This document shows positions 1 through 64,000 of a stretch of DNA of 64,000 nt, piece by piece. A program made the translations under genes and the position numbers. How positions within the stretch are numbered: position 1 is the stretch's first letter; each line of letters starts with the position of its first letter. The DNA is from Verrucomicrobiaceae bacterium (GTDB taxonomy: Bacteria; Verrucomicrobiota; Verrucomicrobiia; Verrucomicrobiales; Akkermansiaceae): positions 1-64,000 of the forward strand of contig JAIXOR010000007.1 of assembly GCA_027486655.1 (NCBI GenBank), given 5' to 3'. The notes under the pieces were generated by a model. The model was not told the DNA's origin, did not search any database, and saw only the letters and a program-made list of their open reading frames with translations.

Positions 1-209
1 AGGAGGAGGTGGAAGTGGTTGGACATCACGCAGTAAGAAAGCACGCGGCAGCCGGAGAAGTTTTCCTGCATGCGCATGAAGGTGCGGAACTTCTCGCGTT
101 CGAGGTCCTTGAAGACGAAGCGACGGTCCACCACACGTGAAATGCAGTGGTAGATCGCCGGTTTGCCCCGCGAATCCTTCCAAGGTGCCAACCAGCGCGC
201 CCGCCTCAT
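1..209 (-). CDS. Y1 (IS200/REP-type) transposase, N-terminal part, cut by window edge
   Basis: On the minus strand from ATG at 209 the frame stays open for 69 codons and leaves the window at base 1. An in-frame ATG at 224 is an alternative start. The product begins MRRARWLAP and has SNHFHLL at residues 63-69, the HUH metal-binding motif of the Y1_Tnp family, preceded by the typical YHCISRVVDRRFVF stretch. These enzymes nick single-stranded DNA at hairpins. The catalytic tyrosine would lie beyond the edge. I see no terminal repeat in the available flank. It differs from the RAYT at 16750, so the window holds two Y1-type lineages. The family assignment is firm; whether the gene is intact cannot be seen. 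Confidence 0.85.
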   Translation of the reverse strand, partial: MRRARWLAPWKDSRGKPAIYHCISRVVDRRFVFKDLEREKFRTFMRMQENFSGCRVLSYCVMSNHFHLL

Positions 210-410
210 GCCCCCATCCTGCATGCCCCGCGCCCCACGGCAAGAGGAATCCCTATAAAATGTCTGTCACCATGTAGTCACCAAGAAGAAACGAGGTGGA
301 GTGATGAGGCAGGATAAGGGGGGGATTTGGAAATGCGGGCGGAGATTCCTCTTTTCATGCTCAGGGAATCCACATATTCCATCGAATCCAACCCCCACGA
401 TACAATCAAC

Positions 411-1463
411 ATGGACATTCTCGGATTCATCAAAGGCGAGCTTCTGGAAATCATCGAGTTCAACGACGACTCTCGTGACACGCTGTCATGGCGCTTTCCG
501 GATGACGATCACGCGATCAAGAATGGAGCGCAGTTGATCGTTCGGGAGAGCCAGGCCGCCCAGTTTGTTTATCTGGGTCAGTATGGGGATTGCTTCGGCC
601 CGGGAAAGCACTCGCTGACGACCGACAACATTCCGGTGCTCACGACGCTCAAGGGCTGGAAGTATGGGTTTGAGTCGCCGTTCAAGGCGGATGTCTATTT
701 CGTCACGACGCGGCTTTTTACCGGCAACAAATGGGGAACGGCCAATCCGGTGATGATGCGCGATCAGGATTTCGGGATCGTGCGCCTTCGTGCCTTTGGA
801 ACCTTTGACTTCCGGATCGTCAATGCGCCGGTGTTCCTCAAGGAAGTGGCCGGCACGGACCACCACTTCCGTCTGGACGAGTTTGCGGATACCATGAGGT
901 CCCGCATTGTCAGTGTGTTCAGCGAGGCGCTGGCTTCGTGCGGCGTGCCGGCTCTCGACGTGGCTTCCCGCTATTCGGAGCTGGGTGAGGCTCTGCTGCC
1001 CCTGATCAATCCTCAGACTTCCGCGAAGTATGGCATCGAGATCACGAGTTTCCTGGTGGAAAACGTTTCGGTTCCACCGGATGTGGAGGCTGCGATCGAC
1101 AAGCGTTCCAGCATGTCGGCGATCGGCAATCTGAACGATTACGTGAAGTTCCAGATGGCTGAATCGATGACGAAGGGAGGGGAAGGCGGTGCGGCTGCGG
1201 CGGTGCCGGCTCAGATGGCGATGGGATTCGGTCTGGCTCAGGAAATGATGAAGAACATGCAGACCACACCGCCGCCGCTTCCCGGAGCGCCTTCCGCGGC
1301 GGGGGTGCCCGAGTTGCTCAGTCCGGCCCAGGCCGCGCAGCTTCTCGGAGTGGCTGAGGCGGATGTTCTCGCATCGCTGGAAGGAGGCGAACTCAAGGGC
1401 AAGAAGATCGGCTCCGCATGGCGGGTCACCAAGGCCGCCATTGACGCCTTTCTGGCCGAGTAA
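411..1463 (+). CDS. SPFH (band 7) domain protein with C-terminal HTH-like domain
   Basis: 350 aa from ATG at 411, where the usual family start MDILGFIKGELLEIIEF occurs; an upstream in-frame ATG at 327 looks like a spurious extension. Residues about 25-260 form an SPFH domain of the YdjI/virion-core type. A glycine/alanine/proline linker (about 265-305) follows. The last 45 residues (SPAQAAQLLGVAEADVLASL through KIGSAWRVTKAAIDAFL) resemble an excisionase/MerR-type winged helix. Relatives of this family often end in a zinc ribbon instead; here the zinc ribbons are in the next gene, 11 bp downstream, so the two products probably work together. The biochemical role is unknown. Confidence 0.8.
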   Translation: MDILGFIKGELLEIIEFNDDSRDTLSWRFPDDDHAIKNGAQLIVRESQAAQFVYLGQYGDCFGPGKHSLTTDNIPVLTTLKGWKYGFESPFKADVYFVTTRLFTGNKWGTANPVMMRDQDFGIVRLRAFGTFDFRIVNAPVFLKEVAGTDHHFRLDEFADTMRSRIVSVFSEALASCGVPALDVASRYSELGEALLPLINPQTSAKYGIEITSFLVENVSVPPDVEAAIDKRSSMSAIGNLNDYVKFQMAESMTKGGEGGAAAAVPAQMAMGFGLAQEMMKNMQTTPPPLPGAPSAAGVPELLSPAQAAQLLGVAEADVLASLEGGELKGKKIGSAWRVTKAAIDAFLAE

Positions 1464-1474
1464 CCGCCAGCGCC

Positions 1475-2581
1475 ATGGCTGAAGTCAGTGCATTGCGAAA
1501 GCATCCCTGTCCGGAATGCGGCGGGGATGCCGAGTGGAACGCCTCCAAGCAGGCGCTGGCCTGTCCGTATTGTGGCACCGTCATTCCATGGAGTGAAGGC
1601 GAGGACCCTACCGGGGCGAGTATCGTCGAGCACGATCTTGAGTCCGCGCTGGCCAGCATCCCGGACGATGAGCGAGGGCTTCGCGAGGAGAAGAAATCGG
1701 TTCGTTGCGAGAGCTGCCGGGCCATCAGCATTTTCGATCCGGACCGGGTCGCCCAGCGCTGTGATTTCTGTGGTTCTCCATCAATTGTTCCCGCAGACAA
1801 CCTGCCGGATGCGATCACGCCGGAGAGCCTGTTGCCGGCTGTGGTGGGAAACAACCAGGTGAGAGACCAGTTGCGCGCCTGGTATCGCTCGCGTTGGTGG
1901 GCACCCAACAAGCTGAAGCGCGCCGCTCTCACCGACACGCTTCATGGCGTATATCTGCCGTATTGGACGTTCGACGCACACGTCGACGCGGAATGGACCG
2001 CGGAGTCCGGTTATTATTACTACGTGACCGAGAGTTACACGGACTCCAGTGGCAAGTCGCAGACGCGCCGTGTGCGCAAGATCCGTTGGGAGGACAGTGC
2101 GGGCAGCCTGTCCCACTTTTTCGATGATGACGCCGTGCCCGGAACCGTGGGTGTGCACCTCAATCTGCTCCGCCAGGTCGAGCCCTTTCCCACCTTGACC
2201 GACCTCAAGCCGTATGATCCGGCATTTGTCCGGGGCTGGACGGTGGAGCGCTATCAGATCGACCTGCGGCAGGCCTCGGAAACCAGCCGGATGCAGATGG
2301 AGTCGGTCATCGAGCAGCTTTGCGCGCGCGAAGTGCCGGGGGACACGCATCGGAATCTGCAGGTCGACAGCCTCTATCAGGGGCGCACATTCAAACACAT
2401 CCTGGTGCCGATCTGGCTGGTGACCTACACCTACGGGGCGAAGTCCTATCAGGTGGTGGTCAACGGCTACACCGGCAAGATGGCGGGCGAGCACCCGCTG
2501 AGCTGGGTGAAGATCACCCTTGCGGTCATCGCCGGCCTGTTGCTGCTGCTGGTGTTTTTCGGGCTGGCCCGCGGCTCGTGA
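1475..2581 (+). CDS. zinc-ribbon, single-pass membrane protein
   Basis: 368 aa. Two four-cysteine zinc ribbons are visible: CPECGG...CPYCG (residues about 12-36) and CESCRA...CDFCGS (about 74-97). A long soluble region follows with a tyrosine-rich stretch near residue 185 and the YLPYWTFD motif common in this uncharacterised family. The C-terminus has one hydrophobic segment (about 345-365), so it is probably tail-anchored. It lies 11 bp after the SPFH-domain gene in the same direction, so the two are likely co-transcribed. Homologues are sometimes mislabelled primosomal protein N' because of the ribbons; nothing here supports a helicase. Confidence 0.7.
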   Translation: MAEVSALRKHPCPECGGDAEWNASKQALACPYCGTVIPWSEGEDPTGASIVEHDLESALASIPDDERGLREEKKSVRCESCRAISIFDPDRVAQRCDFCGSPSIVPADNLPDAITPESLLPAVVGNNQVRDQLRAWYRSRWWAPNKLKRAALTDTLHGVYLPYWTFDAHVDAEWTAESGYYYYVTESYTDSSGKSQTRRVRKIRWEDSAGSLSHFFDDDAVPGTVGVHLNLLRQVEPFPTLTDLKPYDPAFVRGWTVERYQIDLRQASETSRMQMESVIEQLCAREVPGDTHRNLQVDSLYQGRTFKHILVPIWLVTYTYGAKSYQVVVNGYTGKMAGEHPLSWVKITLAVIAGLLLLLVFFGLARGS

Positions 2582-2588
2582 CCCGGAT

Positions 2589-3878
2589 TCAGCGGTTCAT
2601 CAGCTCTTCGATCTCCCCGGCTTCGATCGGGATGGAGGCCATGAGGTCGATGTTGGCGTCCTTGCCGATGAGCACGTCGTTTTCAAGACGGATGCCGAGA
2701 CCTTCCTCGCGGATGTAGATGCCGGGCTCGATGGTGAAGACCATGCCTTCGGCGTAGGGTTCGTGCGGGGGGGCCACGTCGTGGACATCCAGGCCCAGGT
2801 GATGGGAAACTCCGTGCATGAAGTATTTCTTCACGAGCGCCTTGTCCGGTCCCTGTTCCTTCGCCTCCTTGGCGGTGAAGAGTCCGAGGCCGACGAGTTC
2901 CTCTTCCACGAGTTCGACCGCCTGTTTTTGATAATCGAGCGGATTGTTGCCCGGGCGCAGGATCCGGTTGCAGCCGTGGAAGACGCGCAGCACGGCGTCA
3001 TAGACCTGCCGTTGGCGTTTTGTGAAGCGGCCGTTGACCGGCACGGTCCGGGTGAGGTCGGAATTCCAGCCGGCGTATTCCGCGGCGACGTCCATGAGGA
3101 CCATGTCGCCGTCCTTGCAGATCTTGCTGTTTTCCACGTAGTGGAGGACGCAGGCATTGCCGCCGGCACCGATGATCGGTGGGTAGGCGAAGCCACGCGA
3201 GCCGCGGCGGATGAACTCGTGCACGAGTTCGGCTTCGATCTCCCATTCGCCGACGCCGGGTTTGATAAAACCGAGGGTGCGGCGGAAGCCGGCTTCGGTG
3301 ATGTCGCAGGCTTTCTGGAGGATGCGGATCTCCTCGGCATCCTTGGTGATGCGGAGGCGGTGCATCAGCGGTGCAAGACGTTCGTAGCGGTGGAGCGGGT
3401 AGCGGGCCTGGCACTCGCGGATGAAGCGGTCGTTGCGTGTCTGCACGATGGCGGCGGCACGCAGGTGTTCGTTGGTGGTGAGATAGACGTGATCCGCCTG
3501 GGGGATCATGCGGTGGATGAAGTTTTCGAAGGATCCGGTCCACTCGACGCGATCCACTCCGGAAACGGCGCGCGCCTGTTCCTTGTTGAGCTTCTCGCCC
3601 TCCCACACCGCGATGAGTTCGCTGGTCTCGCGGACGAAGAGGATTTCGCGCTCCTTGGGGTCGATGGCATCCGGCATCAGCACGAGCGCGGTTTCCTCCT
3701 GATCCACTCCGCTCAGGTAGAGCAGGTCGGAGTTCTGCTTGAAGCCCATGGTTCCGTCCGCGTTGGTCGGCAGGACGTCATTGGCGAGCACGATGACGAT
3801 GCTGTTGGGTTTCAGAAGTCCGCGCAGGTGGTCGCGGTTGCGGATGAAGAGGTCTCTGGAAACAGGTTCGTAGCGCAC
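2589..3878 (-). CDS. pepP: Xaa-Pro aminopeptidase (aminopeptidase P, M24B)
   Basis: 429 aa from GTG at 3878. The frame is open far upstream, but that part lies inside hflX and has no aminopeptidase similarity. The N-terminal creatinase-like domain starts RYEPVSRDLFIRNR and contains the family's QNSDLLYLSGVDQ. The C-terminal pita-bread domain shows the five metal ligands: two Asp in MDVAAEYAGWNSDLTRTVPV, His in HGVSHHLGLDVHD, Glu in TIEPGIYI and Glu in GIRLENDVLI. It removes N-terminal residues preceding proline, normally in the cytoplasm. It sits 127 bp downstream of hflX on the same strand and ends 8 bp from the convergent zinc-ribbon gene. Confidence 0.92.
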   Translation of the reverse strand: MRYEPVSRDLFIRNRDHLRGLLKPNSIVIVLANDVLPTNADGTMGFKQNSDLLYLSGVDQEETALVLMPDAIDPKEREILFVRETSELIAVWEGEKLNKEQARAVSGVDRVEWTGSFENFIHRMIPQADHVYLTTNEHLRAAAIVQTRNDRFIRECQARYPLHRYERLAPLMHRLRITKDAEEIRILQKACDITEAGFRRTLGFIKPGVGEWEIEAELVHEFIRRGSRGFAYPPIIGAGGNACVLHYVENSKICKDGDMVLMDVAAEYAGWNSDLTRTVPVNGRFTKRQRQVYDAVLRVFHGCNRILRPGNNPLDYQKQAVELVEEELVGLGLFTAKEAKEQGPDKALVKKYFMHGVSHHLGLDVHDVAPPHEPYAEGMVFTIEPGIYIREEGLGIRLENDVLIGKDANIDLMASIPIEAGEIEELMNR

Positions 3879-4005
3879 TCCGGGAGTCCATGCGAATCCC
3901 TCGCCGCGGGCAATCCGGTTTTTCGGGTTTGCCGTGGAAAAACCGCTGGATCCGCGGGGTTTTGCGGAATCGCGAGTTTCCACCCGCTTTGCCGCATGAC
4001 GGGGT

Positions 4006-5301
4006 TCATTCCTCGATGACGAACTCCTCGATGCGGCCGGCGATGGTGGGGGGGACCACCGCTCTGACAAGAATGTCGTCGCCGTCGTAGTCGGTGGAGA
4101 GCACCTTGGCCTCGCGATGCAGCAGGCCGACGAGGTCGGCGCGTTTTTGGGGGATGCGGTAGTCGCGCCGGCGCACCCGGTCAGCGAGGATTTCCGAGCA
4201 GGCGCGGAGCAGGGCGTCGAGCCCGGATCCCTCGCGCGCGGAAACGTGGAGGGCCCCGGGAAAGCGGCGTCCGAGAGCGGCGAGGTCCTCGGGATCGGTG
4301 ACGAGGTCGATCTTGTTGAGCACGGTGATGGCGCGTTTTTCGCCGGCACCGAGTTCGTTGAGCACCTCGAGGGTGGTGTCGTGGAAGCGTTGGATTTCCG
4401 GGGCGGTAGCGTCCAAGACATGGATGAGGAAATCCGCGAGCACGGCTTCCTCGAGGGTCGCCTTGAAGGCCTCGACGAGCCGGTGTGGCAGGTTTCGGAC
4501 GAAGCCGACGGTGTCGGTGACCAAGAGGGGCTGGCCGTCCGGCAGGTCGATGCGGCGGGTGGTGGTGTCGAGGGTGGCGAAGAGCATGTCCTTGGCCATG
4601 ACGCCGGCTCCGGAGAGGGCGTTGAGCAACGAGGACTTGCCGGCGTTGGTGTAGCCGACAATGGCCGCGTGCGGGGTTTCGAGTTTCTCGCGTTCCTTGC
4701 GCTGGGTCTGCCGTTGTTTGCGCACGAGTTCGAGTTCGCGTTTGCAGCGGTCGATGCTCAGATTGGCGAGGCGGCGGTCCACCTCGATTTGTTTCTCGCC
4801 CATGCCGCGTGCCGCGCCGCCTCCCATGCCGCCGCCGGATCCGCCTTCGCGGTCGAGGTGGCCCCACATGCGGGCGAGGCGTGGCAGGGCGTATTGCATG
4901 CGGGCAAGCTCGACTTGCAGGCGGGCTTCCTTGGTTTGGGCGCGTTTGGCGAAGATATCGAGAATGACCTCCTCGCGGTCGATCACGCAAAGGTCGGCGA
5001 GTTTCTCCCATTCGCGCTGTTGGGAGGGGGCGAGGCCGTTGTCGATCACGATCACGTCGCAATCATGGGCGCGGGCGAGTTCCGCGACTTCGGCGGCCTT
5101 GCCGGTGCCGCAGAGGAATTTTTTGTGCATTTCGCGGCAGCGGGGCAGCAGCTTCTCGACCACTTCGATGCCCAGCGTCCTGACGAGCTCGCCGAGCTCT
5201 TCGAGCAGGGACTCCGCCTCATCGGCCTCGCGCGGATCGAAGTAAAAGCGCACGAGAAGCGCGCGCTCCACCATCTCCGGTTTCTCTCTGACTTCAAACA
5301 T
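4006..5301 (-). CDS. hflX: GTPase HflX, ribosome-associated
   Basis: 431 aa from ATG at 5301 (MFEVREKPEMVERALLV), the usual HflX start; ATG at 5331 would add ten residues. The N-terminal HflX domain contains CGTGKAAEV and DNGLAPSQQREWE, then a glycine-rich linker (GGSGGGMGGGAARGMG) and a basic coiled-coil. The G domain has G1 GYTNAGKSS, G3 DTVGFV and G4 NKID. HflX splits stalled or hibernating 70S ribosomes under stress. Downstream on the same strand is pepP. Confidence 0.95.
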   Translation of the reverse strand: MFEVREKPEMVERALLVRFYFDPREADEAESLLEELGELVRTLGIEVVEKLLPRCREMHKKFLCGTGKAAEVAELARAHDCDVIVIDNGLAPSQQREWEKLADLCVIDREEVILDIFAKRAQTKEARLQVELARMQYALPRLARMWGHLDREGGSGGGMGGGAARGMGEKQIEVDRRLANLSIDRCKRELELVRKQRQTQRKEREKLETPHAAIVGYTNAGKSSLLNALSGAGVMAKDMLFATLDTTTRRIDLPDGQPLLVTDTVGFVRNLPHRLVEAFKATLEEAVLADFLIHVLDATAPEIQRFHDTTLEVLNELGAGEKRAITVLNKIDLVTDPEDLAALGRRFPGALHVSAREGSGLDALLRACSEILADRVRRRDYRIPQKRADLVGLLHREAKVLSTDYDGDDILVRAVVPPTIAGRIEEFVIEE

Positions 5302-5370
5302 CCGCCCGATGGGTAACACCGGCACGGACACCCGGCGATGGGAATTTTCCCCGAATGGCGCGCGGGGGCA

Positions 5371-5712
5371 TCAGCGGTTGGTCGCCCGCATCCAGCGTTC
5401 GTGTCCCCAGAGGCCCCAGACGATGCTTGCCAGGCCGAAGGTCAGCAGCAGGGGGGGCACGCCGATGGTGAGGCTGACACCGACCGGGCCGATGCTGTGG
5501 AGCACGTCATCGTTGACCATGAACGGAGAGATCACGAGATACAGCCTCGCGATGAGCAGTGAAATGGCACCGACGGCCATCATGTTGCCGCCCCACGATT
5601 GCTGTTGGCGGGCGAGGCGGACGGCAGCCAGGCCGAAGAGCCCGATGCCGATGGCGCCCGCCGCGTCGAGCAGCAGGCCGTTTTGGAGGATGACTTCAAG
5701 CAACGGATTCAT
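5371..5712 (-). CDS. small integral membrane protein, unknown function
   Basis: 113 aa with three to four hydrophobic segments (about 10-32, 42-64, 72-100). No enzymatic motif is seen. Its start lies 17 bp inside the end of the upstream membrane-protein gene (5696-6100), so the pair is probably translated together. The start context is MNPLLEVILQNGLLLD. I do not recognise the family. Confidence 0.6.
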   Translation of the reverse strand: MNPLLEVILQNGLLLDAAGAIGIGLFGLAAVRLARQQQSWGGNMMAVGAISLLIARLYLVISPFMVNDDVLHSIGPVGVSLTIGVPPLLLTFGLASIVWGLWGHERWMRATNR

Positions 5713-6100
5713 GGGGGGAGACGGTGCGGATGGCCCGTGAACGGCGGGCGTAGGGGGAGGGGAAAAGGTTGGCGTGCAGGGCGACGCCGAGGCCGAAGAG
5801 GAGCCAGCCGGAGTTCATGACGACCAGTTTGACGACATGCCAGGCGATCACGGCGGAGGAGTCTCCCTGATAGTTCACGCCGGGGAAGTAGTAGCGAATG
5901 ACGCCCGCGTGGTAGAGAGGCATCAGCACCGAGTAGCCGAAGGCCAGAAGCAGGGCCCCGGCGACGAGGAACCGCGACGTCCAAAGGCCTGAGGTGCGAG
6001 CCAGTCGCCAGGCGATCAACGCGAGGAAGGCTCCCATCACGATGAGGAAAACCGGACGAACCGCTTCCACGGATCCTAGTGCGACGAAACTTGCGCTCAT
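5696..6100 (-). CDS. small integral membrane protein, unknown function
   Basis: 134 aa with about four hydrophobic segments (roughly 12-30, 42-62, 83-96 with polar breaks, and 88-110). It begins MSASFVALGSVEAVRPVFL. It overlaps the downstream membrane-protein gene by 17 bp. The two proteins are of similar size and topology and may form a heteromeric membrane complex, but no function can be read from the sequence. Confidence 0.6.
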   Translation of the reverse strand: MSASFVALGSVEAVRPVFLIVMGAFLALIAWRLARTSGLWTSRFLVAGALLLAFGYSVLMPLYHAGVIRYYFPGVNYQGDSSAVIAWHVVKLVVMNSGWLLFGLGVALHANLFPSPYARRSRAIRTVSPHESVA

Positions 6101-6441
6101 GTGTCCGCTTATGCATCACGATCTAACTCATTGAGCAACAATATTTAACGTAAGATGGCTTGGATATGAAAGGGTCCGGATTTCCTTGGAAGTTTGATAT
6201 CCCCGCCCGGGTTGAAACTTTGGCTTTCTGTAAAAGATCGCCGCTTTTCCCTGCCAAATCGGGAAGTCTTGGAGCGGTTTTGGCCCAGGCTGCGACTGGA
6301 AATGCGGGCGTTTGTCGCCTAAGAGACCCGCAAAACCGTGATTTCCGGGAATCCTGCTTTTTTGCGTAGGGTCGATATTTCTTGCTTCCGTGGGTTTCGA
6401 CTCTTGCGGCCCGCCGCGCCTCCGCCTAAGCCATCCGGGCC
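6101..6441. other. 341-bp intergenic region between divergent membrane-protein pair and lysS
   Basis: No coding signal. The first 80 bases are A+T-rich for this genome (around 6130-6160, including aatatttaacg) and would suit divergent promoters for lysS and the membrane-protein pair. I cannot point to a convincing -35/-10 pair or a structured leader. Confidence 0.4.
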
Positions 6442-7923
6442 ATGTCCGACGCCGCCACGCCGCAAGTCCAGTCCACGGAAGCCGAACTGATCGCCATCCG
6501 CCGCGAGAAGCTCGCGAAACTCCGCGAACTTGGCGTGGATCCCTATGGGGCGCGATACGAGACAAGCCACAGTCCTGCCGGTCTTCGCGAATCGTTTGCG
6601 GAAGGGTTGCAGGTGAAGGTCGCCGGTCGCATTACCGGTCTGCGCGACATGGGGCGCTCGATCTTTTTCCACATTGGCGACGTCCACGGCACCATCCAGG
6701 GCTACCTCAATACCAAGGGCCTGGATGAAACCCAGCTCGCCATCTGGCGTTGTCTGGATCGCGGCGACTGGATCGGCATCGAGGGCGAAACATTCCTCAC
6801 CAAGACCGGCGAGCCCACGGTGAAGGTGGAGCGTTTCACCGTGCTTTCCAAGGCGCTGCGTCCGATGCCCGACAAGTTCCATGGCCTGGCTGACCGGGAA
6901 ACCAAGTATCGCAAGCGCCACCTTGACCTGATGGGCAATGCGGACAGTGCCGCGTTGTTCGTCACCCGCTCGCTCATGCTCGCGGAGATCCGCCGTTTTC
7001 TCCAGGAGCGCGGTTTCCTGGAAGTGGAGACCCCGATGCTTCAGGACGTCGCCGGAGGAGCGGCGGCGAGGCCATTTGAAACTCACCACAACGCCCTCGG
7101 CATGCCGCTCACGCTCCGCATCGCGCCGGAGCTTTTCCTCAAGCGCCTGCTCGTTGGCGGCTTCACCAAGATCTTCGAACTCAACCGCAATTTCCGCAAC
7201 GAGGGCATCTCTCGCCGCCACAATCCGGAGTTCACGATGCTGGAGGCTTACTGGGCATTCTCGGACTTCGAGGAAATGGCCAATCTCGTCGAGGAAATGA
7301 CCTGCCACCTCGCCGAGAAGTTCTGCGGCGGATTGAAAATCGAGCACAAGGACGAGGAGGGCAACGTCACCCGCACCATCGATCTAACAAGGCCCTGGCG
7401 CCGTGCCAACTACCATGACCTCATCAAGGGCGTGGCAGGTGATGATTTCTTCGACATCACTCCCGCGCAGCGTCGTGCGAAGTGCGAGGAACTCGGTGTG
7501 CAGCTCTCCGACGCCATGGAGGATTACGAAGTCATCCAGCAGGTCTTTGAAAAGAAGGTGGAGGAACACACCTTCGATCCCTGCTTTGTCACCCGTGTGG
7601 CCAGCGAGCTGATCCCGCTCGCCAAAGTCACGCCCGGCGGCAGGACCGTGGAGGTGTATGAGCTCATCATCAACGGCCAGGAAATCTCTCCCGGCTATTC
7701 CGAGCTCAACGACCCCGACGTCCAGAAGCAACGCCTCGAACACCAGGCCGGCGGCGAGGAGGAACAGAAGGTGGACTACGACTTCATCGAAACCCTCGAA
7801 CACGGCATGCCCCCCGCAGGCGGTATCGGCATCGGGATTGATCGCCTGGTGATGATGCTCACCGGCGCGCCGACGATCCGCGATGTGGTGCTGTTCCCGT
7901 TGTTGAAGCGGAAGGATTCCTGA
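6442..7923 (+). CDS. lysS: lysyl-tRNA synthetase, class II
   Basis: 493 aa, the usual length for class II LysRS. The N-terminal OB-fold (about 55-150) contains VAGRITGLRDMGRSIFFHI. The catalytic core has motif 2 in FRNEGISRRHNPEFTMLEAY (about 252-271) and motif 3 in GIGIDRLVMMLTG (about 468-480). It charges tRNA-Lys in the cytoplasm. It appears monocistronic, with 341 bp upstream and the SUFU-domain gene 99 bp downstream. One copy of the dispersed word (TCTAACAA, 7384-7391) lies in-frame as Leu-Thr. Confidence 0.97.
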   Translation: MSDAATPQVQSTEAELIAIRREKLAKLRELGVDPYGARYETSHSPAGLRESFAEGLQVKVAGRITGLRDMGRSIFFHIGDVHGTIQGYLNTKGLDETQLAIWRCLDRGDWIGIEGETFLTKTGEPTVKVERFTVLSKALRPMPDKFHGLADRETKYRKRHLDLMGNADSAALFVTRSLMLAEIRRFLQERGFLEVETPMLQDVAGGAAARPFETHHNALGMPLTLRIAPELFLKRLLVGGFTKIFELNRNFRNEGISRRHNPEFTMLEAYWAFSDFEEMANLVEEMTCHLAEKFCGGLKIEHKDEEGNVTRTIDLTRPWRRANYHDLIKGVAGDDFFDITPAQRRAKCEELGVQLSDAMEDYEVIQQVFEKKVEEHTFDPCFVTRVASELIPLAKVTPGGRTVEVYELIINGQEISPGYSELNDPDVQKQRLEHQAGGEEEQKVDYDFIETLEHGMPPAGGIGIGIDRLVMMLTGAPTIRDVVLFPLLKRKDS

Positions 7924-8022
7924 TTCGTCCCGCGGCTGGCGGTCCGGTTGGCGATCATCCGGCATGGTGGGATTGGGCTTGGATGCGCGGCTGAGGCCCG
8001 ACACCATCGGTCCGCAAGGAAC

Positions 8023-8622
8023 ATGCACGGCGATCTATCAGAAAATCCGGTGGAGCGTGAACTCCGTGAGGCGGCCTACATGCGGGTGTTCGGTCCGGTG
8101 GTCTCGGTGTTTCATGAAATGGTGCCGAGCCCGGTGCACATCGATGTGTATCGCTTCGCCTGGGATGAGCCCCGCAATGAGCATGGCTATGTCACGGGCG
8201 GCATGAGCGACGCGCTGCAGCCCGAGGGTGGTCCCTTCGCGCGCATCGAGCTGGTGTTCTACGCAAAGACACACGACGAGCGCTATGCGAAGCTGTTGCA
8301 GACCTTCGCCCACTATCCCTGGCAGACCGGGGCCAGTCTTGGTCCCTGGCACACGATCCCGCTCGGGGGCTATGCGGAGGTGGCGGTCGGCTCCCCGAGG
8401 TTCGCGGCCTTGATGTTTTTCCCGGGGGTGGCGAAACCGGAAACCCCGATCCATCTGGCGGCGCCGCTCGCGTCCTTCGGCATCCGCTATCTGAGCGTGG
8501 TGCCCATCACCGCGGCGGAACTGGAGCTGAGCTACAAGCAGGGGATCGACGCCCTGATCGAGCGATTCGGTCAGGTGAAATTCGATCTCGCGTTTGACCC
8601 GGAGCGCGAGTCGGTGGTGTGA
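8023..8622 (+). CDS. suppressor-of-fused (SUFU) domain protein
   Basis: 199 aa from ATG at 8023, preceded by an AAGGA ribosome-binding site two bases upstream; in-frame upstream ATGs lack this. The sequence carries PVHIDVYRFAWDEPRNEHGY and LSVVPITAAELELSYKQG, both typical of bacterial SUFU domains. In bacteria these domains occur in immunity proteins of polymorphic toxin systems and in stand-alone proteins of unknown role. No toxin gene is adjacent, so I assign no function. It ends 28 bp from the convergent thioredoxin-SHD1 gene. Confidence 0.8.
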   Translation: MHGDLSENPVERELREAAYMRVFGPVVSVFHEMVPSPVHIDVYRFAWDEPRNEHGYVTGGMSDALQPEGGPFARIELVFYAKTHDERYAKLLQTFAHYPWQTGASLGPWHTIPLGGYAEVAVGSPRFAALMFFPGVAKPETPIHLAAPLASFGIRYLSVVPITAAELELSYKQGIDALIERFGQVKFDLAFDPERESVV

Positions 8623-8650
8623 AGCCCGCTCTGCCGGGCCGTGCCGGAGC

Positions 8651-9592
8651 TCACAGGCCCCGCAGTTTTTTCTGCTCGGCGATCCAATCGCGGTCGCTGT
8701 CGGAGAGTTTGTTCTCGTGGGTTTTGCAACGGGTTCCGTCCGGCTCGATGAGGATGAGCGTGCCGTTCGAATAGTTGGCGAGGCGGGCGAAGACCTTGCG
8801 TCCCGAGCGGTCCGCCCACTCGCGGTAGCCTTTCTTTTCGAGGCCGGCGCGCCATTTCTGATAGGAGTTCTGGAACACGGCCTCGCCCTGCTTGATGAGG
8901 CCCCAGGTGAAGTCCGCCTGGCCGCGTTGATAGCCACGGTAGCGGCCGATCACGCTGCCGTCCGGGTGGACCAGGATGAGGGTGGGCTGGCCGAGCACCT
9001 TGTATTGCTTTTTGAGGCGGGTGACGTAGGTGCGGATGTCCACGCGCTTGGTTTCCTTTTCGTCGAGCGAGATGTCCGGGTCCTTGACCTGTTCATTGGC
9101 ATCCACCTTCAGGCGGACGAGGTGCTCGGTGGCCCAGCTCTCGAAGTCCGGCATGGAAAAGAGCTCCTGGTTGATGGCCTTGCACATCGGGCTGCTGCGT
9201 GAGTCGGTGAACCAGATGAGCAGCGGCCTGCCCTCACGGCCGGCACGTTTGCGGGCGATTGTTTCGCTTTGCTCCCAAGGCCCGCGGCGCTTCGGCTGCG
9301 AGGCGAGGATGTCCGAAAGCTCGGGGATCACGGCATCCGGGTTGTCGGGATCGGTGAAAACGATGTCCTGCTCGGGAGTGATCTGGATGGGGCCGGTCTG
9401 GCCCTGGGCGTTGCCACCCGGGACGACCGGGGTTCCCGGGTCTTCGGTGCGTGCGCGCATCTGCGGCGGGATGCCGGTGGATCCGAAAGGGCTGGGTTCC
9501 TGTTTGACGGGGACGGGCTTGCCGACGCCGAGCTTGGCGCAGGACGCGACGGAGGCGGCGATGAGAATGCAGCAGGCGGCGCGGGTTTTCAT
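8651..9592 (-). CDS. lipoprotein with thioredoxin-like and SHD1 domains
   Basis: 313 aa with a lipoprotein signal ending in the lipobox ASVASC (Cys18). After a Pro/Gln-rich linker, residues about 115-235 have a thioredoxin fold (PLLIWFTDSRSSPMCKAINQ), but the usual CXXC is SSPMC, with a single cysteine, so it is not a standard disulfide oxidoreductase. The C-terminal 60 residues (WADRSGRKVFARLANYS through LSDSDRDWI) match SHD1, a domain expanded in Planctomycetes and Verrucomicrobia. It is probably periplasmic. The helix-hairpin-helix gene lies 15 bp upstream on the same strand. Confidence 0.75.
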   Translation of the reverse strand: MKTRAACCILIAASVASCAKLGVGKPVPVKQEPSPFGSTGIPPQMRARTEDPGTPVVPGGNAQGQTGPIQITPEQDIVFTDPDNPDAVIPELSDILASQPKRRGPWEQSETIARKRAGREGRPLLIWFTDSRSSPMCKAINQELFSMPDFESWATEHLVRLKVDANEQVKDPDISLDEKETKRVDIRTYVTRLKKQYKVLGQPTLILVHPDGSVIGRYRGYQRGQADFTWGLIKQGEAVFQNSYQKWRAGLEKKGYREWADRSGRKVFARLANYSNGTLILIEPDGTRCKTHENKLSDSDRDWIAEQKKLRGL

Positions 9593-9607
9593 GGGGACAT
9601 CCGGGTT

Positions 9608-10660
9608 TCACTCCTTCAGCCGGACCGGCGTGCCGCAGTGGGTGCAGCGGAACCAGCGGAAGATGAGGATCTGGAAGCAGAGCGGGATCACATATCCGAG
9701 GCCCTTCAAATGGTGGGCCTTCACGTTCTTGCGGTGCGAGCGGTGCATGAAGAGTTTCTGACCGCAGATGCGGCAGCTTCCCTGCATGCCCCAGATCAAC
9801 CAGGCGATGCCGAAAAGTGGCAGTGAAACAGGCACCCAAAGCAGCCAGGAGGGCACCCAGGAGAAGGACCCCGGCATCTCCGCGGAACAAAGCAGAAGCG
9901 CGGCGGAAAGGATCGAGAGCGGGATCATCGCCGTGACCAGCAGCGTGACCAGGGCGCCGGTGTAGATCGATACGGGATGGCTGTGAAGCACGCCGCGGAT
10001 GTACCAACGGGAATTGGGATCCACGCCTTCATTGGTGGCGGAGCGGGGGGCGCGGATCAGCGCGACGCGGTCGTTTGCAGGGGAAGTCTTGACCGCCGCC
10101 ACTTTTTGGAGCGGGGCGCTCATGTCCTGGATCGAGCGGATCCGCGAAGTGTCGATTTCGAGTTTCTGGGATGTGCTGTCCGCGATCTGAACGTATCCGG
10201 ATGAGACGGGTGCCTTTGCCTGGCGGGATTTGGGAAGGCGCTCCTCCACGCGTACGTCGAGATCTCCGGAGTAGCGGTTCAAGAGGATCCCGGCGGGGAT
10301 GTCCGAGACCCCGAGTTGGTGGTCGACGAGCACCCGGGCGGGCAGGGGGATGGCAAAGGGCGCCGCGGCCAGCATGGAGACCACGTGTTGCACCTTCTCG
10401 TAGTCCACAGGCACCAGCGACGGACCGACGGATTCTTCCTTCACGCCGATGCGTTCGCGGGCGTGTTCGATCCACTTGCCGATGACTGCGTTTCCGGGAG
10501 GCCGTTTCGAGATCTTGAGGATCGAGTTCGCCCGCTTGAGCTCACGGGCAAGGTCATCCACGCCGACTTTGGACAGCGCCTCGGCATCATGGAAACCGGC
10601 TGCCTCAAGAAGCTCGAGGGAGGTTTTGCCAATTCCGGGGATGCTCAGGAGTTCGGACAT
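9608..10660 (-). CDS. membrane protein with N-terminal helix-hairpin-helix (DUF4332-like) domain
   Basis: 350 aa. It starts MSELLSIPGIGKTSLELLEAAG, a helix-hairpin-helix of the kind that recognises DNA or protein without sequence specificity. A polar middle follows, then two to three membrane segments (about 240-265, 275-298 and 325-340). Near the C-terminus there are two CXXC pairs (CRICGQ and CTHCGT), likely one zinc site. The combination of an HhH domain with a membrane and zinc-binding tail is uncharacterised. It lies upstream of the thioredoxin-SHD1 lipoprotein, with 15 bp between. Confidence 0.65.
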   Translation of the reverse strand: MSELLSIPGIGKTSLELLEAAGFHDAEALSKVGVDDLARELKRANSILKISKRPPGNAVIGKWIEHARERIGVKEESVGPSLVPVDYEKVQHVVSMLAAAPFAIPLPARVLVDHQLGVSDIPAGILLNRYSGDLDVRVEERLPKSRQAKAPVSSGYVQIADSTSQKLEIDTSRIRSIQDMSAPLQKVAAVKTSPANDRVALIRAPRSATNEGVDPNSRWYIRGVLHSHPVSIYTGALVTLLVTAMIPLSILSAALLLCSAEMPGSFSWVPSWLLWVPVSLPLFGIAWLIWGMQGSCRICGQKLFMHRSHRKNVKAHHLKGLGYVIPLCFQILIFRWFRCTHCGTPVRLKE

Positions 10661-10711
10661 GGTCGTCTGCCGCGGTGACAGTCTAGGGGGGACGGCGGGC
10701 TTGGCAAGCGG

Positions 10712-13387
<2,676 letters not shown>

Positions 13388-13522
13388 GGGGGCGGATGGA
13401 TGCCAGAGCGCCCGGGATTTGTCCAGCAAACCCAAAGGGCCCCGAGTAGCGGCCCCCTCCACGCCCTGGATCGGCGGATTTTCCGGTAACGATCCCGGAT
13501 TTCCGTGGTAGAACACCCGTGA

Positions 13523-14254
13523 ATGCCGGATTCCGCGGATCGACCCACCCTTTTCCTGACCACCCGCTGGACGATGGTCCGCGAGGCGGCCGCCATGGGA
13601 GACGAGGGGGCCTCGGCCGCGCTGGGCGACCTGTGCGCGATTTATTGGATGCCCCTTTACCGCTTCGCCCGCCGCCATGGCCACTCCCGGGAGGACGCCG
13701 AAGACCTGGTGCAGGGCTTCCTTGCCCGCATTGCCGACCCGCGGCGGCTCACCGGGCTGGATGCATCCAAGGGGCGCTTCCGGGCCTTTCTACTGACCTC
13801 GTTCAACCACTGGAGGCTCAACGAATGGAAACGTGGATGCCGCCTCAAACGCGGCGGCGGAGTCCCCACGCTGACTCTCGATTGGCAGGATGCGGAGGCC
13901 GGTTGCACATCCCCGCCCGCAGACGAGCAGAGCCCGGACAAACTTTACGACCGGGAATGGGCGCTCGCCCTGCTGGCGAAGGTGCTCGCCGACCTCGAAG
14001 CCGCCTCCGTCGCCGAGGGAAACGGGACCCAGTTCGATCAGCTCAAGACCTGCCTCACGGCCGACTCCACAAAAATCCCCTATCCGGAAATCGCCCGCAA
14101 CCTCGGCACCACCGAGGGCGCGGCACGCGTCGCCGTGCACCGACTGAGGAAACGCTACCGCCATCTCCTCACCGCTGAAATCTCGCGCACCCTTTCCAAC
14201 CCGGAGGCGCTCGAAGAGGAAATGCGCTCGCTTTTTGCCGCTTTGTCTACTTGA
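13523..14254 (+). CDS. ECF-type RNA polymerase sigma factor
   Basis: 243 aa starting MPDSADRPTLFLTTRWTMV; the LTTRWTMV start is typical of a sigma-factor group common in Verrucomicrobia and Acidobacteria. Region 2 is DLCAIYWMPLYRFARRHGHSREDAEDLVQGFLARI; region 4 is the helix-turn-helix PYPEIARNLGTTEGAARVAVHRLRKRYRHLL. It lies 54 bp upstream of a Ser/Thr kinase gene, the arrangement usual for this group, in which the kinase probably controls the sigma factor instead of an anti-sigma factor. The regulon is unknown. Confidence 0.9.
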   Translation: MPDSADRPTLFLTTRWTMVREAAAMGDEGASAALGDLCAIYWMPLYRFARRHGHSREDAEDLVQGFLARIADPRRLTGLDASKGRFRAFLLTSFNHWRLNEWKRGCRLKRGGGVPTLTLDWQDAEAGCTSPPADEQSPDKLYDREWALALLAKVLADLEAASVAEGNGTQFDQLKTCLTADSTKIPYPEIARNLGTTEGAARVAVHRLRKRYRHLLTAEISRTLSNPEALEEEMRSLFAALST

Positions 14255-14308
14255 TCGACTGTAACAAATCCAGCGAAACGAGGTTGGCATGAGGAGACGC
14301 AACACACC

Positions 14309-16630
14309 ATGAACCCCAAGCCTCCTTCCCCATGCTGCCCGGACTGCGGCGGCACCCTGCCCGTCGAATCTCCCCAGTCCCTCTGCCCCGCCTGCCTGAT
14401 GCGCCAGGCCCTGGCGTCCCGCACGCTCGTCGGTCTGGGCGATCCGCGGCCATGCGAGCCACCCCTCTCGCCGGAGGAGCTGGAACGGCACTTTCCGGGA
14501 TTCGACATCCTCGAATGCCTCGGCCGCGGTGGGATGGGCGTCGTTTACAAGGCACGGCAGAAGTCGCTGGACCGCATCGTCGCCATCAAGATCCTGCCGC
14601 CGGAACGCGTGGGCGAGGCGAGGTTTTCCGAACGCTTTGCCAGCGAGGCAGCCATGCTCGCCAAGCTCAGCCATCCGAACATTGTCACCGTGCACGATTT
14701 CGGAGTCTCTAACTCTCAACCCTCACCCCCCGACTCCCAACCACTCTATTTCATCGTGATGGAATACGTCGACGGCGTGAACCTCCGTGACCTGTTGCGC
14801 GAGGGGAAACTGGAGGCGAAACAAGCCCTCGCCATCATCCCGCCGATCTGCGACGCCCTGCAATACGCGCACGACAAGGGCATCGTCCACCGCGACATCA
14901 AGCCGGAGAATCTTTTGTTAGACAAGGACGGCCGCGTGAAGATCGCCGACTTCGGCATCGCCTCCCTCATGGGCACAGCTGGTGATATTGCAGGCACCCC
15001 GCCTTACATGGCTCCGGAGCAGAATGGAAAAACCACCGACCACCGCGCGGACATTTATGCCCTCGGCGTGGTGCTTTATGAAATGCTAACCGGGGAGCGA
15101 CCGGACAAGGAACTCATCGCACCATCACGGAAAGTGCAGATTGATGTGCGCCTCGATGAAGTGGTCCTACGCGCATTGGAGCGGAAACCCGAGCTGCGTT
15201 TCCAACAAGCCACGGCGTTGAAGACCAGCTTGGAAGTCATCGCAAATCAGGATGTCTCCGCGCAGCCTGACCCCAAGATGACATCGCATCCGGTGCCAAT
15301 GCCTTGGATCGGTTATGAATATCGATCCAGCAGGACTCTGTGTGGACTTCCCTTGCTGCATGTGGCAAACGGATTGGACCCCCTCACCGGCCAACCGCGC
15401 CAGGCACGAGGCATCATCGCGATCGGCGGTGTGGCCACCGGTTGGCTGGCGATGGGCGGCAGGGCCTATGGGGTGTGTGCTTTCGGCGGCATTGCGGTCG
15501 GTGTTCTGGCCTTGGGAGGTGTCGCCATCGGCATGGTGTCCGTTGGCGGATTGACCTTGGCACTGGTGATGGCGTTAGGAGGCATGGCAATCGCGCCCGT
15601 GGCATTGGGAGGGATGGCGATCGGTTATCTCGCCATGGGCGGGCAGGCGATTGGCGCGCATGTGGTGAATGGCTGCAATCCGGACACGGGCTGGCTTCAT
15701 CAATCTTATCGAGCCTATCAGACTTGGTTGTTCGGGGTGCTTGGTGCGATCTGGTTGTTTTTGTTGGCCTGTTCCACCTGCATCAGCGCCTGGGCGAAAT
15801 CGCGCGCGCTTGGCATAGATCCGTCTCACGCATCTGAGAAAAAACCAGGGCGTCGCGGCGAATGGGCGCTCGGTCTCTTCATCGGCGCGATTGCAGGTGT
15901 TCCGATGTTTCTGGGTTTCATGGGAGCACAAGAAGTGATGGCCATCTGCGGCTTGGCATTGTTGTTCTCATTGGTGTTGGGAGTGATGAGTTGGCGCTCC
16001 CAGTCGGGCAAGTTCGCTGCGCTTGCTTCAGGCTTGGCAGTCTTGCTTTTGGTCGTCTTCACGATCAACTATCTGACGCCTCGCACACCGCAGGTGCCAT
16101 ACGAAGATGATGGAAAGACCACCATGGATGCCACGGCTATCGAACGCGTGGTGCATGAAATGGAATCCGGCTTGGGAATCCGCTACAAACTCCTGCCGGT
16201 GCCCAATGGCGAAACGATTCCCCCTCCGGACTTCGAACGTGTTAGAGACCGGGCCACGGCCATCGCGCGCCGTCACTATCCGGATTTCAAGATCAGCATG
16301 GATGGAGACCGCTTCATCATGCAGCGGAACCTGCGCGAGTACGAAGTCCACAATCCTTCGAAGAGCGGCGACGTTTCCGCGGAGACCCACAAGGAAACCG
16401 GCCCCGCGGCGGATGGGTTCCGGCTCGTTCTGGTGCCTCTTGTGGAAGCTCCGGTTTCACAGGCCTTCCAGGCCGATGGGCAACAGATTCTCGATCGACC
16501 GTATTGGAAGAGCTTCGTCGATCACCGCTTCGAGCCCGGCAAAAACTCGGGAGTCTCGATGTTCTTCGACTTCGGCCCTGCGGTGAAGGAGGCGTTCCAG
16601 AGCGAGATGCTGCGCTTGCTGGAAAAATGA
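14309..16630 (+). CDS. membrane Ser/Thr protein kinase with N-terminal zinc ribbon and Gly-rich repeats
   Basis: 773 aa. An N-terminal zinc ribbon (CCPDCGG...CPACLM, about 7-31) precedes a PknB-type kinase: Gly loop GRGGMGVVYKA, VAIK lysine, HRDIKPENLLL catalytic loop, DFGIA and APEQ, all intact. Residues about 351-451 form a run of short GG-x-A-x-G-type units (GGVATGWLAMGG, GGIAVGVLALGG and others), then hydrophobic segments near 470-490 and 520-590, and a C-terminal soluble domain of unknown fold. It is probably a membrane signalling kinase acting with the adjacent sigma factor. Two in-frame or near-frame copies of the dispersed word lie inside (14915-14922, 16239-16246). Confidence 0.9.
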   Translation: MNPKPPSPCCPDCGGTLPVESPQSLCPACLMRQALASRTLVGLGDPRPCEPPLSPEELERHFPGFDILECLGRGGMGVVYKARQKSLDRIVAIKILPPERVGEARFSERFASEAAMLAKLSHPNIVTVHDFGVSNSQPSPPDSQPLYFIVMEYVDGVNLRDLLREGKLEAKQALAIIPPICDALQYAHDKGIVHRDIKPENLLLDKDGRVKIADFGIASLMGTAGDIAGTPPYMAPEQNGKTTDHRADIYALGVVLYEMLTGERPDKELIAPSRKVQIDVRLDEVVLRALERKPELRFQQATALKTSLEVIANQDVSAQPDPKMTSHPVPMPWIGYEYRSSRTLCGLPLLHVANGLDPLTGQPRQARGIIAIGGVATGWLAMGGRAYGVCAFGGIAVGVLALGGVAIGMVSVGGLTLALVMALGGMAIAPVALGGMAIGYLAMGGQAIGAHVVNGCNPDTGWLHQSYRAYQTWLFGVLGAIWLFLLACSTCISAWAKSRALGIDPSHASEKKPGRRGEWALGLFIGAIAGVPMFLGFMGAQEVMAICGLALLFSLVLGVMSWRSQSGKFAALASGLAVLLLVVFTINYLTPRTPQVPYEDDGKTTMDATAIERVVHEMESGLGIRYKLLPVPNGETIPPPDFERVRDRATAIARRHYPDFKISMDGDRFIMQRNLREYEVHNPSKSGDVSAETHKETGPAADGFRLVLVPLVEAPVSQAFQADGQQILDRPYWKSFVDHRFEPGKNSGVSMFFDFGPAVKEAFQSEMLRLLEK

Positions 16631-16657
16631 ATCTCCGCCGTCGGAAGGAAAAAACGC

Positions 16658-16718
16658 ACACTGAAGTGTGAACTCCGGACCATCATTCGGGCTTCCGGAG
16701 TTCAAGCTTCAGCTTGCT
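16658..16718. repeat. REP-like palindrome, copy 1
   Basis: A 61-bp element: a 26-bp left part, a 10-bp unique centre and a 25-bp right part. Left and right parts pair as a 19-bp imperfect stem (ctgaag....aactccgga against tccggagtt....cttcag) with two adjacent mismatches. Copy 2 at 17361-17421 is identical outside the 10-bp centre. It lies between the kinase stop codon and the RAYT start, so it may also act as a transcription terminator for the kinase gene. Confidence 0.9.
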
Positions 16719-16749
16719 CTTCGATAAGTAAACCGCTAGACGCTCGGTC

Positions 16750-17346
16750 ATGTATCGATGGAGAAAAATGACTCCGGATCAACGGCGGGAAACGCTCGCT
16801 CGCCGACGGCTTCAGCAACATCCGCAGCACAGTCCGCGTCATCACAAGGAAGGCAGAGGCCTCTACCTCATCACATCCACCTGCTACGAACACCAATCTT
16901 GGATCGGTGCAAGTGACGCGCGCATGGATCACTTCTCAGCCGAGTTATTGGAAGTGCTGGCCAACCACACGAAGCGGGTGGATGCGTGGGTGGTTCTTCC
17001 CAATCATTATCACGCGCTGGTCCTGACGGATTCTTGCCCGGCATTGTTGCATGAGCTCGGGAGGTTGCACGGGCGCTGCTCGTTCCGCTGGAACGGCGAG
17101 GATGAAACGCGCGGCAGGAAAGTCTGGTTCAACACCTTGGAAAGGCAGATTGCGGGTGATGCCCATCACATCGCCGCGATCCATTACGTCCATCATAACC
17201 CGGTGAAGCATGGATACGTGAAAAAGTGGGACGAATGGAAATGGTCGAGTGTGTCCGAGTATCTGGAGCGGCTCGGGCGCGAGGAAGTGGCGAGACGATG
17301 GAAAGAGTATCCGCTACTGAATTTCGGAGCCGGCTGGGACGACTGA
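16750..17346 (+). CDS. REP-associated tyrosine transposase (RAYT)
   Basis: 198 aa, start MYRWRKMTPDQRRETLARRR. It has the HUH motif HYH (residues 86-88, in LPNHYHALV) and a candidate catalytic Tyr146 in IHYVHHNPVKHG. It is flanked by two 61-bp REP palindromes, the expected substrate of this class. Leucine is encoded by TTA at residue 66 outside the dispersed word, unlike neighbouring genes, which fits acquired DNA. RAYTs are usually single-copy domesticated transposases that spread REP sequences. All key residues appear intact. Confidence 0.92.
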   Translation: MYRWRKMTPDQRRETLARRRLQQHPQHSPRHHKEGRGLYLITSTCYEHQSWIGASDARMDHFSAELLEVLANHTKRVDAWVVLPNHYHALVLTDSCPALLHELGRLHGRCSFRWNGEDETRGRKVWFNTLERQIAGDAHHIAAIHYVHHNPVKHGYVKKWDEWKWSSVSEYLERLGREEVARRWKEYPLLNFGAGWDD

Positions 17347-17360
17347 GCCCGGTACAAGGG

Positions 17361-17421
17361 ACACTGAAGTGTGAACTCCGGACCATGCATCGAACGTCCG
17401 GAGTTCAAGCTTCAGCTTGCT
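17361..17421. repeat. REP-like palindrome, copy 2
   Basis: A 61-bp element identical to the copy at 16658-16718 except for its 10-bp centre, and in the same orientation. It fills the space between the stop codons of RAYT (17346) and the convergent rimO (17424), so it probably also serves as a bidirectional terminator hairpin. Confidence 0.9.
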
Positions 17422-17423
17422 TC

Positions 17424-18824
17424 TTACCGCGCCGCGACGAGGTCGTAGCCGCGCCAGTCGCCGATGGTGATGTCTGCGAATTCGCCGACGGGCAGTGTTT
17501 CATCGACGATGACCGAGCCGTCGATTTCCGGGGCGTCCCATTGGGTGCGGGCGACGCCGGGTTCCTCGACGAGGACGCGGACCTGTTTGCCGACTTGGGC
17601 GGCGTTGGTTTCCGCGGCGATTTTCTGGAGTTCGCTCATGGCGCGGGACCAGCGGCTCTTGCGGGTGGCGTGGTGGAGGTGGCCGCCGAGCTTGTAGGCG
17701 CGGGTGCCTTCCTCCTTGGAGTATTGGAACACGCCTGCACGCTCGAAGCGGAACTCGCGGATGAATTCTAACAGCTCATTGAAATCGTCCTCCGTTTCTC
17801 CCGGGAAACCGACGATGAACGTCGTACGAATGCCGAGGCCGGGGATGCCGGCGCGCATGCGGCGGATGAGGTCGCGGATGTAGTCGCCGGTGGTGACGCG
17901 CTTCATCGCGTTGAGCATGTTGTCGGAAATGTGCTGGAGCGGGATGTCCACATACTTCGCCACCTTGTCGCACTCGGCGATGGTTTGGATGAGCTCGTCC
18001 GACCAGTGGGCGGGGTGGGTGTAGAGCAGGCGCACCCAGAAATCGCCCTCGATCGTGTTGATCTGGCGGAGCAGGGTGCAGAGCGAGTTGCCTTTCGAAG
18101 AATCCACGGGTGAGGACGGCTTCGGCCGTTCGCCTTCCCATTGGTCCATGCCGAAGTAGGTGGTGTCCTGGGAGATCAGATTGATTTCCTTCACGCCGGA
18201 TTTCACGAGGGCTTCCACTTCCTTGAAGACGGACTCCTGGGTGCGAGAGCGGTGCATGCCGCGGATCTTGGGGATGATGCAGAAGGTGCAGGTGTGGTTG
18301 CAGCCCTCGGCGATCTTCACGTAGGCGAAGTGGTCCGGCGTGAGGCGGATGCGCGGGGTGGAAAAGTCCGGAACGTATTGCGGCTTGAGCGTGACGAAGT
18401 CGCGCGGGTCCTCGGTGGCGGCGGGGCCTTCGGTTTTCTGCACCTCTGCGTCGTTCTTCTTGCCTAACAGGTTTTCGATGATCGGCGCGACCTTGGTGAT
18501 CTGATCGAGGCCGATGAAGGCATCCACTTCCGGCATGATGCCGGGCAGCTCGGTGGCGAAGCGTTGGGACAAACAGCCCGCGACGATGATTTTCTGGCGT
18601 TCGCGATCGGGGTCGGTTTTGCGGCCGTCCACCGCGCCGAAGATGGCGTCGATGGACTCCTTTTTCGCCATGTCGATGAACGAGCAGGTGTTGACGATGA
18701 GGACATCGGCGAGTTCCGGATCGGGCGTAAGGGACATGCCGGCCTGCGCGAGGTGGCCGATCATGACTTCCGAGTCGATCAGGTTTTTGGCGCAGCCGAG
18801 AGAGATGAGACCAACGGTTGTCAT
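17424..18824 (-). CDS. rimO: ribosomal protein uS12 methylthiotransferase RimO
   Basis: 466 aa from ATG at 18824 (MTTVGLISLGCAKNLIDSEV), the typical RimO N-terminus. The N-terminal UPF0004 domain holds three cysteines (GCAKN, NTCSF, AGCLSQR); the radical-SAM CX3CX2C is in AEGCNHTCTFCIIPKIRG. A C-terminal TRAM domain follows (KQVRVLVEEPGVARTQWDA). It methylthiolates the conserved Asp of ribosomal protein uS12 using two 4Fe-4S clusters. Two dispersed words lie in-frame, both encoding Leu-Leu (17767-17774, 18463-18470). Confidence 0.96.
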   Translation of the reverse strand: MTTVGLISLGCAKNLIDSEVMIGHLAQAGMSLTPDPELADVLIVNTCSFIDMAKKESIDAIFGAVDGRKTDPDRERQKIIVAGCLSQRFATELPGIMPEVDAFIGLDQITKVAPIIENLLGKKNDAEVQKTEGPAATEDPRDFVTLKPQYVPDFSTPRIRLTPDHFAYVKIAEGCNHTCTFCIIPKIRGMHRSRTQESVFKEVEALVKSGVKEINLISQDTTYFGMDQWEGERPKPSSPVDSSKGNSLCTLLRQINTIEGDFWVRLLYTHPAHWSDELIQTIAECDKVAKYVDIPLQHISDNMLNAMKRVTTGDYIRDLIRRMRAGIPGLGIRTTFIVGFPGETEDDFNELLEFIREFRFERAGVFQYSKEEGTRAYKLGGHLHHATRKSRWSRAMSELQKIAAETNAAQVGKQVRVLVEEPGVARTQWDAPEIDGSVIVDETLPVGEFADITIGDWRGYDLVAAR

Positions 18825-18840
18825 GGTAGATTTTGAAACG

Positions 18841-18909
18841 CTGAAATGCTGGAACGCTGAAATAGGAGAAAGCGGCGATGGAAGCAATTTCAGCTTCTCA
18901 GCATTTCAG
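18841..18909. repeat. imperfect inverted repeat with 23-nt arms
   Basis: Arms 18841-18863 and 18887-18909 pair as ctgaaatgctg-n4-gctgaaat against its complement, separated by 23 nt. A further ctgaaa unit sits next to it on the right. It fills the gap between the rimO start and the stop of the coiled-coil gene at 18929, so it could terminate that upstream gene or be a REP-like element unrelated in sequence to the RAYT-flanking repeats. Confidence 0.7.
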
Positions 18910-18928
18910 ATTTTCAGCGGTTACCGCC

Positions 18929-19591
18929 TCAGTATTGCGGAGGCAGGATGAGTTCGTCACCGACCTGGGGTTGGACGGGCCCGAAGCCGGGCAGGGGATT
19001 GGCGATGCCGCCCTCGGCGGAGACTTCGGAGACTTTGAGTTGGCCGAGGATGCCGGTCTTGCGGCGGATGGCGAGGATGGTGCCGACCTGGACCTGTTCG
19101 GGCATGGCGATGTCGAAGGTGATGAAGCCACCGTATTGGGCGTCTTCCACGTATTCCTTCACACGGCCCATGAGCAGGGCCTCGGCGATGAGGCGGGCGC
19201 GGCGGAGTTCGGCATCGCCTTTTTCGAGATCCCGCTGGCCGAGGAGGCCTTCCTCGTCCTGCTCGATTTTGGCGTCGCGTGCGGCCTTTTCCTCTTCGAT
19301 TTTGGCGAGGGCCGCCTTGTTGGCTTCCACTTGTGCCTTCATGGCCTCGATTTCCGCGGCGTTGGTGGCGGGGGTGGGCATGGCGGGGGCGGAGGCCTTG
19401 AGTTGTTGGATTTGTTTTTCCAACTGGAGTTTGTCGTGCTCCTGGCGGAGTTCGGAGACTTGTTTCTTGAGGCGCGCGATTTCGTCCGGCGGGGTGTTTT
19501 TCACACCGGTGTTCATGCCCTGCCAGGACACCGCGAGGGCGCCAAGCAGCAGCGCGACGGTGGCGCCCAGGAGAAGTTTCATCGTGTCCAT
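18929..19591 (-). CDS. membrane-anchored coiled-coil protein, unknown function
   Basis: 220 aa from ATG at 19591 (MDTMKLLLGATVALLLGALAV); ATG at 19582 is an alternative. One N-terminal membrane segment is followed by a long coiled coil (about 35-140, rich in Lys, Glu and Gln) and a C-terminal beta domain (YGGFITFDIAMPEQVQVGT through VGDELILPPQY) that resembles the barrel part of envelope proteins. It is probably periplasmic and anchored in the inner membrane. No family is recognised with confidence. Confidence 0.6.
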   Translation of the reverse strand: MDTMKLLLGATVALLLGALAVSWQGMNTGVKNTPPDEIARLKKQVSELRQEHDKLQLEKQIQQLKASAPAMPTPATNAAEIEAMKAQVEANKAALAKIEEEKAARDAKIEQDEEGLLGQRDLEKGDAELRRARLIAEALLMGRVKEYVEDAQYGGFITFDIAMPEQVQVGTILAIRRKTGILGQLKVSEVSAEGGIANPLPGFGPVQPQVGDELILPPQY

Positions 19592-19728
19592 GGGCCAGAC
19601 GGTGGCTGGGCGGGCGGCGGATGTCAACGCGGCGCGGTGTCCGTTGCTGCCGGGCTTGGACGGGCGAAGCGCGGGGCTGCGGGTGTTTTCGGTTTCGGAA
19701 TCGGCCCGGGCAGTCCTAGGATGGGCGC

Positions 19729-21801
19729 ATGGCCGATGGCGGGGATGGCGGGCGCTGGCGGACGGACGGGAAATTCTTCCGGTCCGGCGGCCGTCGTTTG
19801 TGGCCGACCTGCGTCACCTACGGTCCGTTTCCCGGAGGATTTCCAGCGGATTTGGAGCGGGATTTCCGGCGGATCGTGGCAGCCGGGTTTGACTCGATCC
19901 GCCTGTTTGAGATGCCGGACGGGCGTTTTCTGGATGTGGCGCGGAGTGTGGGGCTGAAGGTGTTCGGCGGGCTGCGCTGGGGACAGAATGCGGATTTCCT
20001 GGGTCGGCCGGGTTTGTTTTCCGCGGCGCGGGTTTCTCTAACAAACTCGCTGCGGGCGGTGGGTTCCCATCCGGCGCTGGTCGGGGTGTATGTGGGAAAC
20101 GAGATCCCGGCGGATCTGGTGCGCTGGATGGGTCCGGCGCGGGTGCTGGCTGCGGTGGAGGATCTGATCGCGCTGGGCCGGGAGGTGGCGCCCGGGTTGT
20201 TGTTTGCCTACGCCAACTACCCGAGCACCGAGTATCTGGAGCCGGAGAACGCGGATTTCACGGCATTCAACATCTACCTGGAGAGTCCGGAGGCCTACCG
20301 TGCCTACCTCAGGCGGCTGCATCATGTGGCGGGAGACCGGCCGCTGGTGGTGTCCGAGTTCGGATTGGATTCGCGGCGCCATGGTTTGGAAAGGCAGGCG
20401 GAGGTCCTCGCGTGGGCGGCGGAAATCGCCCGTGCCGAGGAGGCCGCGGGCTTCACGGTCTATGCGTGGAGCGACCGCTGGTGGAATGCGGGAGCGGAGG
20501 TGACGGACTGGGACTTCGGTTTGGTGGATCGGCAGGACCGGGCCAAGCCGGCCTTGTCGGTCATCTCCCGCGCTGCTCCGTTGATGGAGCGAAAGGGGCC
20601 TTCATTCTCGGTCATCGTGTGCACGCGCGACGGTGTGGATCGGATTGGCGATTGTCTGCGGTCCGTCTCCCGCCTCCGGGATGTGGAGTATGAAACGATC
20701 GTGGTGGACGATGGATCGGACGATGGCACGGCGGACCTGGTGGCGGGCGAATTTCCCGGTGTGATTCTGTTGAAACTGGAAGCCTGCGGGCTGAGTGCGG
20801 CGCGCAATGCCGGTGCGGCGGTGGCCCGCGGTGAGGTTCTCGCGTTCACGGATGACGATTGCATGGTGGACGCCGAGTGGCTTGCGCGGTTGCGGCGGGT
20901 CTATCAGGACGGCAGGTTTTCCGCCGCGGGCGGGCCCAACCTGCCGCCTGGCCCGCGTTGTTGGCAGGAGGCGGTGGTCTGTGCGGCTCCCGGAGCACCC
21001 AGTCATGTGATGCTGGATGACGAGGAGGCCGAGCATCTTCCGGGGTGCAACCTCAGCGTGCGCAAGGAGGCCTTTGAGGCGGTGGGGGGATTCGACCCGC
21101 GTTTCCGGACGGCGGGGGATGATGTGGACTTCTGCTGGAGACTGCGGGATGCCGGCCATCGTCTCGGTTTCGCGCCGGGGGCCTTTGTCTGGCACCGGAG
21201 GAGGCCTTCGCTGAGGGCATTCCTGAAACAGCAGGCGGGATACGGCCGGGCGGAGAGGCTTCTGATGGAGAAACATCCTTCGCGTTTCACACCGCGGGGT
21301 GCGGCGAAATGGGAGGGATTCGTCTATGGCGGCGGCCCGGTGAGAGTGGCGGGGAATTCCGTGATCTACCACGGGCCGATGGGTTGCGCTGGTTATCAAT
21401 CGATCACCAACCGCATGCTCCCGCTGAGGGGGCTGGCAACGGGTTTTGATTCGGCGCTTCCCGCCCTTGCGTTGGCAGGCCTGCGGGTGTTCTCGCCGTT
21501 CCTGCGCGGCTGGTTGAGAAACCGATGGCGCATGCAGGTGCCCTTGCGCGAAGCTGGCGTTCCCGAGGCGGATCCCTGGTTTGATGAAATCACGCTGCCC
21601 GGGACCCGTCAGGAAAACCTCCGGCGTTTCCTCAAGGAGGGCTGGCGGCCGGCGGGTGCGACCGATCCCTGGGATGCCAGCAAACCGGGTGCCCGGGTGC
21701 TTCTGGCGGATGAATACGAAGCGGACGGCTCACGCCACACGCTCGTCCGCTTGTGGGGGACTGCCAGGCTGCCCGAGGTGCCTCGGGATGAGCCCCCTTG
21801 A
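19729..21801 (+). CDS. glycosidase-like TIM barrel fused to family 2 glycosyltransferase
   Basis: 690 aa without a signal peptide. Residues about 10-280 resemble a clan-A glycoside hydrolase: YVGNE (Glu125) after strand 4 and VVSEFGLD (Glu210) after strand 7 sit where acid/base and nucleophile belong. From about residue 290 a GT2 domain starts (FSVIVCTRDG), with VVDDGSDDGT (327-336), the DxD-like FTDDDC (Asp375-377) and a late GFDPRFRTAGDDVDFCWR motif. It ends 6 bp from the convergent polyketide synthase gene. The barrel may be an active hydrolase or a binding domain; cell-surface glycan synthesis is the likely context. Confidence 0.8.
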   Translation: MADGGDGGRWRTDGKFFRSGGRRLWPTCVTYGPFPGGFPADLERDFRRIVAAGFDSIRLFEMPDGRFLDVARSVGLKVFGGLRWGQNADFLGRPGLFSAARVSLTNSLRAVGSHPALVGVYVGNEIPADLVRWMGPARVLAAVEDLIALGREVAPGLLFAYANYPSTEYLEPENADFTAFNIYLESPEAYRAYLRRLHHVAGDRPLVVSEFGLDSRRHGLERQAEVLAWAAEIARAEEAAGFTVYAWSDRWWNAGAEVTDWDFGLVDRQDRAKPALSVISRAAPLMERKGPSFSVIVCTRDGVDRIGDCLRSVSRLRDVEYETIVVDDGSDDGTADLVAGEFPGVILLKLEACGLSAARNAGAAVARGEVLAFTDDDCMVDAEWLARLRRVYQDGRFSAAGGPNLPPGPRCWQEAVVCAAPGAPSHVMLDDEEAEHLPGCNLSVRKEAFEAVGGFDPRFRTAGDDVDFCWRLRDAGHRLGFAPGAFVWHRRRPSLRAFLKQQAGYGRAERLLMEKHPSRFTPRGAAKWEGFVYGGGPVRVAGNSVIYHGPMGCAGYQSITNRMLPLRGLATGFDSALPALALAGLRVFSPFLRGWLRNRWRMQVPLREAGVPEADPWFDEITLPGTRQENLRRFLKEGWRPAGATDPWDASKPGARVLLADEYEADGSRHTLVRLWGTARLPEVPRDEPP

Positions 21802-21807
21802 AGGGGA

Positions 21808-22833
21808 TCACCTCCAGACCTCGCATGCATGCGCGGCGAAGCCGGCTCCGAAGGCGGTGAGCCAGAACCTGCGATCGGTCTCGTGCGCCGCGGCAAGTCG
21901 GCGCTCCAGCGCGAACAGCACGGAGGGACTGCTCATGTTTCCATGATCCCGCAGCACGCCACGGGTCTCCTCCAGATGATGCGGGAGAACCGCCTCGATC
22001 GCCTCGATCACATCGCGGCCTCCGGAGTGTGCGAGCACCTGGTCCGGCTCGGCGCTGCGCTTCTGATAGAGACCGGCCACCGCCTCCGCGGCGAGGGCGG
22101 GCACCGCGCGGTGGAGTTGGTTGCGCAGTCGGCCGCCCTCGTTGACGAAACGGATCTTCTCGCGCTCCTGCGGATGATGGACCGTGGAAAAATGCCCGGC
22201 GCGCCAGCCATCCGGGCCGGGCTGATCGCTCCAGATCGCCGCGGCTGCCCCGTCGCCGAAGAGGCACAGGCTGATCAGGACTCCCGGGTCGTCATCGGCA
22301 TGAAACGCGGCGGAGCAGACCTCGACGGCCACCGTGGCGACGACCGCGCCCGGATTGGCGGCCACGTATCCCTGGGCGGCGCGCATCATCGGGATGGCGG
22401 CTCCGCAGCCGAGGCCGACCAGATCCGCGAGATAGACATCCGGCCGCATGCCCATGCGTTCGGCGACGTGGCTGGTCACACCCGGGCAGAGGTAGCCGGT
22501 GCAGGTGCAGAGCAGCAGCGCGTCCACATCGGCGGGGACGAGCCCGGCTTTGGCGAGGGCTTTGGACAGCGCGTCCGCGGCGAGTGGCGGGGCTTCGCGT
22601 TCGAAGGTTTCGTTGAGCTGTTGGGCATCGAGTCCGAAGACTGCATCCACCCGGTCGAGCGCGAGGTTCCGCCTCTCGATTCCAGAGCCGCCGCCGGTGA
22701 GCACCTTGCCGAGAATCGAGGCGGAGCGCGGCTTGAGGTTTTCTAACAAAGGCGAGGAACGCATCGCCTCCCAGCACTCGGATTGGAGGAAGGAGCGGGC
22801 AGGGACGGCGGTGGCGAGGGAGTGGAGGAACAT
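21808..22833 (-). CDS. type III polyketide synthase (chalcone synthase-like)
   Basis: 341 aa. The catalytic triad is visible: Cys143 in [12 protein letters not shown], His269 in [13 protein letters not shown] and Asn299 in [11 protein letters not shown]. Such enzymes condense an acyl-CoA starter with malonyl-CoA units to alkylresorcinols or alkylpyrones. It is the last gene of a minus-strand operon, beginning 9 bp after the flavoprotein stop. The set of synthase, methyltransferase and flavoprotein parallels the srs-type operon of Streptomyces for methylated phenolic lipids or quinones, so a membrane lipid product is likely. The exact product is not predictable. Confidence 0.9.
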
Positions 22834-22842
22834 GAGGAGGAT

Positions 22843-23856
22843 CTAACGGACAAGCGAGAGCAGCGGGCGGAAAGGCAGGACGCCCGCCGCGGAAAGCGAG
22901 CCGATGACCGCCCTGCCTCCCTCCCGGAAAAAAAGCGGATGCAAGGCGGAGGCGATCGCCATGCGGCGCCGGAAGCGGCGTTCCATCGCGCTGCGGATCT
23001 TCGCCCGGCACGCCTGCCAGGAAAGCACGCCGCCGGACCAGCCGAGCAGCGGTTCGAGCGCGCAGGCGGCGGATTCGAAGGCCATCGACATGCCATTGCC
23101 GGTGAAGGGCGGGATCATCCGCGAGGCATCGCCGAGGCACAGCAGACCCTCGGGCTCCGGCTGGGATCCGAGCTCGAATCCGGCCACGGCGGTGAACGAG
23201 CCTTCACGCCACGGGCGGCTGCGCAGCTTTCCTGCCAGGGCGGTGTTGCCTCCAGCCTCCAGATAGGCGGGAAGCAAGTCCGGGCCCGCAGCGGCGATCG
23301 AGCGGTCCAGTCGGAACAATCCGCACACGTTCGTCCAGCCATCCTCCACCCCGGCGAGGCCGGCGTAGCCGTTGGCACCGGAATGCATCTCAAGATCCGC
23401 CGCAGTCTCGATGCGCACATGTGCCTTGAGGCCGATCCAGCGTCCGGCCACGGGTCGGCGTCCGGCCGCCCAGACGAATCCATCCGCAGGCTGCGGGCGG
23501 GCCCGCGTGCCGGCATCCAGTCGTCCGCCCAGGCTCAGAAAACGATCGCGAAGCCGCAGGTCCAGCGCGTGCCGTGAAATGCCGATGGCCGGTGAGGGCA
23601 GCTTGTCTGTTAGAACCAGGTGCCCGCCTTCATGCCACGCGACGGAAACATGGCTCCTCGCACCTTCGAAGCAGCCGAGGATGCCGAGCTGCTCAAGAGT
23701 TTCCTGAGAAACCCCGGAGATGAACTCGCCGCAAACACGGTGGCGCGGGTAGGAGCCCGCCTCCCGCAGAGTGACGGGGGTCTCCCGGAGTCGCAGCGCG
23801 ATGGCGAGCGATAGACCGGCGAGCCCGCCGCCTGCGATGGTGATTTCCCGGTTCAA
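22843..23856 (-). CDS. FAD-dependent oxidoreductase (geranylgeranyl reductase/hydroxylase-like)
   Basis: 337 aa from TTG at 23856, which overlaps the methyltransferase stop as TTGA, implying translational coupling; the frame upstream of this lies inside the methyltransferase gene. It starts with a dinucleotide-binding motif (ITIAGGGLAGLSLAIAL), has RHRVCGEFISG (the CGE motif of geranylgeranyl-reductase-like flavoproteins) and the second FAD motif CLGDASRMIPPFTGNGM. In this operon it probably hydroxylates or reduces the polyketide product. Confidence 0.85.
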   Translation of the reverse strand: MNREITIAGGGLAGLSLAIALRLRETPVTLREAGSYPRHRVCGEFISGVSQETLEQLGILGCFEGARSHVSVAWHEGGHLVLTDKLPSPAIGISRHALDLRLRDRFLSLGGRLDAGTRARPQPADGFVWAAGRRPVAGRWIGLKAHVRIETAADLEMHSGANGYAGLAGVEDGWTNVCGLFRLDRSIAAAGPDLLPAYLEAGGNTALAGKLRSRPWREGSFTAVAGFELGSQPEPEGLLCLGDASRMIPPFTGNGMSMAFESAACALEPLLGWSGGVLSWQACRAKIRSAMERRFRRRMAIASALHPLFFREGGRAVIGSLSAAGVLPFRPLLSLVR

Positions 23857-24503
23857 GCCCGCCAACCTACCACGCGCCTTGCGCCGCGCCATGTGGAAGT
23901 TTCCAGGAAAGTCCAGACGCCGGGATCGAGCCCCATCTGTGCCTGGATCTCGCCGTGGCGGAAGCCGGCAAGGATGCTCACCCGCATGTCGTGGCGGGTC
24001 ACGGGATTCACAAACGGCCAAAGCAGGCCCGCGTGCATCAAGGGCAGGCGCGCCCGGTCCGGCTCAATGAACACCAGCGCCTCGTATCCCTCGCAGCGCC
24101 TCCCCAGTTCGCGCAGCGTCTCACCTTCGAAGTGATGGAGAAACAGATTCGCGATCAACAGTCCGCCTTCACCCGCAGGCGCGGCGAGCAGATCGCCGCT
24201 CCGCCACTCGATGCGCCCGTTGACATCCTCGGGAAAGCCCGGCCGCGGGGCCAGGTCGCAGGCGATGATGCGCGACCCGGGAAAGCGCCGTGCCAGCCGA
24301 ACCACCAGCGAGCCCTCGCCCGCCCCCCACTCGGTGATGCCGCGGGTGGCGGCTTGCGGAAAGCCCGCCGCCATCCGCAGGGCGGCCCGCTCGTTGCCCA
24401 TCAGGAAATTGATCCGCCGCAGATCCGCACGGCTGCGCACCGCCGACGGATCATCGTGCGGCAGGTGGTCGAGCAGTTCCGGCACCAGCTTCCTTTCCCT
24501 CAT
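23853..24503 (-). CDS. SAM-dependent methyltransferase of the type III PKS operon
   Basis: 216 aa from ATG at 24503 (MRERKLVPELLDHLPHDDP), the conserved start of this operon-associated family; an open extension to 24581 exists. The SAM-binding motif I is ITEWGAGEGSLVVRLARRFP, with motif II around IIACDLAP. It probably O- or C-methylates the product of the adjacent polyketide synthase. It is the first gene of the operon, and its stop overlaps the flavoprotein start. 166 bp upstream the GYF-domain gene diverges. Confidence 0.85.
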   Translation of the reverse strand: MRERKLVPELLDHLPHDDPSAVRSRADLRRINFLMGNERAALRMAAGFPQAATRGITEWGAGEGSLVVRLARRFPGSRIIACDLAPRPGFPEDVNGRIEWRSGDLLAAPAGEGGLLIANLFLHHFEGETLRELGRRCEGYEALVFIEPDRARLPLMHAGLLWPFVNPVTRHDMRVSILAGFRHGEIQAQMGLDPGVWTFLETSTWRGARRVVGWRA

Positions 24504-24669
24504 CCCCGCCATCGAAGCATGGATCCCGGCGCATGCGAGGGGAAACCTCGGTCTAACAGAATCACCGGCTTCGTCTTCCACTCCCGACGCCGGATCGCCC
24601 GTGCCTGCCGCAAGACCGGCGGCGACCGCAGCGTTTGACAGATTTCGGTGGATTCGATAATCAAGGTTT

Positions 24670-25434
24670 GTGAACGAAACGGCTCAGGACATCTGGTATT
24701 TCACCCACGAGGGCAACCGACAGGGCCCGGTGGGATTCGGCGATCTGAAGGCGCGCGCCGCCGAGGGCCTGCTGGATCCCCGCCATGACATGGTCTGGAC
24801 GCCCGGAATGAGCGACTGGAAGCCATCCGGCGAGATCGAGGGGCTGTTTGAGAAAAAGGCCGTGGTGGAGGAAAAGGAATCGCTGGCCCCGAAGGCGGAT
24901 CCCTACACGCCGCCGAAGTCGGCCTCGCCCGCGGAGTTGATGGCCAAGGAAAACGGCTGGCCCGGTGCGCGCCGGCGGATGTTTCTCATCATGGTGTTCG
25001 TCTTTCCCATCCTGTGGCAGCTCGGGTTTGGCTTTGGTGCGCAGTTCCTCTCGCAACAGCTCGGCAAGGAAATCATGACCATCCTCACCCTCGTGGCCGG
25101 ACTGGTGCCGTTGCTGGTCTCCATCTACTATGGACTGGCACGCCTCGCCAATGTCGGCATGAGCCGCTGGTGGTATCTGGGAAACCTGGTGCCCATCCTC
25201 AACTTCTGGGTGGGATACCGGATCTTCGCCTGCCCGGCCGGATATGCCTACCACAAGAAAATGGATGCCGCCGGCTGGGTGCTCGCCATCCTTTACTGGC
25301 TCTCGGTGCTTGCCGTTCTCGCGATCCTCGGCGTGATCCTCGCGATCTTCCTGGGTGCCGTGGACAACCCGGAGCTGCGCGAACGCATCTCCGAACAACT
25401 CCGCATGATCGAACAGCAGAAATCCGCGCCTTGA
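24670..25434 (+). CDS. GYF_2-domain membrane protein
   Basis: 254 aa from GTG at 24670. The N-terminal 55 residues (IWYFTHEGNRQGPVGFGDLK through DMVWTPGMSDWKP) form a GYF_2 domain, often a peptide-binding module in membrane proteins of this phylum. Four membrane segments follow with a DUF805-like layout (RLANVGMSRWWYLGNLVPI). It starts a plus-strand run of five genes. The role is unknown. Confidence 0.75.
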   Translation: MNETAQDIWYFTHEGNRQGPVGFGDLKARAAEGLLDPRHDMVWTPGMSDWKPSGEIEGLFEKKAVVEEKESLAPKADPYTPPKSASPAELMAKENGWPGARRRMFLIMVFVFPILWQLGFGFGAQFLSQQLGKEIMTILTLVAGLVPLLVSIYYGLARLANVGMSRWWYLGNLVPILNFWVGYRIFACPAGYAYHKKMDAAGWVLAILYWLSVLAVLAILGVILAIFLGAVDNPELRERISEQLRMIEQQKSAP

Positions 25435-25448
25435 TCCGCAACTCCAAG

Positions 25449-26213
25449 ATGGCCGACGAGAGGCGGGAGGCAGGCCTCGCCGAGTGCTGGTGCCTCCATG
25501 GCGCCGTCGGCGCGGTGTCGGACTGGCGGAACTTCGCAAGCCTGCTCGCCTCAGAGAAAACCGGATCGCGCGCGGTGGACCTCTGGCGCTTTCTCGAGGC
25601 CGGGGCGATGCCTGCGAACGACTTCGCCCGCGCCTTCAATGCCGAGGCCGCCGCGGAACCATCGCGGGGAGCGGGCCGGTTTTTGTTAGGTTACTCGATG
25701 GGTGGCAGGCTGGCGCTGCACGCTTTGTTGGAACATGAGCAGCCATGGCAGGCCGCGGTGATCGTCTCCGCGCATCCCGGGCTGGAAAACCCGGCGGAAC
25801 GCGAAGCGCGGCGCGGGTCCGACGCGGCGTGGGCCGCCAGGGCGCTGACCTCGGCGTGGCCGGATTTTCTAACAGCCTGGAACGGCCAGGCCGTGCTCGG
25901 CGGACCCTCCATCCGCAGTGCGGAGGCGGATGCGCGCCTCGCCCTGCGGCGGGGTGAGATCGCCCGGAGCTTTGTGGACTGGTCGCTGGGTGCCCAGCAG
26001 CCGCTCTGGGAGCGCCTCGCGGAGATCCGCGTGCCGGTCCTCTGGGTGGCGGGGGAAAACGATGAAAAGTTCCGCGCCCTGGCCGAACGCGCCGCGGCCC
26101 TCATTCCGCAGTGCCGGCTCGCGCTGGCTCCGGGCTGCGGTCACCGGGTGCCCTGGGAGGCCGAGGCGTGGCTGGCACGGGAAACGGCCGCCTTTTTCCG
26201 CAGCGGCGGCTGA
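25449..26213 (+). CDS. alpha/beta hydrolase, MenH-like
   Basis: 254 aa from ATG at 25449. The nucleophile elbow is GYSMGG, preceded by a small oxyanion-loop motif (CLHGAVG), with an acid around AGENDEKFRAL and His in GCGHRVPWE. Size and motifs fit MenH (SHCHC synthase of menaquinone synthesis), but no other men gene is present, so a generic hydrolase is possible. It is 14 bp after the GYF gene. Two dispersed words lie in-frame (25683-25690 as Leu-Leu-Gly, 25868-25875 as Leu-Thr). Confidence 0.7.
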   Translation: MADERREAGLAECWCLHGAVGAVSDWRNFASLLASEKTGSRAVDLWRFLEAGAMPANDFARAFNAEAAAEPSRGAGRFLLGYSMGGRLALHALLEHEQPWQAAVIVSAHPGLENPAEREARRGSDAAWAARALTSAWPDFLTAWNGQAVLGGPSIRSAEADARLALRRGEIARSFVDWSLGAQQPLWERLAEIRVPVLWVAGENDEKFRALAERAAALIPQCRLALAPGCGHRVPWEAEAWLARETAAFFRSGG

Positions 26214-26304
26214 GCCACCGCTTTCCGGATGGTTACGAAGCGATGTCGGTCGCCCGGCGGCCGCGGATTGACACCTGCGGTCCTGGTTCTAGGCTCGCGC
26301 GCAG

Positions 26305-27543
26305 ATGCGCGAAGGCCCCACTCCAACGGATCCATCCGGGCTTTCCACCGCCGTCCGCCATGCACTCGGCTGGCTGCTCTTTGGCAATGCCGTGGGCATT
26401 TATCTGTCGGTTTTGTTGCTCGATCCCGGCTGGCAACTCGGCGCTTGGACCTATGGTCGCTGGGTGCCGGTGCATTTGAATGTGCAGCTCTTCGGATGGA
26501 CCTCGCTGCCGCTGGTGGCCTGGCTGTTCTCGATCTATCAGGTGGACCGCAGCCGCCTCGCCGCCTGGGGACCCGCTGCGGTTTGGGCCTGGTCGGCCGC
26601 ACTCGCGATCGGCGTGCTCGACTGGCTCGGCGGGCAGACCTCCGGGAAAATCTTCCTCGATTGGAAAAGCGGTGCCTTGTGGGCCTTCACCGCGGCGCAG
26701 GTCATCCTTTGGGCGGTGCTCGCCGCGGCGTGGAGGGAGCGCTCCGCCTACTGGCCGCAGCTCCGGCGCGCGGCCACCCTGGCCGGGCTGGGCGGGCTCG
26801 CGCTGGTGCCATTCTCGCTGGTTTTCGCCGCCTCGCCCAAGGTCTATCCGCCGATCGACCAGACCACGGGCGGTCCCACCGGCTCCAGCCTCCAGGGCTC
26901 GGCCCTGATCGTCGTGGGCCTGATGCTGCTGCTGCCGCGTGTGGCCGCGCTGTGCAAGGACAGCCGGCGCAGACCGGGCATCTGGATCTTTTTCGCGCTC
27001 TCGTGGATCGTCTTCGGCGTGACCGAGGCGATGGGCGGCACGCATCACGATCCGCACCAGATTTTCTCGATGCTTTTTCTCCTTCCATGGGTCTGGTGGC
27101 TGCCGCGCGACTGGCGGCGCTTCGAGTGGCCGGAGGGTTCGGTCGCCTGGCGCGGCGCGATGTTCGGATGGTGGGGCATGCTGGTGGTGACCAGCCTGGC
27201 GATGTACCGCGTCGGCGTGCTGGACCGCATCAAGTTCACCCAGGCGCTGGTCGCCCACTCGCACATGGCGATGGCCGGATTTACCACCTCGTTCTGTGCC
27301 TTGCTCATCGTGCTGGTGACGCGCCGGCGGATGGGGCCTCCGTCGTCGGTGGCGCTGTGGCACGGTGCGGCCTTCGCGATGGTGCTGGTGCTCGCCGCCA
27401 TGGGCTGGATGGAGGGGGCGCATCCGTCGTGGATGCTCGCCAGCCCCGCGTGGCGGGAACTCGGGCTGCTCGTCCGGACGGCCTGTGGTGCCTTGATGAT
27501 CGGCGCGTCGCTGCTCTGGTATCTGGAAAGAAGGAAATCATGA
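26305..27543 (+). CDS. cbb3-like haem-copper oxidase subunit I homologue, divergent
   Basis: 412 aa, about eleven membrane segments. Candidate ligands are His57 (VPVHLNVQLFGW, helix II type), His247/His248 (GGTHHDPHQ, the HH pair) and His318/His320 (VAHSHMAMAGF, helix X type). I find no helix-VI CuB histidine in the preceding segment (about 185-205 reads VYPPIDQTTGGPTGSSLQG). It therefore looks like a degenerate or shortened CcoN/NorB relative whose oxygen-reducing centre may be incomplete. Its stop overlaps the next start as ATGA, and the third gene carries CcoO-like haem domains. Confidence 0.7.
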   Translation: MREGPTPTDPSGLSTAVRHALGWLLFGNAVGIYLSVLLLDPGWQLGAWTYGRWVPVHLNVQLFGWTSLPLVAWLFSIYQVDRSRLAAWGPAAVWAWSAALAIGVLDWLGGQTSGKIFLDWKSGALWAFTAAQVILWAVLAAAWRERSAYWPQLRRAATLAGLGGLALVPFSLVFAASPKVYPPIDQTTGGPTGSSLQGSALIVVGLMLLLPRVAALCKDSRRRPGIWIFFALSWIVFGVTEAMGGTHHDPHQIFSMLFLLPWVWWLPRDWRRFEWPEGSVAWRGAMFGWWGMLVVTSLAMYRVGVLDRIKFTQALVAHSHMAMAGFTTSFCALLIVLVTRRRMGPPSSVALWHGAAFAMVLVLAAMGWMEGAHPSWMLASPAWRELGLLVRTACGALMIGASLLWYLERRKS

Positions 27544-27938
27544 ACCAAACGAAGTTTCTCCGCTTTTGGAGCGCGGCCATGGGCTCGATGGACGCGCTGA
27601 CGGGCTTGCTGCTCATTGTTTTCCCTCTGGGCGTGTTGCGGCTGTTAGGGATCGCCCCGCCATCGGCGGATGCGGTGGTGTTCCTGAGCTGGATCGGGGT
27701 GTTCGTGATGGCTGTGGGGCTTTCCTACGGGCTGGCCCTGGGCAAGAGGGCCCGCGGGGAGACGGTGTGGATCTTTACCGCGGTGGTGAGGATCCTGGTG
27801 GCGGTTTTTCTAACAGCACGGATCCTTGACGGATCGCTGGAGAAAGCCTGGGCATGGGTGGCTGTTGCGGATGCCTCGGTGGCGGTGGTGCAGGGGCTCA
27901 TCCTGCGGGCCGGTTGGTGGAAAGGGGTGGCCAGGTGA
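27540..27938 (+). CDS. small four-helix membrane protein of the oxidase-like module
   Basis: 132 aa with four hydrophobic segments and no cysteine or clear haem ligand. Its start overlaps the oxidase-like gene's stop (ATGA) and its stop overlaps the next gene's GTG start (GTGA), so the three are translationally coupled. It is probably a structural or assembly partner. Two dispersed words are in-frame (27642-27649, 27809-27816). Confidence 0.7.
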   Translation: MNQTKFLRFWSAAMGSMDALTGLLLIVFPLGVLRLLGIAPPSADAVVFLSWIGVFVMAVGLSYGLALGKRARGETVWIFTAVVRILVAVFLTARILDGSLEKAWAWVAVADASVAVVQGLILRAGWWKGVAR

Positions 27939-29734
27939 GGACTGCGGCCGCCCGCGCCTCCCTTGCCGTGGCCGGGGTGTATGGGTTTTTCCTGATTTTC
28001 GCGCAGTTCGCCTTTGTCGAACTGCTGCGCGGGGCCGGTGTGGGGCTCGGCGGTGAGAAGGCGGTGCTCGGGCTGATGGCTGTGGCCGGGATTGCGGGCG
28101 GGTTCCTCATCGCCTGGCGCGGGGCTTCCCCTTGCGGCATCCGGCTCTCGTTGATGGCGGCGGCGCTGGCTCCGGAGGCCACGGCCTTTCCCGCGGCGCT
28201 CGGGGTGGCGCTGGTGACCGGGCTGGCACTCGGCATGGCCACGGTGGGGCTTGCCGCCCTGCTGCCAGCCTGGGCGGGGGTGGCGTGGGTGGGGCTGGGA
28301 ACCGGGCTCGGTTACGCGGCTTGCAACCTTCCCTTCGTGTTCCAACAAGCGCCTGCCATCCAGTCATGGATCGGTGCGGGATTCGCCCTCGCCGGTTGTC
28401 TCGCCGTTCCGACATCCAGGGAATGGCTGCCGCAGGAAACCCGGAAGATCTTCCCAGTTTGGGCCGCGATCCTGATTTTCACGGCCCTGGTTTGGATGGA
28501 TTCCGCCGCTTTCTTCATCATCCAACACAGCGAGGATCTGAAATCCGGCACCTGGGGCGAAGGGCACCTCTGGCGGAATGCGGCCGTGCACCTGCTGCTC
28601 GCGATGGCCGCCGGATTCTGGCTTTCCCGTGAAGGTGCGCGCTCCCTGCCCGCCGTTGCCTGGGTGCTGCTGGCGGTGGCCGCCCTGGCGGTGAACCACG
28701 ATGCCTCCCGTGGCGTGGCGGCCTGGTTCTATCCGGCCGGAGTCTCGCTGTATTCCGCCGCCCTGGTGGCGTGGCCGGGTTGGTTCTCCGGTGCGTCCAA
28801 CCCGCGCGGTGCCGCCTGGCGGGCGGCCTGGTTGTTCGCCATCGCCGGCTGGTTTGGATCCGCCAATGGCATCGGCATGGCCCAGACGCTCCAGCGCGTG
28901 CCTCCCGTCTTCATCGCCACGGCAGGGGCCGGGGTCATCGGTGTCATGATCCTCACCCGGCGGAAAAGCCTGCGCCCTGCTCTCGCGGTGGGGGTGGTGG
29001 CACTCGTCGCCGTGCTTGCCCGCGGCGGGCCGGCATCCACCGCTCCCGCGCCTTCGTCGGCGGCGGAGAGGGGACGCCGGGTTTACATCGCCGAGGGCTG
29101 CATCCACTGCCACTCCCGCTATTCGCGGCCGGGCTCGCCCGATGAAGCCATCTGGGGCCCGTCCCACGGCGCGGAAGAAACGCTCAAGGGCGAACCGGTG
29201 CTCATCGGCAACCGCCGTCAGGGGCCGGACCTTTCCAACATCGGTGCCCGACGCTCCGAAGCCTGGCTCAAGGTGCATTTCCTCGATCCGCGCGCGCTCG
29301 TTCCGGACAGCCCGATGCCGTCCTACGCCCATCTTTTCGAGGACGGACGCGGTGATGACCTTGTCCGCTACCTGAAGGAATCCGGCGTGGAGTCCATCCC
29401 CGTGCTGATGGAAACCGCGGCGAATTGGCAGCCGGCGGCATCCTCGGGCAGCCCGGCGGAAGGGAAGGCCCTCTATGCGAACCATTGCTCCGCCTGCCAC
29501 GGCGGCCTCGGTGGTGGCAACGGGCCGCTCTCGCACCACTTCGCCCGCAAGCCCGCGAACCTTCTCAAGGGCCCCTTCATCTGGACCCATCCGGACGGAA
29601 ATCCGGAACTGCGCCTGCGGGTCGCCCGTGTCATCAAGTTCGGCATCCCCGGCACCGACATGCCGGGGCACGAGACCCTCACCGATCGGGACATCCTCAC
29701 TCTCACCGACCACGTCCTCGGTCTGAGAAGGTGA
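27935..29734 (+). CDS. MFS-like membrane domain fused to CcoO-like and second c-type cytochrome domains
   Basis: 599 aa from GTG at 27935. Residues about 10-365 contain ten to twelve membrane helices of MFS-like layout. Residues about 380-475 match the CcoO/FixO cytochrome: GRRVYIAEGCIHCHSR (CIHCH at 389-393), GPDLSNIGARRSEAW and LDPRALVPDSPMPSY with the Met ligand. A second cytochrome domain has CSACH at 518-522 and GTDMPGHETL, like a CcoP or soluble cytochrome c. Haem domains would face the periplasm. This domain order is unusual; together with the two coupled upstream genes it suggests a quinol- or cytochrome-linked electron-transfer complex. Confidence 0.75.
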   Translation: MRTAAARASLAVAGVYGFFLIFAQFAFVELLRGAGVGLGGEKAVLGLMAVAGIAGGFLIAWRGASPCGIRLSLMAAALAPEATAFPAALGVALVTGLALGMATVGLAALLPAWAGVAWVGLGTGLGYAACNLPFVFQQAPAIQSWIGAGFALAGCLAVPTSREWLPQETRKIFPVWAAILIFTALVWMDSAAFFIIQHSEDLKSGTWGEGHLWRNAAVHLLLAMAAGFWLSREGARSLPAVAWVLLAVAALAVNHDASRGVAAWFYPAGVSLYSAALVAWPGWFSGASNPRGAAWRAAWLFAIAGWFGSANGIGMAQTLQRVPPVFIATAGAGVIGVMILTRRKSLRPALAVGVVALVAVLARGGPASTAPAPSSAAERGRRVYIAEGCIHCHSRYSRPGSPDEAIWGPSHGAEETLKGEPVLIGNRRQGPDLSNIGARRSEAWLKVHFLDPRALVPDSPMPSYAHLFEDGRGDDLVRYLKESGVESIPVLMETAANWQPAASSGSPAEGKALYANHCSACHGGLGGGNGPLSHHFARKPANLLKGPFIWTHPDGNPELRLRVARVIKFGIPGTDMPGHETLTDRDILTLTDHVLGLRR

Positions 29735-29925
29735 GAGCTTCACTCCAGGGCGGAGGGCCGACCGCATTCGATCCCATGGTCTGTTAGGTCATCGGCCCGG
29801 GCGGCCGAGCCCTGACGTTGAACGCCGCGCTGCCTCGCTTTTTCAGCAAACCTGCGCCGATCTCCACACCAAAATCCAGGCGTCCGCCACTGGCGACTTT
29901 GGCTACAACACCGGTTGCTTCGGCC

Positions 29926-30723
29926 TCAGCGCTGTTGCTGTGGCCCGAGGAAACGGAGGCGTCCCCAGCGTTCGGGGAGGTGCATGTTGATCTCGCCTTG
30001 CGGGCTCCATACCCAGTTGTCCTCGGGGTGGCTGCCCTGCGGGATCTTTGCGCCGTGCGGAGGGATGCGCACATAGCGGGATTCTCGGACCTCGTGGCGC
30101 CACTGGACGCGCGAAAAGTTGATGCGCCAGACATCACCGGGCGCGGGCGGGCAGGCACTGAGGCCCCGATAGCGGGCAAGGTCCTTCCACGGCAGGAAGA
30201 CTTCCACGGTCCAGGAATGGTCGGTGTCCGCAGGTTGGTTGAGGGTGCCGTGGACCTTCACCGCGCTTTTCAAACCGGGCAGGTTGGTGCCGTGGGTCGC
30301 CTTGCCGCCGCTCGAGTAAGGCTTGTCGAGCGTGAGCTCCCAGAGGGTGCCGAGGGCGTTGATTTCAAACTCGTAGTAATTGAGCGTGTCGCCATCGGGA
30401 TCGAGGAAGATTTCGAAGTCGTTGTCGTGGAAAATGATCGAGTTCCTGCGGGTGAGGGAGCCCCAGACATGGGGATCGCGGAGTTCCGCGCAGACATGGA
30501 GGCCGCGGGGGGTCCACAGAATTCTGGCACGGGTCTTGTAGCGCGGCGCGGGATGGCCTGCGCCGCGGATGTCGGTGAAGTCGGCAGTCCAGGGCGCGGC
30601 TTTCCAGGCGGGGTCGGACAAATCACCGTCCACCACGGGATCGGTTGCGGAAAACCGGCAGGTGTATTCAAGCGGCGCGGCGAGGGCGGGCGCGGCGGCG
30701 AGTGCGAGAAGCAGGAGTTTCAT
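29926..30723 (-). CDS. secreted carbohydrate-binding family 9-like protein
   Basis: 265 aa with an N-terminal signal peptide (MKLLLLALAAAPALA). The remainder is a CBM9-like beta sandwich: VDGDLSDPAWKAAPWT at the N-terminus, ILWTPRGLHVCAEL, IFHDNDFEIFLDPDGD, NYYEFEINALGTLWEL and WTVEVFLPWKDL are all family hallmarks. Such stand-alone proteins are often encoded near glycan-degrading enzymes; the ligand is unknown. It starts 22 bp upstream of the transporter gene's stop on the same strand, so the two stand back to front in one direction. Confidence 0.85.
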   Translation of the reverse strand: MKLLLLALAAAPALAAPLEYTCRFSATDPVVDGDLSDPAWKAAPWTADFTDIRGAGHPAPRYKTRARILWTPRGLHVCAELRDPHVWGSLTRRNSIIFHDNDFEIFLDPDGDTLNYYEFEINALGTLWELTLDKPYSSGGKATHGTNLPGLKSAVKVHGTLNQPADTDHSWTVEVFLPWKDLARYRGLSACPPAPGDVWRINFSRVQWRHEVRESRYVRIPPHGAKIPQGSHPEDNWVWSPQGEINMHLPERWGRLRFLGPQQQR

Positions 30724-30745
30724 GGCGGGCTTGCAGGCGCTTCGG

Positions 30746-32008
30746 TCAGATCAGGATCCCGGCGAGGGTGGCGGATAGATAGGAGGCGAGGGTGCCGCAG
30801 AGCAGCGCCTTGAAGCCGAGCCGCGCAAGGTCGGCACGGCGCTCCGGGGCGAGCGCGCCGATGCCGCCGATCTGCATGCCGACGCTGCTGAAGTTCGCAA
30901 AGCCGCAGATCGCGATGCTGACGATGAGCAGGCCTTTTTCAGTGACCACGGGCACGGCCTTGTCGGTGAGGCTTTTGAAGGCGACGAACTCGTTGATGGT
31001 GAGTTTCTGGCCGAGCAGTGTGGCGACGTTCTGGACATCCTGCCCGGGCACGCCCATCGCCCAGGCCATCGGATAGAAGAGCTTGCCGAAGATCCAGTTG
31101 AGGGTGAGGTCGAAGTCCGGGTTGAACCAATGCCCGGCGGTGGTGAGGCACCAGTCGATGCAGGCGATCACGGCGATGAATCCGATGAGCATGGCGATCA
31201 CGTTGAGCGCGATCTTGAAGCCCTCGGCCGCACCGTGGGAGATGGCGTCGATGATGTTGATGTAGTCGCTTTTCACTTCCAGGCGCACGCGGCCCATGGT
31301 CTGGCTGGTTTCGGTTTCCGGAAACACGATCTTGGAAATGACGAGTGCGCCCGGCGCGGCCATGAGGCTGGCGGTGATGAGCTTGGGGGCAAGGTCCATG
31401 CCGGCCTGGGCGCCCATGTTGGCGTAAACGACGAGGATGCCGCCGGCGATGCAGGCGAGGCTGCCGGACATGGACGCGAGCAGCTCGCTTTTGGTCATGC
31501 CCTTGAGATACGGGCGGATCATCACCTGGGCCTCCACCTGGCCGACGAAGGCGCTGGCGACGTTGCTGAGGGCTTCCGCGCCGCTGACACGCATCACCGA
31601 GTTCATGGCTCTGGCGACGAGCGAAACGACGCGCTGCATGAGGCCGATGTGATAGGTGACGGCGACGAGCGCGCAGACCAGTACGATGGTGGCGGTGACA
31701 TTGAAGGCGAAGACAAAGCCGCCCGCGGCATAGTTCGCAGCGCCGCCGGCATGCTGCTCCACCGAGATGCCGCCGAAGACGAAGGCGGCTCCCTTGCGGG
31801 CGAATTCCTCGATTTTCCCGATGCCCGCGCCGAGTTGTTGGAAGAACCAGGCGACGGGCTTCACGTGGAAGATCAGCATCGCGATGGCGGCCTGCAGGGC
31901 GATGCCGCTGACGACGAGACGGAAGTTGATGCGCTTGCGGTTGTTCGAGCAGAGCACGGCGATGCCGAGAATGAGCGCGATGCCGATGAGGCCTTGTAAT
32001 CGATCCAT
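30746..32008 (-). CDS. nupC: concentrative nucleoside transporter (NupC/CNT family)
   Basis: 420 aa from ATG at 32008 (MDRLQGLIGIALILGIAVLC); the longer open frame upstream is not homologous. Multiple membrane helices and the CNT hallmarks GGFVFAFNV, VGQVEAQVMIRPYL, INEFVAF and CGFANFSSVGMQIGGIGAL are present. It imports nucleosides with sodium or protons. It could feed the purine pathway encoded at 54-64 kb, although it is not adjacent. A 124-bp gap separates it from the divergent YyaL gene. Confidence 0.93.
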   Translation of the reverse strand: MDRLQGLIGIALILGIAVLCSNNRKRINFRLVVSGIALQAAIAMLIFHVKPVAWFFQQLGAGIGKIEEFARKGAAFVFGGISVEQHAGGAANYAAGGFVFAFNVTATIVLVCALVAVTYHIGLMQRVVSLVARAMNSVMRVSGAEALSNVASAFVGQVEAQVMIRPYLKGMTKSELLASMSGSLACIAGGILVVYANMGAQAGMDLAPKLITASLMAAPGALVISKIVFPETETSQTMGRVRLEVKSDYINIIDAISHGAAEGFKIALNVIAMLIGFIAVIACIDWCLTTAGHWFNPDFDLTLNWIFGKLFYPMAWAMGVPGQDVQNVATLLGQKLTINEFVAFKSLTDKAVPVVTEKGLLIVSIAICGFANFSSVGMQIGGIGALAPERRADLARLGFKALLCGTLASYLSATLAGILI

Positions 32009-32132
32009 GGGCGCGGGGTGGTGCAGGGTTTGTGCCGGATGCGCGGAGGAATGACATCTCCTCCAACGCCTCGTGAAAGCTGGGGGAAGCGATCGTTGGA
32101 CACAAGCCCGCAGCGCGTTATGGTCGCCGTGC

Positions 32133-34139
<2,007 letters not shown>

Positions 34140-34169
34140 GGTCGCGGGCTGCGGATTCCATGGACCGGC

Positions 34170-35741
34170 TCAGGCAGGCACGGCATCGGCTACGCGCATG
34201 CCGTCGAGGGCGGCACTCACGATGCCACCGGCGTATCCGGCGCCCTCGCCACAGGGGAACAGCCCGGAGATTTCCGGGTGCTCCAACGTGTCGTCCCGCC
34301 GCGGGACGCGCAGGGGCGAACTGGTGCGGGTTTCAAATCCTAACAGAAGCACCTCGTTGGAAACATAGCCGCGCATCTTGCGGTCGAAGAGCCGGAGTCC
34401 CTCGCGCATGCGGCTGACGAGGTCCCGCGGCAGCATGTCGTGCAGCGGGGCGGGATTCGCTCCCGGGAAGTAGCTGGTCTGCGGGAGGCTCTGCGAGATC
34501 CGTCCGTCGAGGAAATCCGTGACCCGCTGTCCCGGAGCCACCTGGCCTCCTCCGCCGGCAAGTTTCGCGGCCTGTTCGAGTTCTTTCTGATAGGCGATGC
34601 CTGCAAGCACGCCGTGTTCGCGGACGAAGCTGCGGACGTCCTCCGGCTCCACGGTGGAGACCATGCCGGAGTTTGCGTACGGCGAGTCCCGCCGCGAGAG
34701 ACTCATGCCGTTGACCACCACCTCGTCGTTTTCCGTGGCGGCGGGCACGATCCAGCCACCCGGGCACATGCAGAACGAATGCACGCCCCGGTCCCGGATC
34801 TTGGTGGCAAGCCGGTAGCTGGCGGCAGGCAGGAGGCGCGGCCGGGGAGCGTCCGCGGCCAGATGATACTGGGTGCGGTCGATGAACGGCTGCGGGTGCT
34901 CGATGCGGAAGCCGACCGCGAAGGCTTTTGGCTCCATGAGGATGCCGCGCGCGGCCAGCAGCCGATAGATGTCGCGCGCCGAGTGGCCGGTGGCGAGGAT
35001 GACCGAGTCCGCATGGATCTCGTCACCGGCCGCCGTCACCACCCCGCGGATGCGATTTCCGGTGAGCAGGAAATCGGTGACCTTGGTGAGAAACCGCACC
35101 TCGCCGCCGGCCTCGAGAATCGAGTGGCGGATCGCCTTGACCACATTGGGCAAGAGGTTGGAACCAATGTGCGGATGGGCGTCCGTCAGGACTTGTTCCG
35201 GGGCACCGTGGGCGACGAGAATCTCGTAAACCCGGGCCACCGGGCCGCGTTTGGTGGCGCGTGTGTAGAGCTTGCCATCCGAGAAGGTCCCGGCCCCCCC
35301 CTCGCCAAAGCAGTAGTTGGAATCCTCGATCACACGACCCTCGCGAAGGATCGGAGCAAGGTCGAAACGGCGCGCGCTGGCATCCTTTCCGCGTTCCAGA
35401 ACGATCGGCTTCACGCCGTTCTCCAGGCAGCGCAGTGCGGCGAACATGCCCGCCGGTCCGCAGCCGATGATGATCGCCGATTTCCCAGCAGCGGGGAGCG
35501 GAGGGGCACTCCACACCGGCCGGATGTCCGGCGGCGCAGGGCCGTCCAAGGCCACATCCAGGCGGAGCTGCACCTTGATCCGCGAGTGGCGGGCATCGAT
35601 CGAGTGCTTCCGCAACCGCACTCCGCCGACGCGGGAAACCGGAACGCCCAGAGCCTTCGCGGCGGCCTTGCGGCGCGCGGAGTCGTCCTCGGAGAGATCG
35701 AGGGGCAGGACGATGTCGACGGTTTCAATCTGTGGCTGCAC
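34170..35741 (-). CDS. FAD-dependent dehydrogenase, COG2509 family
   Basis: 523 aa. The FAD motif is AIIIGCGPAGMFAALRCLEN (about 88-107), followed by the family's conserved CFGEGGAGTFSDGKLYTR and the late GEGAGYAGGIVSAALDGM. The N-terminal 80 residues form the small alpha/beta domain that precedes the FAD fold in this family. Substrate unknown. It is the last gene of a five-gene minus-strand run (GAF, R3H, DoxX, thioesterase, dehydrogenase). One dispersed word encodes Leu-Leu-Gly (34339-34346). Confidence 0.85.
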   Translation of the reverse strand: MQPQIETVDIVLPLDLSEDDSARRKAAAKALGVPVSRVGGVRLRKHSIDARHSRIKVQLRLDVALDGPAPPDIRPVWSAPPLPAAGKSAIIIGCGPAGMFAALRCLENGVKPIVLERGKDASARRFDLAPILREGRVIEDSNYCFGEGGAGTFSDGKLYTRATKRGPVARVYEILVAHGAPEQVLTDAHPHIGSNLLPNVVKAIRHSILEAGGEVRFLTKVTDFLLTGNRIRGVVTAAGDEIHADSVILATGHSARDIYRLLAARGILMEPKAFAVGFRIEHPQPFIDRTQYHLAADAPRPRLLPAASYRLATKIRDRGVHSFCMCPGGWIVPAATENDEVVVNGMSLSRRDSPYANSGMVSTVEPEDVRSFVREHGVLAGIAYQKELEQAAKLAGGGGQVAPGQRVTDFLDGRISQSLPQTSYFPGANPAPLHDMLPRDLVSRMREGLRLFDRKMRGYVSNEVLLLGFETRTSSPLRVPRRDDTLEHPEISGLFPCGEGAGYAGGIVSAALDGMRVADAVPA

Positions 35742-35762
35742 GGTGGATCGAGGGCTCGGCGA

Positions 35763-36110
35763 TCAGGCGCGGATGGATTTCTTGCGCCCCTGGTCGTCCA
35801 CACTGACGAAGGTGACGCGGGTGGAGAAGATCGGATGCGGGCCGGCCTTTTCATCAATCACCCGCACGCCATAAGCGGCACTGGTGTTGCCCTCCTTTTC
35901 CAGGGTGCAGGTGATCCGGAGGATGGTGCCTTCGCGCACGCTGTGGTGGAACTCCACGGTATCCATGGCCACGGTCACGAACTGGCAATGCGGGAAATCC
36001 AGGCTCGCCGCGATCCAAGAGGCTTCGTCGATCCAGGCAAGCAGCCGGCCACCGAAAAGAAAGCCGTAGTGGTTCAGGTCCCCTGGAAGGACGAGGCGGT
36101 GCGTTTCCAT
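35763..36110 (-). CDS. hotdog-fold acyl-CoA thioesterase (YciA-like)
   Basis: 115 aa single hotdog domain. It has the family motif GRLLAWIDEASWIAA with the catalytic-type acidic residue on the central helix, HYGFLFGG at the start and TRVTFVSVDD near the end. It hydrolyses acyl-CoA thioesters in the cytoplasm; substrate range cannot be read. It starts 4 bp after the DoxX-family gene's stop on the same strand. Confidence 0.85.
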   Translation of the reverse strand: METHRLVLPGDLNHYGFLFGGRLLAWIDEASWIAASLDFPHCQFVTVAMDTVEFHHSVREGTILRITCTLEKEGNTSAAYGVRVIDEKAGPHPIFSTRVTFVSVDDQGRKKSIRA

Positions 36111-36114
36111 GGTC

Positions 36115-36588
36115 TCACCAGCGGCGGCGTTTGCTCTCCTTGTAAAGAAGCGAGTCCAGCGAGAACAGACCCGCGCCGGAGAGGATCAGGGCGATCATCG
36201 GAATCAGATACATCAGGCCCAGTTCCTTCGCGTCATACACCGCGGGCGGACTCACGAACCAGGGAGCGCCCTGCTTGATCTCGAACACGGCCACCACCAT
36301 CGTGAATCCTAACAGAAACGCCGCAGGCCGGGTGGCCAGGCCGAGGATGATCAGCAGGGCCGCACCGAACTCCGCGGCGATCGTCGCAATCAGGCTCACC
36401 TGAGGGGACATCAGGCTCAACGGAAAGAAATCCGGCACCGGGAACAAATCCCGGCTGGCCGAGTAGCCGCGGAGTTTCGGCAAACCGTGGCCGAAGAGCA
36501 TCATCGAGGCGACGAGGACGCGCAGCACGAGAATGCCGGTGGAGGCGGTGACGTCGCGCGTGCCGCAGTCGAACAGGAATTTCTTCAT
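36115..36588 (-). CDS. DoxX-family membrane protein
   Basis: 157 aa with four membrane helices and the DoxX pattern LRVLVASMMLFGHGLPKL and EFGAALLIILGLATRPAAFLL. Its ATG overlaps the upstream R3H gene's stop as ATGA. DoxX proteins are linked to thiol or sulphur redox balance in some bacteria; nothing in the sequence narrows this. One dispersed word encodes Leu-Leu-Gly (36308-36315). Confidence 0.85.
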   Translation of the reverse strand: MKKFLFDCGTRDVTASTGILVLRVLVASMMLFGHGLPKLRGYSASRDLFPVPDFFPLSLMSPQVSLIATIAAEFGAALLIILGLATRPAAFLLGFTMVVAVFEIKQGAPWFVSPPAVYDAKELGLMYLIPMIALILSGAGLFSLDSLLYKESKRRRW

Positions 36589-37055
36589 CAGGATCCGGCG
36601 GTCGGGGATTTGACGGAGACGGTGATCCGCTTGAGGCGGTCCTCTCCCTCGGGCGAGTGGCCTACGATGCCTTCCTCGCTGATCAGGATGTTGTGCACCA
36701 TGCGCCGGTAGTAGGCATTGAGCGGACGGAGTTGGTGGGATTTCCCGGTGCTGCGGACCCGTGCGGCGATCTCGCGGATCTCGGTGGCCATCTGGTCTTC
36801 GCGGATGGTGCGGTAGTGCTCGCAGTCCACCTTGATGCGCTCCGCTTTGGGAAACTGCCGTCTCAACACGCGGTTGACGAGATACTGGAGGTCGTCCAAG
36901 CGGTCACCCTCACGGCCGATGATCGTCTTGCTCTCGGTGGAGCGGATCTGCAGGCAGGGGCCGTCCTGGGTCTGCTCGGACTCGACCGTCGCCGGGATCC
37001 CGAGATGACCCAGCATGGTGTCCAGGATTTTGGTGGCGGTTTCGACAGTGCTCAT
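36588..37055 (-). CDS. KH/R3H RNA-binding protein (Jag/KhpB-like)
   Basis: 155 aa. A KH-like domain contains IRSTESKTIIGREGDRLDDL, and a C-terminal R3H domain contains QLRPLNAYYRRMVHNIL followed by GEDRLKRITVS. It lacks the N-terminal Jag domain of Gram-positive homologues. It probably binds RNA as in KhpB. It is not beside yidC, the usual neighbour in other phyla. The stop overlaps the DoxX start, giving translational coupling. Confidence 0.85.
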   Translation of the reverse strand: MSTVETATKILDTMLGHLGIPATVESEQTQDGPCLQIRSTESKTIIGREGDRLDDLQYLVNRVLRRQFPKAERIKVDCEHYRTIREDQMATEIREIAARVRSTGKSHQLRPLNAYYRRMVHNILISEEGIVGHSPEGEDRLKRITVSVKSPTAGS

Positions 37056-37085
37056 GGCCTGACTCTAATCACATCCCCGTCCGGG

Positions 37086-37535
37086 TCAATCACCGCAGGG
37101 GGCTTTGTTCCCGAAAATCCGGCCGATCTCATCGGCGGTGGCCCGCACTTGGGCGATTTCCTCCTCGGAGAAGTCGTGGGGCTCGTGCTTGCCGATGCCC
37201 AGGGTGCCGGCAACCGCGCCGCAGGCGGAAAGCACGGGCACGGCCACCGAGCCGGACACACCGGTCTTGCGGGCGTCCGGCTTGGCCACGCCGCCGAGGT
37301 CCTGCTGGAGATTGCAAAGGGTGACGGGCTCGCGCCGCTCCGCCGCCGCACCCGCGATGCCCTTGCCGAAGGGGATCATCGAGATCTTTTCAAGCAGGAC
37401 CTCCGGCACGCCGATCTGGCAGACCAGCGTGAGGAATCCCCCGTCCGGGGTCGTGCGGTGCAGCGTGCCGGTCTGGCAACCGGTCTCCTCCATCAGGCGG
37501 GCCAGCAGGGTCTTCAGGGTCTCTGTGTCGCTCAT
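37086..37535 (-). CDS. GAF-domain protein
   Basis: 149 aa, essentially one GAF domain: ETGCQTGTLHR, IPFGKGIAGAAAERREPVTL, GSVAVPVLSACGAVAGTLGI and DFSEEEIAQVRATADEIGRI. There is no output domain, so it may sense a small molecule or redox state (as free-Met-sulfoxide reductases of this size do, though the CX31C signature is not evident). It starts a minus-strand run with a 30-bp gap to the R3H gene. Confidence 0.75.
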   Translation of the reverse strand: MSDTETLKTLLARLMEETGCQTGTLHRTTPDGGFLTLVCQIGVPEVLLEKISMIPFGKGIAGAAAERREPVTLCNLQQDLGGVAKPDARKTGVSGSVAVPVLSACGAVAGTLGIGKHEPHDFSEEEIAQVRATADEIGRIFGNKAPCGD

Positions 37536-37640
37536 GCCGCCGAGTCTATCGGATCTTCGGGATCAAGTCACGCCCCAGCCCGTTTTGGGGGGGAATTCAC
37601 GCTTGGCAGCTTCGCCCGGATGAGCGAAACCAGCAGGCGT

Positions 37641-38777
37641 ATGAAAACCTTTACGATGATTTCCGCGCTGGCCATCGCCCTGGCCTCCTGCCAGAAAGAC
37701 CCCGGCATGAGTCATTCATCCCCAGTGAAGCAGGAGGTCTTCGGCACCATGCCGGATGGCCGCGAAGTCAAGATTTTCACCCTCACCAACAAGAACGGCC
37801 TCCGCGCCCGGGTCACCGAATACGGAGCTATCCTCGTCTCCATGGAGACCCCGGACAAGACCGGGAAACTCGCGGACATCACCCACGGCTACGATTCGCT
37901 CGAAGGCTGGCTCACCAACACCCACTACCTCGGCGCCACCGTCGGCCGCTTCGGAAACCGCATCAAGGACGGGCGTTTCACGCTCGACGGCAAGGAATAC
38001 ACCCTCGCCAAAAACAACGAACCCGGCGGCATCCCCTGCCACCTCCACGGCGGAGTGAAGGGCTTCGACAAGGTGCTCTGGTCCGGCAAACCCACCGACT
38101 CCAACGGTGTGGAATTCACCTACGTCTCCAAGGACGGCGAGGAAGGATACCCCGGAAATCTCACGGTCAAAGTCACCTACACCCTCACCGAGGCCAACGA
38201 ACTGAAATGGGAGGCCGTCGCCACCACCGACGCCCCCACCATCGTCAACCTGGTCCACCACTCTTACTGGAACCTTTCCGGAGACCCCACCACGTCCATC
38301 AACGACCACGTGCTCACCCTCAAGGCTCCGAGTTTCCTGCCCACCGACGCGGGACTCATTCCCACCGGTGAGATTGCCCCGGTGGCCGGCACGCCCATGG
38401 ACTTCACCAAGCCCACCGTGATCGGCCAGCGCGTCGAGGCGGACTTCGAGGCCCTCAAGTTCGGCGGTGGATACGACCACTGCTGGGTTCTGGAGAAAGG
38501 CGACGGCCTGCGCCCGGTCGCGAAACTCAAGGACCCGGAGACCGGCCGCGTCATGGAAATCTCCACCGACCAGCCCGCCATCCAGTTCTACGGCGGCAAC
38601 TTCCTGGACGGCACGGTCACCGGCAAGGCTGGTGTCAAGTATGCGAAACGCAGCGCCCTCTGCCTCGAAACCGAGGGATTCCCGGATGCTCCTAACAAAC
38701 CCAACTTCCCGTCCTCCGTCCTCAAGCCCGGCGAAACCTACCGCCACTCGATGATCCATACATTCTCCGCCGAGTGA
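37641..38777 (+). CDS. galM: aldose 1-epimerase (galactose mutarotase), lipoprotein
   Basis: 378 aa from ATG at 37641 (ATG at 37620 is possible). A lipoprotein signal ends in ALASC, so the enzyme should be anchored in the envelope, unlike cytoplasmic GalM. Conserved features are RFGNRIKDGRFTLDGKEY, HLHGGVKGFDK with the catalytic-type His, EGYPGNLTV, HHSYWNLSG, and LCLETEGFPDAPN with the Glu base. It interconverts alpha and beta anomers of galactose or related sugars. It is followed 66 bp later by a sodium/sugar symporter. Confidence 0.93.
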   Translation: MKTFTMISALAIALASCQKDPGMSHSSPVKQEVFGTMPDGREVKIFTLTNKNGLRARVTEYGAILVSMETPDKTGKLADITHGYDSLEGWLTNTHYLGATVGRFGNRIKDGRFTLDGKEYTLAKNNEPGGIPCHLHGGVKGFDKVLWSGKPTDSNGVEFTYVSKDGEEGYPGNLTVKVTYTLTEANELKWEAVATTDAPTIVNLVHHSYWNLSGDPTTSINDHVLTLKAPSFLPTDAGLIPTGEIAPVAGTPMDFTKPTVIGQRVEADFEALKFGGGYDHCWVLEKGDGLRPVAKLKDPETGRVMEISTDQPAIQFYGGNFLDGTVTGKAGVKYAKRSALCLETEGFPDAPNKPNFPSSVLKPGETYRHSMIHTFSAE

Positions 38778-38843
38778 TCCGGCTTCAACCCAACCGAACC
38801 ACCTGCGCAGAGAGAGCGTTCAAGCAAACCCATCCCATCCACC

Positions 38844-40601
38844 ATGCACTTCCTTGATTCCATCCTGTTCCTGGCCTCCGCCGGAGGCGGCGCCGTGTCC
38901 CTCGAAGGACTGAAACCCGATCTCAACTTCATCGACTGGTCGATCCTCGCCATCTACCTCGCCTTCGTCATCGGCATCGGCTTCGCCCTCAAGAAATACA
39001 ACAACAGCGCGGAGGACTTCTTCCTTTCTGGCCGCTCGATCCCGGGCTGGGTCACCGGGCTCGCTTTCATCTCCGCCAACCTCGGAGCCCAGGAACTCAT
39101 CGGCATGGCCGCTTCCGGTGCTGAGTATGGCATCATGACCTCCCATTTCTACTGGGTGGGTGCCATCCCCGCCATGGTCTTCCTCGGCATCTTCATGATG
39201 CCCATGTATTACGGATCGAAGGCCAAGTCGGTGCCGGAATACCTCAAGATGCGCTACAACGAGCCCACCCGCGTCTTCAACTCGGTTTCCTTCGCCTTCA
39301 TGACGGTGGCCTCCTCCGGCATCTCGATGCACGCGCTGGCCGATCTTCTCCACGCGCTGCTCGGCTGGAACTACTACGTCTCGCTCTTTGTCACCTCCGG
39401 CATCGTGCTGGCCTACGTCCTCAAGGGCGGCCTCTCCTCCGCGATCTACAACGAGGTGCTCCAGTTCTTCATGATCGTCTTCGGCATCGCGCCTCTCGCC
39501 TACATCGCCCTCAAGGACGTCGGCGGTTGGGAAGGACTGGTCGCGAAACTGCACGCCTCGCCCCAAGGCCAGGGAGCCCTTCACTCATGGGCGCAAACCG
39601 GTGGCACGGAAAACCCGATGGGCGTCCCCTGGTATGGCATCCTCTTCGGCCTCGGATTCGTACTCTCGTTCGGCTACTGGTGCACCAACTTCGCCGAGGT
39701 CCAGCGCGCCCTCGCCGCCAACTCGATGGGTGCCGCACGCCGCACTCCGATCATCGGAGCCATCCCGAAAATGCTTTTCCCGGCCATCGTCATCCTCCCC
39801 GGCATGATCGCCTACGGCCTCACCAGCGATGCGGTGGCCACCGGCTACACCATCCCCACCAATGCCTCCGGCGCGCTCAATTACAACCAGGTGCTGCCGT
39901 CGATGATCTTCCACTATTTCCCCAACGGCCTGCTCGGCCTCGCGATCACCGCGCTCATGGCCTCCTTCATGTCCGGCATGGCCGCCAACGTCACCGCCTT
40001 CAACACGGTCTGGACCTATGACATCTACAAGGCGATGAACCCGGACAAGGGCGATCGCGACCTGCTCACGATGGGCAAATACGCCACCGTCTTCGGCATC
40101 ATCGCCGCCATGGGCTTCGCGCTCGTGGCCTCGAACTACAACAACATCATGTCCATCCTCCAGCTCGTGTTCGGATTCGTGAACGCGCCGCTCTTCGCCA
40201 CCTTCCTGCTCGGCATGTTCACCCGCCGCTCCAACGCGATGGGCGCCTTCTGGGGACTGGTCGTCGGCACCGGCAGCGCCATGATCTTCCACGGCCTCTG
40301 CTTCGCCACCGGCAACGCCCCGGGCGTCAAAGGCGGCTGGATCAGCCCGCTCATCGAGTATCCCAAGGAAATGTCCCAGGGCTTCTGGGTCGCCATCGTC
40401 GCCTTCAGCACGACCTTCGCCGTGAATGCTCTCATCTCCTGCATCAGCCGCCGTGACAAGACCGATGAGGAACTCAAGGGCCTCGTCTACTCGCTCACTC
40501 CCAAGCAGGTCGAGGACAACGACCCCTGGATCCTGCGCCCGGTCGTGCTCGGCACGATCGTCTTCATCGCCTCCATCATCCTGAATATCATTTTCTGGTA
40601 A
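38844..40601 (+). CDS. sodium:solute symporter, SSS/SGLT family
   Basis: 585 aa with about fourteen membrane helices. SSS hallmarks: EDFFLSGRSIPGWVTGLAF, ISANLGAQELIGMAASGA and GLSSAIYNEVLQFFMI. This subgroup (SGLT-like) imports sugars or similar solutes with sodium. Its position after galM suggests a hexose. It is followed 19 bp later by a 64-aa membrane protein, then a strong terminator. Confidence 0.93.
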   Translation: MHFLDSILFLASAGGGAVSLEGLKPDLNFIDWSILAIYLAFVIGIGFALKKYNNSAEDFFLSGRSIPGWVTGLAFISANLGAQELIGMAASGAEYGIMTSHFYWVGAIPAMVFLGIFMMPMYYGSKAKSVPEYLKMRYNEPTRVFNSVSFAFMTVASSGISMHALADLLHALLGWNYYVSLFVTSGIVLAYVLKGGLSSAIYNEVLQFFMIVFGIAPLAYIALKDVGGWEGLVAKLHASPQGQGALHSWAQTGGTENPMGVPWYGILFGLGFVLSFGYWCTNFAEVQRALAANSMGAARRTPIIGAIPKMLFPAIVILPGMIAYGLTSDAVATGYTIPTNASGALNYNQVLPSMIFHYFPNGLLGLAITALMASFMSGMAANVTAFNTVWTYDIYKAMNPDKGDRDLLTMGKYATVFGIIAAMGFALVASNYNNIMSILQLVFGFVNAPLFATFLLGMFTRRSNAMGAFWGLVVGTGSAMIFHGLCFATGNAPGVKGGWISPLIEYPKEMSQGFWVAIVAFSTTFAVNALISCISRRDKTDEELKGLVYSLTPKQVEDNDPWILRPVVLGTIVFIASIILNIIFW

Positions 40602-40620
40602 ACCCCAACCCACCACCACC

Positions 40621-40815
40621 ATGGACCTCCGTCTTCCCATCGGCTACGTCTTCACCATCTACGGCATCATGCTCACCGGCTATGGAGCCTTCACCAAAGG
40701 CGCCGAGATGTACAAGAAATCCCTCGAACTGAACGTCAACCTCATCTGGGGCGTCGTCATGCTCGTCTTCGGCATCGTCATGCTCGTCTTCGCCAAAAAG
40801 GCCGGCAAGGCCTGA
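40621..40815 (+). CDS. 64-aa two-helix membrane protein downstream of the symporter
   Basis: 64 aa with two hydrophobic segments (about 7-24 and 41-58), joined by a short basic/polar loop. It begins 19 bp after the symporter stop and ends 25 bp before an intrinsic terminator, so it is almost certainly the last gene of the galM-symporter transcript. Small proteins in this position can be accessory subunits of transporters. No catalytic motif. Confidence 0.75.
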   Translation: MDLRLPIGYVFTIYGIMLTGYGAFTKGAEMYKKSLELNVNLIWGVVMLVFGIVMLVFAKKAGKA

Positions 40816-40840
40816 GGCGCCAATACCCGTCTCACGATCC

Positions 40841-40876
40841 GCCACCCCGGCCCTCCGCGGCCGGGGTGGCTTTTTT
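40841..40876 (+). terminator. intrinsic terminator after the symporter operon
   Basis: A perfect 12-bp stem (gccaccccggcc / ggccggggtggc, 40841-40852 and 40859-40870) with a 6-nt loop, followed by six T (40871-40876). It separates the sugar-transport transcript from the MbnP-MbnH operon. Confidence 0.95.
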
Positions 40877-40970
40877 CTGCCTACGTGATCAGGTGGGAGC
40901 CGCCGCCGACTATCGGCTTGCGGAAAACCGCCTGAACCGCTTGTAATCCGGGGTCGCACGTCCCCCCTGA

Positions 40971-42863
40971 ATGCGAATCCCCCTGCCATCTGCCCCCCGG
41001 ATGGATGAAAGCCCGGCACAGCGGAAATCCGCCCCTGCCGCCTTTTGTCGTTCGTATGCCCACGGTATCCGCCTCATCGCAAGAACGGCGGAATCGCTGA
41101 CGCGTGCAGCGGCGGCACTGGCCGCGGTGATCCTTGCCGCCTCCAACCATGTCCGGGCCGCTGGCGAGCTGGACTTGGAGTTCATCCCGATGGCGGGAGA
41201 CGGAGCCCTCCCGGCGGGCTCCGCATTCGACACCACAGCCAATGGCCGCCTCACGGTTTCGCGGCTGGATTTTCTCGTCACCGGACTGGCCCTGCAACGC
41301 GAAGATAGCACCTGGATCGAGTCCGCTCCAGACTGGGTGGACTTCGTCAGCCTCGGCAAACGACGGCTCACCGTGAAAACCACCGGCGTCGCGGAGGCGG
41401 ACTACCAACGCATCCGCTTCCGCATCGGTGTGACTCCCGAGACCGACCGTCAGGACGTTTCGTCCTTCGCCCCGGGCCATCCGCTTCATCCCGATGTCTG
41501 TGGCCTGCATTGGAGTTGGCAGGGAGGCTACATCTACCTCGCGCTCGAAGGCCGCTCGTCACGGACACTCCACGGCGCGGATGGATTTTCGTTCCATCTC
41601 GCCCGGGAGGGCAATGCCCCATGGGTCGAGCTCCCGGTGCGGTTCCGTGGCGGCGGACCGGTCACCATCCGTGTGGCGATGGATGTGCCTTCCGTTCTAA
41701 CAGGCGTCGATTTCCAACAACACGGCAACGCCACCCACTCCCGTGATGGGGATGCGATTCCCGTCCTGATGAAACGCAATCTTGCCAGCGCGTTCCGCAT
41801 CGATTCCGTGAAGTCCGATGTCTTCACCCGTGCCCGTGCCGAAGGTGGCGTGGTCTCCGCGCTGCCGGAGGGCACCCGTGCCTATCCGTTAGAGGTTCCC
41901 TCGCGTTTTCCCAAGGTTGCCCTCCCTGCGGACAATCCGCTCACCGTCGAGGGCGTGGAACTCGGCAGACGCTTGTTTCATGAAAACCGGCTCTCGGTGA
42001 ATGATTCGATCTCCTGCGCTTCCTGCCATCAGCCGGAAACGGGCCTCAGCGATGCACGCCGCTTCAGCATCGGCGCCGAGGGACACGCCGGCAAACGCCG
42101 CTCGATGCCACTTGTCAACCTAGCCTGGCAAAAGGAACTCTTCTGGGACGGTCGCGCCCCGTCCCTGCGCGAACAGGTCCTCATGCCCATCCGGGATGCC
42201 CATGAGATGAACGAAACCCCGGAAAACGTGGTCTCCAAGCTCGCCATGGATCCCGTCTATCAGAATTTGTTCGGCAAGGCCTTCGCCTCGCCCGGCGTCA
42301 CGGTGGACCGCATGGCCCGCGCCCTCGAACAGTTCCTGCTCACCCTGATTTCCCACGAATCACGCTTCGATCTGGCCCTGCGCCAGGCCGGCGAACTCAC
42401 CGAAACCGAAAAACGCGGCCTCCAGCTCTTCGTCACCGAACACGCCCCCGAACGCGGCCTCCGCGGTGCGGACTGCTTTCACTGCCACGGCGGCATGCTT
42501 TTCAGCGACCACGCCTTCCACGACAACGGCCTCGCACTGGACGAGTCGGACACCGGCCGCATGCAGGTGACCGGAAACCCCGCCGATCGCGGGAAGTTCA
42601 AAACGCCCACTCTGCGCAACGTCGCCCTGCGCGCTCCCTACATGCACGACGGCCGCTTCGCCACACTCGAGGAGGTCGTCGAGCACTACAACTCCGGGGT
42701 CCGCCGTCGGCCCACGCTCGATCCGAACCTCGCCAAGCACCCTGCCGGAGGCCTCGGGCTTTCCACCGAGGAGAAACAAGAACTCGTCGCCTTCCTCCGC
42801 ACGCTCACCGACCAAAGCAAGTCCCCCGTCCCGCCGGAATCCCCCACCGCCTCCCAGCCATGA
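40971..42863 (+). CDS. MbnP copper-binding domain fused to MbnH-type di-haem peroxidase
   Basis: 630 aa; a long N-terminus ends in a signal-like segment (ALAAVILAASNHVRA) before residue 64. Residues about 65-250 match MbnP: LDLEFIPMAGDG, RLDFLVTGLALQ, FRIGV and CGLHWSWQGGYIYLALEG with Trp181 and Trp183. Residues about 290-615 form a di-haem cytochrome c peroxidase/MauG-type domain with CASCH (349-353), CFHCH (502-506), SMPLVNLAW, KTPTLRNVALRAPYMHDGR. MbnH is known to oxidise a Trp of MbnP to kynurenine, creating a copper site; the two are normally separate proteins. The stop overlaps the next start as ATGA. Confidence 0.85.
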   Translation: MRIPLPSAPRMDESPAQRKSAPAAFCRSYAHGIRLIARTAESLTRAAAALAAVILAASNHVRAAGELDLEFIPMAGDGALPAGSAFDTTANGRLTVSRLDFLVTGLALQREDSTWIESAPDWVDFVSLGKRRLTVKTTGVAEADYQRIRFRIGVTPETDRQDVSSFAPGHPLHPDVCGLHWSWQGGYIYLALEGRSSRTLHGADGFSFHLAREGNAPWVELPVRFRGGGPVTIRVAMDVPSVLTGVDFQQHGNATHSRDGDAIPVLMKRNLASAFRIDSVKSDVFTRARAEGGVVSALPEGTRAYPLEVPSRFPKVALPADNPLTVEGVELGRRLFHENRLSVNDSISCASCHQPETGLSDARRFSIGAEGHAGKRRSMPLVNLAWQKELFWDGRAPSLREQVLMPIRDAHEMNETPENVVSKLAMDPVYQNLFGKAFASPGVTVDRMARALEQFLLTLISHESRFDLALRQAGELTETEKRGLQLFVTEHAPERGLRGADCFHCHGGMLFSDHAFHDNGLALDESDTGRMQVTGNPADRGKFKTPTLRNVALRAPYMHDGRFATLEEVVEHYNSGVRRRPTLDPNLAKHPAGGLGLSTEEKQELVAFLRTLTDQSKSPVPPESPTASQP

Positions 42864-45800
42864 ATCCCCGCGAAACCACCGCACGCCTGCTGCTTCTCTC
42901 CGTGTTCAGCACGGCCCTCGCCCCGAGCCTGCGCGCGGACATCAATCACGCCGCCGAGGACGAGCTCGCCGCCGCCGCCGCCGCCCTCGCCCCGAAGTTC
43001 AATCCCAAGCGCGATGCGGTCACCATCGAGAAGATCCTCGCCGAGAAGAAAGCCGCGGAAGCCAAGAAGAAGAAAAAGGGCAAGAACTCGAAAACCCGGC
43101 TCACCGCCAAGGCCACCCTCATCAACGGCCCGGACACCCAGGGCAAATGGGGCTCCGTGATCGCATGGACGCCGCACATTCCGGTCACCGCTTCCCTGCT
43201 CCCTAACGGAAAATTGCTCACCTTCGCCTCCAATCAACGCACCACCTTCCCCAGCGGCCCGGAGTTCACCTACGCCGCGGTCTGGGATCCGGCCACCGGG
43301 CAGTTTACCGAGGTCAACAACCCGCGCCACGACATGTTTTGCGGCGGAACCGCTCTCCTGCCGGACGGTCGCCTCGTCGTCAATGGCGGCCGCGCCACCA
43401 CCGTGCTCTCCAGCGTGTTCGACTGGAATGCCAACCAGTGGGTCGCCCTGCCCAACATGAACGACCCGCGCTGGTACAACCCCAGCGTGGCCCTGCCCGA
43501 TGGCGGCGTTTTCACCGTGAGCGGCAGCGGCGGATCCAATACCGCGGAACGCTGGGACTCCGCCACCGGCTGGAGGCGTCTCTCCGGTATCGGCTGGAGC
43601 GCCGTCACCTCGCAGCCCGGCTACATCAACATCTGGCATCCCTTCCTGATGCTCGCGCCGAATGGCAAGCTCTTCCACTTCGGCCCCACCGATGCGATGA
43701 ACTGGGTGGATCCCGCAGGAACCGGCACCCTCACCGCCGCCGGTCGGACCATTCCCGGAACCCACTATCCCAAGGAAGGCGCGTGGGCCATGTTCGACGA
43801 AGGCCGCATCCTGGTCACCGGAGGTGGCGCAAACACCACCTCAGGCAGCGACTCGACCACCGGCACCAGCACCGCCGCCTCCTACACCGTGGACCTCCGG
43901 GGCACCTCGCCCGTCGTCGCCAGCGCCACACCCATGACCATCCCGCGGCAGTTCGCCAACACGGTCGTCCTCCCCAACGGCGAGGTCATGGTCATCGGCG
44001 GAAACGGCGGCGTGAAGTTCAGTGATGCCGCCTCCGTTCTCACTCCCGAGATTTGGAACCCGCAAACCGGTGCCTGGCGCACCGTCGCCAATCACGTCAC
44101 CCCGCGGAACTACCACTCGGTCGCCCTGCTCCTCCCCGATGGCCGCGTCTGGTCCGGCGGCGGCGGCCTCGGCGGAAATGCGGCCGACCACCGCGATGCG
44201 GAAATCTTCACGCCTCCCTCGCTCTACAACGAGGCCGGCACGCTCGCCACCCGCCCGGTCATCTCCTCGATGCCCGCCCGCGTTGGCGTCGGCACTCGCT
44301 TCACCGTGAATGCCACCGCCGGGCTCTCCCGCTTCACCATGATCCGCATGTCCGCCGTCACCCACTCGGTGAACACGGACCAGCGCTTCCTCAATGCCTC
44401 ATTCATCGAGACCAGTCCCGGCGTCTATCAGATCACCGCCCACCCGAACATCAACGTGCTCACGCCCGGATACTGGATGCTCTTCGGGCTCAACTCGGCC
44501 GGCGTCCACTCGGTGTCCCGGATCTTCCAGGTGGACCAGCGCGCCACGGTCTCACTCACCAATCCCGGAAACCAGGCGGGCTACACCGGAGAGGCCGTGT
44601 CCCTTGATCTAACAGCCGCCGCCCCGGCAGGTGCCTCGCTCGCCTTCGCCGCCACCGGCCTGCCAGCCGGGCTTTCCATCGACTCCTCCACCGGACGGAT
44701 CAGTGGCACCCCCACCGCCACCGGTGTCTTCCCGGTCACGGTCACTGCGGCCGATTCGCTCACGTCCTCCGCCCAGGCATTCAACTGGACGCTTTCCCCC
44801 GTCACCCGATCGCAGAAATTCTCGACTTTCCCCTCCGCCACCGGGCTCACCCTGAATGGCAACGCCTCGGTCACCTCGTCGCTCCTGCGTCTCACCCCGG
44901 CCCTCACCAACCAGGCGGGCTCCTCGTTTCTCACGCAGTCGTTTCCCGTGCGTGGAAACACCTCGTTCGCGACCCGCTTCGTCTTCCGCCAGGGTGGCAC
45001 CGGCGATGGCGCGGACGGCTTCTGTTTCATCGTGCAAGGTGCCGCCGCCACCTCGCTCGGCACCGGCGGCGGCTCGCTCGGCTACGGCGGCATCGCCAAC
45101 AGCCTGGCCGTCGAGTTCGACAGCTTCGTCGGAACCAATGACCCGAACGCCAACCACATCGGTGTTCTAACAAACGGAAACACCACCACCCACCTCGCCA
45201 CCCACACGCCGAGCTTTGATCTGGAGGACGGCCTCGATCACACCGCCTGGGTCGAGTATGACGGGGTGTCCAACACCCTGCGCGTCTACCTCTCGCAGAC
45301 GGTCACATCCGTGCGGCCCGCCACGCCCGTGATCACGCTCGGCTCCGTGGACCTTGCCGCCCTCGCCGGCCAGCAAGCGTGGTTCGGCTTCAGCGGCGGC
45401 ACCGGCGGCTCGTTCAATGCGCATGACATCCTCGCCTGGGACGTGGCCATGGATGCAAACAAACTCCCCAGCCTCTCGCTGCCACCCGTCCTCACCAACC
45501 CCGGCCCGCAACTCGCCGTCACCGGAAACCCGGCCTCCCTCCAGCTTGCGGCGAGCGATCCGGAAAACGACGCGCTCACCTTCACCGCAAGCGGCCTGCC
45601 CTCCGGCCTCTCTATCAGCTCCGGAGGCCTCGTCACCGGCACCCCCACCACCGCAGGGGACTTCACCGCTATCGTGAATGTCGCCGATGGCACCAACGCC
45701 CCGGTTTCCACCCAGTTCGCATGGAAGATCAACCCGCCCTTCGTGCTTCCCCAACTGTCCGGCTCTGCCGTGAGCGGCGGCTCCACCACCACCTTCAGCC

Positions 45801-48800
45801 TCAGCGCCACCGGCGGACGCAACGTGCGCTACAAATGGAACTTCGGCGATGGAACGCCGGAAACTTCCTACAGCAGCTCGACCTCCGTCACCCACGTCTT
45901 CGCCAGCCCGGGACGCTACCTCGTCACCGCCACCGCCACCGATGACACAGGCCGCACGCTCACCGTGAGTTTCTATCAGGGCGTGTCCGCTCCGCTCACC
46001 AGCCGCGCTCCCGCCGCCTCGTCCAGCATCGCCATCGAAAAGCGCAGCAGCGGAAACCCGCGCGTCTGGGTGGTCAACCCGGACTCGGATACCGTCTCGG
46101 TGCTCGATGCCGTCACCCGCGCGAAACTCGCCGAGATCCCCGTCGCCGCCTCACCCCGCAGCGTCGCTGTCGCTCCGGATGGCCGCTTGTGGGTCGCCTG
46201 CGCCAAAGGCAGCGCGGTATCCATCATCAGCCCGGCTTCTCTAACAGTCGTGCAGTCGCTTGCCCTGCCCCGCGGCTCCCGTCCCTTCGGCATCGCCTTC
46301 GATCCCGCGGGCTCCGCCGCCTGGCTCACGCTCGAAGCCACAGGCCGCCTGCTCAAGCTCCACGCCTCCACCGGCGCGGTTCTAACAGACACGGCGGTGG
46401 GCCCGGACCCTCGCCACCTGTCCGTCACCCATGATGGATCTTCTGTGTTTGTCAGCCGCTTCATCACCCCGCTGCTCCCCGGAGAAAACACCGCCACTGT
46501 CAATCCCTCCGGCCGGGGAGGGGAGATCGTGCAGGTAAACGGTTCCACCTCCGCCGTCCTCCGCACCATCCTGCTCCGCCACAACGAGGCCCCGGACACT
46601 TCGATCTCCGGCCGCGGCATCCCGAACTATCTCGGCGCTCCGGTCATCACGCCGGACGGGCTCTCCGCATGGATCCCCTCCAAGCAGGACAACATCCTGC
46701 GCGGCACGCTCCGCGATGGCCAACCGCTCACCCACGACAGCGCCGTGCGGCCCATCGCCTCCCGCGTGAACCTGTCCACTCTAACGGAAGATCACCCCGC
46801 CCGCATCGACTTCAACGACGCCGGCACCCCCACTGCCGTCTGCCACGATCCCTCCGGCATCTACACCTTCGTCGCCCTCGAAGGCAGCCGCGCCGTCGCC
46901 GTCGTGGATACCTGGAATCACGTCGAAATCACCCGCTTCGACGCCGGCCGCGCTCCTCAGGGACTCGCCCTGTCGCCGGATGGCAACACGCTCTTCGTTC
47001 AGAACTTCATGGACCGCTCCGTGACCGTGCACGATGTGAGCGGCATCCTCCGCGGTGGCAGCGCCACACCCGCTCTGCTCGGCTCCGTTTCCACCGTCGC
47101 GGTGGAATCCCTCGCTACTCCGGTTCTGTTAGGTAAGCAGCTCTTCTACGATACCAAAGACAACCGCCTCGCACTCCAGGAATACATCTCCTGCGCCTCC
47201 TGCCATGCGGACGCCGGTCACGACGGCCGCGTCTGGGACTTCACCGGCTTCGGCGAAGGACTGCGCAACACGATCACCCTGCGCGGCCAGGCCGGTCAGG
47301 GGGCCTTCCACTGGTCTGGCAACTTCGATGAAATCCAGGACTTCGAAGGCCAGATCCGCGCCTTCGCGGGCGGCATCGGCCTCATTCCGAGCGGAAACCC
47401 GCATCCGCCCATGGGCACGCCGAACTCAGGCCGCAGCAGTGACCTCGACGCCCTCGCCGCCTATCTCGGTTCGCTCACCGGCACCGACGAAAGCCCCGCC
47501 CGCCAGGATGCCGCAGTGCTTCCTCCAAGCGCCGCCGCCGGCCGCGATCTCTTCATCACGAAAAACTGCGCGTCCTGCCACTCCGGCCCGGAGTTCACCA
47601 ACAGCGCGGTTGGCGTCTTCCGGGACATCGGCACCATCAAGTCCACCACCGGCAAGCGCCTCAATGCCACCCTGCCAGGACTCGATGTGCCTACGCTCCG
47701 CGGCCTCTGGACCACCGCCCCCTATCTGCACGATGGCTCCGCCGCCACCGTCAGCGCGGCCATCAGCGCCCACTCGGGAGTCTCTCTCAGCACCACCGAA
47801 CTCGCCGATCTCACGAACTACCTCCTCAACATCGACGAATCCATCCCTTCGGCTCCCGCCCCGCTCACCGAGTTTGTGGAAACCTTCGCCACGCCCTCCC
47901 TCGATGCCTCGCGCTGGACCGTCGGCACGCCCTACGGCCGCATGTTCGCCCCGGCCGACCCGCTCGTGACCGTGCGCCAGGAATCCGGTAAACTCATCCT
48001 CACCCCGCGTGCCAATACGGCCGTCGAGGGCTACAACGGCGTGCTCTCCACCGACTTTGTCGATCTAACAGGATCCGCCCTTGAAGTGGAGGTTTCCCCG
48101 GCCGGTGGCACCGCGAACACCTGGCTCGCTCTCGGTGGCGGAAATGGCAACTTCCTCGTCATCGGCCGCGAGGGATCCGTGCTCTGGCTGGAGCAGATGG
48201 TCAATGGCGTGCGTGACGTCACGCTCTTCGATTACAACGCCGCCGCCCACAAGCTCTGGCGCATCCGGCACGACGCCGCCAGCGACCGTATCCTCTATCA
48301 GCTCAGCGCGGATGGCGTGGCATGGACCACCGCCCGCTCCGTGGCCCGCGCCTTCGGCATCGGCGCGCTGCGTGTCGAACTCGGCGGCGGCACCTACCTC
48401 TCCGAGACCGCTCCCGGCACCGCGTCGTTCGACAATGTGGTGCTCACCAAACCGGCCCTGCCCCCCGTCGTCGGAGCCTTCACCGCCACTCCCCAGGAAA
48501 TCACCGCGGGCGGAAGCTCCACGCTCCGCTGGACGATCACCCCGGGCAGCTCCGCGCTCACCTCAGTCACCTTGAATGGATCCAATGTGCTCGGCAGCGC
48601 CGAAACCACGGTTTCCCCCGCCGCCACCACCACCTACACTCTCGTCGCCACCAGCGCCGCAGGCACCGTGAGCGCCAGCACCACGATCGTCGTCCGCCCT
48701 GCACTCGCCGGCCGCTCGTATGCCGAGTGGGTGGCCGCATTCGGTGGCACCGGATCTCTAACAGCCGATGCCGATGGCGACTCGTTCCCCGAGGGACTCG

Positions 48801-50080
48801 AATACGCGCTCGGCCTCGATCCCGGCAGCGGATCGACCCTCCGCAGCACCCTGCCCGGGGCCAACCCGGCCATTTCCCGCGGTGTGCGCCTCGAACGATC
48901 GGTCGCTCCCGATGGTGCACGACGTTTTGACCTGGTCTTCACCCGTCCGGTCACGCCGCTTCCGGACATCGGCTACGGCTACTGGCTCGAGTATTCCTAC
49001 GACATGGAAAACTGGGGCATCTCCGCCAATCTCAACGGTCTTGGATCCAGCGGCATCCCGGACATCCTCCAGATCCTCGTGACGGATCTCGGCGATGGCA
49101 CGGAAGAGGTCCGCGCAGGCTTCCGCTTCCTGCCCTCGTTCTTTGTGAGGCTGGCCGTCTATCTGCCCGGCGGCACCGTCCGCTCCGCGCCCTTCGGCTG
49201 GCTGAACCGCAACATCCATTTCGCGGAAAACCTGATCGCACCGCCCTTCGCCCGCGAGGCGGTCCATGGTGGGAACTTCACGTTCTCTTCAGCGACACTG
49301 AGCGATCCTGCCGCAGCCTGGAGCCCGGGTGCCTGGCTCGGCCACTTCGCCCACATCACCTCCGGCCCCGCCGAGGGAACGATGCTCCGCATCTCCGGCA
49401 ACACCGCCAACACGCTCAGCTTCGAGGGCGAGTCCCAAGCGCTGTTAGGCCGGCTCGCCTCAGGTCCCGCCGGCACCTACGTGATCCGCCCCTGCCACAC
49501 GCTTGCCAGCCTCTTCGGTGGAAACAACCGCGACAACCTCGTCGCCGGACCCTCATCCACCGCGGACCTCGTCGAGCTCCTGCAACCGAACAGCGCGTTC
49601 TCGGTTTACCACTTCGATGGAAACTGGAAGTCCGTTTCCGCTCCTGGTGTGAATGCATCTACGGTGATCGTTCCACCCACCGATGCGCTCTTCCTCCGCA
49701 GACGCTCCTTCCAAAACTCGGACCTCCACCTCTTCGGTGAGGTCGTGCTCGGCAAACGCGTGGCACCCATCCGCGCGGGCTTCAGCCTGCCGGGAACCTG
49801 GAATCCCATCGAGAAAGCCAACATCGAGACCCTCGGCGCAAACGACTTCTTCACCGCCAGCAGCACCCCGGTCATGGACAGTAACATCTATCTGGAGATC
49901 GGCACGGCCGGCGGACTCTATCCGCACTACCTCAAAACCGGATCCGGCTGGCGCTTCGTGCAGGGAGACAGCACACCCGCGGGAACATCCCCGTTTGCTC
50001 CCGCCTCATCCTGGCTCTGGGTCCGCTACGGGGCGGAGCGCCTCTGGATCCGCGAGCAACCGTTCAACTACACACGCTGA
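42860..50080 (+). CDS. giant secreted protein: galactose-oxidase-like copper radical oxidase plus di-haem peroxidase domain
   Basis: 2406 aa with a signal peptide (about 1-26) and a Lys-rich stretch. Residues about 95-560 are a kelch/galactose-oxidase domain: Cys161 (MFCGG), Tyr206 (RWYNP), Tyr418-His419 (RNYHSVALLLPDGRVW) and His502 (THSVNTDQR) match the Cys-Tyr cofactor and copper ligands, with spacing close to galactose oxidase. Then Ig-like domain, L-type-lectin-like domain (about 651-868), second Ig-like, PKD (about 962-1043), YVTN-type propeller (about 1054-1414), di-haem peroxidase domain (about 1419-1661; CASCH at 1445 and 1570), ConA-like sandwich, Ig-like domain and a C-terminal region like other verrucomicrobial exported proteins. 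Eight copies of the dispersed word lie inside. Translationally coupled to the MbnP-MbnH fusion. Confidence 0.85.
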   Translation: MNPRETTARLLLLSVFSTALAPSLRADINHAAEDELAAAAAALAPKFNPKRDAVTIEKILAEKKAAEAKKKKKGKNSKTRLTAKATLINGPDTQGKWGSVIAWTPHIPVTASLLPNGKLLTFASNQRTTFPSGPEFTYAAVWDPATGQFTEVNNPRHDMFCGGTALLPDGRLVVNGGRATTVLSSVFDWNANQWVALPNMNDPRWYNPSVALPDGGVFTVSGSGGSNTAERWDSATGWRRLSGIGWSAVTSQPGYINIWHPFLMLAPNGKLFHFGPTDAMNWVDPAGTGTLTAAGRTIPGTHYPKEGAWAMFDEGRILVTGGGANTTSGSDSTTGTSTAASYTVDLRGTSPVVASATPMTIPRQFANTVVLPNGEVMVIGGNGGVKFSDAASVLTPEIWNPQTGAWRTVANHVTPRNYHSVALLLPDGRVWSGGGGLGGNAADHRDAEIFTPPSLYNEAGTLATRPVISSMPARVGVGTRFTVNATAGLSRFTMIRMSAVTHSVNTDQRFLNASFIETSPGVYQITAHPNINVLTPGYWMLFGLNSAGVHSVSRIFQVDQRATVSLTNPGNQAGYTGEAVSLDLTAAAPAGASLAFAATGLPAGLSIDSSTGRISGTPTATGVFPVTVTAADSLTSSAQAFNWTLSPVTRSQKFSTFPSATGLTLNGNASVTSSLLRLTPALTNQAGSSFLTQSFPVRGNTSFATRFVFRQGGTGDGADGFCFIVQGAAATSLGTGGGSLGYGGIANSLAVEFDSFVGTNDPNANHIGVLTNGNTTTHLATHTPSFDLEDGLDHTAWVEYDGVSNTLRVYLSQTVTSVRPATPVITLGSVDLAALAGQQAWFGFSGGTGGSFNAHDILAWDVAMDANKLPSLSLPPVLTNPGPQLAVTGNPASLQLAASDPENDALTFTASGLPSGLSISSGGLVTGTPTTAGDFTAIVNVADGTNAPVSTQFAWKINPPFVLPQLSGSAVSGGSTTTFSLSATGGRNVRYKWNFGDGTPETSYSSSTSVTHVFASPGRYLVTATATDDTGRTLTVSFYQGVSAPLTSRAPAASSSIAIEKRSSGNPRVWVVNPDSDTVSVLDAVTRAKLAEIPVAASPRSVAVAPDGRLWVACAKGSAVSIISPASLTVVQSLALPRGSRPFGIAFDPAGSAAWLTLEATGRLLKLHASTGAVLTDTAVGPDPRHLSVTHDGSSVFVSRFITPLLPGENTATVNPSGRGGEIVQVNGSTSAVLRTILLRHNEAPDTSISGRGIPNYLGAPVITPDGLSAWIPSKQDNILRGTLRDGQPLTHDSAVRPIASRVNLSTLTEDHPARIDFNDAGTPTAVCHDPSGIYTFVALEGSRAVAVVDTWNHVEITRFDAGRAPQGLALSPDGNTLFVQNFMDRSVTVHDVSGILRGGSATPALLGSVSTVAVESLATPVLLGKQLFYDTKDNRLALQEYISCASCHADAGHDGRVWDFTGFGEGLRNTITLRGQAGQGAFHWSGNFDEIQDFEGQIRAFAGGIGLIPSGNPHPPMGTPNSGRSSDLDALAAYLGSLTGTDESPARQDAAVLPPSAAAGRDLFITKNCASCHSGPEFTNSAVGVFRDIGTIKSTTGKRLNATLPGLDVPTLRGLWTTAPYLHDGSAATVSAAISAHSGVSLSTTELADLTNYLLNIDESIPSAPAPLTEFVETFATPSLDASRWTVGTPYGRMFAPADPLVTVRQESGKLILTPRANTAVEGYNGVLSTDFVDLTGSALEVEVSPAGGTANTWLALGGGNGNFLVIGREGSVLWLEQMVNGVRDVTLFDYNAAAHKLWRIRHDAASDRILYQLSADGVAWTTARSVARAFGIGALRVELGGGTYLSETAPGTASFDNVVLTKPALPPVVGAFTATPQEITAGGSSTLRWTITPGSSALTSVTLNGSNVLGSAETTVSPAATTTYTLVATSAAGTVSASTTIVVRPALAGRSYAEWVAAFGGTGSLTADADGDSFPEGLEYALGLDPGSGSTLRSTLPGANPAISRGVRLERSVAPDGARRFDLVFTRPVTPLPDIGYGYWLEYSYDMENWGISANLNGLGSSGIPDILQILVTDLGDGTEEVRAGFRFLPSFFVRLAVYLPGGTVRSAPFGWLNRNIHFAENLIAPPFAREAVHGGNFTFSSATLSDPAAAWSPGAWLGHFAHITSGPAEGTMLRISGNTANTLSFEGESQALLGRLASGPAGTYVIRPCHTLASLFGGNNRDNLVAGPSSTADLVELLQPNSAFSVYHFDGNWKSVSAPGVNASTVIVPPTDALFLRRRSFQNSDLHLFGEVVLGKRVAPIRAGFSLPGTWNPIEKANIETLGANDFFTASSTPVMDSNIYLEIGTAGGLYPHYLKTGSGWRFVQGDSTPAGTSPFAPASSWLWVRYGAERLWIREQPFNYTR

Positions 50081-50140
50081 AGGCTCGTCGATGACGGTTT
50101 GCAAGGAATCGCCGGAAACCTCCGTTCTGTGCGCGTCCTT

Positions 50141-51940
50141 ATGCAAACGTCTCGTCGTGATCTCCTGAAAACCACCGCCCTCGGCGGATTCGCCACCTCC
50201 ATCGCCGGGCTCTTCGGCACCTCCACCCAGGCCGGAGCCGTCACCCTGCCCTCCGGCGTCACGATCCGGCCGGACATCGTCCGCCCGCGGCCACGCCCCG
50301 CCGGCCAGAAGCCGGTCCACCAGCTCACCACCAAGCCGCTGGAAAAAGTCCGCGTCGCACACATCGGCCTCAGCCGCGGAATGACCCACGTGAACGATTG
50401 CCTCAACATCGAGTTCGTCGAGGTGGTCGCCGTCTGCGATCTCCGTGAGGACCGCGCGAAAAACGCGGCCGACCGCTGCGAGAAAGTCCGCGGCAAAAGA
50501 CCCGAGGTCTACGGCGGCAGCGAGAACATCTGGGAGAAACTGGTGGCCCGAGATGACATCGACGTCGTTTACATCTCCACCCCCTGGGCCTGGCACGTGC
50601 CGATGGCGGTCGCTACCATGCGCGCCGGCAAACACGCTTTCGTGGAAGTCTCCGCCGCGGTCACCGTGGACGAGTGCTGGAACCTCGTGGACACCAGCGA
50701 GCGCGAACAACGCCACTGCGTGATGTTGGAAAACTGCTGCTACGGGGAAAACGAACTCTTCGTCCTCAACATGGTCCGAGAGGGCGTGTTCGGCGAACTC
50801 ACCCACGCCGAGTGCGCCTACATCCACGAACTGCGTGGCATGCTCTACTCGCTCGGCACCGAGGGCGACTGGCGCCGCGATTACCACTGGCAATACGACG
50901 GCAACCTCTACCCCACCCACGGCCTCGGCCCCGTGGCCCAATACCTGGGCATCGGCCGCGGCGATCAGTTCAAGTTCCTCGTTTCGATGAGCTCCCCCGA
51001 GAAGGGCCTCAGCGCCTGGAGGGACAAGCGATCTCCCAACGGCGGCAGGCACGCGAAGGAGAAATACGTCTGCGGGGACATGAACACCTCGATGATCAAA
51101 ACCGAGCTCGGCCGCACCATCATGATCCAGCATGATGTGATCAGCCCGCGCCCCTACAGCCGCATCAATGCTCTATCAGGAACCGGTGGCACCTTCTTCG
51201 ATTACCCCGCGCGCCTCGCCCTCGATGAACCGCGGAAATACCGCCTCGATGCCGATGGCTCCCACGAATGGCTGGGCGACAAGGACCTCGCACGCATGCG
51301 AAAGCTCTTCACCCATCCGCTCTGGAGCAAGCTGGCCGAACGCGCCAAGGGCTCCGGCCACGGCGGCATGGACTTCGTGATGAACTGGCGTCACCTCGAC
51401 TGCATCCGCCAGGGCATCACCCCGGACAGCGTGGTCTATGATGCCGCTTCCTGGAGCTCGATTCTCGAACTCTCCTCCCTCTCCGTCGCCACGGGCAGCA
51501 TGCCGGTGGCCATCCCGGACTTCACCCGTGGCCTGTGGAAATCGATGGAGCCTCTTCCCATCGCGTTCAAGACCCCCGGCAGCACGATCGCCGCGCCGGT
51601 CCGCATCGCGGAGTGGAGCCCGGCCGACCTCAAGCCGGATTGGACGATCAAGAACTGGGACGTCAGCCGCGGCATCAACGGATCCGGTGACTTCGGATTC
51701 GAGTTCCAATACACCCGCGGCTCGCATCGTCTGGACTTCCGCAAGGTCGCCCTGCTTGCCGATGGAAAAGCCATCGACCACACGGACCGCCCGGGCTTCA
51801 CCGGCATCGCAAACTCGAACAACCTGATCCGCTTCAAGGTCCCCACCCACCAGCCGGGTGCGGTCTATCAGCTCCAGGCCGAGATCAAGGGCGACGGCGG
51901 CACCGACTCCCACGGGGAAATCTCGATCTTCCGCGACTGA
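50141..51940 (+). CDS. Tat-secreted GH109-type Gfo/Idh/MocA enzyme
   Basis: 599 aa from ATG at 50141 with a twin-arginine signal (TSRRDLLKTTALGGFA). The NAD-binding Gfo/Idh/MocA domain has VAHIGLSRGMTHVNDCLN and VVAVCDLREDRA. GHGGMDFVMNWRHLDCIRQG and DAASWSSILELSS resemble GH109 alpha-N-acetylgalactosaminidases, which use bound NAD for a redox-assisted hydrolysis. About 110 C-terminal residues extend beyond the usual fold. It is 60 bp after the copper-oxidase gene on the same strand and may be co-transcribed. Substrate assignment rests on family resemblance only. Confidence 0.8.
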   Translation: MQTSRRDLLKTTALGGFATSIAGLFGTSTQAGAVTLPSGVTIRPDIVRPRPRPAGQKPVHQLTTKPLEKVRVAHIGLSRGMTHVNDCLNIEFVEVVAVCDLREDRAKNAADRCEKVRGKRPEVYGGSENIWEKLVARDDIDVVYISTPWAWHVPMAVATMRAGKHAFVEVSAAVTVDECWNLVDTSEREQRHCVMLENCCYGENELFVLNMVREGVFGELTHAECAYIHELRGMLYSLGTEGDWRRDYHWQYDGNLYPTHGLGPVAQYLGIGRGDQFKFLVSMSSPEKGLSAWRDKRSPNGGRHAKEKYVCGDMNTSMIKTELGRTIMIQHDVISPRPYSRINALSGTGGTFFDYPARLALDEPRKYRLDADGSHEWLGDKDLARMRKLFTHPLWSKLAERAKGSGHGGMDFVMNWRHLDCIRQGITPDSVVYDAASWSSILELSSLSVATGSMPVAIPDFTRGLWKSMEPLPIAFKTPGSTIAAPVRIAEWSPADLKPDWTIKNWDVSRGINGSGDFGFEFQYTRGSHRLDFRKVALLADGKAIDHTDRPGFTGIANSNNLIRFKVPTHQPGAVYQLQAEIKGDGGTDSHGEISIFRD

Positions 51941-51949
51941 CAGGTCCGC

Positions 51950-53242
51950 TCAGTCCGCACCGATGGCTTCGTAGATCGGCTCGGAGCGGAACACCGCTTC
52001 CTTCTGAAGCACCGCGCCGAGATCCTGGAAGCCGGCCTGCTCCGGGTCCTGCACGCCGCCGGGCAGGCGGGTCCAGCTCACCAGCCTCCCCTCGTGGAAG
52101 TTGAAGGTGTCCACCTTCTTCGGCAGATCCTTTTTGCCGGTGTGGGAACCGGTGGCATACTTGCTGATCGAAACCAGAATGCCGTCCCGCCAAAAATAGG
52201 TGCTGATTTCCTCGTCATCATCGCCCCGCGAATCCACCCAGGTGAGCTGCTGGATCACGTTGCCGGACAACCAGCCGGTCACGAACTTCTTCCTGCCCTT
52301 TTCAAAGGGCGGCTGATTCTTCTTCACGGCCTTCCACGTTCCCGCCTGCACCGCGGCTCGCGATTTTTCGCGGAACGCGTCAAACTCCTCATCTGTCGGC
52401 ACTCCCGCGGCCTTTGCCGGTGCCGCCTTCGCCCCACCGGCCGCCGTGCCAGGCAGCGTGGCCGTCGCCAAACCCTTCGCATCCCGCGACAAGGTCACGG
52501 TGTGCGTGCCCTCGATGACTTCCTCCTCATCCTCCTTCGGCACCTGGGCGATGTAGCGGAGCTTCAGCACCAGCGAATCGGAGACCGAAACGCTGGCTTC
52601 CGGATTCACGAACTCCATCAGTTCATAGCTGATTTCATAACTCTCCGGATCCTTCTTCTCCGCAGTGATCGCCTTTGCCGTCGCCCGGTCCAGAAGGCCG
52701 CGCATGCTCGTGACCCTCGCGTCGGTGCCGTCGATGTTGACAAAGAAAATGTCGTTGCACGCCCAGCGGCCGGTGTAGTTCAGCACGCCATACCGCCAGC
52801 CCTCCTGGTCCGGCCCCCACAGCGCGGACAACTCGTGATGATTCTGTCCCGGATACCACGCGCGGAAGCCTTCCTGCGTGCTTTTCACCACCCCCAAGCG
52901 CTTCTTCTCCTTCAGCGATACAATCCAGTTCTCCATCGTGGCCGCATCCTCGTCCACCTCGGTCTCGTTGATCGAAACATCCTCCATGATCGATGGCCAG
53001 TCCGCCGCCTTGAGACCCTTTTTGCGCGCGCTGCAGATCATCGAAACCGCACCATCCTCCGATCCGTGATCCGCCAGCAGCAACGCGGGCTCGAATCCGT
53101 CCCGGAACTTCCGGCTGAAGGCATCCTCCGCCTCTCCGGCCTCCAAAGGAAGACAAAGCAGCAGAGCGGAAACCGAAACGACGCGGCCCAAAGAACCGGA
53201 CGTCAACCCGGCAAACATCAAACGGGGAGGGGAAATGCGCAT
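51950..53242 (-). CDS. secreted protein of unknown function
   Basis: 430 aa from ATG at 53242 (MRISPPRLMFAGLTSG), chosen because a signal-peptide-like segment follows (VVSVSALLLCLPLEAGEA); the longer open frame begins with TTG and has no signal. The mature part is acidic, with a Pro/Ala linker near residue 290 and two regions containing repeated GRW and WFRDG-like beta motifs. I do not recognise a family. It converges on the GH109-type gene with a 9-bp gap. Confidence 0.6.
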   Translation of the reverse strand: MRISPPRLMFAGLTSGSLGRVVSVSALLLCLPLEAGEAEDAFSRKFRDGFEPALLLADHGSEDGAVSMICSARKKGLKAADWPSIMEDVSINETEVDEDAATMENWIVSLKEKKRLGVVKSTQEGFRAWYPGQNHHELSALWGPDQEGWRYGVLNYTGRWACNDIFFVNIDGTDARVTSMRGLLDRATAKAITAEKKDPESYEISYELMEFVNPEASVSVSDSLVLKLRYIAQVPKEDEEEVIEGTHTVTLSRDAKGLATATLPGTAAGGAKAAPAKAAGVPTDEEFDAFREKSRAAVQAGTWKAVKKNQPPFEKGRKKFVTGWLSGNVIQQLTWVDSRGDDDEEISTYFWRDGILVSISKYATGSHTGKKDLPKKVDTFNFHEGRLVSWTRLPGGVQDPEQAGFQDLGAVLQKEAVFRSEPIYEAIGAD

Positions 53243-53363
53243 GGCCCCGCCATCCTGCCCCCACAAACCCCACGGAGCAAGACACGAATCCACCCCCTCC
53301 CACCCCTCCCCAAGCAGCCACATCCCCCGGAAACCCCTCCACCCACCCCCAAACCCTACCAAA

Positions 53364-53411
53364 TCTGTTAGCAGATTATTTGTGCGGCCGCATCAACGAT
53401 CTGCTAACAGA
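53364..53411. repeat. 48-bp nested palindrome carrying two dispersed words
   Basis: Outer arms tctgttagcagat (53364-53376) and atctgctaacaga (53399-53411) are perfect complements. In the middle lies the 10-bp palindrome tgcggccgca (53383-53392). Outer and inner palindromes share the same centre, with 6-bp spacers on each side. Each outer arm contains a TGTTAG/CTAACA word. No T-run follows, so it is not a standard terminator. Confidence 0.85.
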
Positions 53412-53450
53412 AAATGCGGCGTTGTTTGGAGGCTGGGGGTGGTGAGAAGC

Positions 53451-53535
53451 GAGAAGAGAGACGCGAGACGCGAGAAGAGAGACGCGAGACGCGAGAAGAG
53501 AGACGCGAGACGCGAGAAGAGAGACGCGAGAAGAG
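53451..53535. repeat. 21-bp tandem repeat, about four units
   Basis: Three perfect 21-bp units (53451-53471, 53472-53492, 53493-53513), each made of gagaagagagacgc plus gagacgc, followed by a partial fourth unit (53514-53527) and gagaagag. One strand is purine-rich apart from the CGC steps. It could slip during replication. No protein homology in any frame. Confidence 0.9.
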
Positions 53536-53696
53536 GAAGGGGGATTGGTGGGCCGTGGCTGGACCGTGAGTGTGTTTCTCATTCACCCTTGCGATTGCGG
53601 ACTGCTGATTGCCGGCCCATGAAGACGCATCCGTCCGCCAGGACCTTTGTGCGCATGTGGTGGCATTCTTGATGAAACCTGAGCCACCGGAGCGGC

Positions 53697-53963
53697 TCAG
53701 GGAGCGGAGACTTTTCCGAGAACATGCCTCTGCTTCAGGGCACCCCAGTAGCGGCTGTCGAGCGCGTTCGAGACATTGTCACCAAGGACAAAACAGCTGT
53801 CGGTGGGAATCTGGAAGGGGAAGGTGATGGGGCCCGTTCCTGGTGGGTTCACGGCGGGGTCCGGACTCTTGTAGTTTCAGACGCGCATCTTCTTGGAGCA
53901 TCCCATCAGGGCGGCAAGCGTGACTGTGAGGGCAAGGAAACGTGTTGGGTTTGGAAGCGTCAT
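53697..53963 (-). pseudogene. remnant: lipoprotein signal followed, after an in-frame TGA, by a signal peptidase I C-terminus
   Basis: From ATG at 53963 a 28-codon frame (MTLPNPTRFLALT..., lipobox LMGC at residues 19-22) stops at TGA (53877-53879). The same frame then continues without further stops for 59 codons to TGA at 53697-53699. The continuation contains CFVLGDNVSNALDSRYWG and HVLGKVSAP, the box-E GDN...DSR region of type I signal peptidases (S26). The catalytic Ser and Lys domains are absent. Either the first part is a tiny functional lipoprotein and the rest is relic, or the whole is a decayed gene. Confidence 0.6.
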
Positions 53964-54091
53964 CGCGTGCTCGGTGGATCCTGGAGAGTGATCTCTAATG
54001 GGTCAAACGGTTGGATGGTGGAATGGAACCCTGTGCTGGGGTTTGGGACAGACGGATCGGCCAACGGAGAGCGTCGGCGTGTAGATTTCAG

Positions 54092-57000
54092 TCAGGCGGG
54101 CATGGGGCCGATGGTGGATTTGATGGTTTCTGAGGTGAGGGGTGACGGGAGTTCGGGGAAGGGTTTGCCGAAGGCGGTGATGGCGTCGCGGAGGGCTTCG
54201 CGGACGGAGATGGCGAGCATGAGCGGGGGTTCGCCGACGGCTTTGGAGCCATGGATGGTGCGGGGTTGTGCAGCGTTTTGGAGGAGGGCGACGCGGAAGT
54301 CGGGCGGGGCATCGCTGAAGGCGGGGATGGCGTAGGTGCTGGCGCTGTGGGTGAGGAGACGGCCTTCGTCGTTCCAAAGAAGTTCCTCGGAGGTGAGCCA
54401 TCCGGCGCCCTGGACGTATCCGCCTTCGATCTGGCCGCGGTCGATGTCGGGATTGAGCGAATCTCCGACGTCGTGGAGGATGTCCGTGCGGAGGATGCGG
54501 TGCATGCCGGTGAAGCCATCGATTTCGACTTCGGAGACGGCGGCGCCGAAGGCGAAGTAGTGGAAGGGTTTGCCGTGGGCGACGGCCCAGTCCCAATCGA
54601 GGTCCGGAGTGGCGTAGAAGCCGGCGGCGGAAAGTTGTATGCGGCGGGTGTAGGCGAGGGCGGTGATTTGTGAGAACGGGATGGAGCATCCGTCGGGAGA
54701 GTGAAGGGCGGCGTCCTTGAAGGCGATCTGCTCGGGTGGGCAGCCGAGGGTTTCGGCGGCGAGCGGGGCGAGGCGTGAGCGGAGCTGGGCGCAGGCATCG
54801 GCGACGGCCATGCCATTGAGGTCGGAGCCGGAGCTGGCGGCGGTGGCCGAAGTGTTGGGCACCTTGTCGGTGCGGGTGTGCATGAGGCGGATGGAAGCGG
54901 CGGGCAGGCCGAGTTCGCGCATGGCGATGCCGAGGATCTTGGTATGGAGGCCCTGGCCCATCTCGGTGCCGCCGTGGTTCACCTGGACGGATCCATCTGC
55001 ATAGACGAGGACAAGCGCGCCGGCCTGGTTGTAGTGTTTGAGGGTGAAGCTGATGCCGAACTTGACCGGGGTGATGGCGAGTCCGCGTTTGCGGAAGGGC
55101 TGGGTGAGGTTCCAGTCGTGGATGGCGGCACGGCGCTTGGCAAAGTCCGATGAGGCGAGCAGTTCGTCCCAGAGGCGGTGCAGGCGGTTGTTTTCGACGG
55201 TTTGGCCGTAGTGGGTGATGGAGGCATCGCCCTCGTTCTGATAGAAATTCCGCGAGCGGACTTGCTCCGGCGGTAGGCCGAGGTGAGTGGCGATGCGGCC
55301 AAGGATTTCCTCGATGACCAGCATGCCCTGGGGGCCGCCGAAGCCACGGAAGGCGGTGTGTGAGGTGGTGTGGGTGCGGCAGACGCGGCCGGTGAAGCGG
55401 ACGTGGGGAATGAAGTAGGCGTTGTCCAGGTGGAAGAGGGCGCGATCGTTGACCGGCTGGGAGAGGTCGAGCGACCAACCGCCGTCGGAGAAGAGTTCGA
55501 TGTCCGCGGCGAGGAGTTTGCCATCTGTATCGAAGCCGACTTGGAAGCGGGCGAGGAAGGGGTGGCGCTTGCCGGTGGACTCCATGTCGTGATCGCGGTC
55601 GAGCTGGAGGGAGACGGGGCGTCCGGTTTTGACGGCGGCGAGGGCGCAGATGGCGGCCCAGGGATTGGCCTGGGTTTCCTTGCCGCCGAAGCCGCCGCCC
55701 ATGCGCGGGCATTCCACGACGACGCGGTGGCGTGGCCAGCCGAGGACTTCGGCGACAATGGTCTGGGTTTCGCTGGGGTGCTGGGTGGAGGAGTGGACGT
55801 GCACACCGCCCTCGCCATCGGGTTCGGCGAGGACTGCCTGGGTTTCCAGATAGAACTGCTCCTGGCCGCCGATGGGGAAGACGCCGTGGATGACGTGTGA
55901 GGAGTTGGCGAGGCCGGACTGTACATCGCCGCGGGTGAGGTGGCGGGGGTCGGTGTGAAAGGAGTCGGCGGCGATGGCCGAATCGATGCCGAGAAGGGGA
56001 GGCTGCGGGCTGAGATCGACGTGGACGATGGCGGCGGCGACGCGTGCCTGTTCGAGGGAATCCGCGATGACGGCGGCGAGGATCTGGCCGTGGAAGAGCA
56101 CCTCGGATTCGGCGAAGAGCGGTTCGTCGTGGCGGGCGGGGCCGGTGTTGTTAGAGCCGGTGACATCGGCTGCGGTAAGCACCGCTCGGACGCCGGGCAT
56201 GGCGATGGCCTGGGAGACATCGATGTGGTGCAGGGTGGCGTGGGCGGTGGTCGCGCGGACCAGCCAGACGTGGAGGCTGCCGCGGCGCAAGGCGATGTCC
56301 TGAGTGTAGAGCGCGGAGCCGGTGACGTGGCCGATGGCTGACTCGTGGACCATGTGGGAGGCCGCAAGCGGGGCGAGCACAGGGGGATCGAAACCGGCCG
56401 GCTCCTCGCCTGTTAGAAAACGGAGATAGAGTTCGCGGACCAGCATCGATCGATAGTCGGCGGAGCCGCGCAGGTCGGAGAGCGGGGTGAACTCGCTTTC
56501 GAGCAACGAGAGGATGGTTTCCGATCGCGCCTCGCAGGGGGAGAGGCCGATGAGGGCTGCCTCGGTCTTGAGGGCGCGTGCGGGAAACGCGGCGACACCG
56601 CCGAAGGCGAGACGGGCGGTGGCGATGCGGTCTTCGTCGTCAAAGGCGATGCGGATGGCTGCGGACACGGTGGAGATGTCCATTTCGCGGCGCTTGGAGA
56701 CCTTGGCGAAATCGCAATGGCCGGGTGGGTCTGCCGGAAGAAAGATCGAGACCAACAGTTCGTCCGCGCGCATCACCGTGCGGCGGTATCCGGTAAAGAA
56801 CTCCGCGAGCGGGATGATGCGTTCGCCGGAAGGGGATGCGAGCCGCAATGAGGCATCGAGAGCGAGCAGGACCGGAGCGGAGTCGCCGATGGGGGATGCG
56901 GTGACGAGGTTTCCGCCGAGGGTGGCGCGGTGCCGGATCTGGCGAGAGGCGAAGAGACGGAACATCCGGTCGAGCGCCGGGTAGGCTCCGTGGAGTTTGT

Positions 57001-57754
57001 TTTCCACATCGGTGAGGCGGGCGGCCGCGCCGATGGTCCAGCCTGCGTCGCTGCGGTGGATTTCCGCGAGTTCCGGAATGTGCTCTAGGGAAATGAGGAG
57101 TGCCGGGCGGTGATGGCGCTTGTTGATGAGGACGGCGGTCTCGGTGGCTCCGGCGATGAAGTCCGCCTCGGGATGCTTTTGTTTGAAGGCGAGGGCCTCT
57201 GCGATCGAGCGCGGACGGAGGTAGCCGTGGGCATCGGTCGCAGCCGGTGGTGTGCCAGCGGGTGGCGGTGGGAGCGGAGCACCGGGCATCACCGCGGCTG
57301 CCTCGCGGATGGGTCGGTATCCGGTGCAGCGGCAGAGGTTTCCGCAAAGCTGGTCGGCCACAGCGGCGGGCTCCTTCTGGATGCCACGGGCGGAGGCCTC
57401 CGCGAGGGAGCAAACAAAACCAGGCGTGCAGTATCCGCATTGCGAGCCGCAATGATCGACCATGACGCGTTGGGCGGGGTGCAATGTGCCATCCGGTGCG
57501 GCGAGTCCCTCGGCGGTGATGACCGCCCGGCCTGCCAGCGAGTGGACGAGAGCAAGGCAGCTGTTGATGGCACGGGGTGGGCCATCGTTTTCGAGGAGAA
57601 GGACGGTGCATGCTCCGCAATCTCCCTCGTTGCAACCGGACTTCGAACCGGTGCGTCCGGTCCTGCGGAGGAAGGCCAGCAGGTTTTCGTGAAGCGGAGC
57701 ATCCGAGAGATCCGCCGCAGTGCCATTGATGAGAAGGGCGGGGCGTGGGTTCAT
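54092..57754 (-). CDS. xdh: xanthine dehydrogenase, single-chain (Fe-S, FAD and Mo domains fused)
   Basis: 1220 aa from ATG at 57754. N-terminal [2Fe-2S] ligands are GCNEGDCGAC (Cys41, 46, 49) with Cys66, then CGSQCGYC and LCRC for the second cluster. The FAD domain (about 185-450) has FIAGATETAVLINKR and TLGGNLVTASPIGDS. The molybdopterin part has GGGFGGKE, TAFRGFGGPQG, VNHGGTEMGQG and the catalytic-type Glu in GEPPLMLAISV. It oxidises hypoxanthine and xanthine to urate. Most bacteria split this into two or three subunits, and here it is one chain as in eukaryotes. Its ATG overlaps the upstream amidohydrolase stop; it ends the catabolic operon. Confidence 0.93.
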   Translation of the reverse strand: MNPRPALLINGTAADLSDAPLHENLLAFLRRTGRTGSKSGCNEGDCGACTVLLLENDGPPRAINSCLALVHSLAGRAVITAEGLAAPDGTLHPAQRVMVDHCGSQCGYCTPGFVCSLAEASARGIQKEPAAVADQLCGNLCRCTGYRPIREAAAVMPGAPLPPPPAGTPPAATDAHGYLRPRSIAEALAFKQKHPEADFIAGATETAVLINKRHHRPALLISLEHIPELAEIHRSDAGWTIGAAARLTDVENKLHGAYPALDRMFRLFASRQIRHRATLGGNLVTASPIGDSAPVLLALDASLRLASPSGERIIPLAEFFTGYRRTVMRADELLVSIFLPADPPGHCDFAKVSKRREMDISTVSAAIRIAFDDEDRIATARLAFGGVAAFPARALKTEAALIGLSPCEARSETILSLLESEFTPLSDLRGSADYRSMLVRELYLRFLTGEEPAGFDPPVLAPLAASHMVHESAIGHVTGSALYTQDIALRRGSLHVWLVRATTAHATLHHIDVSQAIAMPGVRAVLTAADVTGSNNTGPARHDEPLFAESEVLFHGQILAAVIADSLEQARVAAAIVHVDLSPQPPLLGIDSAIAADSFHTDPRHLTRGDVQSGLANSSHVIHGVFPIGGQEQFYLETQAVLAEPDGEGGVHVHSSTQHPSETQTIVAEVLGWPRHRVVVECPRMGGGFGGKETQANPWAAICALAAVKTGRPVSLQLDRDHDMESTGKRHPFLARFQVGFDTDGKLLAADIELFSDGGWSLDLSQPVNDRALFHLDNAYFIPHVRFTGRVCRTHTTSHTAFRGFGGPQGMLVIEEILGRIATHLGLPPEQVRSRNFYQNEGDASITHYGQTVENNRLHRLWDELLASSDFAKRRAAIHDWNLTQPFRKRGLAITPVKFGISFTLKHYNQAGALVLVYADGSVQVNHGGTEMGQGLHTKILGIAMRELGLPAASIRLMHTRTDKVPNTSATAASSGSDLNGMAVADACAQLRSRLAPLAAETLGCPPEQIAFKDAALHSPDGCSIPFSQITALAYTRRIQLSAAGFYATPDLDWDWAVAHGKPFHYFAFGAAVSEVEIDGFTGMHRILRTDILHDVGDSLNPDIDRGQIEGGYVQGAGWLTSEELLWNDEGRLLTHSASTYAIPAFSDAPPDFRVALLQNAAQPRTIHGSKAVGEPPLMLAISVREALRDAITAFGKPFPELPSPLTSETIKSTIGPMPA

Positions 57755-58992
57755 GCGCTCAGATCGAAAAGGGTACGTGCAAGCACTGCAGTGCCGCGGG
57801 TGATGGCCTCGGGCCGTGAATACTCGTCCGGTCGGTGGGACCAGCCGTTGAGGCAGGGGATGAAGAGCATGGCGGTGGGGCAAAGGCGTGCCATGAAAAG
57901 CGAGTCGTGATAGGCCCGGCTGATCATCGGGATGCGTGAGCAACCCAGTGAATCCGCATGGCGCGCAGCAATATCTAACAAATCCTTCGCGCAAACCGCG
58001 GGTGGATCCGAGTTGATGCAGGACCAATCGAGCGAAACCCCGCGGCGGGCACAGGCGGCGGCGGCGTCCTCGCGAATGCGGGCCAGCGCCTGATCGCGGG
58101 CGGCGAGGTCTGTATCGCGGAAATCGATTTCCATCATCGCTTCGCAAGGGATTGAGTTGATGGCGGAAGGCGAAATGCGGATCACACCGGTGGTGCCGAC
58201 GGTGTCCGGTGACGGGGACTCGATGGCGGCGCGCTCGACGGCAAGGGCGGTTTCCGCGGCGGCGAGAAAGGCATCGTGACGGTCCTTCATGAGCACGGCT
58301 CCGGCATGTCCTCCGGTGCCGGTAAAGTAGAGACGGAAGGCAGCGGGCGCGGCGATGTGGGTGACGAGGCCGATGTCCAGGCCGGCGGTATCGAGCTGTG
58401 GGCCTTGTTCGATGTGCAGCTCGACAAAGGCATGATAACAGCCTTCCGCGAGGCGGACTTCTTCAAGATCCCCCGGGCAATCCGCAGGACGGAGGTCTTC
58501 CAGCGATCGGCCATCCGGGTCGCGGAGGGCGCGGGCTTTCTCCGGGGAGAGCGCACCGGCGAGCATTCTGGATCCGAGGCAGCCAAGACCGAAGCGGGTG
58601 GGTTCCTCAGCGGTGAACATGATCAATTCGATCGAACGCCGCGGAGTCAGGCCCGCCTCGCGGATCGAGCGCAGGGCCTCCAATCCGCCGAGCACCCCGA
58701 CGGTGCCATCGTAGGCACCGGCGTTCGGGATGGCGTCGGTGTGGGATCCGGTGGCAACGGGTGGAAGCGAGGGATCCGAGCCTTCGAGAGTGATGAACAG
58801 GTTTCCTACGGCATCGAAGCGGGTGGCGAGCCCGGCATGAGAGGCGAGCGAGACCAACCAGGCGCGGGCGGCGAGATCCTCCGGTGAAAAGAGCACGCGG
58901 GTGACGGCGGGAGCCGGGTGCGCGGAGATTGTCGCGAGGTGGGCGAGTTCGGCGAGGAGGCGGTCCTCGCGGATGTTCAGTGGGCTGGGCAC
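57751..58992 (-). CDS. ureidoglycolate amidohydrolase-like M20 enzyme
   Basis: 413 aa from GTG at 58992; the frame upstream enters the ureidoglycine gene. Metal-site motifs are GSHTDAIPNAGAYDGTVG, FTAEEPTRFGLGCLGSR, HIEQGPQLD and YHDSLFMARL. The EEPTRFG...CLGSR wording is closest to plant ureidoglycolate amidohydrolase, whereas the paralogue at 61025 resembles allantoate amidohydrolase. It would release glyoxylate, CO2 and ammonia from ureidoglycolate. It overlaps the xdh start (ATGA) and lies 17 bp after the ureidoglycine gene. One dispersed word encodes Leu-Leu-Asp (57974-57981). Confidence 0.85.
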   Translation of the reverse strand: MPSPLNIREDRLLAELAHLATISAHPAPAVTRVLFSPEDLAARAWLVSLASHAGLATRFDAVGNLFITLEGSDPSLPPVATGSHTDAIPNAGAYDGTVGVLGGLEALRSIREAGLTPRRSIELIMFTAEEPTRFGLGCLGSRMLAGALSPEKARALRDPDGRSLEDLRPADCPGDLEEVRLAEGCYHAFVELHIEQGPQLDTAGLDIGLVTHIAAPAAFRLYFTGTGGHAGAVLMKDRHDAFLAAAETALAVERAAIESPSPDTVGTTGVIRISPSAINSIPCEAMMEIDFRDTDLAARDQALARIREDAAAACARRGVSLDWSCINSDPPAVCAKDLLDIAARHADSLGCSRIPMISRAYHDSLFMARLCPTAMLFIPCLNGWSHRPDEYSRPEAITRGTAVLARTLFDLSA

Positions 58993-59009
58993 GGCAGGTT
59001 TCTCACAGG

Positions 59010-59735
59010 TCAGGGGAGGCGGTGGATGTCCTTGTGATAAAGGTAGGTGGCGGGCGAGTCCCCGATGGCGGCGAACCACTGCGGGCAGTAGGGGGCCATC
59101 CAGATGGCATCGCCTGCCGCGACCGGGTAGTAGCAGTCCTCGAGGCGATAGACGCCCTGGCCCTCCAGCATGAGCAATCCGTGTTCCATGATGTGGGTTT
59201 CCACAAAGGGCAGTGTGGCGCCGGGTTGGTAGGTGAACAGGTTCATCGCGATGTCAAATGCCGGCTCGATGGGCAGCAGGGTTTTGAGACGGGCGCGCTC
59301 GTTGCCGAGAAACGGTTCCGCGGGGACATCCGCCGCGTTTCCGAAAAGGGCGGTGGGTGGGGCGATGCCGGGCAGTGCCTGATAGATCTTGCGGAATACG
59401 GTGAGGCGCGTGCCCGGTGCACCTAACAGAACAAGACCCGCCTGCGGCGGAGTGAACAGGAATCCGCCAGGGCCGAGCGTGGCCGATCCACCGTCCCATG
59501 AGGCCCGGACCTCGCCGGACTCGATGTAAACGAGGTGTTCATGGGCATCCGCCTCGAAGCGCGCCATGCCGTCCGTTTCGCCGAAGAGAAGGAGCAACTG
59601 GCTGAACCCCGCGCCCATGGCGGGGGAGATGAGGACGTGGGCGGTGAGCCCGGTCCATCCGGGAAATGCGGAGGGCACATGGCCGTCCGGTGCGATCAGG
59701 GCGTGGCGTGGCTGGATGACGGTGCGGGTTTGCAT
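59010..59735 (-). CDS. allE: (S)-ureidoglycine aminohydrolase
   Basis: 241 aa bicupin. The N-terminal cupin is degenerate; the C-terminal one has ETHIMEHGLLMLEGQGVYRL with the metal-binding His/Glu set, and GDAIWMAPYCPQWFAA follows. It converts ureidoglycine to ureidoglycolate plus ammonia and prevents spontaneous racemic decay. It sits between the allantoinase and ureidoglycolate amidohydrolase genes, matching pathway order. Gaps are 12 bp upstream and 17 bp downstream. One dispersed word encodes Leu-Leu-Gly (59422-59429). Confidence 0.9.
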   Translation of the reverse strand: MQTRTVIQPRHALIAPDGHVPSAFPGWTGLTAHVLISPAMGAGFSQLLLLFGETDGMARFEADAHEHLVYIESGEVRASWDGGSATLGPGGFLFTPPQAGLVLLGAPGTRLTVFRKIYQALPGIAPPTALFGNAADVPAEPFLGNERARLKTLLPIEPAFDIAMNLFTYQPGATLPFVETHIMEHGLLMLEGQGVYRLEDCYYPVAAGDAIWMAPYCPQWFAAIGDSPATYLYHKDIHRLP

Positions 59736-59747
59736 GGGTGTTTTCTG

Positions 59748-61022
59748 TTAGAAAGGCGATGGGGCGAGGAAACGCCCGCGGGTGGCCGGAGTGACGCGTT
59801 CGCCGCGCAGCCAGGTGGAGGCCACGGCGAGGCGGGGCGTCATGCCGAGATAGGGCGAGATCGGATGGCGGGTGAGGAGGTCCGCGCCGGAAATGGCGGA
59901 GTGGTTGGGCCGCAGCACGGCGAAGTCCGCGGAGAAACCGGGGGAAAGCCCGCCTTTGCCGGCAAGGCGGAACCGTTTCGCCACTGCGGACGAGAGTTGC
60001 GGAAGGATCGAGGTGGCACGTTCTAACAGAAGTGGAAGTCCGTGCTGGATGCCGGCGATGCCACCCCAGATGGCAAAGAGGTCGTCGCCCTGCTTCATGT
60101 CCGGCGGAGCGGGCGAGTGATCGGAGCCGATCGTGTCGATGTGTCCATCCAACAAACGATCCCACAAGGCGGCGACGCGGGCCGATGAGCGCAGGGGTGG
60201 CGCGCACTTCGCGGCGGCACCGATGCGGATGGCGTCCTGCACGTCGAGCAGCAGGTAATGCGGGCAGGTTTCCACGGTCACATCGACGCCACGTGCCTTT
60301 GCATCGCTGACAAGATCGATGCCCTCGGCGCAGGTAACGTGCACGATGTGGAGGGCGCAGCCGGTTTCTCCGGCGAGGTCGAGGGCAAGGCGGATGGCAT
60401 CGAGTTCGAAAGCGATCGGCCGGGAGTCCAGCCAGGCCTTCATGTCGCGGCCGTGAACCGCGACCTCGAAGGGCAGCTCGGCATGCACGGCGACAGGCAG
60501 GCGGCGGGCTGCGGAAATACGCATGCCGGCCCTGAGAGTGGCCGCATCCGCATGGGGAAACTCATCGATGCCCGAATGGCACATGAAGGCCTTGAAGCCG
60601 ACTGCTCCCGCATCCGCCATGGCTTCCATGTGTGGCAGCGACAAGGGCGTGAGACCTCCCCAAAGCGCGAAATCGAGGTGCGATTTCATTTCCGCGACGC
60701 GGCGTTTTTCATCGAAGTCCGCCAACGTGCAAACCGGTGGTGAGGAATTCAGCGGCATGTCGATGAAGGCAGCCCCACCGCCCGCGGCGAGGGCGAGTGA
60801 GCCGGTATGAAGTCCTTCCCAGTCCCCGCGTCCGGGTTCGTTGAAATGCACGTGGGCATCGATCCATCCGGGAATGATGAAATCGTTTCCGAAGTCCGTT
60901 TCCATCGCGGCCGATCCGCACACGCCGGGTCCGGCCGCGGTGATCACACCATCGGTGACGGCGAGCGAGAAACGGCCGCCATCCATGGAGCATCCGTGGA
61001 AAAGGTGATCGTGATCGGGCAT
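59748..61022 (-). CDS. allB: allantoinase (cyclic amidohydrolase family)
   Basis: 424 aa from ATG at 61022 (MPDHDHLFHGCSMDGGRF); the frame continues upstream without homology. Metal ligands: DAHVHFNEPGR, carboxylated-Lys region GFKAFMCHSG, HAELPFEV, LHIVHVTCAEG and the Asp in IGSDHSPAPPDMK. It opens allantoin to allantoate. Hydantoinases and dihydroorotases are related, but the neighbours make allantoinase by far the best call. Its TAA stop falls inside a dispersed word (59745-59752); another copy is at 60022-60029. Confidence 0.92.
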   Translation of the reverse strand: MPDHDHLFHGCSMDGGRFSLAVTDGVITAAGPGVCGSAAMETDFGNDFIIPGWIDAHVHFNEPGRGDWEGLHTGSLALAAGGGAAFIDMPLNSSPPVCTLADFDEKRRVAEMKSHLDFALWGGLTPLSLPHMEAMADAGAVGFKAFMCHSGIDEFPHADAATLRAGMRISAARRLPVAVHAELPFEVAVHGRDMKAWLDSRPIAFELDAIRLALDLAGETGCALHIVHVTCAEGIDLVSDAKARGVDVTVETCPHYLLLDVQDAIRIGAAAKCAPPLRSSARVAALWDRLLDGHIDTIGSDHSPAPPDMKQGDDLFAIWGGIAGIQHGLPLLLERATSILPQLSSAVAKRFRLAGKGGLSPGFSADFAVLRPNHSAISGADLLTRHPISPYLGMTPRLAVASTWLRGERVTPATRGRFLAPSPF

Positions 61023-61024
61023 GG

Positions 61025-62245
61025 TCAGCAGAGGGGGGATTGAAGGAAACGCGCGAGCACCCCGATGCCGGCGGCGATGTCTTCGGGCGAGGCGTGCTCG
61101 TCCGGGTGATGGGAAAGCCCGCCGCGGCAACGCACGAAGATCATGCCCACGGGGCAAATGGCGGAGAGCGCGACCGCATCGTGACCGGCACCGCTGGCAA
61201 GGCCGAGACGGGTGCCGGTGACGGACTCCGCGGCATCCAGCAACCTGCTTGTTAGAGCGGGATCACAAACCACTGCGTTTCCATCCTGCACGGGCATCCA
61301 TTGCAAAGAGAGTCCGCGGTTGGTGGCGATCGAGCGCATGCGGTGTTCGAGCCGGGTGAGGGCATCGGTGCGGGCGGCATCGTCCGGGTGGCGGAGGTCG
61401 ATGGTGAACAAGGCGGACTGCGGCACCGAATTCGAGGCGCCGGGATGGACTTCGATGCGACCGACGGTCACCACGAGTGGCGGCGTCTCCCGCGCCAGGG
61501 ATTCTGCGGCGAGAATGCACTCGGCGGCCCCGCACAAGGCATCCCGGCGCAGCGGCATGGGAGTGGTGCCGGCGTGATCGGCACGGCCTGTTAGAGAAAC
61601 CCGCAGCCGGGATTGTCCGGCGATGGCCGTGACGGCGCAGGCGGCGAGTCCTTCCTCTTCCAGCACGCGGCCTTGTTCGATGTGGAGTTCCACGTAGCCG
61701 AGCAACGAGCCAGGTTCATAGCGGATCGGCACGGCACCCTCGTGCCAGCCTTCGCGGGCGATCGCCTCGGCCAGCGTGATGCCGTCCGCATCGGTGGCGG
61801 CCAGCGAAGCGGCATCGAGCGGAGCGGCAAGCGGGCGCGATCCCAGATAAGTCGTCTGGAAGCGGATGCCCTCCTCGTCCGAGAAACCCAGCACATGCAC
61901 GGGAAAAGCGGGTGCCCCTCCGGATTCGACCATCGTTTCCAGAGCGGCGAGCGCGGCGATGATGCCCAGTGCGCCATCGTAGCGGCCGGCATCGATCACC
62001 GTATCGAGATGCGAGCCTAACAGAAGTGGCCGGGTTTCCTCCGTCGTTCCCGGGAACACACCGCGGATCGTGCCATCGGCGGCGTGGGATGTCTCCATGC
62101 CGAGTTCCTCCATCCACCCGAGCACGAGGCGTGCGGCGCGAAGATTGGCGGAAGAGAGAAAGGTCCGGACCAGGTGCGAGGGACTGTCCGACACACGGCC
62201 AAGGGATTCGATGCGGCTCAGGGCCTTCTGGACGACGGGCGACAT
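61025..62245 (-). CDS. allC: allantoate amidohydrolase (M20 family)
   Basis: 406 aa. M20 metal-site motifs: GSHLDTVIDAGRYDGALG, FSDEEGIRFQTTYLGSR, HIEQGRVLE and SGAGHDAVALS. The dimerisation domain has IAGQSRLRVSLTGRADHAGT and PMPLRRDALCGAAE, as in allantoate amidohydrolases. It converts allantoate to ureidoglycine, CO2 and ammonia. The stop is 2 bp before the allantoinase start; uraH is 6 bp upstream. Three dispersed words lie in-frame (61249, 61588, 62016). Confidence 0.9.
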   Translation of the reverse strand: MSPVVQKALSRIESLGRVSDSPSHLVRTFLSSANLRAARLVLGWMEELGMETSHAADGTIRGVFPGTTEETRPLLLGSHLDTVIDAGRYDGALGIIAALAALETMVESGGAPAFPVHVLGFSDEEGIRFQTTYLGSRPLAAPLDAASLAATDADGITLAEAIAREGWHEGAVPIRYEPGSLLGYVELHIEQGRVLEEEGLAACAVTAIAGQSRLRVSLTGRADHAGTTPMPLRRDALCGAAECILAAESLARETPPLVVTVGRIEVHPGASNSVPQSALFTIDLRHPDDAARTDALTRLEHRMRSIATNRGLSLQWMPVQDGNAVVCDPALTSRLLDAAESVTGTRLGLASGAGHDAVALSAICPVGMIFVRCRGGLSHHPDEHASPEDIAAGIGVLARFLQSPLC

Positions 62246-62251
62246 GGGATT

Positions 62252-62575
62252 TCAACTGCCGCGATAGGTCGAGTAGGACCAGGGCGAGACGAGGAGTGGA
62301 ACGTGATAGGACTGGCCGGTGCTGATGATGAAATCGATGGGCACGTCCTCCAGGAAGGGAGACTCCACTCCGGTCTCGCGGAAATACGCGCCGATGGAAA
62401 ACACGAGCCTGCAAGGCCCCGGAACCGGATCGACCAGCAGCGGCGCATCGCAACGGCCGTCCGCATTGGTCCGGGTCTCCATGACCATCCGCCCTTCGCG
62501 AAACACACGGACGCAAACCCCTGCGGCGGGCCTGCCGGATGCGGTGTCGAGGACATGGGTGCTGAGTTTCTCCAT
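62252..62575 (-). CDS. uraH: 5-hydroxyisourate hydrolase (transthyretin-like)
   Basis: 107 aa from ATG at 62575. It starts MEKLSTHVLDTASGRPAAGV and ends in the signature tetrapeptide YRGS, which distinguish HIU hydrolases from transthyretin. It hydrolyses 5-hydroxyisourate to OHCU, the second step of urate breakdown. It is the first gene of the six-gene minus-strand operon; an 87-bp intergenic stretch to the divergent adenosine deaminase must hold both promoters. Confidence 0.95.
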   Translation of the reverse strand: MEKLSTHVLDTASGRPAAGVCVRVFREGRMVMETRTNADGRCDAPLLVDPVPGPCRLVFSIGAYFRETGVESPFLEDVPIDFIISTGQSYHVPLLVSPWSYSTYRGS

Positions 62576-62662
62576 TCGATGCGGATTAGCAGAATGCGGG
62601 CCGCCGGGCAAGGAATGAGAAAATCGATTCATGTTTGGAACATCCGCTGCTATGCTCTTCCG

Positions 62663-63820
62663 ATGATCGAACATCGGTATCCCGAATCCTTTCCGGAAGC
62701 GGCGCTTCCCACCGGCGCGGCGCTGGTGAAGGCGCTGGACTTCAAACGGCTGCCAAAAGTGCTGCTGCACGAGCACCTGGACGGGGGCTTGAGGCCGCAG
62801 AGTGTGATCGAGCTGGCCCGCGAGGTGGGCTACGGGGGCTTGCCCACCGCCGATGCGGGCGAGCTTGCGCAATGGTTCCACCGCGGTGCGCAGAAAGGCA
62901 ATCTTCCGGAATATCTCGAAGGCTTCGCGCACACCATCGCGGTGATGCAGACGAAGGATGGCCTTGCCCGGGTGGCTTACGAGTTCATGGAGGACATGGC
63001 CATCGATGGCGTGGTGTATGCCGAGGTCCGCTTCGCCCCGGTCTTCCATACGCAGGCAGGTCTGACGCAGGACGAGGTGGTGGAGGCCGTGATCGACGGG
63101 CTCGAGCGCGGCGCGCGGGATTTCCGTGTCGAGTGGGGTCTGATCATTTGCGCGATGCGCGATCGCACCGATTCGCTGGAAGCCGCGGAGTTGGCCATCC
63201 GCTGGCGGGACCGCGGAGTGGTGGGATTCGACCTGGCGGGTGGGGAGGCAGGGCACCCACCGAAGAAGCATTTGGCGGCATTCCAAGCCATCCAGCGGGC
63301 AAACTTTGCGATCACGATCCATGCCGGCGAGGCCTTCGGACTCGAATCGATCTGGCAGGCGCTGCAATGGTGTGGCGCGCACCGCCTGGGCCATGGCACG
63401 CGGCTCATCGAGGACATCGAGACGCTGCCCGATGGATCGTTGAAACTGGGCACCCTCTCCCAGTACATTCTGGACCGGCGCATTCCGCTGGAGATGTGCC
63501 TGCTGAGCAACGTGCACACCGGTGCCTGCGCCAGCATCGAGGCCCATCCCTTCCCGATGTTCCACCGGGCCGGATTCCGCGTCTTCCTCAACACCGACGA
63601 CCGCCTGATGAGCGATACCGAAATGTCCAAGGACCTCGCCATTGCCACCGCGGCTTACGACCTATCGCTGCTCGATCTGGAGAAAATGACCATGAACGCG
63701 ATGAAGAGCTCCTTCTGCGCGCACCAACGCCGCATCGACCTCATCCACAAGCGGCTGCTGCCTTCCTACGCGATGCTCTTTGCCGAGCTGACCGCCCGCT
63801 CTTTCGCGGGGACCCTCTGA
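62663..63820 (+). CDS. add: adenosine deaminase
   Basis: 385 aa from ATG at 62663. Zinc and catalytic motifs: [19 protein letters not shown] (first two His), [21 protein letters not shown] (His and Glu), HRLGHGTRL and [16 protein letters not shown] (Asp pair). The wording matches the Streptomyces-type adenosine deaminases. It converts adenosine to inosine, feeding hypoxanthine and xanthine into the pathway encoded by the divergent operon. Confidence 0.93.
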
Positions 63821-63850
63821 GAGTTTTTGTTAGATAACCGAATCCCCACC

Positions 63851-64000
63851 ATGAACACCCCCGAACGCATCCTCATGGGCCCCGGGCCCAGCACTGTCCC
63901 ACAACGCATCCTGCGCGCCCTCGGCTCGCCCACCCTGGGCCACCTCGACCCCCGCTACATCGAGATCATGGATGAGACCTGCGTGATGCTGCGGGAGGTC
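63851..64000 (+). CDS. class V aminotransferase, N-terminal part (ureidoglycine/serine-glyoxylate aminotransferase type), cut by window edge
   Basis: Fifty codons from ATG at 63851 to the end of the window. [20 protein letters not shown] and [20 protein letters not shown] are the typical start of alanine/serine-glyoxylate aminotransferases, including PucG, the (S)-ureidoglycine-glyoxylate aminotransferase. Here, 30 bp after adenosine deaminase and in a ureide cluster, PucG is the attractive reading. The PLP lysine is outside the window. Confidence 0.8.

Follow-up and report, generated by a model that had tools for sequence, protein, structure and literature searches.

Copper-radical oxidases are inactivated when their radical is reduced, and in vitro they reach full activity only with a peroxidase. 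In the papers cited here, such oxidases are naturally paired with a haem partner that is a separate protein (PMC9770985, PMC4736821). In fungi, a separate peroxidase is reported to activate the AA5 oxidase of the tandem Perox-AlcOx pair (PMC9770985), and maturation of the Streptomyces oxidase GlxA at low copper is reported to need the haem peroxidase DtpA as well as the copper chaperone Sco (PMC4736821). The copper-kynurenine proteins MopE and CorA are described as co-transcribed with di-haem enzymes (PMC3912023). Among the titles and abstract openings covered by our search, in which subscription journals are thinly represented, none describes a fusion between such an oxidase and a di-haem domain, or MbnP-MbnH encoded next to one.

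The locus reported here lies in a window of 64,000 nucleotides, the whole stretch of DNA that was analysed, and resembles each of these systems (Table 1). Like the fungal Perox-AlcOx pair, it couples an AA5 oxidase genetically with a haem partner; the fungal pair, however, consists of two proteins and uses a class II peroxidase, whereas here one chain carries a c-type di-haem domain. Similar to the Streptomyces system, a bacterial copper-radical oxidase stands beside a haem enzyme and a copper protein, but the Streptomyces partners are a DyP peroxidase and Sco from separate genes instead of MbnH and MbnP. The 5' neighbour of the oxidase gene shares with MbnP-MbnH, MopE-SACCP and CorA-CorB the combination of a copper-binding protein and a MauG-like di-haem enzyme, including conserved Trp and His residues of MbnP. 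In contrast to these pairs, both halves are joined in one chain and adjoin a copper-radical oxidase gene. An earlier note, made from the letters of the window, had described a secreted 2406-residue protein with lectin, PKD and propeller domains and two CASCH motifs. A secretion-type N-terminus and all of these parts were found, the first CASCH about 940 residues C-terminal to His502. The oxidase reading frame had been placed correctly as well, but the unit had been drawn without the upstream gene, which overlaps it by 4 nt (ATGA) and encodes a motif-complete di-haem enzyme.

Table 1. Features of the two-gene unit and its upstream border (window coordinates; residue numbers refer to the respective protein).
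Feature	Position	Strand	Basis or conservation
Intrinsic-terminator-like hairpin, 12-pair stem then T run	40841..40870	+	consensus match only
MbnP-MbnH fusion gene, 630 aa	40971..42863	+	5' neighbour of oxidase gene
Putative MbnP-type copper-binding domain, residues 65-252	41163..41726	+	Pfam
MbnH/MauG-type di-haem domain, residues 319-616, two CxxCH	41925..42818	+	profile
Fused oxidase/di-haem protein, 2406 aa	42860..50080	+	ORF
Probable secretion-signal-like N-terminal segment, residues ~1-26	42860..42937	+	judged from sequence by eye
AA5 copper-radical-oxidase domain, residues 94-559, kelch propeller and GO-like E-set	43139..44536	+	sequence and predicted fold
Cys161, counterpart of cross-linking Cys	43340..43342	+	alignment
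Trp205-Tyr206, cross-linking Tyr with preceding Trp	43472..43477	+	alignment
Tyr418-His419, predicted copper ligands	44111..44116	+	64/64 readable rows (5/69 rows stop short of the site, so left out)
His502, predicted copper ligand	44363..44365	+	63/63 readable rows (6/69 rows stop short of the site, so left out)
Legume-lectin-like domain, residues 653-865, within variable linker	44816..45454	+	Pfam Lectin_legB, 109.4 bits
PKD domain, residues 969-1034, directly N-terminal to propeller	45764..45961	+	profile match
YVTN-type seven-bladed propeller, residues ~1067-1405	46058..47074	+	profile and structural matches
Di-haem domain, residues 1416-1665	47105..47854	+	CCP_MauG and cytochrome c profile matches
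First haem-binding CASCH, residues 1445-1449	47192..47206	+	Cys, Cys, His each 54/54
Second haem-binding CASCH, residues 1570-1574	47567..47581	+	Cys, Cys, His each 54/54
His1638, bCCP Met-ligand position of electron-transfer haem (predicted bis-His haem)	47771..47773	+	alignment
C-terminal accessory region, residues 1670-2406	47867..50077	+	conserved poorly beyond nearest relative

Our preferred reading, to which we assign a probability of about one half, is a secreted AA5 oxidase with a tethered propeller/di-haem redox partner and, in Verrucomicrobiota, a copper helper. Sequence comparison and fold prediction demonstrate its basis: an oxidase domain with its ligand residues, two haem motifs, a fusion that is conserved, and the arrangement of the two genes in one unit. 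The oxidase would act with O2 on an extracellular substrate (a primary alcohol, an aldehyde or a glycan) and release H2O2. The propeller/di-haem unit is compact and attached by way of variable binding modules; it would exchange single electrons with the nearby copper-tyrosyl site and most likely re-oxidise the resting (semi-reduced) oxidase to the active radical form, a role that separate haem peroxidases play for the copper-radical oxidases of fungi. In Verrucomicrobiota, copper for the oxidase would be handled by the MbnP-MbnH fusion encoded upstream, called the helper in the following. The di-haem domain of the helper may turn a Trp of the MbnP domain on the same chain into kynurenine and so create a copper site, which could supply the oxidase and allow the Cys-Tyr cofactor to form. 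Such a widespread one-chain bacterial solution would, if true, be a new way of keeping a copper-radical oxidase active, with a use in biocatalysis, and the linked MbnP-MbnH gene would give kynurenine-copper proteins of non-methanotrophs a client open to testing. More tentatively, and with the odds clearly against it, the protein may be a single-chain, self-wired radical enzyme in which the hydrazine-synthase-like haem unit trades electrons directly with the copper-tyrosyl site, as a switch or as an electron outlet besides O2, and a self-matured MbnP-MbnH is the dedicated copper supplier; if true, MbnP-MbnH proteins would thereby gain a client enzyme.

The N-terminal part of the 42860-50080 product is a full AA5 copper-radical-oxidase domain, an assignment strongly supported by sequence and predicted structure. 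The alignment of residues 83-558 with the structure-solved galactose oxidase 9g8h runs from end to end (phmmer 3e-92), far beyond chance, and residues 94-559 match 1gof at 2.9e-72, while the matches to 4unm (2.2e-29) and 9n3u (7.3e-16) are both far weaker than that to 9g8h. Identity to AA5_2 structures reaches 40% over 460 residues. The predicted model (pLDDT 95.1) exhibits the seven-bladed kelch propeller and the C-terminal E-set of the AA5 fold, with structural matches of Z 56.7 to 9g43, 53.4 to 1gof and 45.9 to 4unm; 460 residues superpose on 9g43 at 1.7 Å and 462 on 1gof. The earlier note's assignment of the cross-linking Cys and Tyr, the axial Tyr and the two His could thus be confirmed at Cys161, Tyr206, Tyr418, His419 and His502. 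Since the predicted fold superposes on galactose oxidases, these five residues should occupy the copper-ligand positions.

All five are conserved. In homologues collected with two search patterns, one of which contains the cross-linking Cys and biases its count, Cys161 is kept in 65/69 rows with Ala in the other four; Tyr206 occurs in 69/69 and Trp205 in 68/69. A pattern-free set of 38 rows (32 distinct sequences; best-scoring loci, 30 of 64 places) gave 31/32 for Cys161, with one Ala, and 32/32 for both Trp205 and Tyr206. Free variation of the ligand residues was not seen in these loci, each being kept in 31/32 or better.

The fold and the five copper/cofactor residues are common to the AA5_2 oxidases 9g43 (Pseudoarthrobacter), 1gof (Fusarium) and 5c86 (a Colletotrichum-type fungal alcohol oxidase). 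In contrast to these enzymes, the protein carries a fused haem module and is devoid of the W290 loop: in alignments with 9g8h and 5c86, the W290-position second-sphere Trp of AA5_2 galactose 6-oxidases has no counterpart. Here the loop that bears this aromatic in both structures is shorter and has Gly/Ser instead, and Trp205, beside Tyr206, takes over as second-sphere Trp. A Trp immediately before the cross-linking Tyr is reported for the fungal AA5_1 oxidase FgrAldOx (W509-Y510), and W288 of Streptomyces GlxA is given the same role (PMC13094651). This trait is shared with AA5_1 aldehyde oxidases and GlxA, although the overall sequence is much nearer to AA5_2.

Downstream of the oxidase the protein is built from loosely and tightly kept parts. 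The linker to the propeller varies from 111 to 1062 aa among the 52 fused proteins, and the spacer between propeller and di-haem domain is near-fixed at 12-18 aa. The legume-lectin-like domain was matched in 4/10 homologous loci (L029-L038), and BLAST matches to the C-terminal accessory region occurred in L035 only, among 20 loci compared. The propeller matches the beta subunit of hydrazine synthase (5c2v_B) with Z 37.0 over 305 aligned residues at 1.9 Å. For the di-haem domain the best match in a PDB profile search was the gamma subunit of the same enzyme (5c2v, 1.9e-22 summed over three stretches); its fold was assigned solely from sequence profiles, the structural matches listed for the propeller/di-haem model being propellers. 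The same order, a YVTN propeller and then a CCP-like domain with two haems, is seen in hydrazine synthase beta-gamma. In comparison, the window protein stays far under the NCBIfam cut-off (58 vs 1250 bits) and is fused to an oxidase, and the third haem-linking Cys of gamma-I is not conserved, only the four CxxCH cysteines being kept in 54 sequences. The pairing of a hydrazine-synthase-like propeller/di-haem unit with an oxidase bears on the re-use of that unusual module.

Profile matches and the two CxxCH motifs, found in 54/54 sequences, place the fused di-haem domain in the CCP_MauG superfamily. To this extent its previous description as a di-haem peroxidase stands. The distal Gln-Pro-Glu motif known from the bCCP/MauG superfamily, however, was present in 0/52 fused domains (pattern search, window included), in contrast to 31/31 linked MbnH domains (window included) in the same search. 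Where the second haem would have Met or Tyr as its sixth ligand, the fused domain has His; His1638 is aligned opposite the Met of 3o5c and 1iqc (profile alignment) and is kept in 53/54 sequences by alignment and in 49/52 by a stricter pattern. An ordinary bCCP or MauG peroxidase was rejected on these grounds. The missing motif also leaves the route to oxidising power in doubt and counts against an activation of the oxidase by the haem unit.

A domain that keeps both CxxCH motifs and a predicted bis-His haem but no peroxidase motif resembles an electron-transfer protein. It may be that electrons pass from the reduced copper site through the two haems to a cytochrome or extracellular acceptor, the enzyme being an extracellular dehydrogenase that bypasses H2O2. 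We regard this as unlikely. The copper site has a positive potential, and O2 is normally the oxidant of AA5 enzymes, which counts against such a route. Hydrazine synthase gamma is reported to be a proposed acceptor of electrons via its surface-exposed bis-His haem (PMC12607021). If a bis-His haem here resembles gamma-II (~-330 mV), however, it would accept electrons from the copper site poorly. The range of linker lengths, moreover, does not support a fixed electron-transfer geometry.

Less probable still is that the fused domain uses up H2O2 released by the oxidase and thus shields the enzyme and the cell surface. Its superfamily membership would allow this, and the BthA variant Y463H, with His at the second haem, is reported to reduce H2O2 still; exchange of the BthA Glu in E277Q, however, is reported to impair peroxidase activity (PMC6405878), and all 52 fused domains are devoid of the motif. 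Judged by sequence, the upstream MbnH-type domain with its full motif is the better peroxidase candidate. Of the earlier proposal that one chain makes and uses H2O2, the oxidase half is retained, whereas standard bCCP chemistry in the fused domain is doubtful.

The preferred reading of a tethered redox partner draws on the spread of the fusion. The set of homologous loci comprised 68 loci with flanks of at most 10 kb, among which L029-L038 largely recur, so that the two sets are not independent. Of the 55 loci that are not truncated ahead of the di-haem domain, 51 have oxidase, propeller and di-haem domain in a single ORF, and fusion-bearing loci come from Verrucomicrobiota, Gammaproteobacteria and Chloroflexi. 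A short homologue with both the oxidase and the propeller/di-haem unit is the 1806-aa ORF of L103. In three others of the 55 the same genes are broken by a frameshift or an in-frame stop, and in Colwellia (L100) the oxidase stands alone. The search for this architecture in other Verrucomicrobiota, proposed in the earlier note, thus found it there and beyond the phylum. With the fusion present in many assemblies, a one-genome peculiarity or assembly artefact was rejected. A larger conserved gene cluster was also dismissed, the GH109-like, sodium-symporter and galactose-mutarotase neighbours being without match (E 1e-15, 68 loci).

Among the 52 fused proteins (window included) the oxidase and di-haem domains co-diverge (Mantel r 0.82, 0/999 permutations as high), and mean pairwise identity is higher for the di-haem domain (64%) than for the oxidase (54%). 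Recurrence in many other bacteria favours a working redox machine over a chance fusion, and its conservation supports, at the level of sequence, that the oxidase and the fused haems work as partners. Nine loci encode the propeller-di-haem unit within proteins of about 2000 aa that have another N-terminal domain and no oxidase, so the unit is not dedicated to copper oxidases. The N-terminal regions of four of these paralogues gave no Pfam identity except LVIVD, lectin-like and Ig-like repeats, and a profile built from all nine gave no PDB match. These loci and the very long, variable linkers would suit a haem unit that is a surface redox module in its own right, joined on for common anchoring or transport and exchanging nothing directly with the oxidase, but this is improbable given a pairing that spans three phyla with nearly no loss and the co-divergence of the two domains, the latter to be expected of any ancient fusion.

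The copper-helper part of the preferred reading concerns the upstream gene. The helper scores 83.1 bits with Pfam MbnP PF20243 (cut-off 27) and 183.8 bits with CCP_MauG (cut-off 25.6), and matches the di-heme enzyme 6e1c at 4.4e-50, with a profile match of 4e-65 for its di-haem domain. The NCBIfam models MbnH TIGR04039 (248.1 bits, cut-off 362.85) and MbnP_like_WxW (31.5 bits, cut-off 140) are matched below their cut-offs. Conserved sites of the MbnP domain are His180-Trp181-x-Trp183 and His209, with His256 just C-terminal of the domain. In 41 helper sequences (window included) Trp181, His209 and His256 are kept in 41/41 and Trp183 in 39/41; Gln402, Pro406, Glu412 and Tyr573, at the MauG-type ligand position, of the MbnH domain are each kept in 41/41.

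Within the order, the helper tracks the oxidase by sequence matching. It lies upstream of the oxidase in at least 37/51 oxidase-bearing genomes, namely 35 (one with a distance of 2.5 kb), G494 with an interrupted match, and G526. The cultured relatives Brevifollis gellanilyticus (L063) and Roseibacillus persicicus (L092) both carry a linked helper. Among the 51, the oxidase match of G458 is distant (36% identity) and that of G469 covers a fragment of 81 residues. A helper match anywhere (E 1e-60; weak matches may span the di-haem half only) was obtained in 49/51 oxidase genomes compared with 119/335 oxidase-less genomes of the order, among the matches listed; G458 and G505 gave none among the 51 even at E 1e-40. 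As one genus dominates, Fisher values for this co-occurrence overstate independence. Helpers of at least 610 bits occur in 36 genomes, 34 of them with oxidase, at a threshold chosen after viewing the list. A tree of 61 helpers is the better test. There, a 100/100 branch leaves ten unlinked helpers of oxidase genomes together with 31 linked ones, among which they are nested, and 4/45 rows on this side stem from genomes without detected oxidase. These ten represent the 14 oxidase genomes without linked helper, with G482 and G469 (unplaced) and G505 and G458 (matchless) left out.

No helper adjoins the oxidase in the 14 non-verrucomicrobial loci having at least 2.2 kb upstream, nor in 16/49 assessable verrucomicrobial loci. 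In 16 non-verrucomicrobial genomes the MbnP half was uncovered by any helper match among the matches listed, and an MbnP domain was present in only 2/16. A strict requirement for the helper was rejected, as it was not found beside the oxidase in these Gammaproteobacteria and Chloroflexi; the oxidase therefore does not depend on it in every lineage. Helper-like genes are also common in the absence of the oxidase, some then adjoining other genes, e.g. those of YHYH proteins.

The hairpin upstream of the helper gene, a consensus match, may set the two-gene unit apart from genes further upstream; terminator-like sites in the region numbered 11, compared to 5.1 expected from shuffles. The window's own genome also encodes a Sco homologue.

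The earlier note described an oxidase and a di-haem peroxidase in one secreted protein. The finding is correct and of importance; its peroxidase part has to be corrected, and the neighbouring gene at 40971-42863 was missed: the true unit consists of two genes (see table). In Pfam and NCBIfam, the long ORF reads as a kelch/galactose-oxidase-like E-set region, putative Ig, legume-lectin-like and PKD domains, a YVTN propeller and CCP_MauG/cytochrome c; a long accessory stretch forms the C-terminus. The own genome holds one copy of this oxidase.

Coordinates and properties of the features in the window and in related loci
Feature	Position	Strand	Size	Remarks
Fused oxidase/di-haem ORF	window 42860-50080	+	2406 aa	genuine ORF; N-terminal secretion-type sequence, judged by eye
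MbnP-MbnH fusion gene (helper)	window 40971-42863	+	630 aa	4-nt overlap with oxidase start (ATGA); terminator-like hairpin precedes
GH109-like oxidoreductase gene, downstream	window 50141 (probable start, ATG)	+		N-terminus twin-arginine-like (SRRDLLKT)
Xanthine-dehydrogenase-type protein	window 54092-58147	-	1351 aa	Fe-S, FAD and molybdenum-cofactor domains
Interrupted oxidase-haem gene	L051 8839-15699			single in-frame TGA in oxidase-propeller linker
Interrupted oxidase-haem gene	L112 7009-13650			single in-frame TGA in oxidase-propeller linker
Helper match upstream of oxidase	G494:C22 664187-666259	-	911-aa frame	two pieces; additional sequence separates MbnP and MbnH parts
Second MbnP-MbnH fusion, own genome	G000:C76 (L156 7255-11799)			ORFs overlap on either side; flanked by two YHYH-family proteins

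Residues 83-558 align end to end with solved galactose oxidases in sequence searches (E values 3e-92 for 9g8h, 2.9e-72 for 1gof and 2.2e-29 for GlxA, 4unm), and a profile search gave 1.3e-144 against 9g8h. The model predicted from 48 sequences (pLDDT 95.1, pTM 0.94) superimposes on 9g43 (Z 56.7, 460 aligned, 1.7 Å), 1gof (Z 53.4, 462 aligned, 1.7 Å), GlxA (Z 45.9, 445 aligned, 2.2 Å) and FgrAldOx 9n3u (Z 41.6, 447 aligned, 2.6 Å). All five copper and cofactor residues proposed in the earlier note (Cys161, Tyr206, Tyr418, His419, His502) occupy the positions given there. Across 69 aligned domains, from the window and 68 loci, the cross-linking Tyr is invariant, and the Tyr-His pair and the last His ligand occur in every readable domain (64/64 and 63/63). 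The cross-linking Cys is present in 65 of the 69 with Ala in four, where one locus search pattern included this Cys; among pattern-free loci it occurs in 31 of 32 distinct rows, with Ala in one.

According to the alignments, the loop with the second-sphere aromatic residue (W290 of Fusarium galactose oxidase) is shortened in the window oxidase relative to 9g8h and 5c86. Trp205 lies immediately N-terminal to the cross-linking Tyr206 (68/69 rows); a Trp beside this Tyr is reported for a fungal AA5_1 aldehyde oxidase (W509 by Y510) and GlxA (W288) (PMC13094651). The window oxidase thus resembles AA5_2 in overall sequence and shares the Trp placement before the cross-linking Tyr with AA5_1 and GlxA, pointing towards a mixed active site. 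We would not name it galactose oxidase by activity; it may oxidise alcohols, aldehydes or glycans.

The 68 homologous loci, obtained from one scan of a genome collection, belong mostly to Verrucomicrobiota; others are labelled Gammaproteobacteria (Leucothrix, Thiotrichaceae, Granulosicoccaceae, Chromatiales, Colwellia, others) or Chloroflexi/Anaerolineae, and one is a Saprospiraceae fragment. Excluding 13 loci whose contig stops short of the expected di-haem domain, oxidase, propeller and di-haem domain share a single ORF in 51 of 55; three carry interrupted copies of these modules and one (Colwellia) the oxidase alone. Oxidase and di-haem distances are correlated (Mantel r 0.82, a value not reached in any of 999 permutations), as would be the case for an ancient fusion whose parts are inherited together. 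The fused protein is thus a conserved system. With an oxidase-propeller linker of 111-1062 aa and a propeller-di-haem spacer of 12-18 aa (52 proteins, window included), the haem unit itself seems compact and its connection to the oxidase loose.

The in-frame TGA of L051 and L112, two of the interrupted loci and from separate lineages, could be a sequencing error, decay or a means of two-product expression. Four MAG records with the system (L062, L072, L087, L114) bear the name Akkermansia muciniphila, apparently in error. The propeller-di-haem unit also occurs in nine proteins of about 2000 aa with another N-terminal domain (L039-L047), LVIVD-like in L039; conserved WHP and AHG motifs were seen in seven (L041-L047). 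No PDB profile match was obtained for this domain, and the nine oxidase-less stretches yielded no MbnP-MbnH gene.

Of the claimed di-haem peroxidase, the two haem sites stand: both CxxCH motifs occur in all 54 aligned domains (window and 53 loci). The assignment as a canonical peroxidase does not. Distal Gln-Pro-Glu residues are reported as common to bCCPs, MauG and BthA (PMC6405878); the motif is present in 31/31 oxidase-linked MbnH domains vs 0/52 fused di-haem domains, where HW[ST][GA]NF[DN]ExxDFExQ[IL] replaces it in 50. The 54 domains hold no conserved Met; where bCCPs have their Met ligand, alignment to 3o5c and 1iqc places His1638, a His in 53. Among solved structures, hydrazine synthase gamma matches best (1.9e-22 across three stretches); its gamma-II haem is described as bis-His (PMC12607021). 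Structural matches of the propeller are led by an archaeal YVTN surface protein, with hydrazine synthase beta second (Z 37.0, 305 residues). Identity with this enzyme was rejected at 58 bits vs a cut-off of 1250; in addition, the third Cys of gamma-I is absent, since cysteine conservation is limited to the four in the CxxCH motifs. The predicted haem-module model reached pLDDT 88.6, with parts of the di-haem domain lower.

The helper joins a putatively copper-binding MbnP half (Pfam 83.1 bits, cut-off 27) to an MbnH/MauG-type di-haem enzyme; against the NCBIfam models, both halves fall short of the cut-offs. All 41 sequences, window included, conserve Trp181, His209 and His256 (MbnP half) as well as Gln402, Pro406, Glu412 and Tyr573 (MbnH half). 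The helper lies immediately upstream in all of the first ten loci (nine fused, one interrupted), once truncated at the contig end, and upstream in 33 of the 68, one about 2.5 kb off. It was not found upstream in 30 loci with at least 2.2 kb visible, comprising 16 verrucomicrobial and all 14 assessable non-verrucomicrobial ones; five were not assessable.

Of 386 genomes of the order, 51 have the oxidase and 168 a helper match (E 1e-60 or better), namely 49 of the 51 oxidase genomes vs 119 of the 335 others. At least 37 of the 51 carry the helper upstream of an oxidase, including G526 and the interrupted match of G494. In a tree built from 61 helpers, the 31 linked helpers and the 10 unlinked ones fetched from oxidase genomes lie together on the same side of a 100/100 branch; the opposite side (16 rows) contains no linked helper and includes second copies that belong to four oxidase genomes (L167, L168, L175, L181). 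On the oxidase side, four rows stem from genomes where the oxidase search found none, two of these being 70% and 77% complete. This distribution, as of one helper for linked and unlinked oxidases alike, suggests action in trans; it is a correlation within a few families and no proof.

Anatomy, conservation and gene linkage are established. In the proposed working, the oxidase domain would oxidise an extracellular substrate and release H2O2, the haem unit and the copper-radical site may exchange single electrons, and MbnH would turn a Trp of MbnP into kynurenine, after which MbnP could supply copper. Direct MbnH-MbnP chemistry is known from methanobactin operons. CorA and MopE are reported to have kynurenine in the copper site and to be co-transcribed with di-haem enzymes (PMC3912023). 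A separate haem peroxidase, which need not be highly efficient, is described as activating a fungal AA5 oxidase through one-electron oxidation (PMC9770985), and at low copper GlxA maturation reportedly needs both DtpA, a haem peroxidase, and the Sco chaperone (PMC4736821). The own genome encodes cytochrome c assembly genes and a Sco homologue. The components (AA5 oxidases, di-haem modules, MbnP-MbnH) are known individually; an AA5/di-haem chain accompanied by a linked copper helper did not turn up in the literature searched.

None of the 68 loci shows a match to the GH109-like gene next to its oxidase. YHYH neighbours, as found around the additional own-genome MbnP-MbnH fusion, are also present in L164, L177 and L182. 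Further fusions (L165, L168, L169, L170, L175) adjoin a gene for about 840-860 aa, and the one examined, in L170, matches glucose/sorbosone dehydrogenase.
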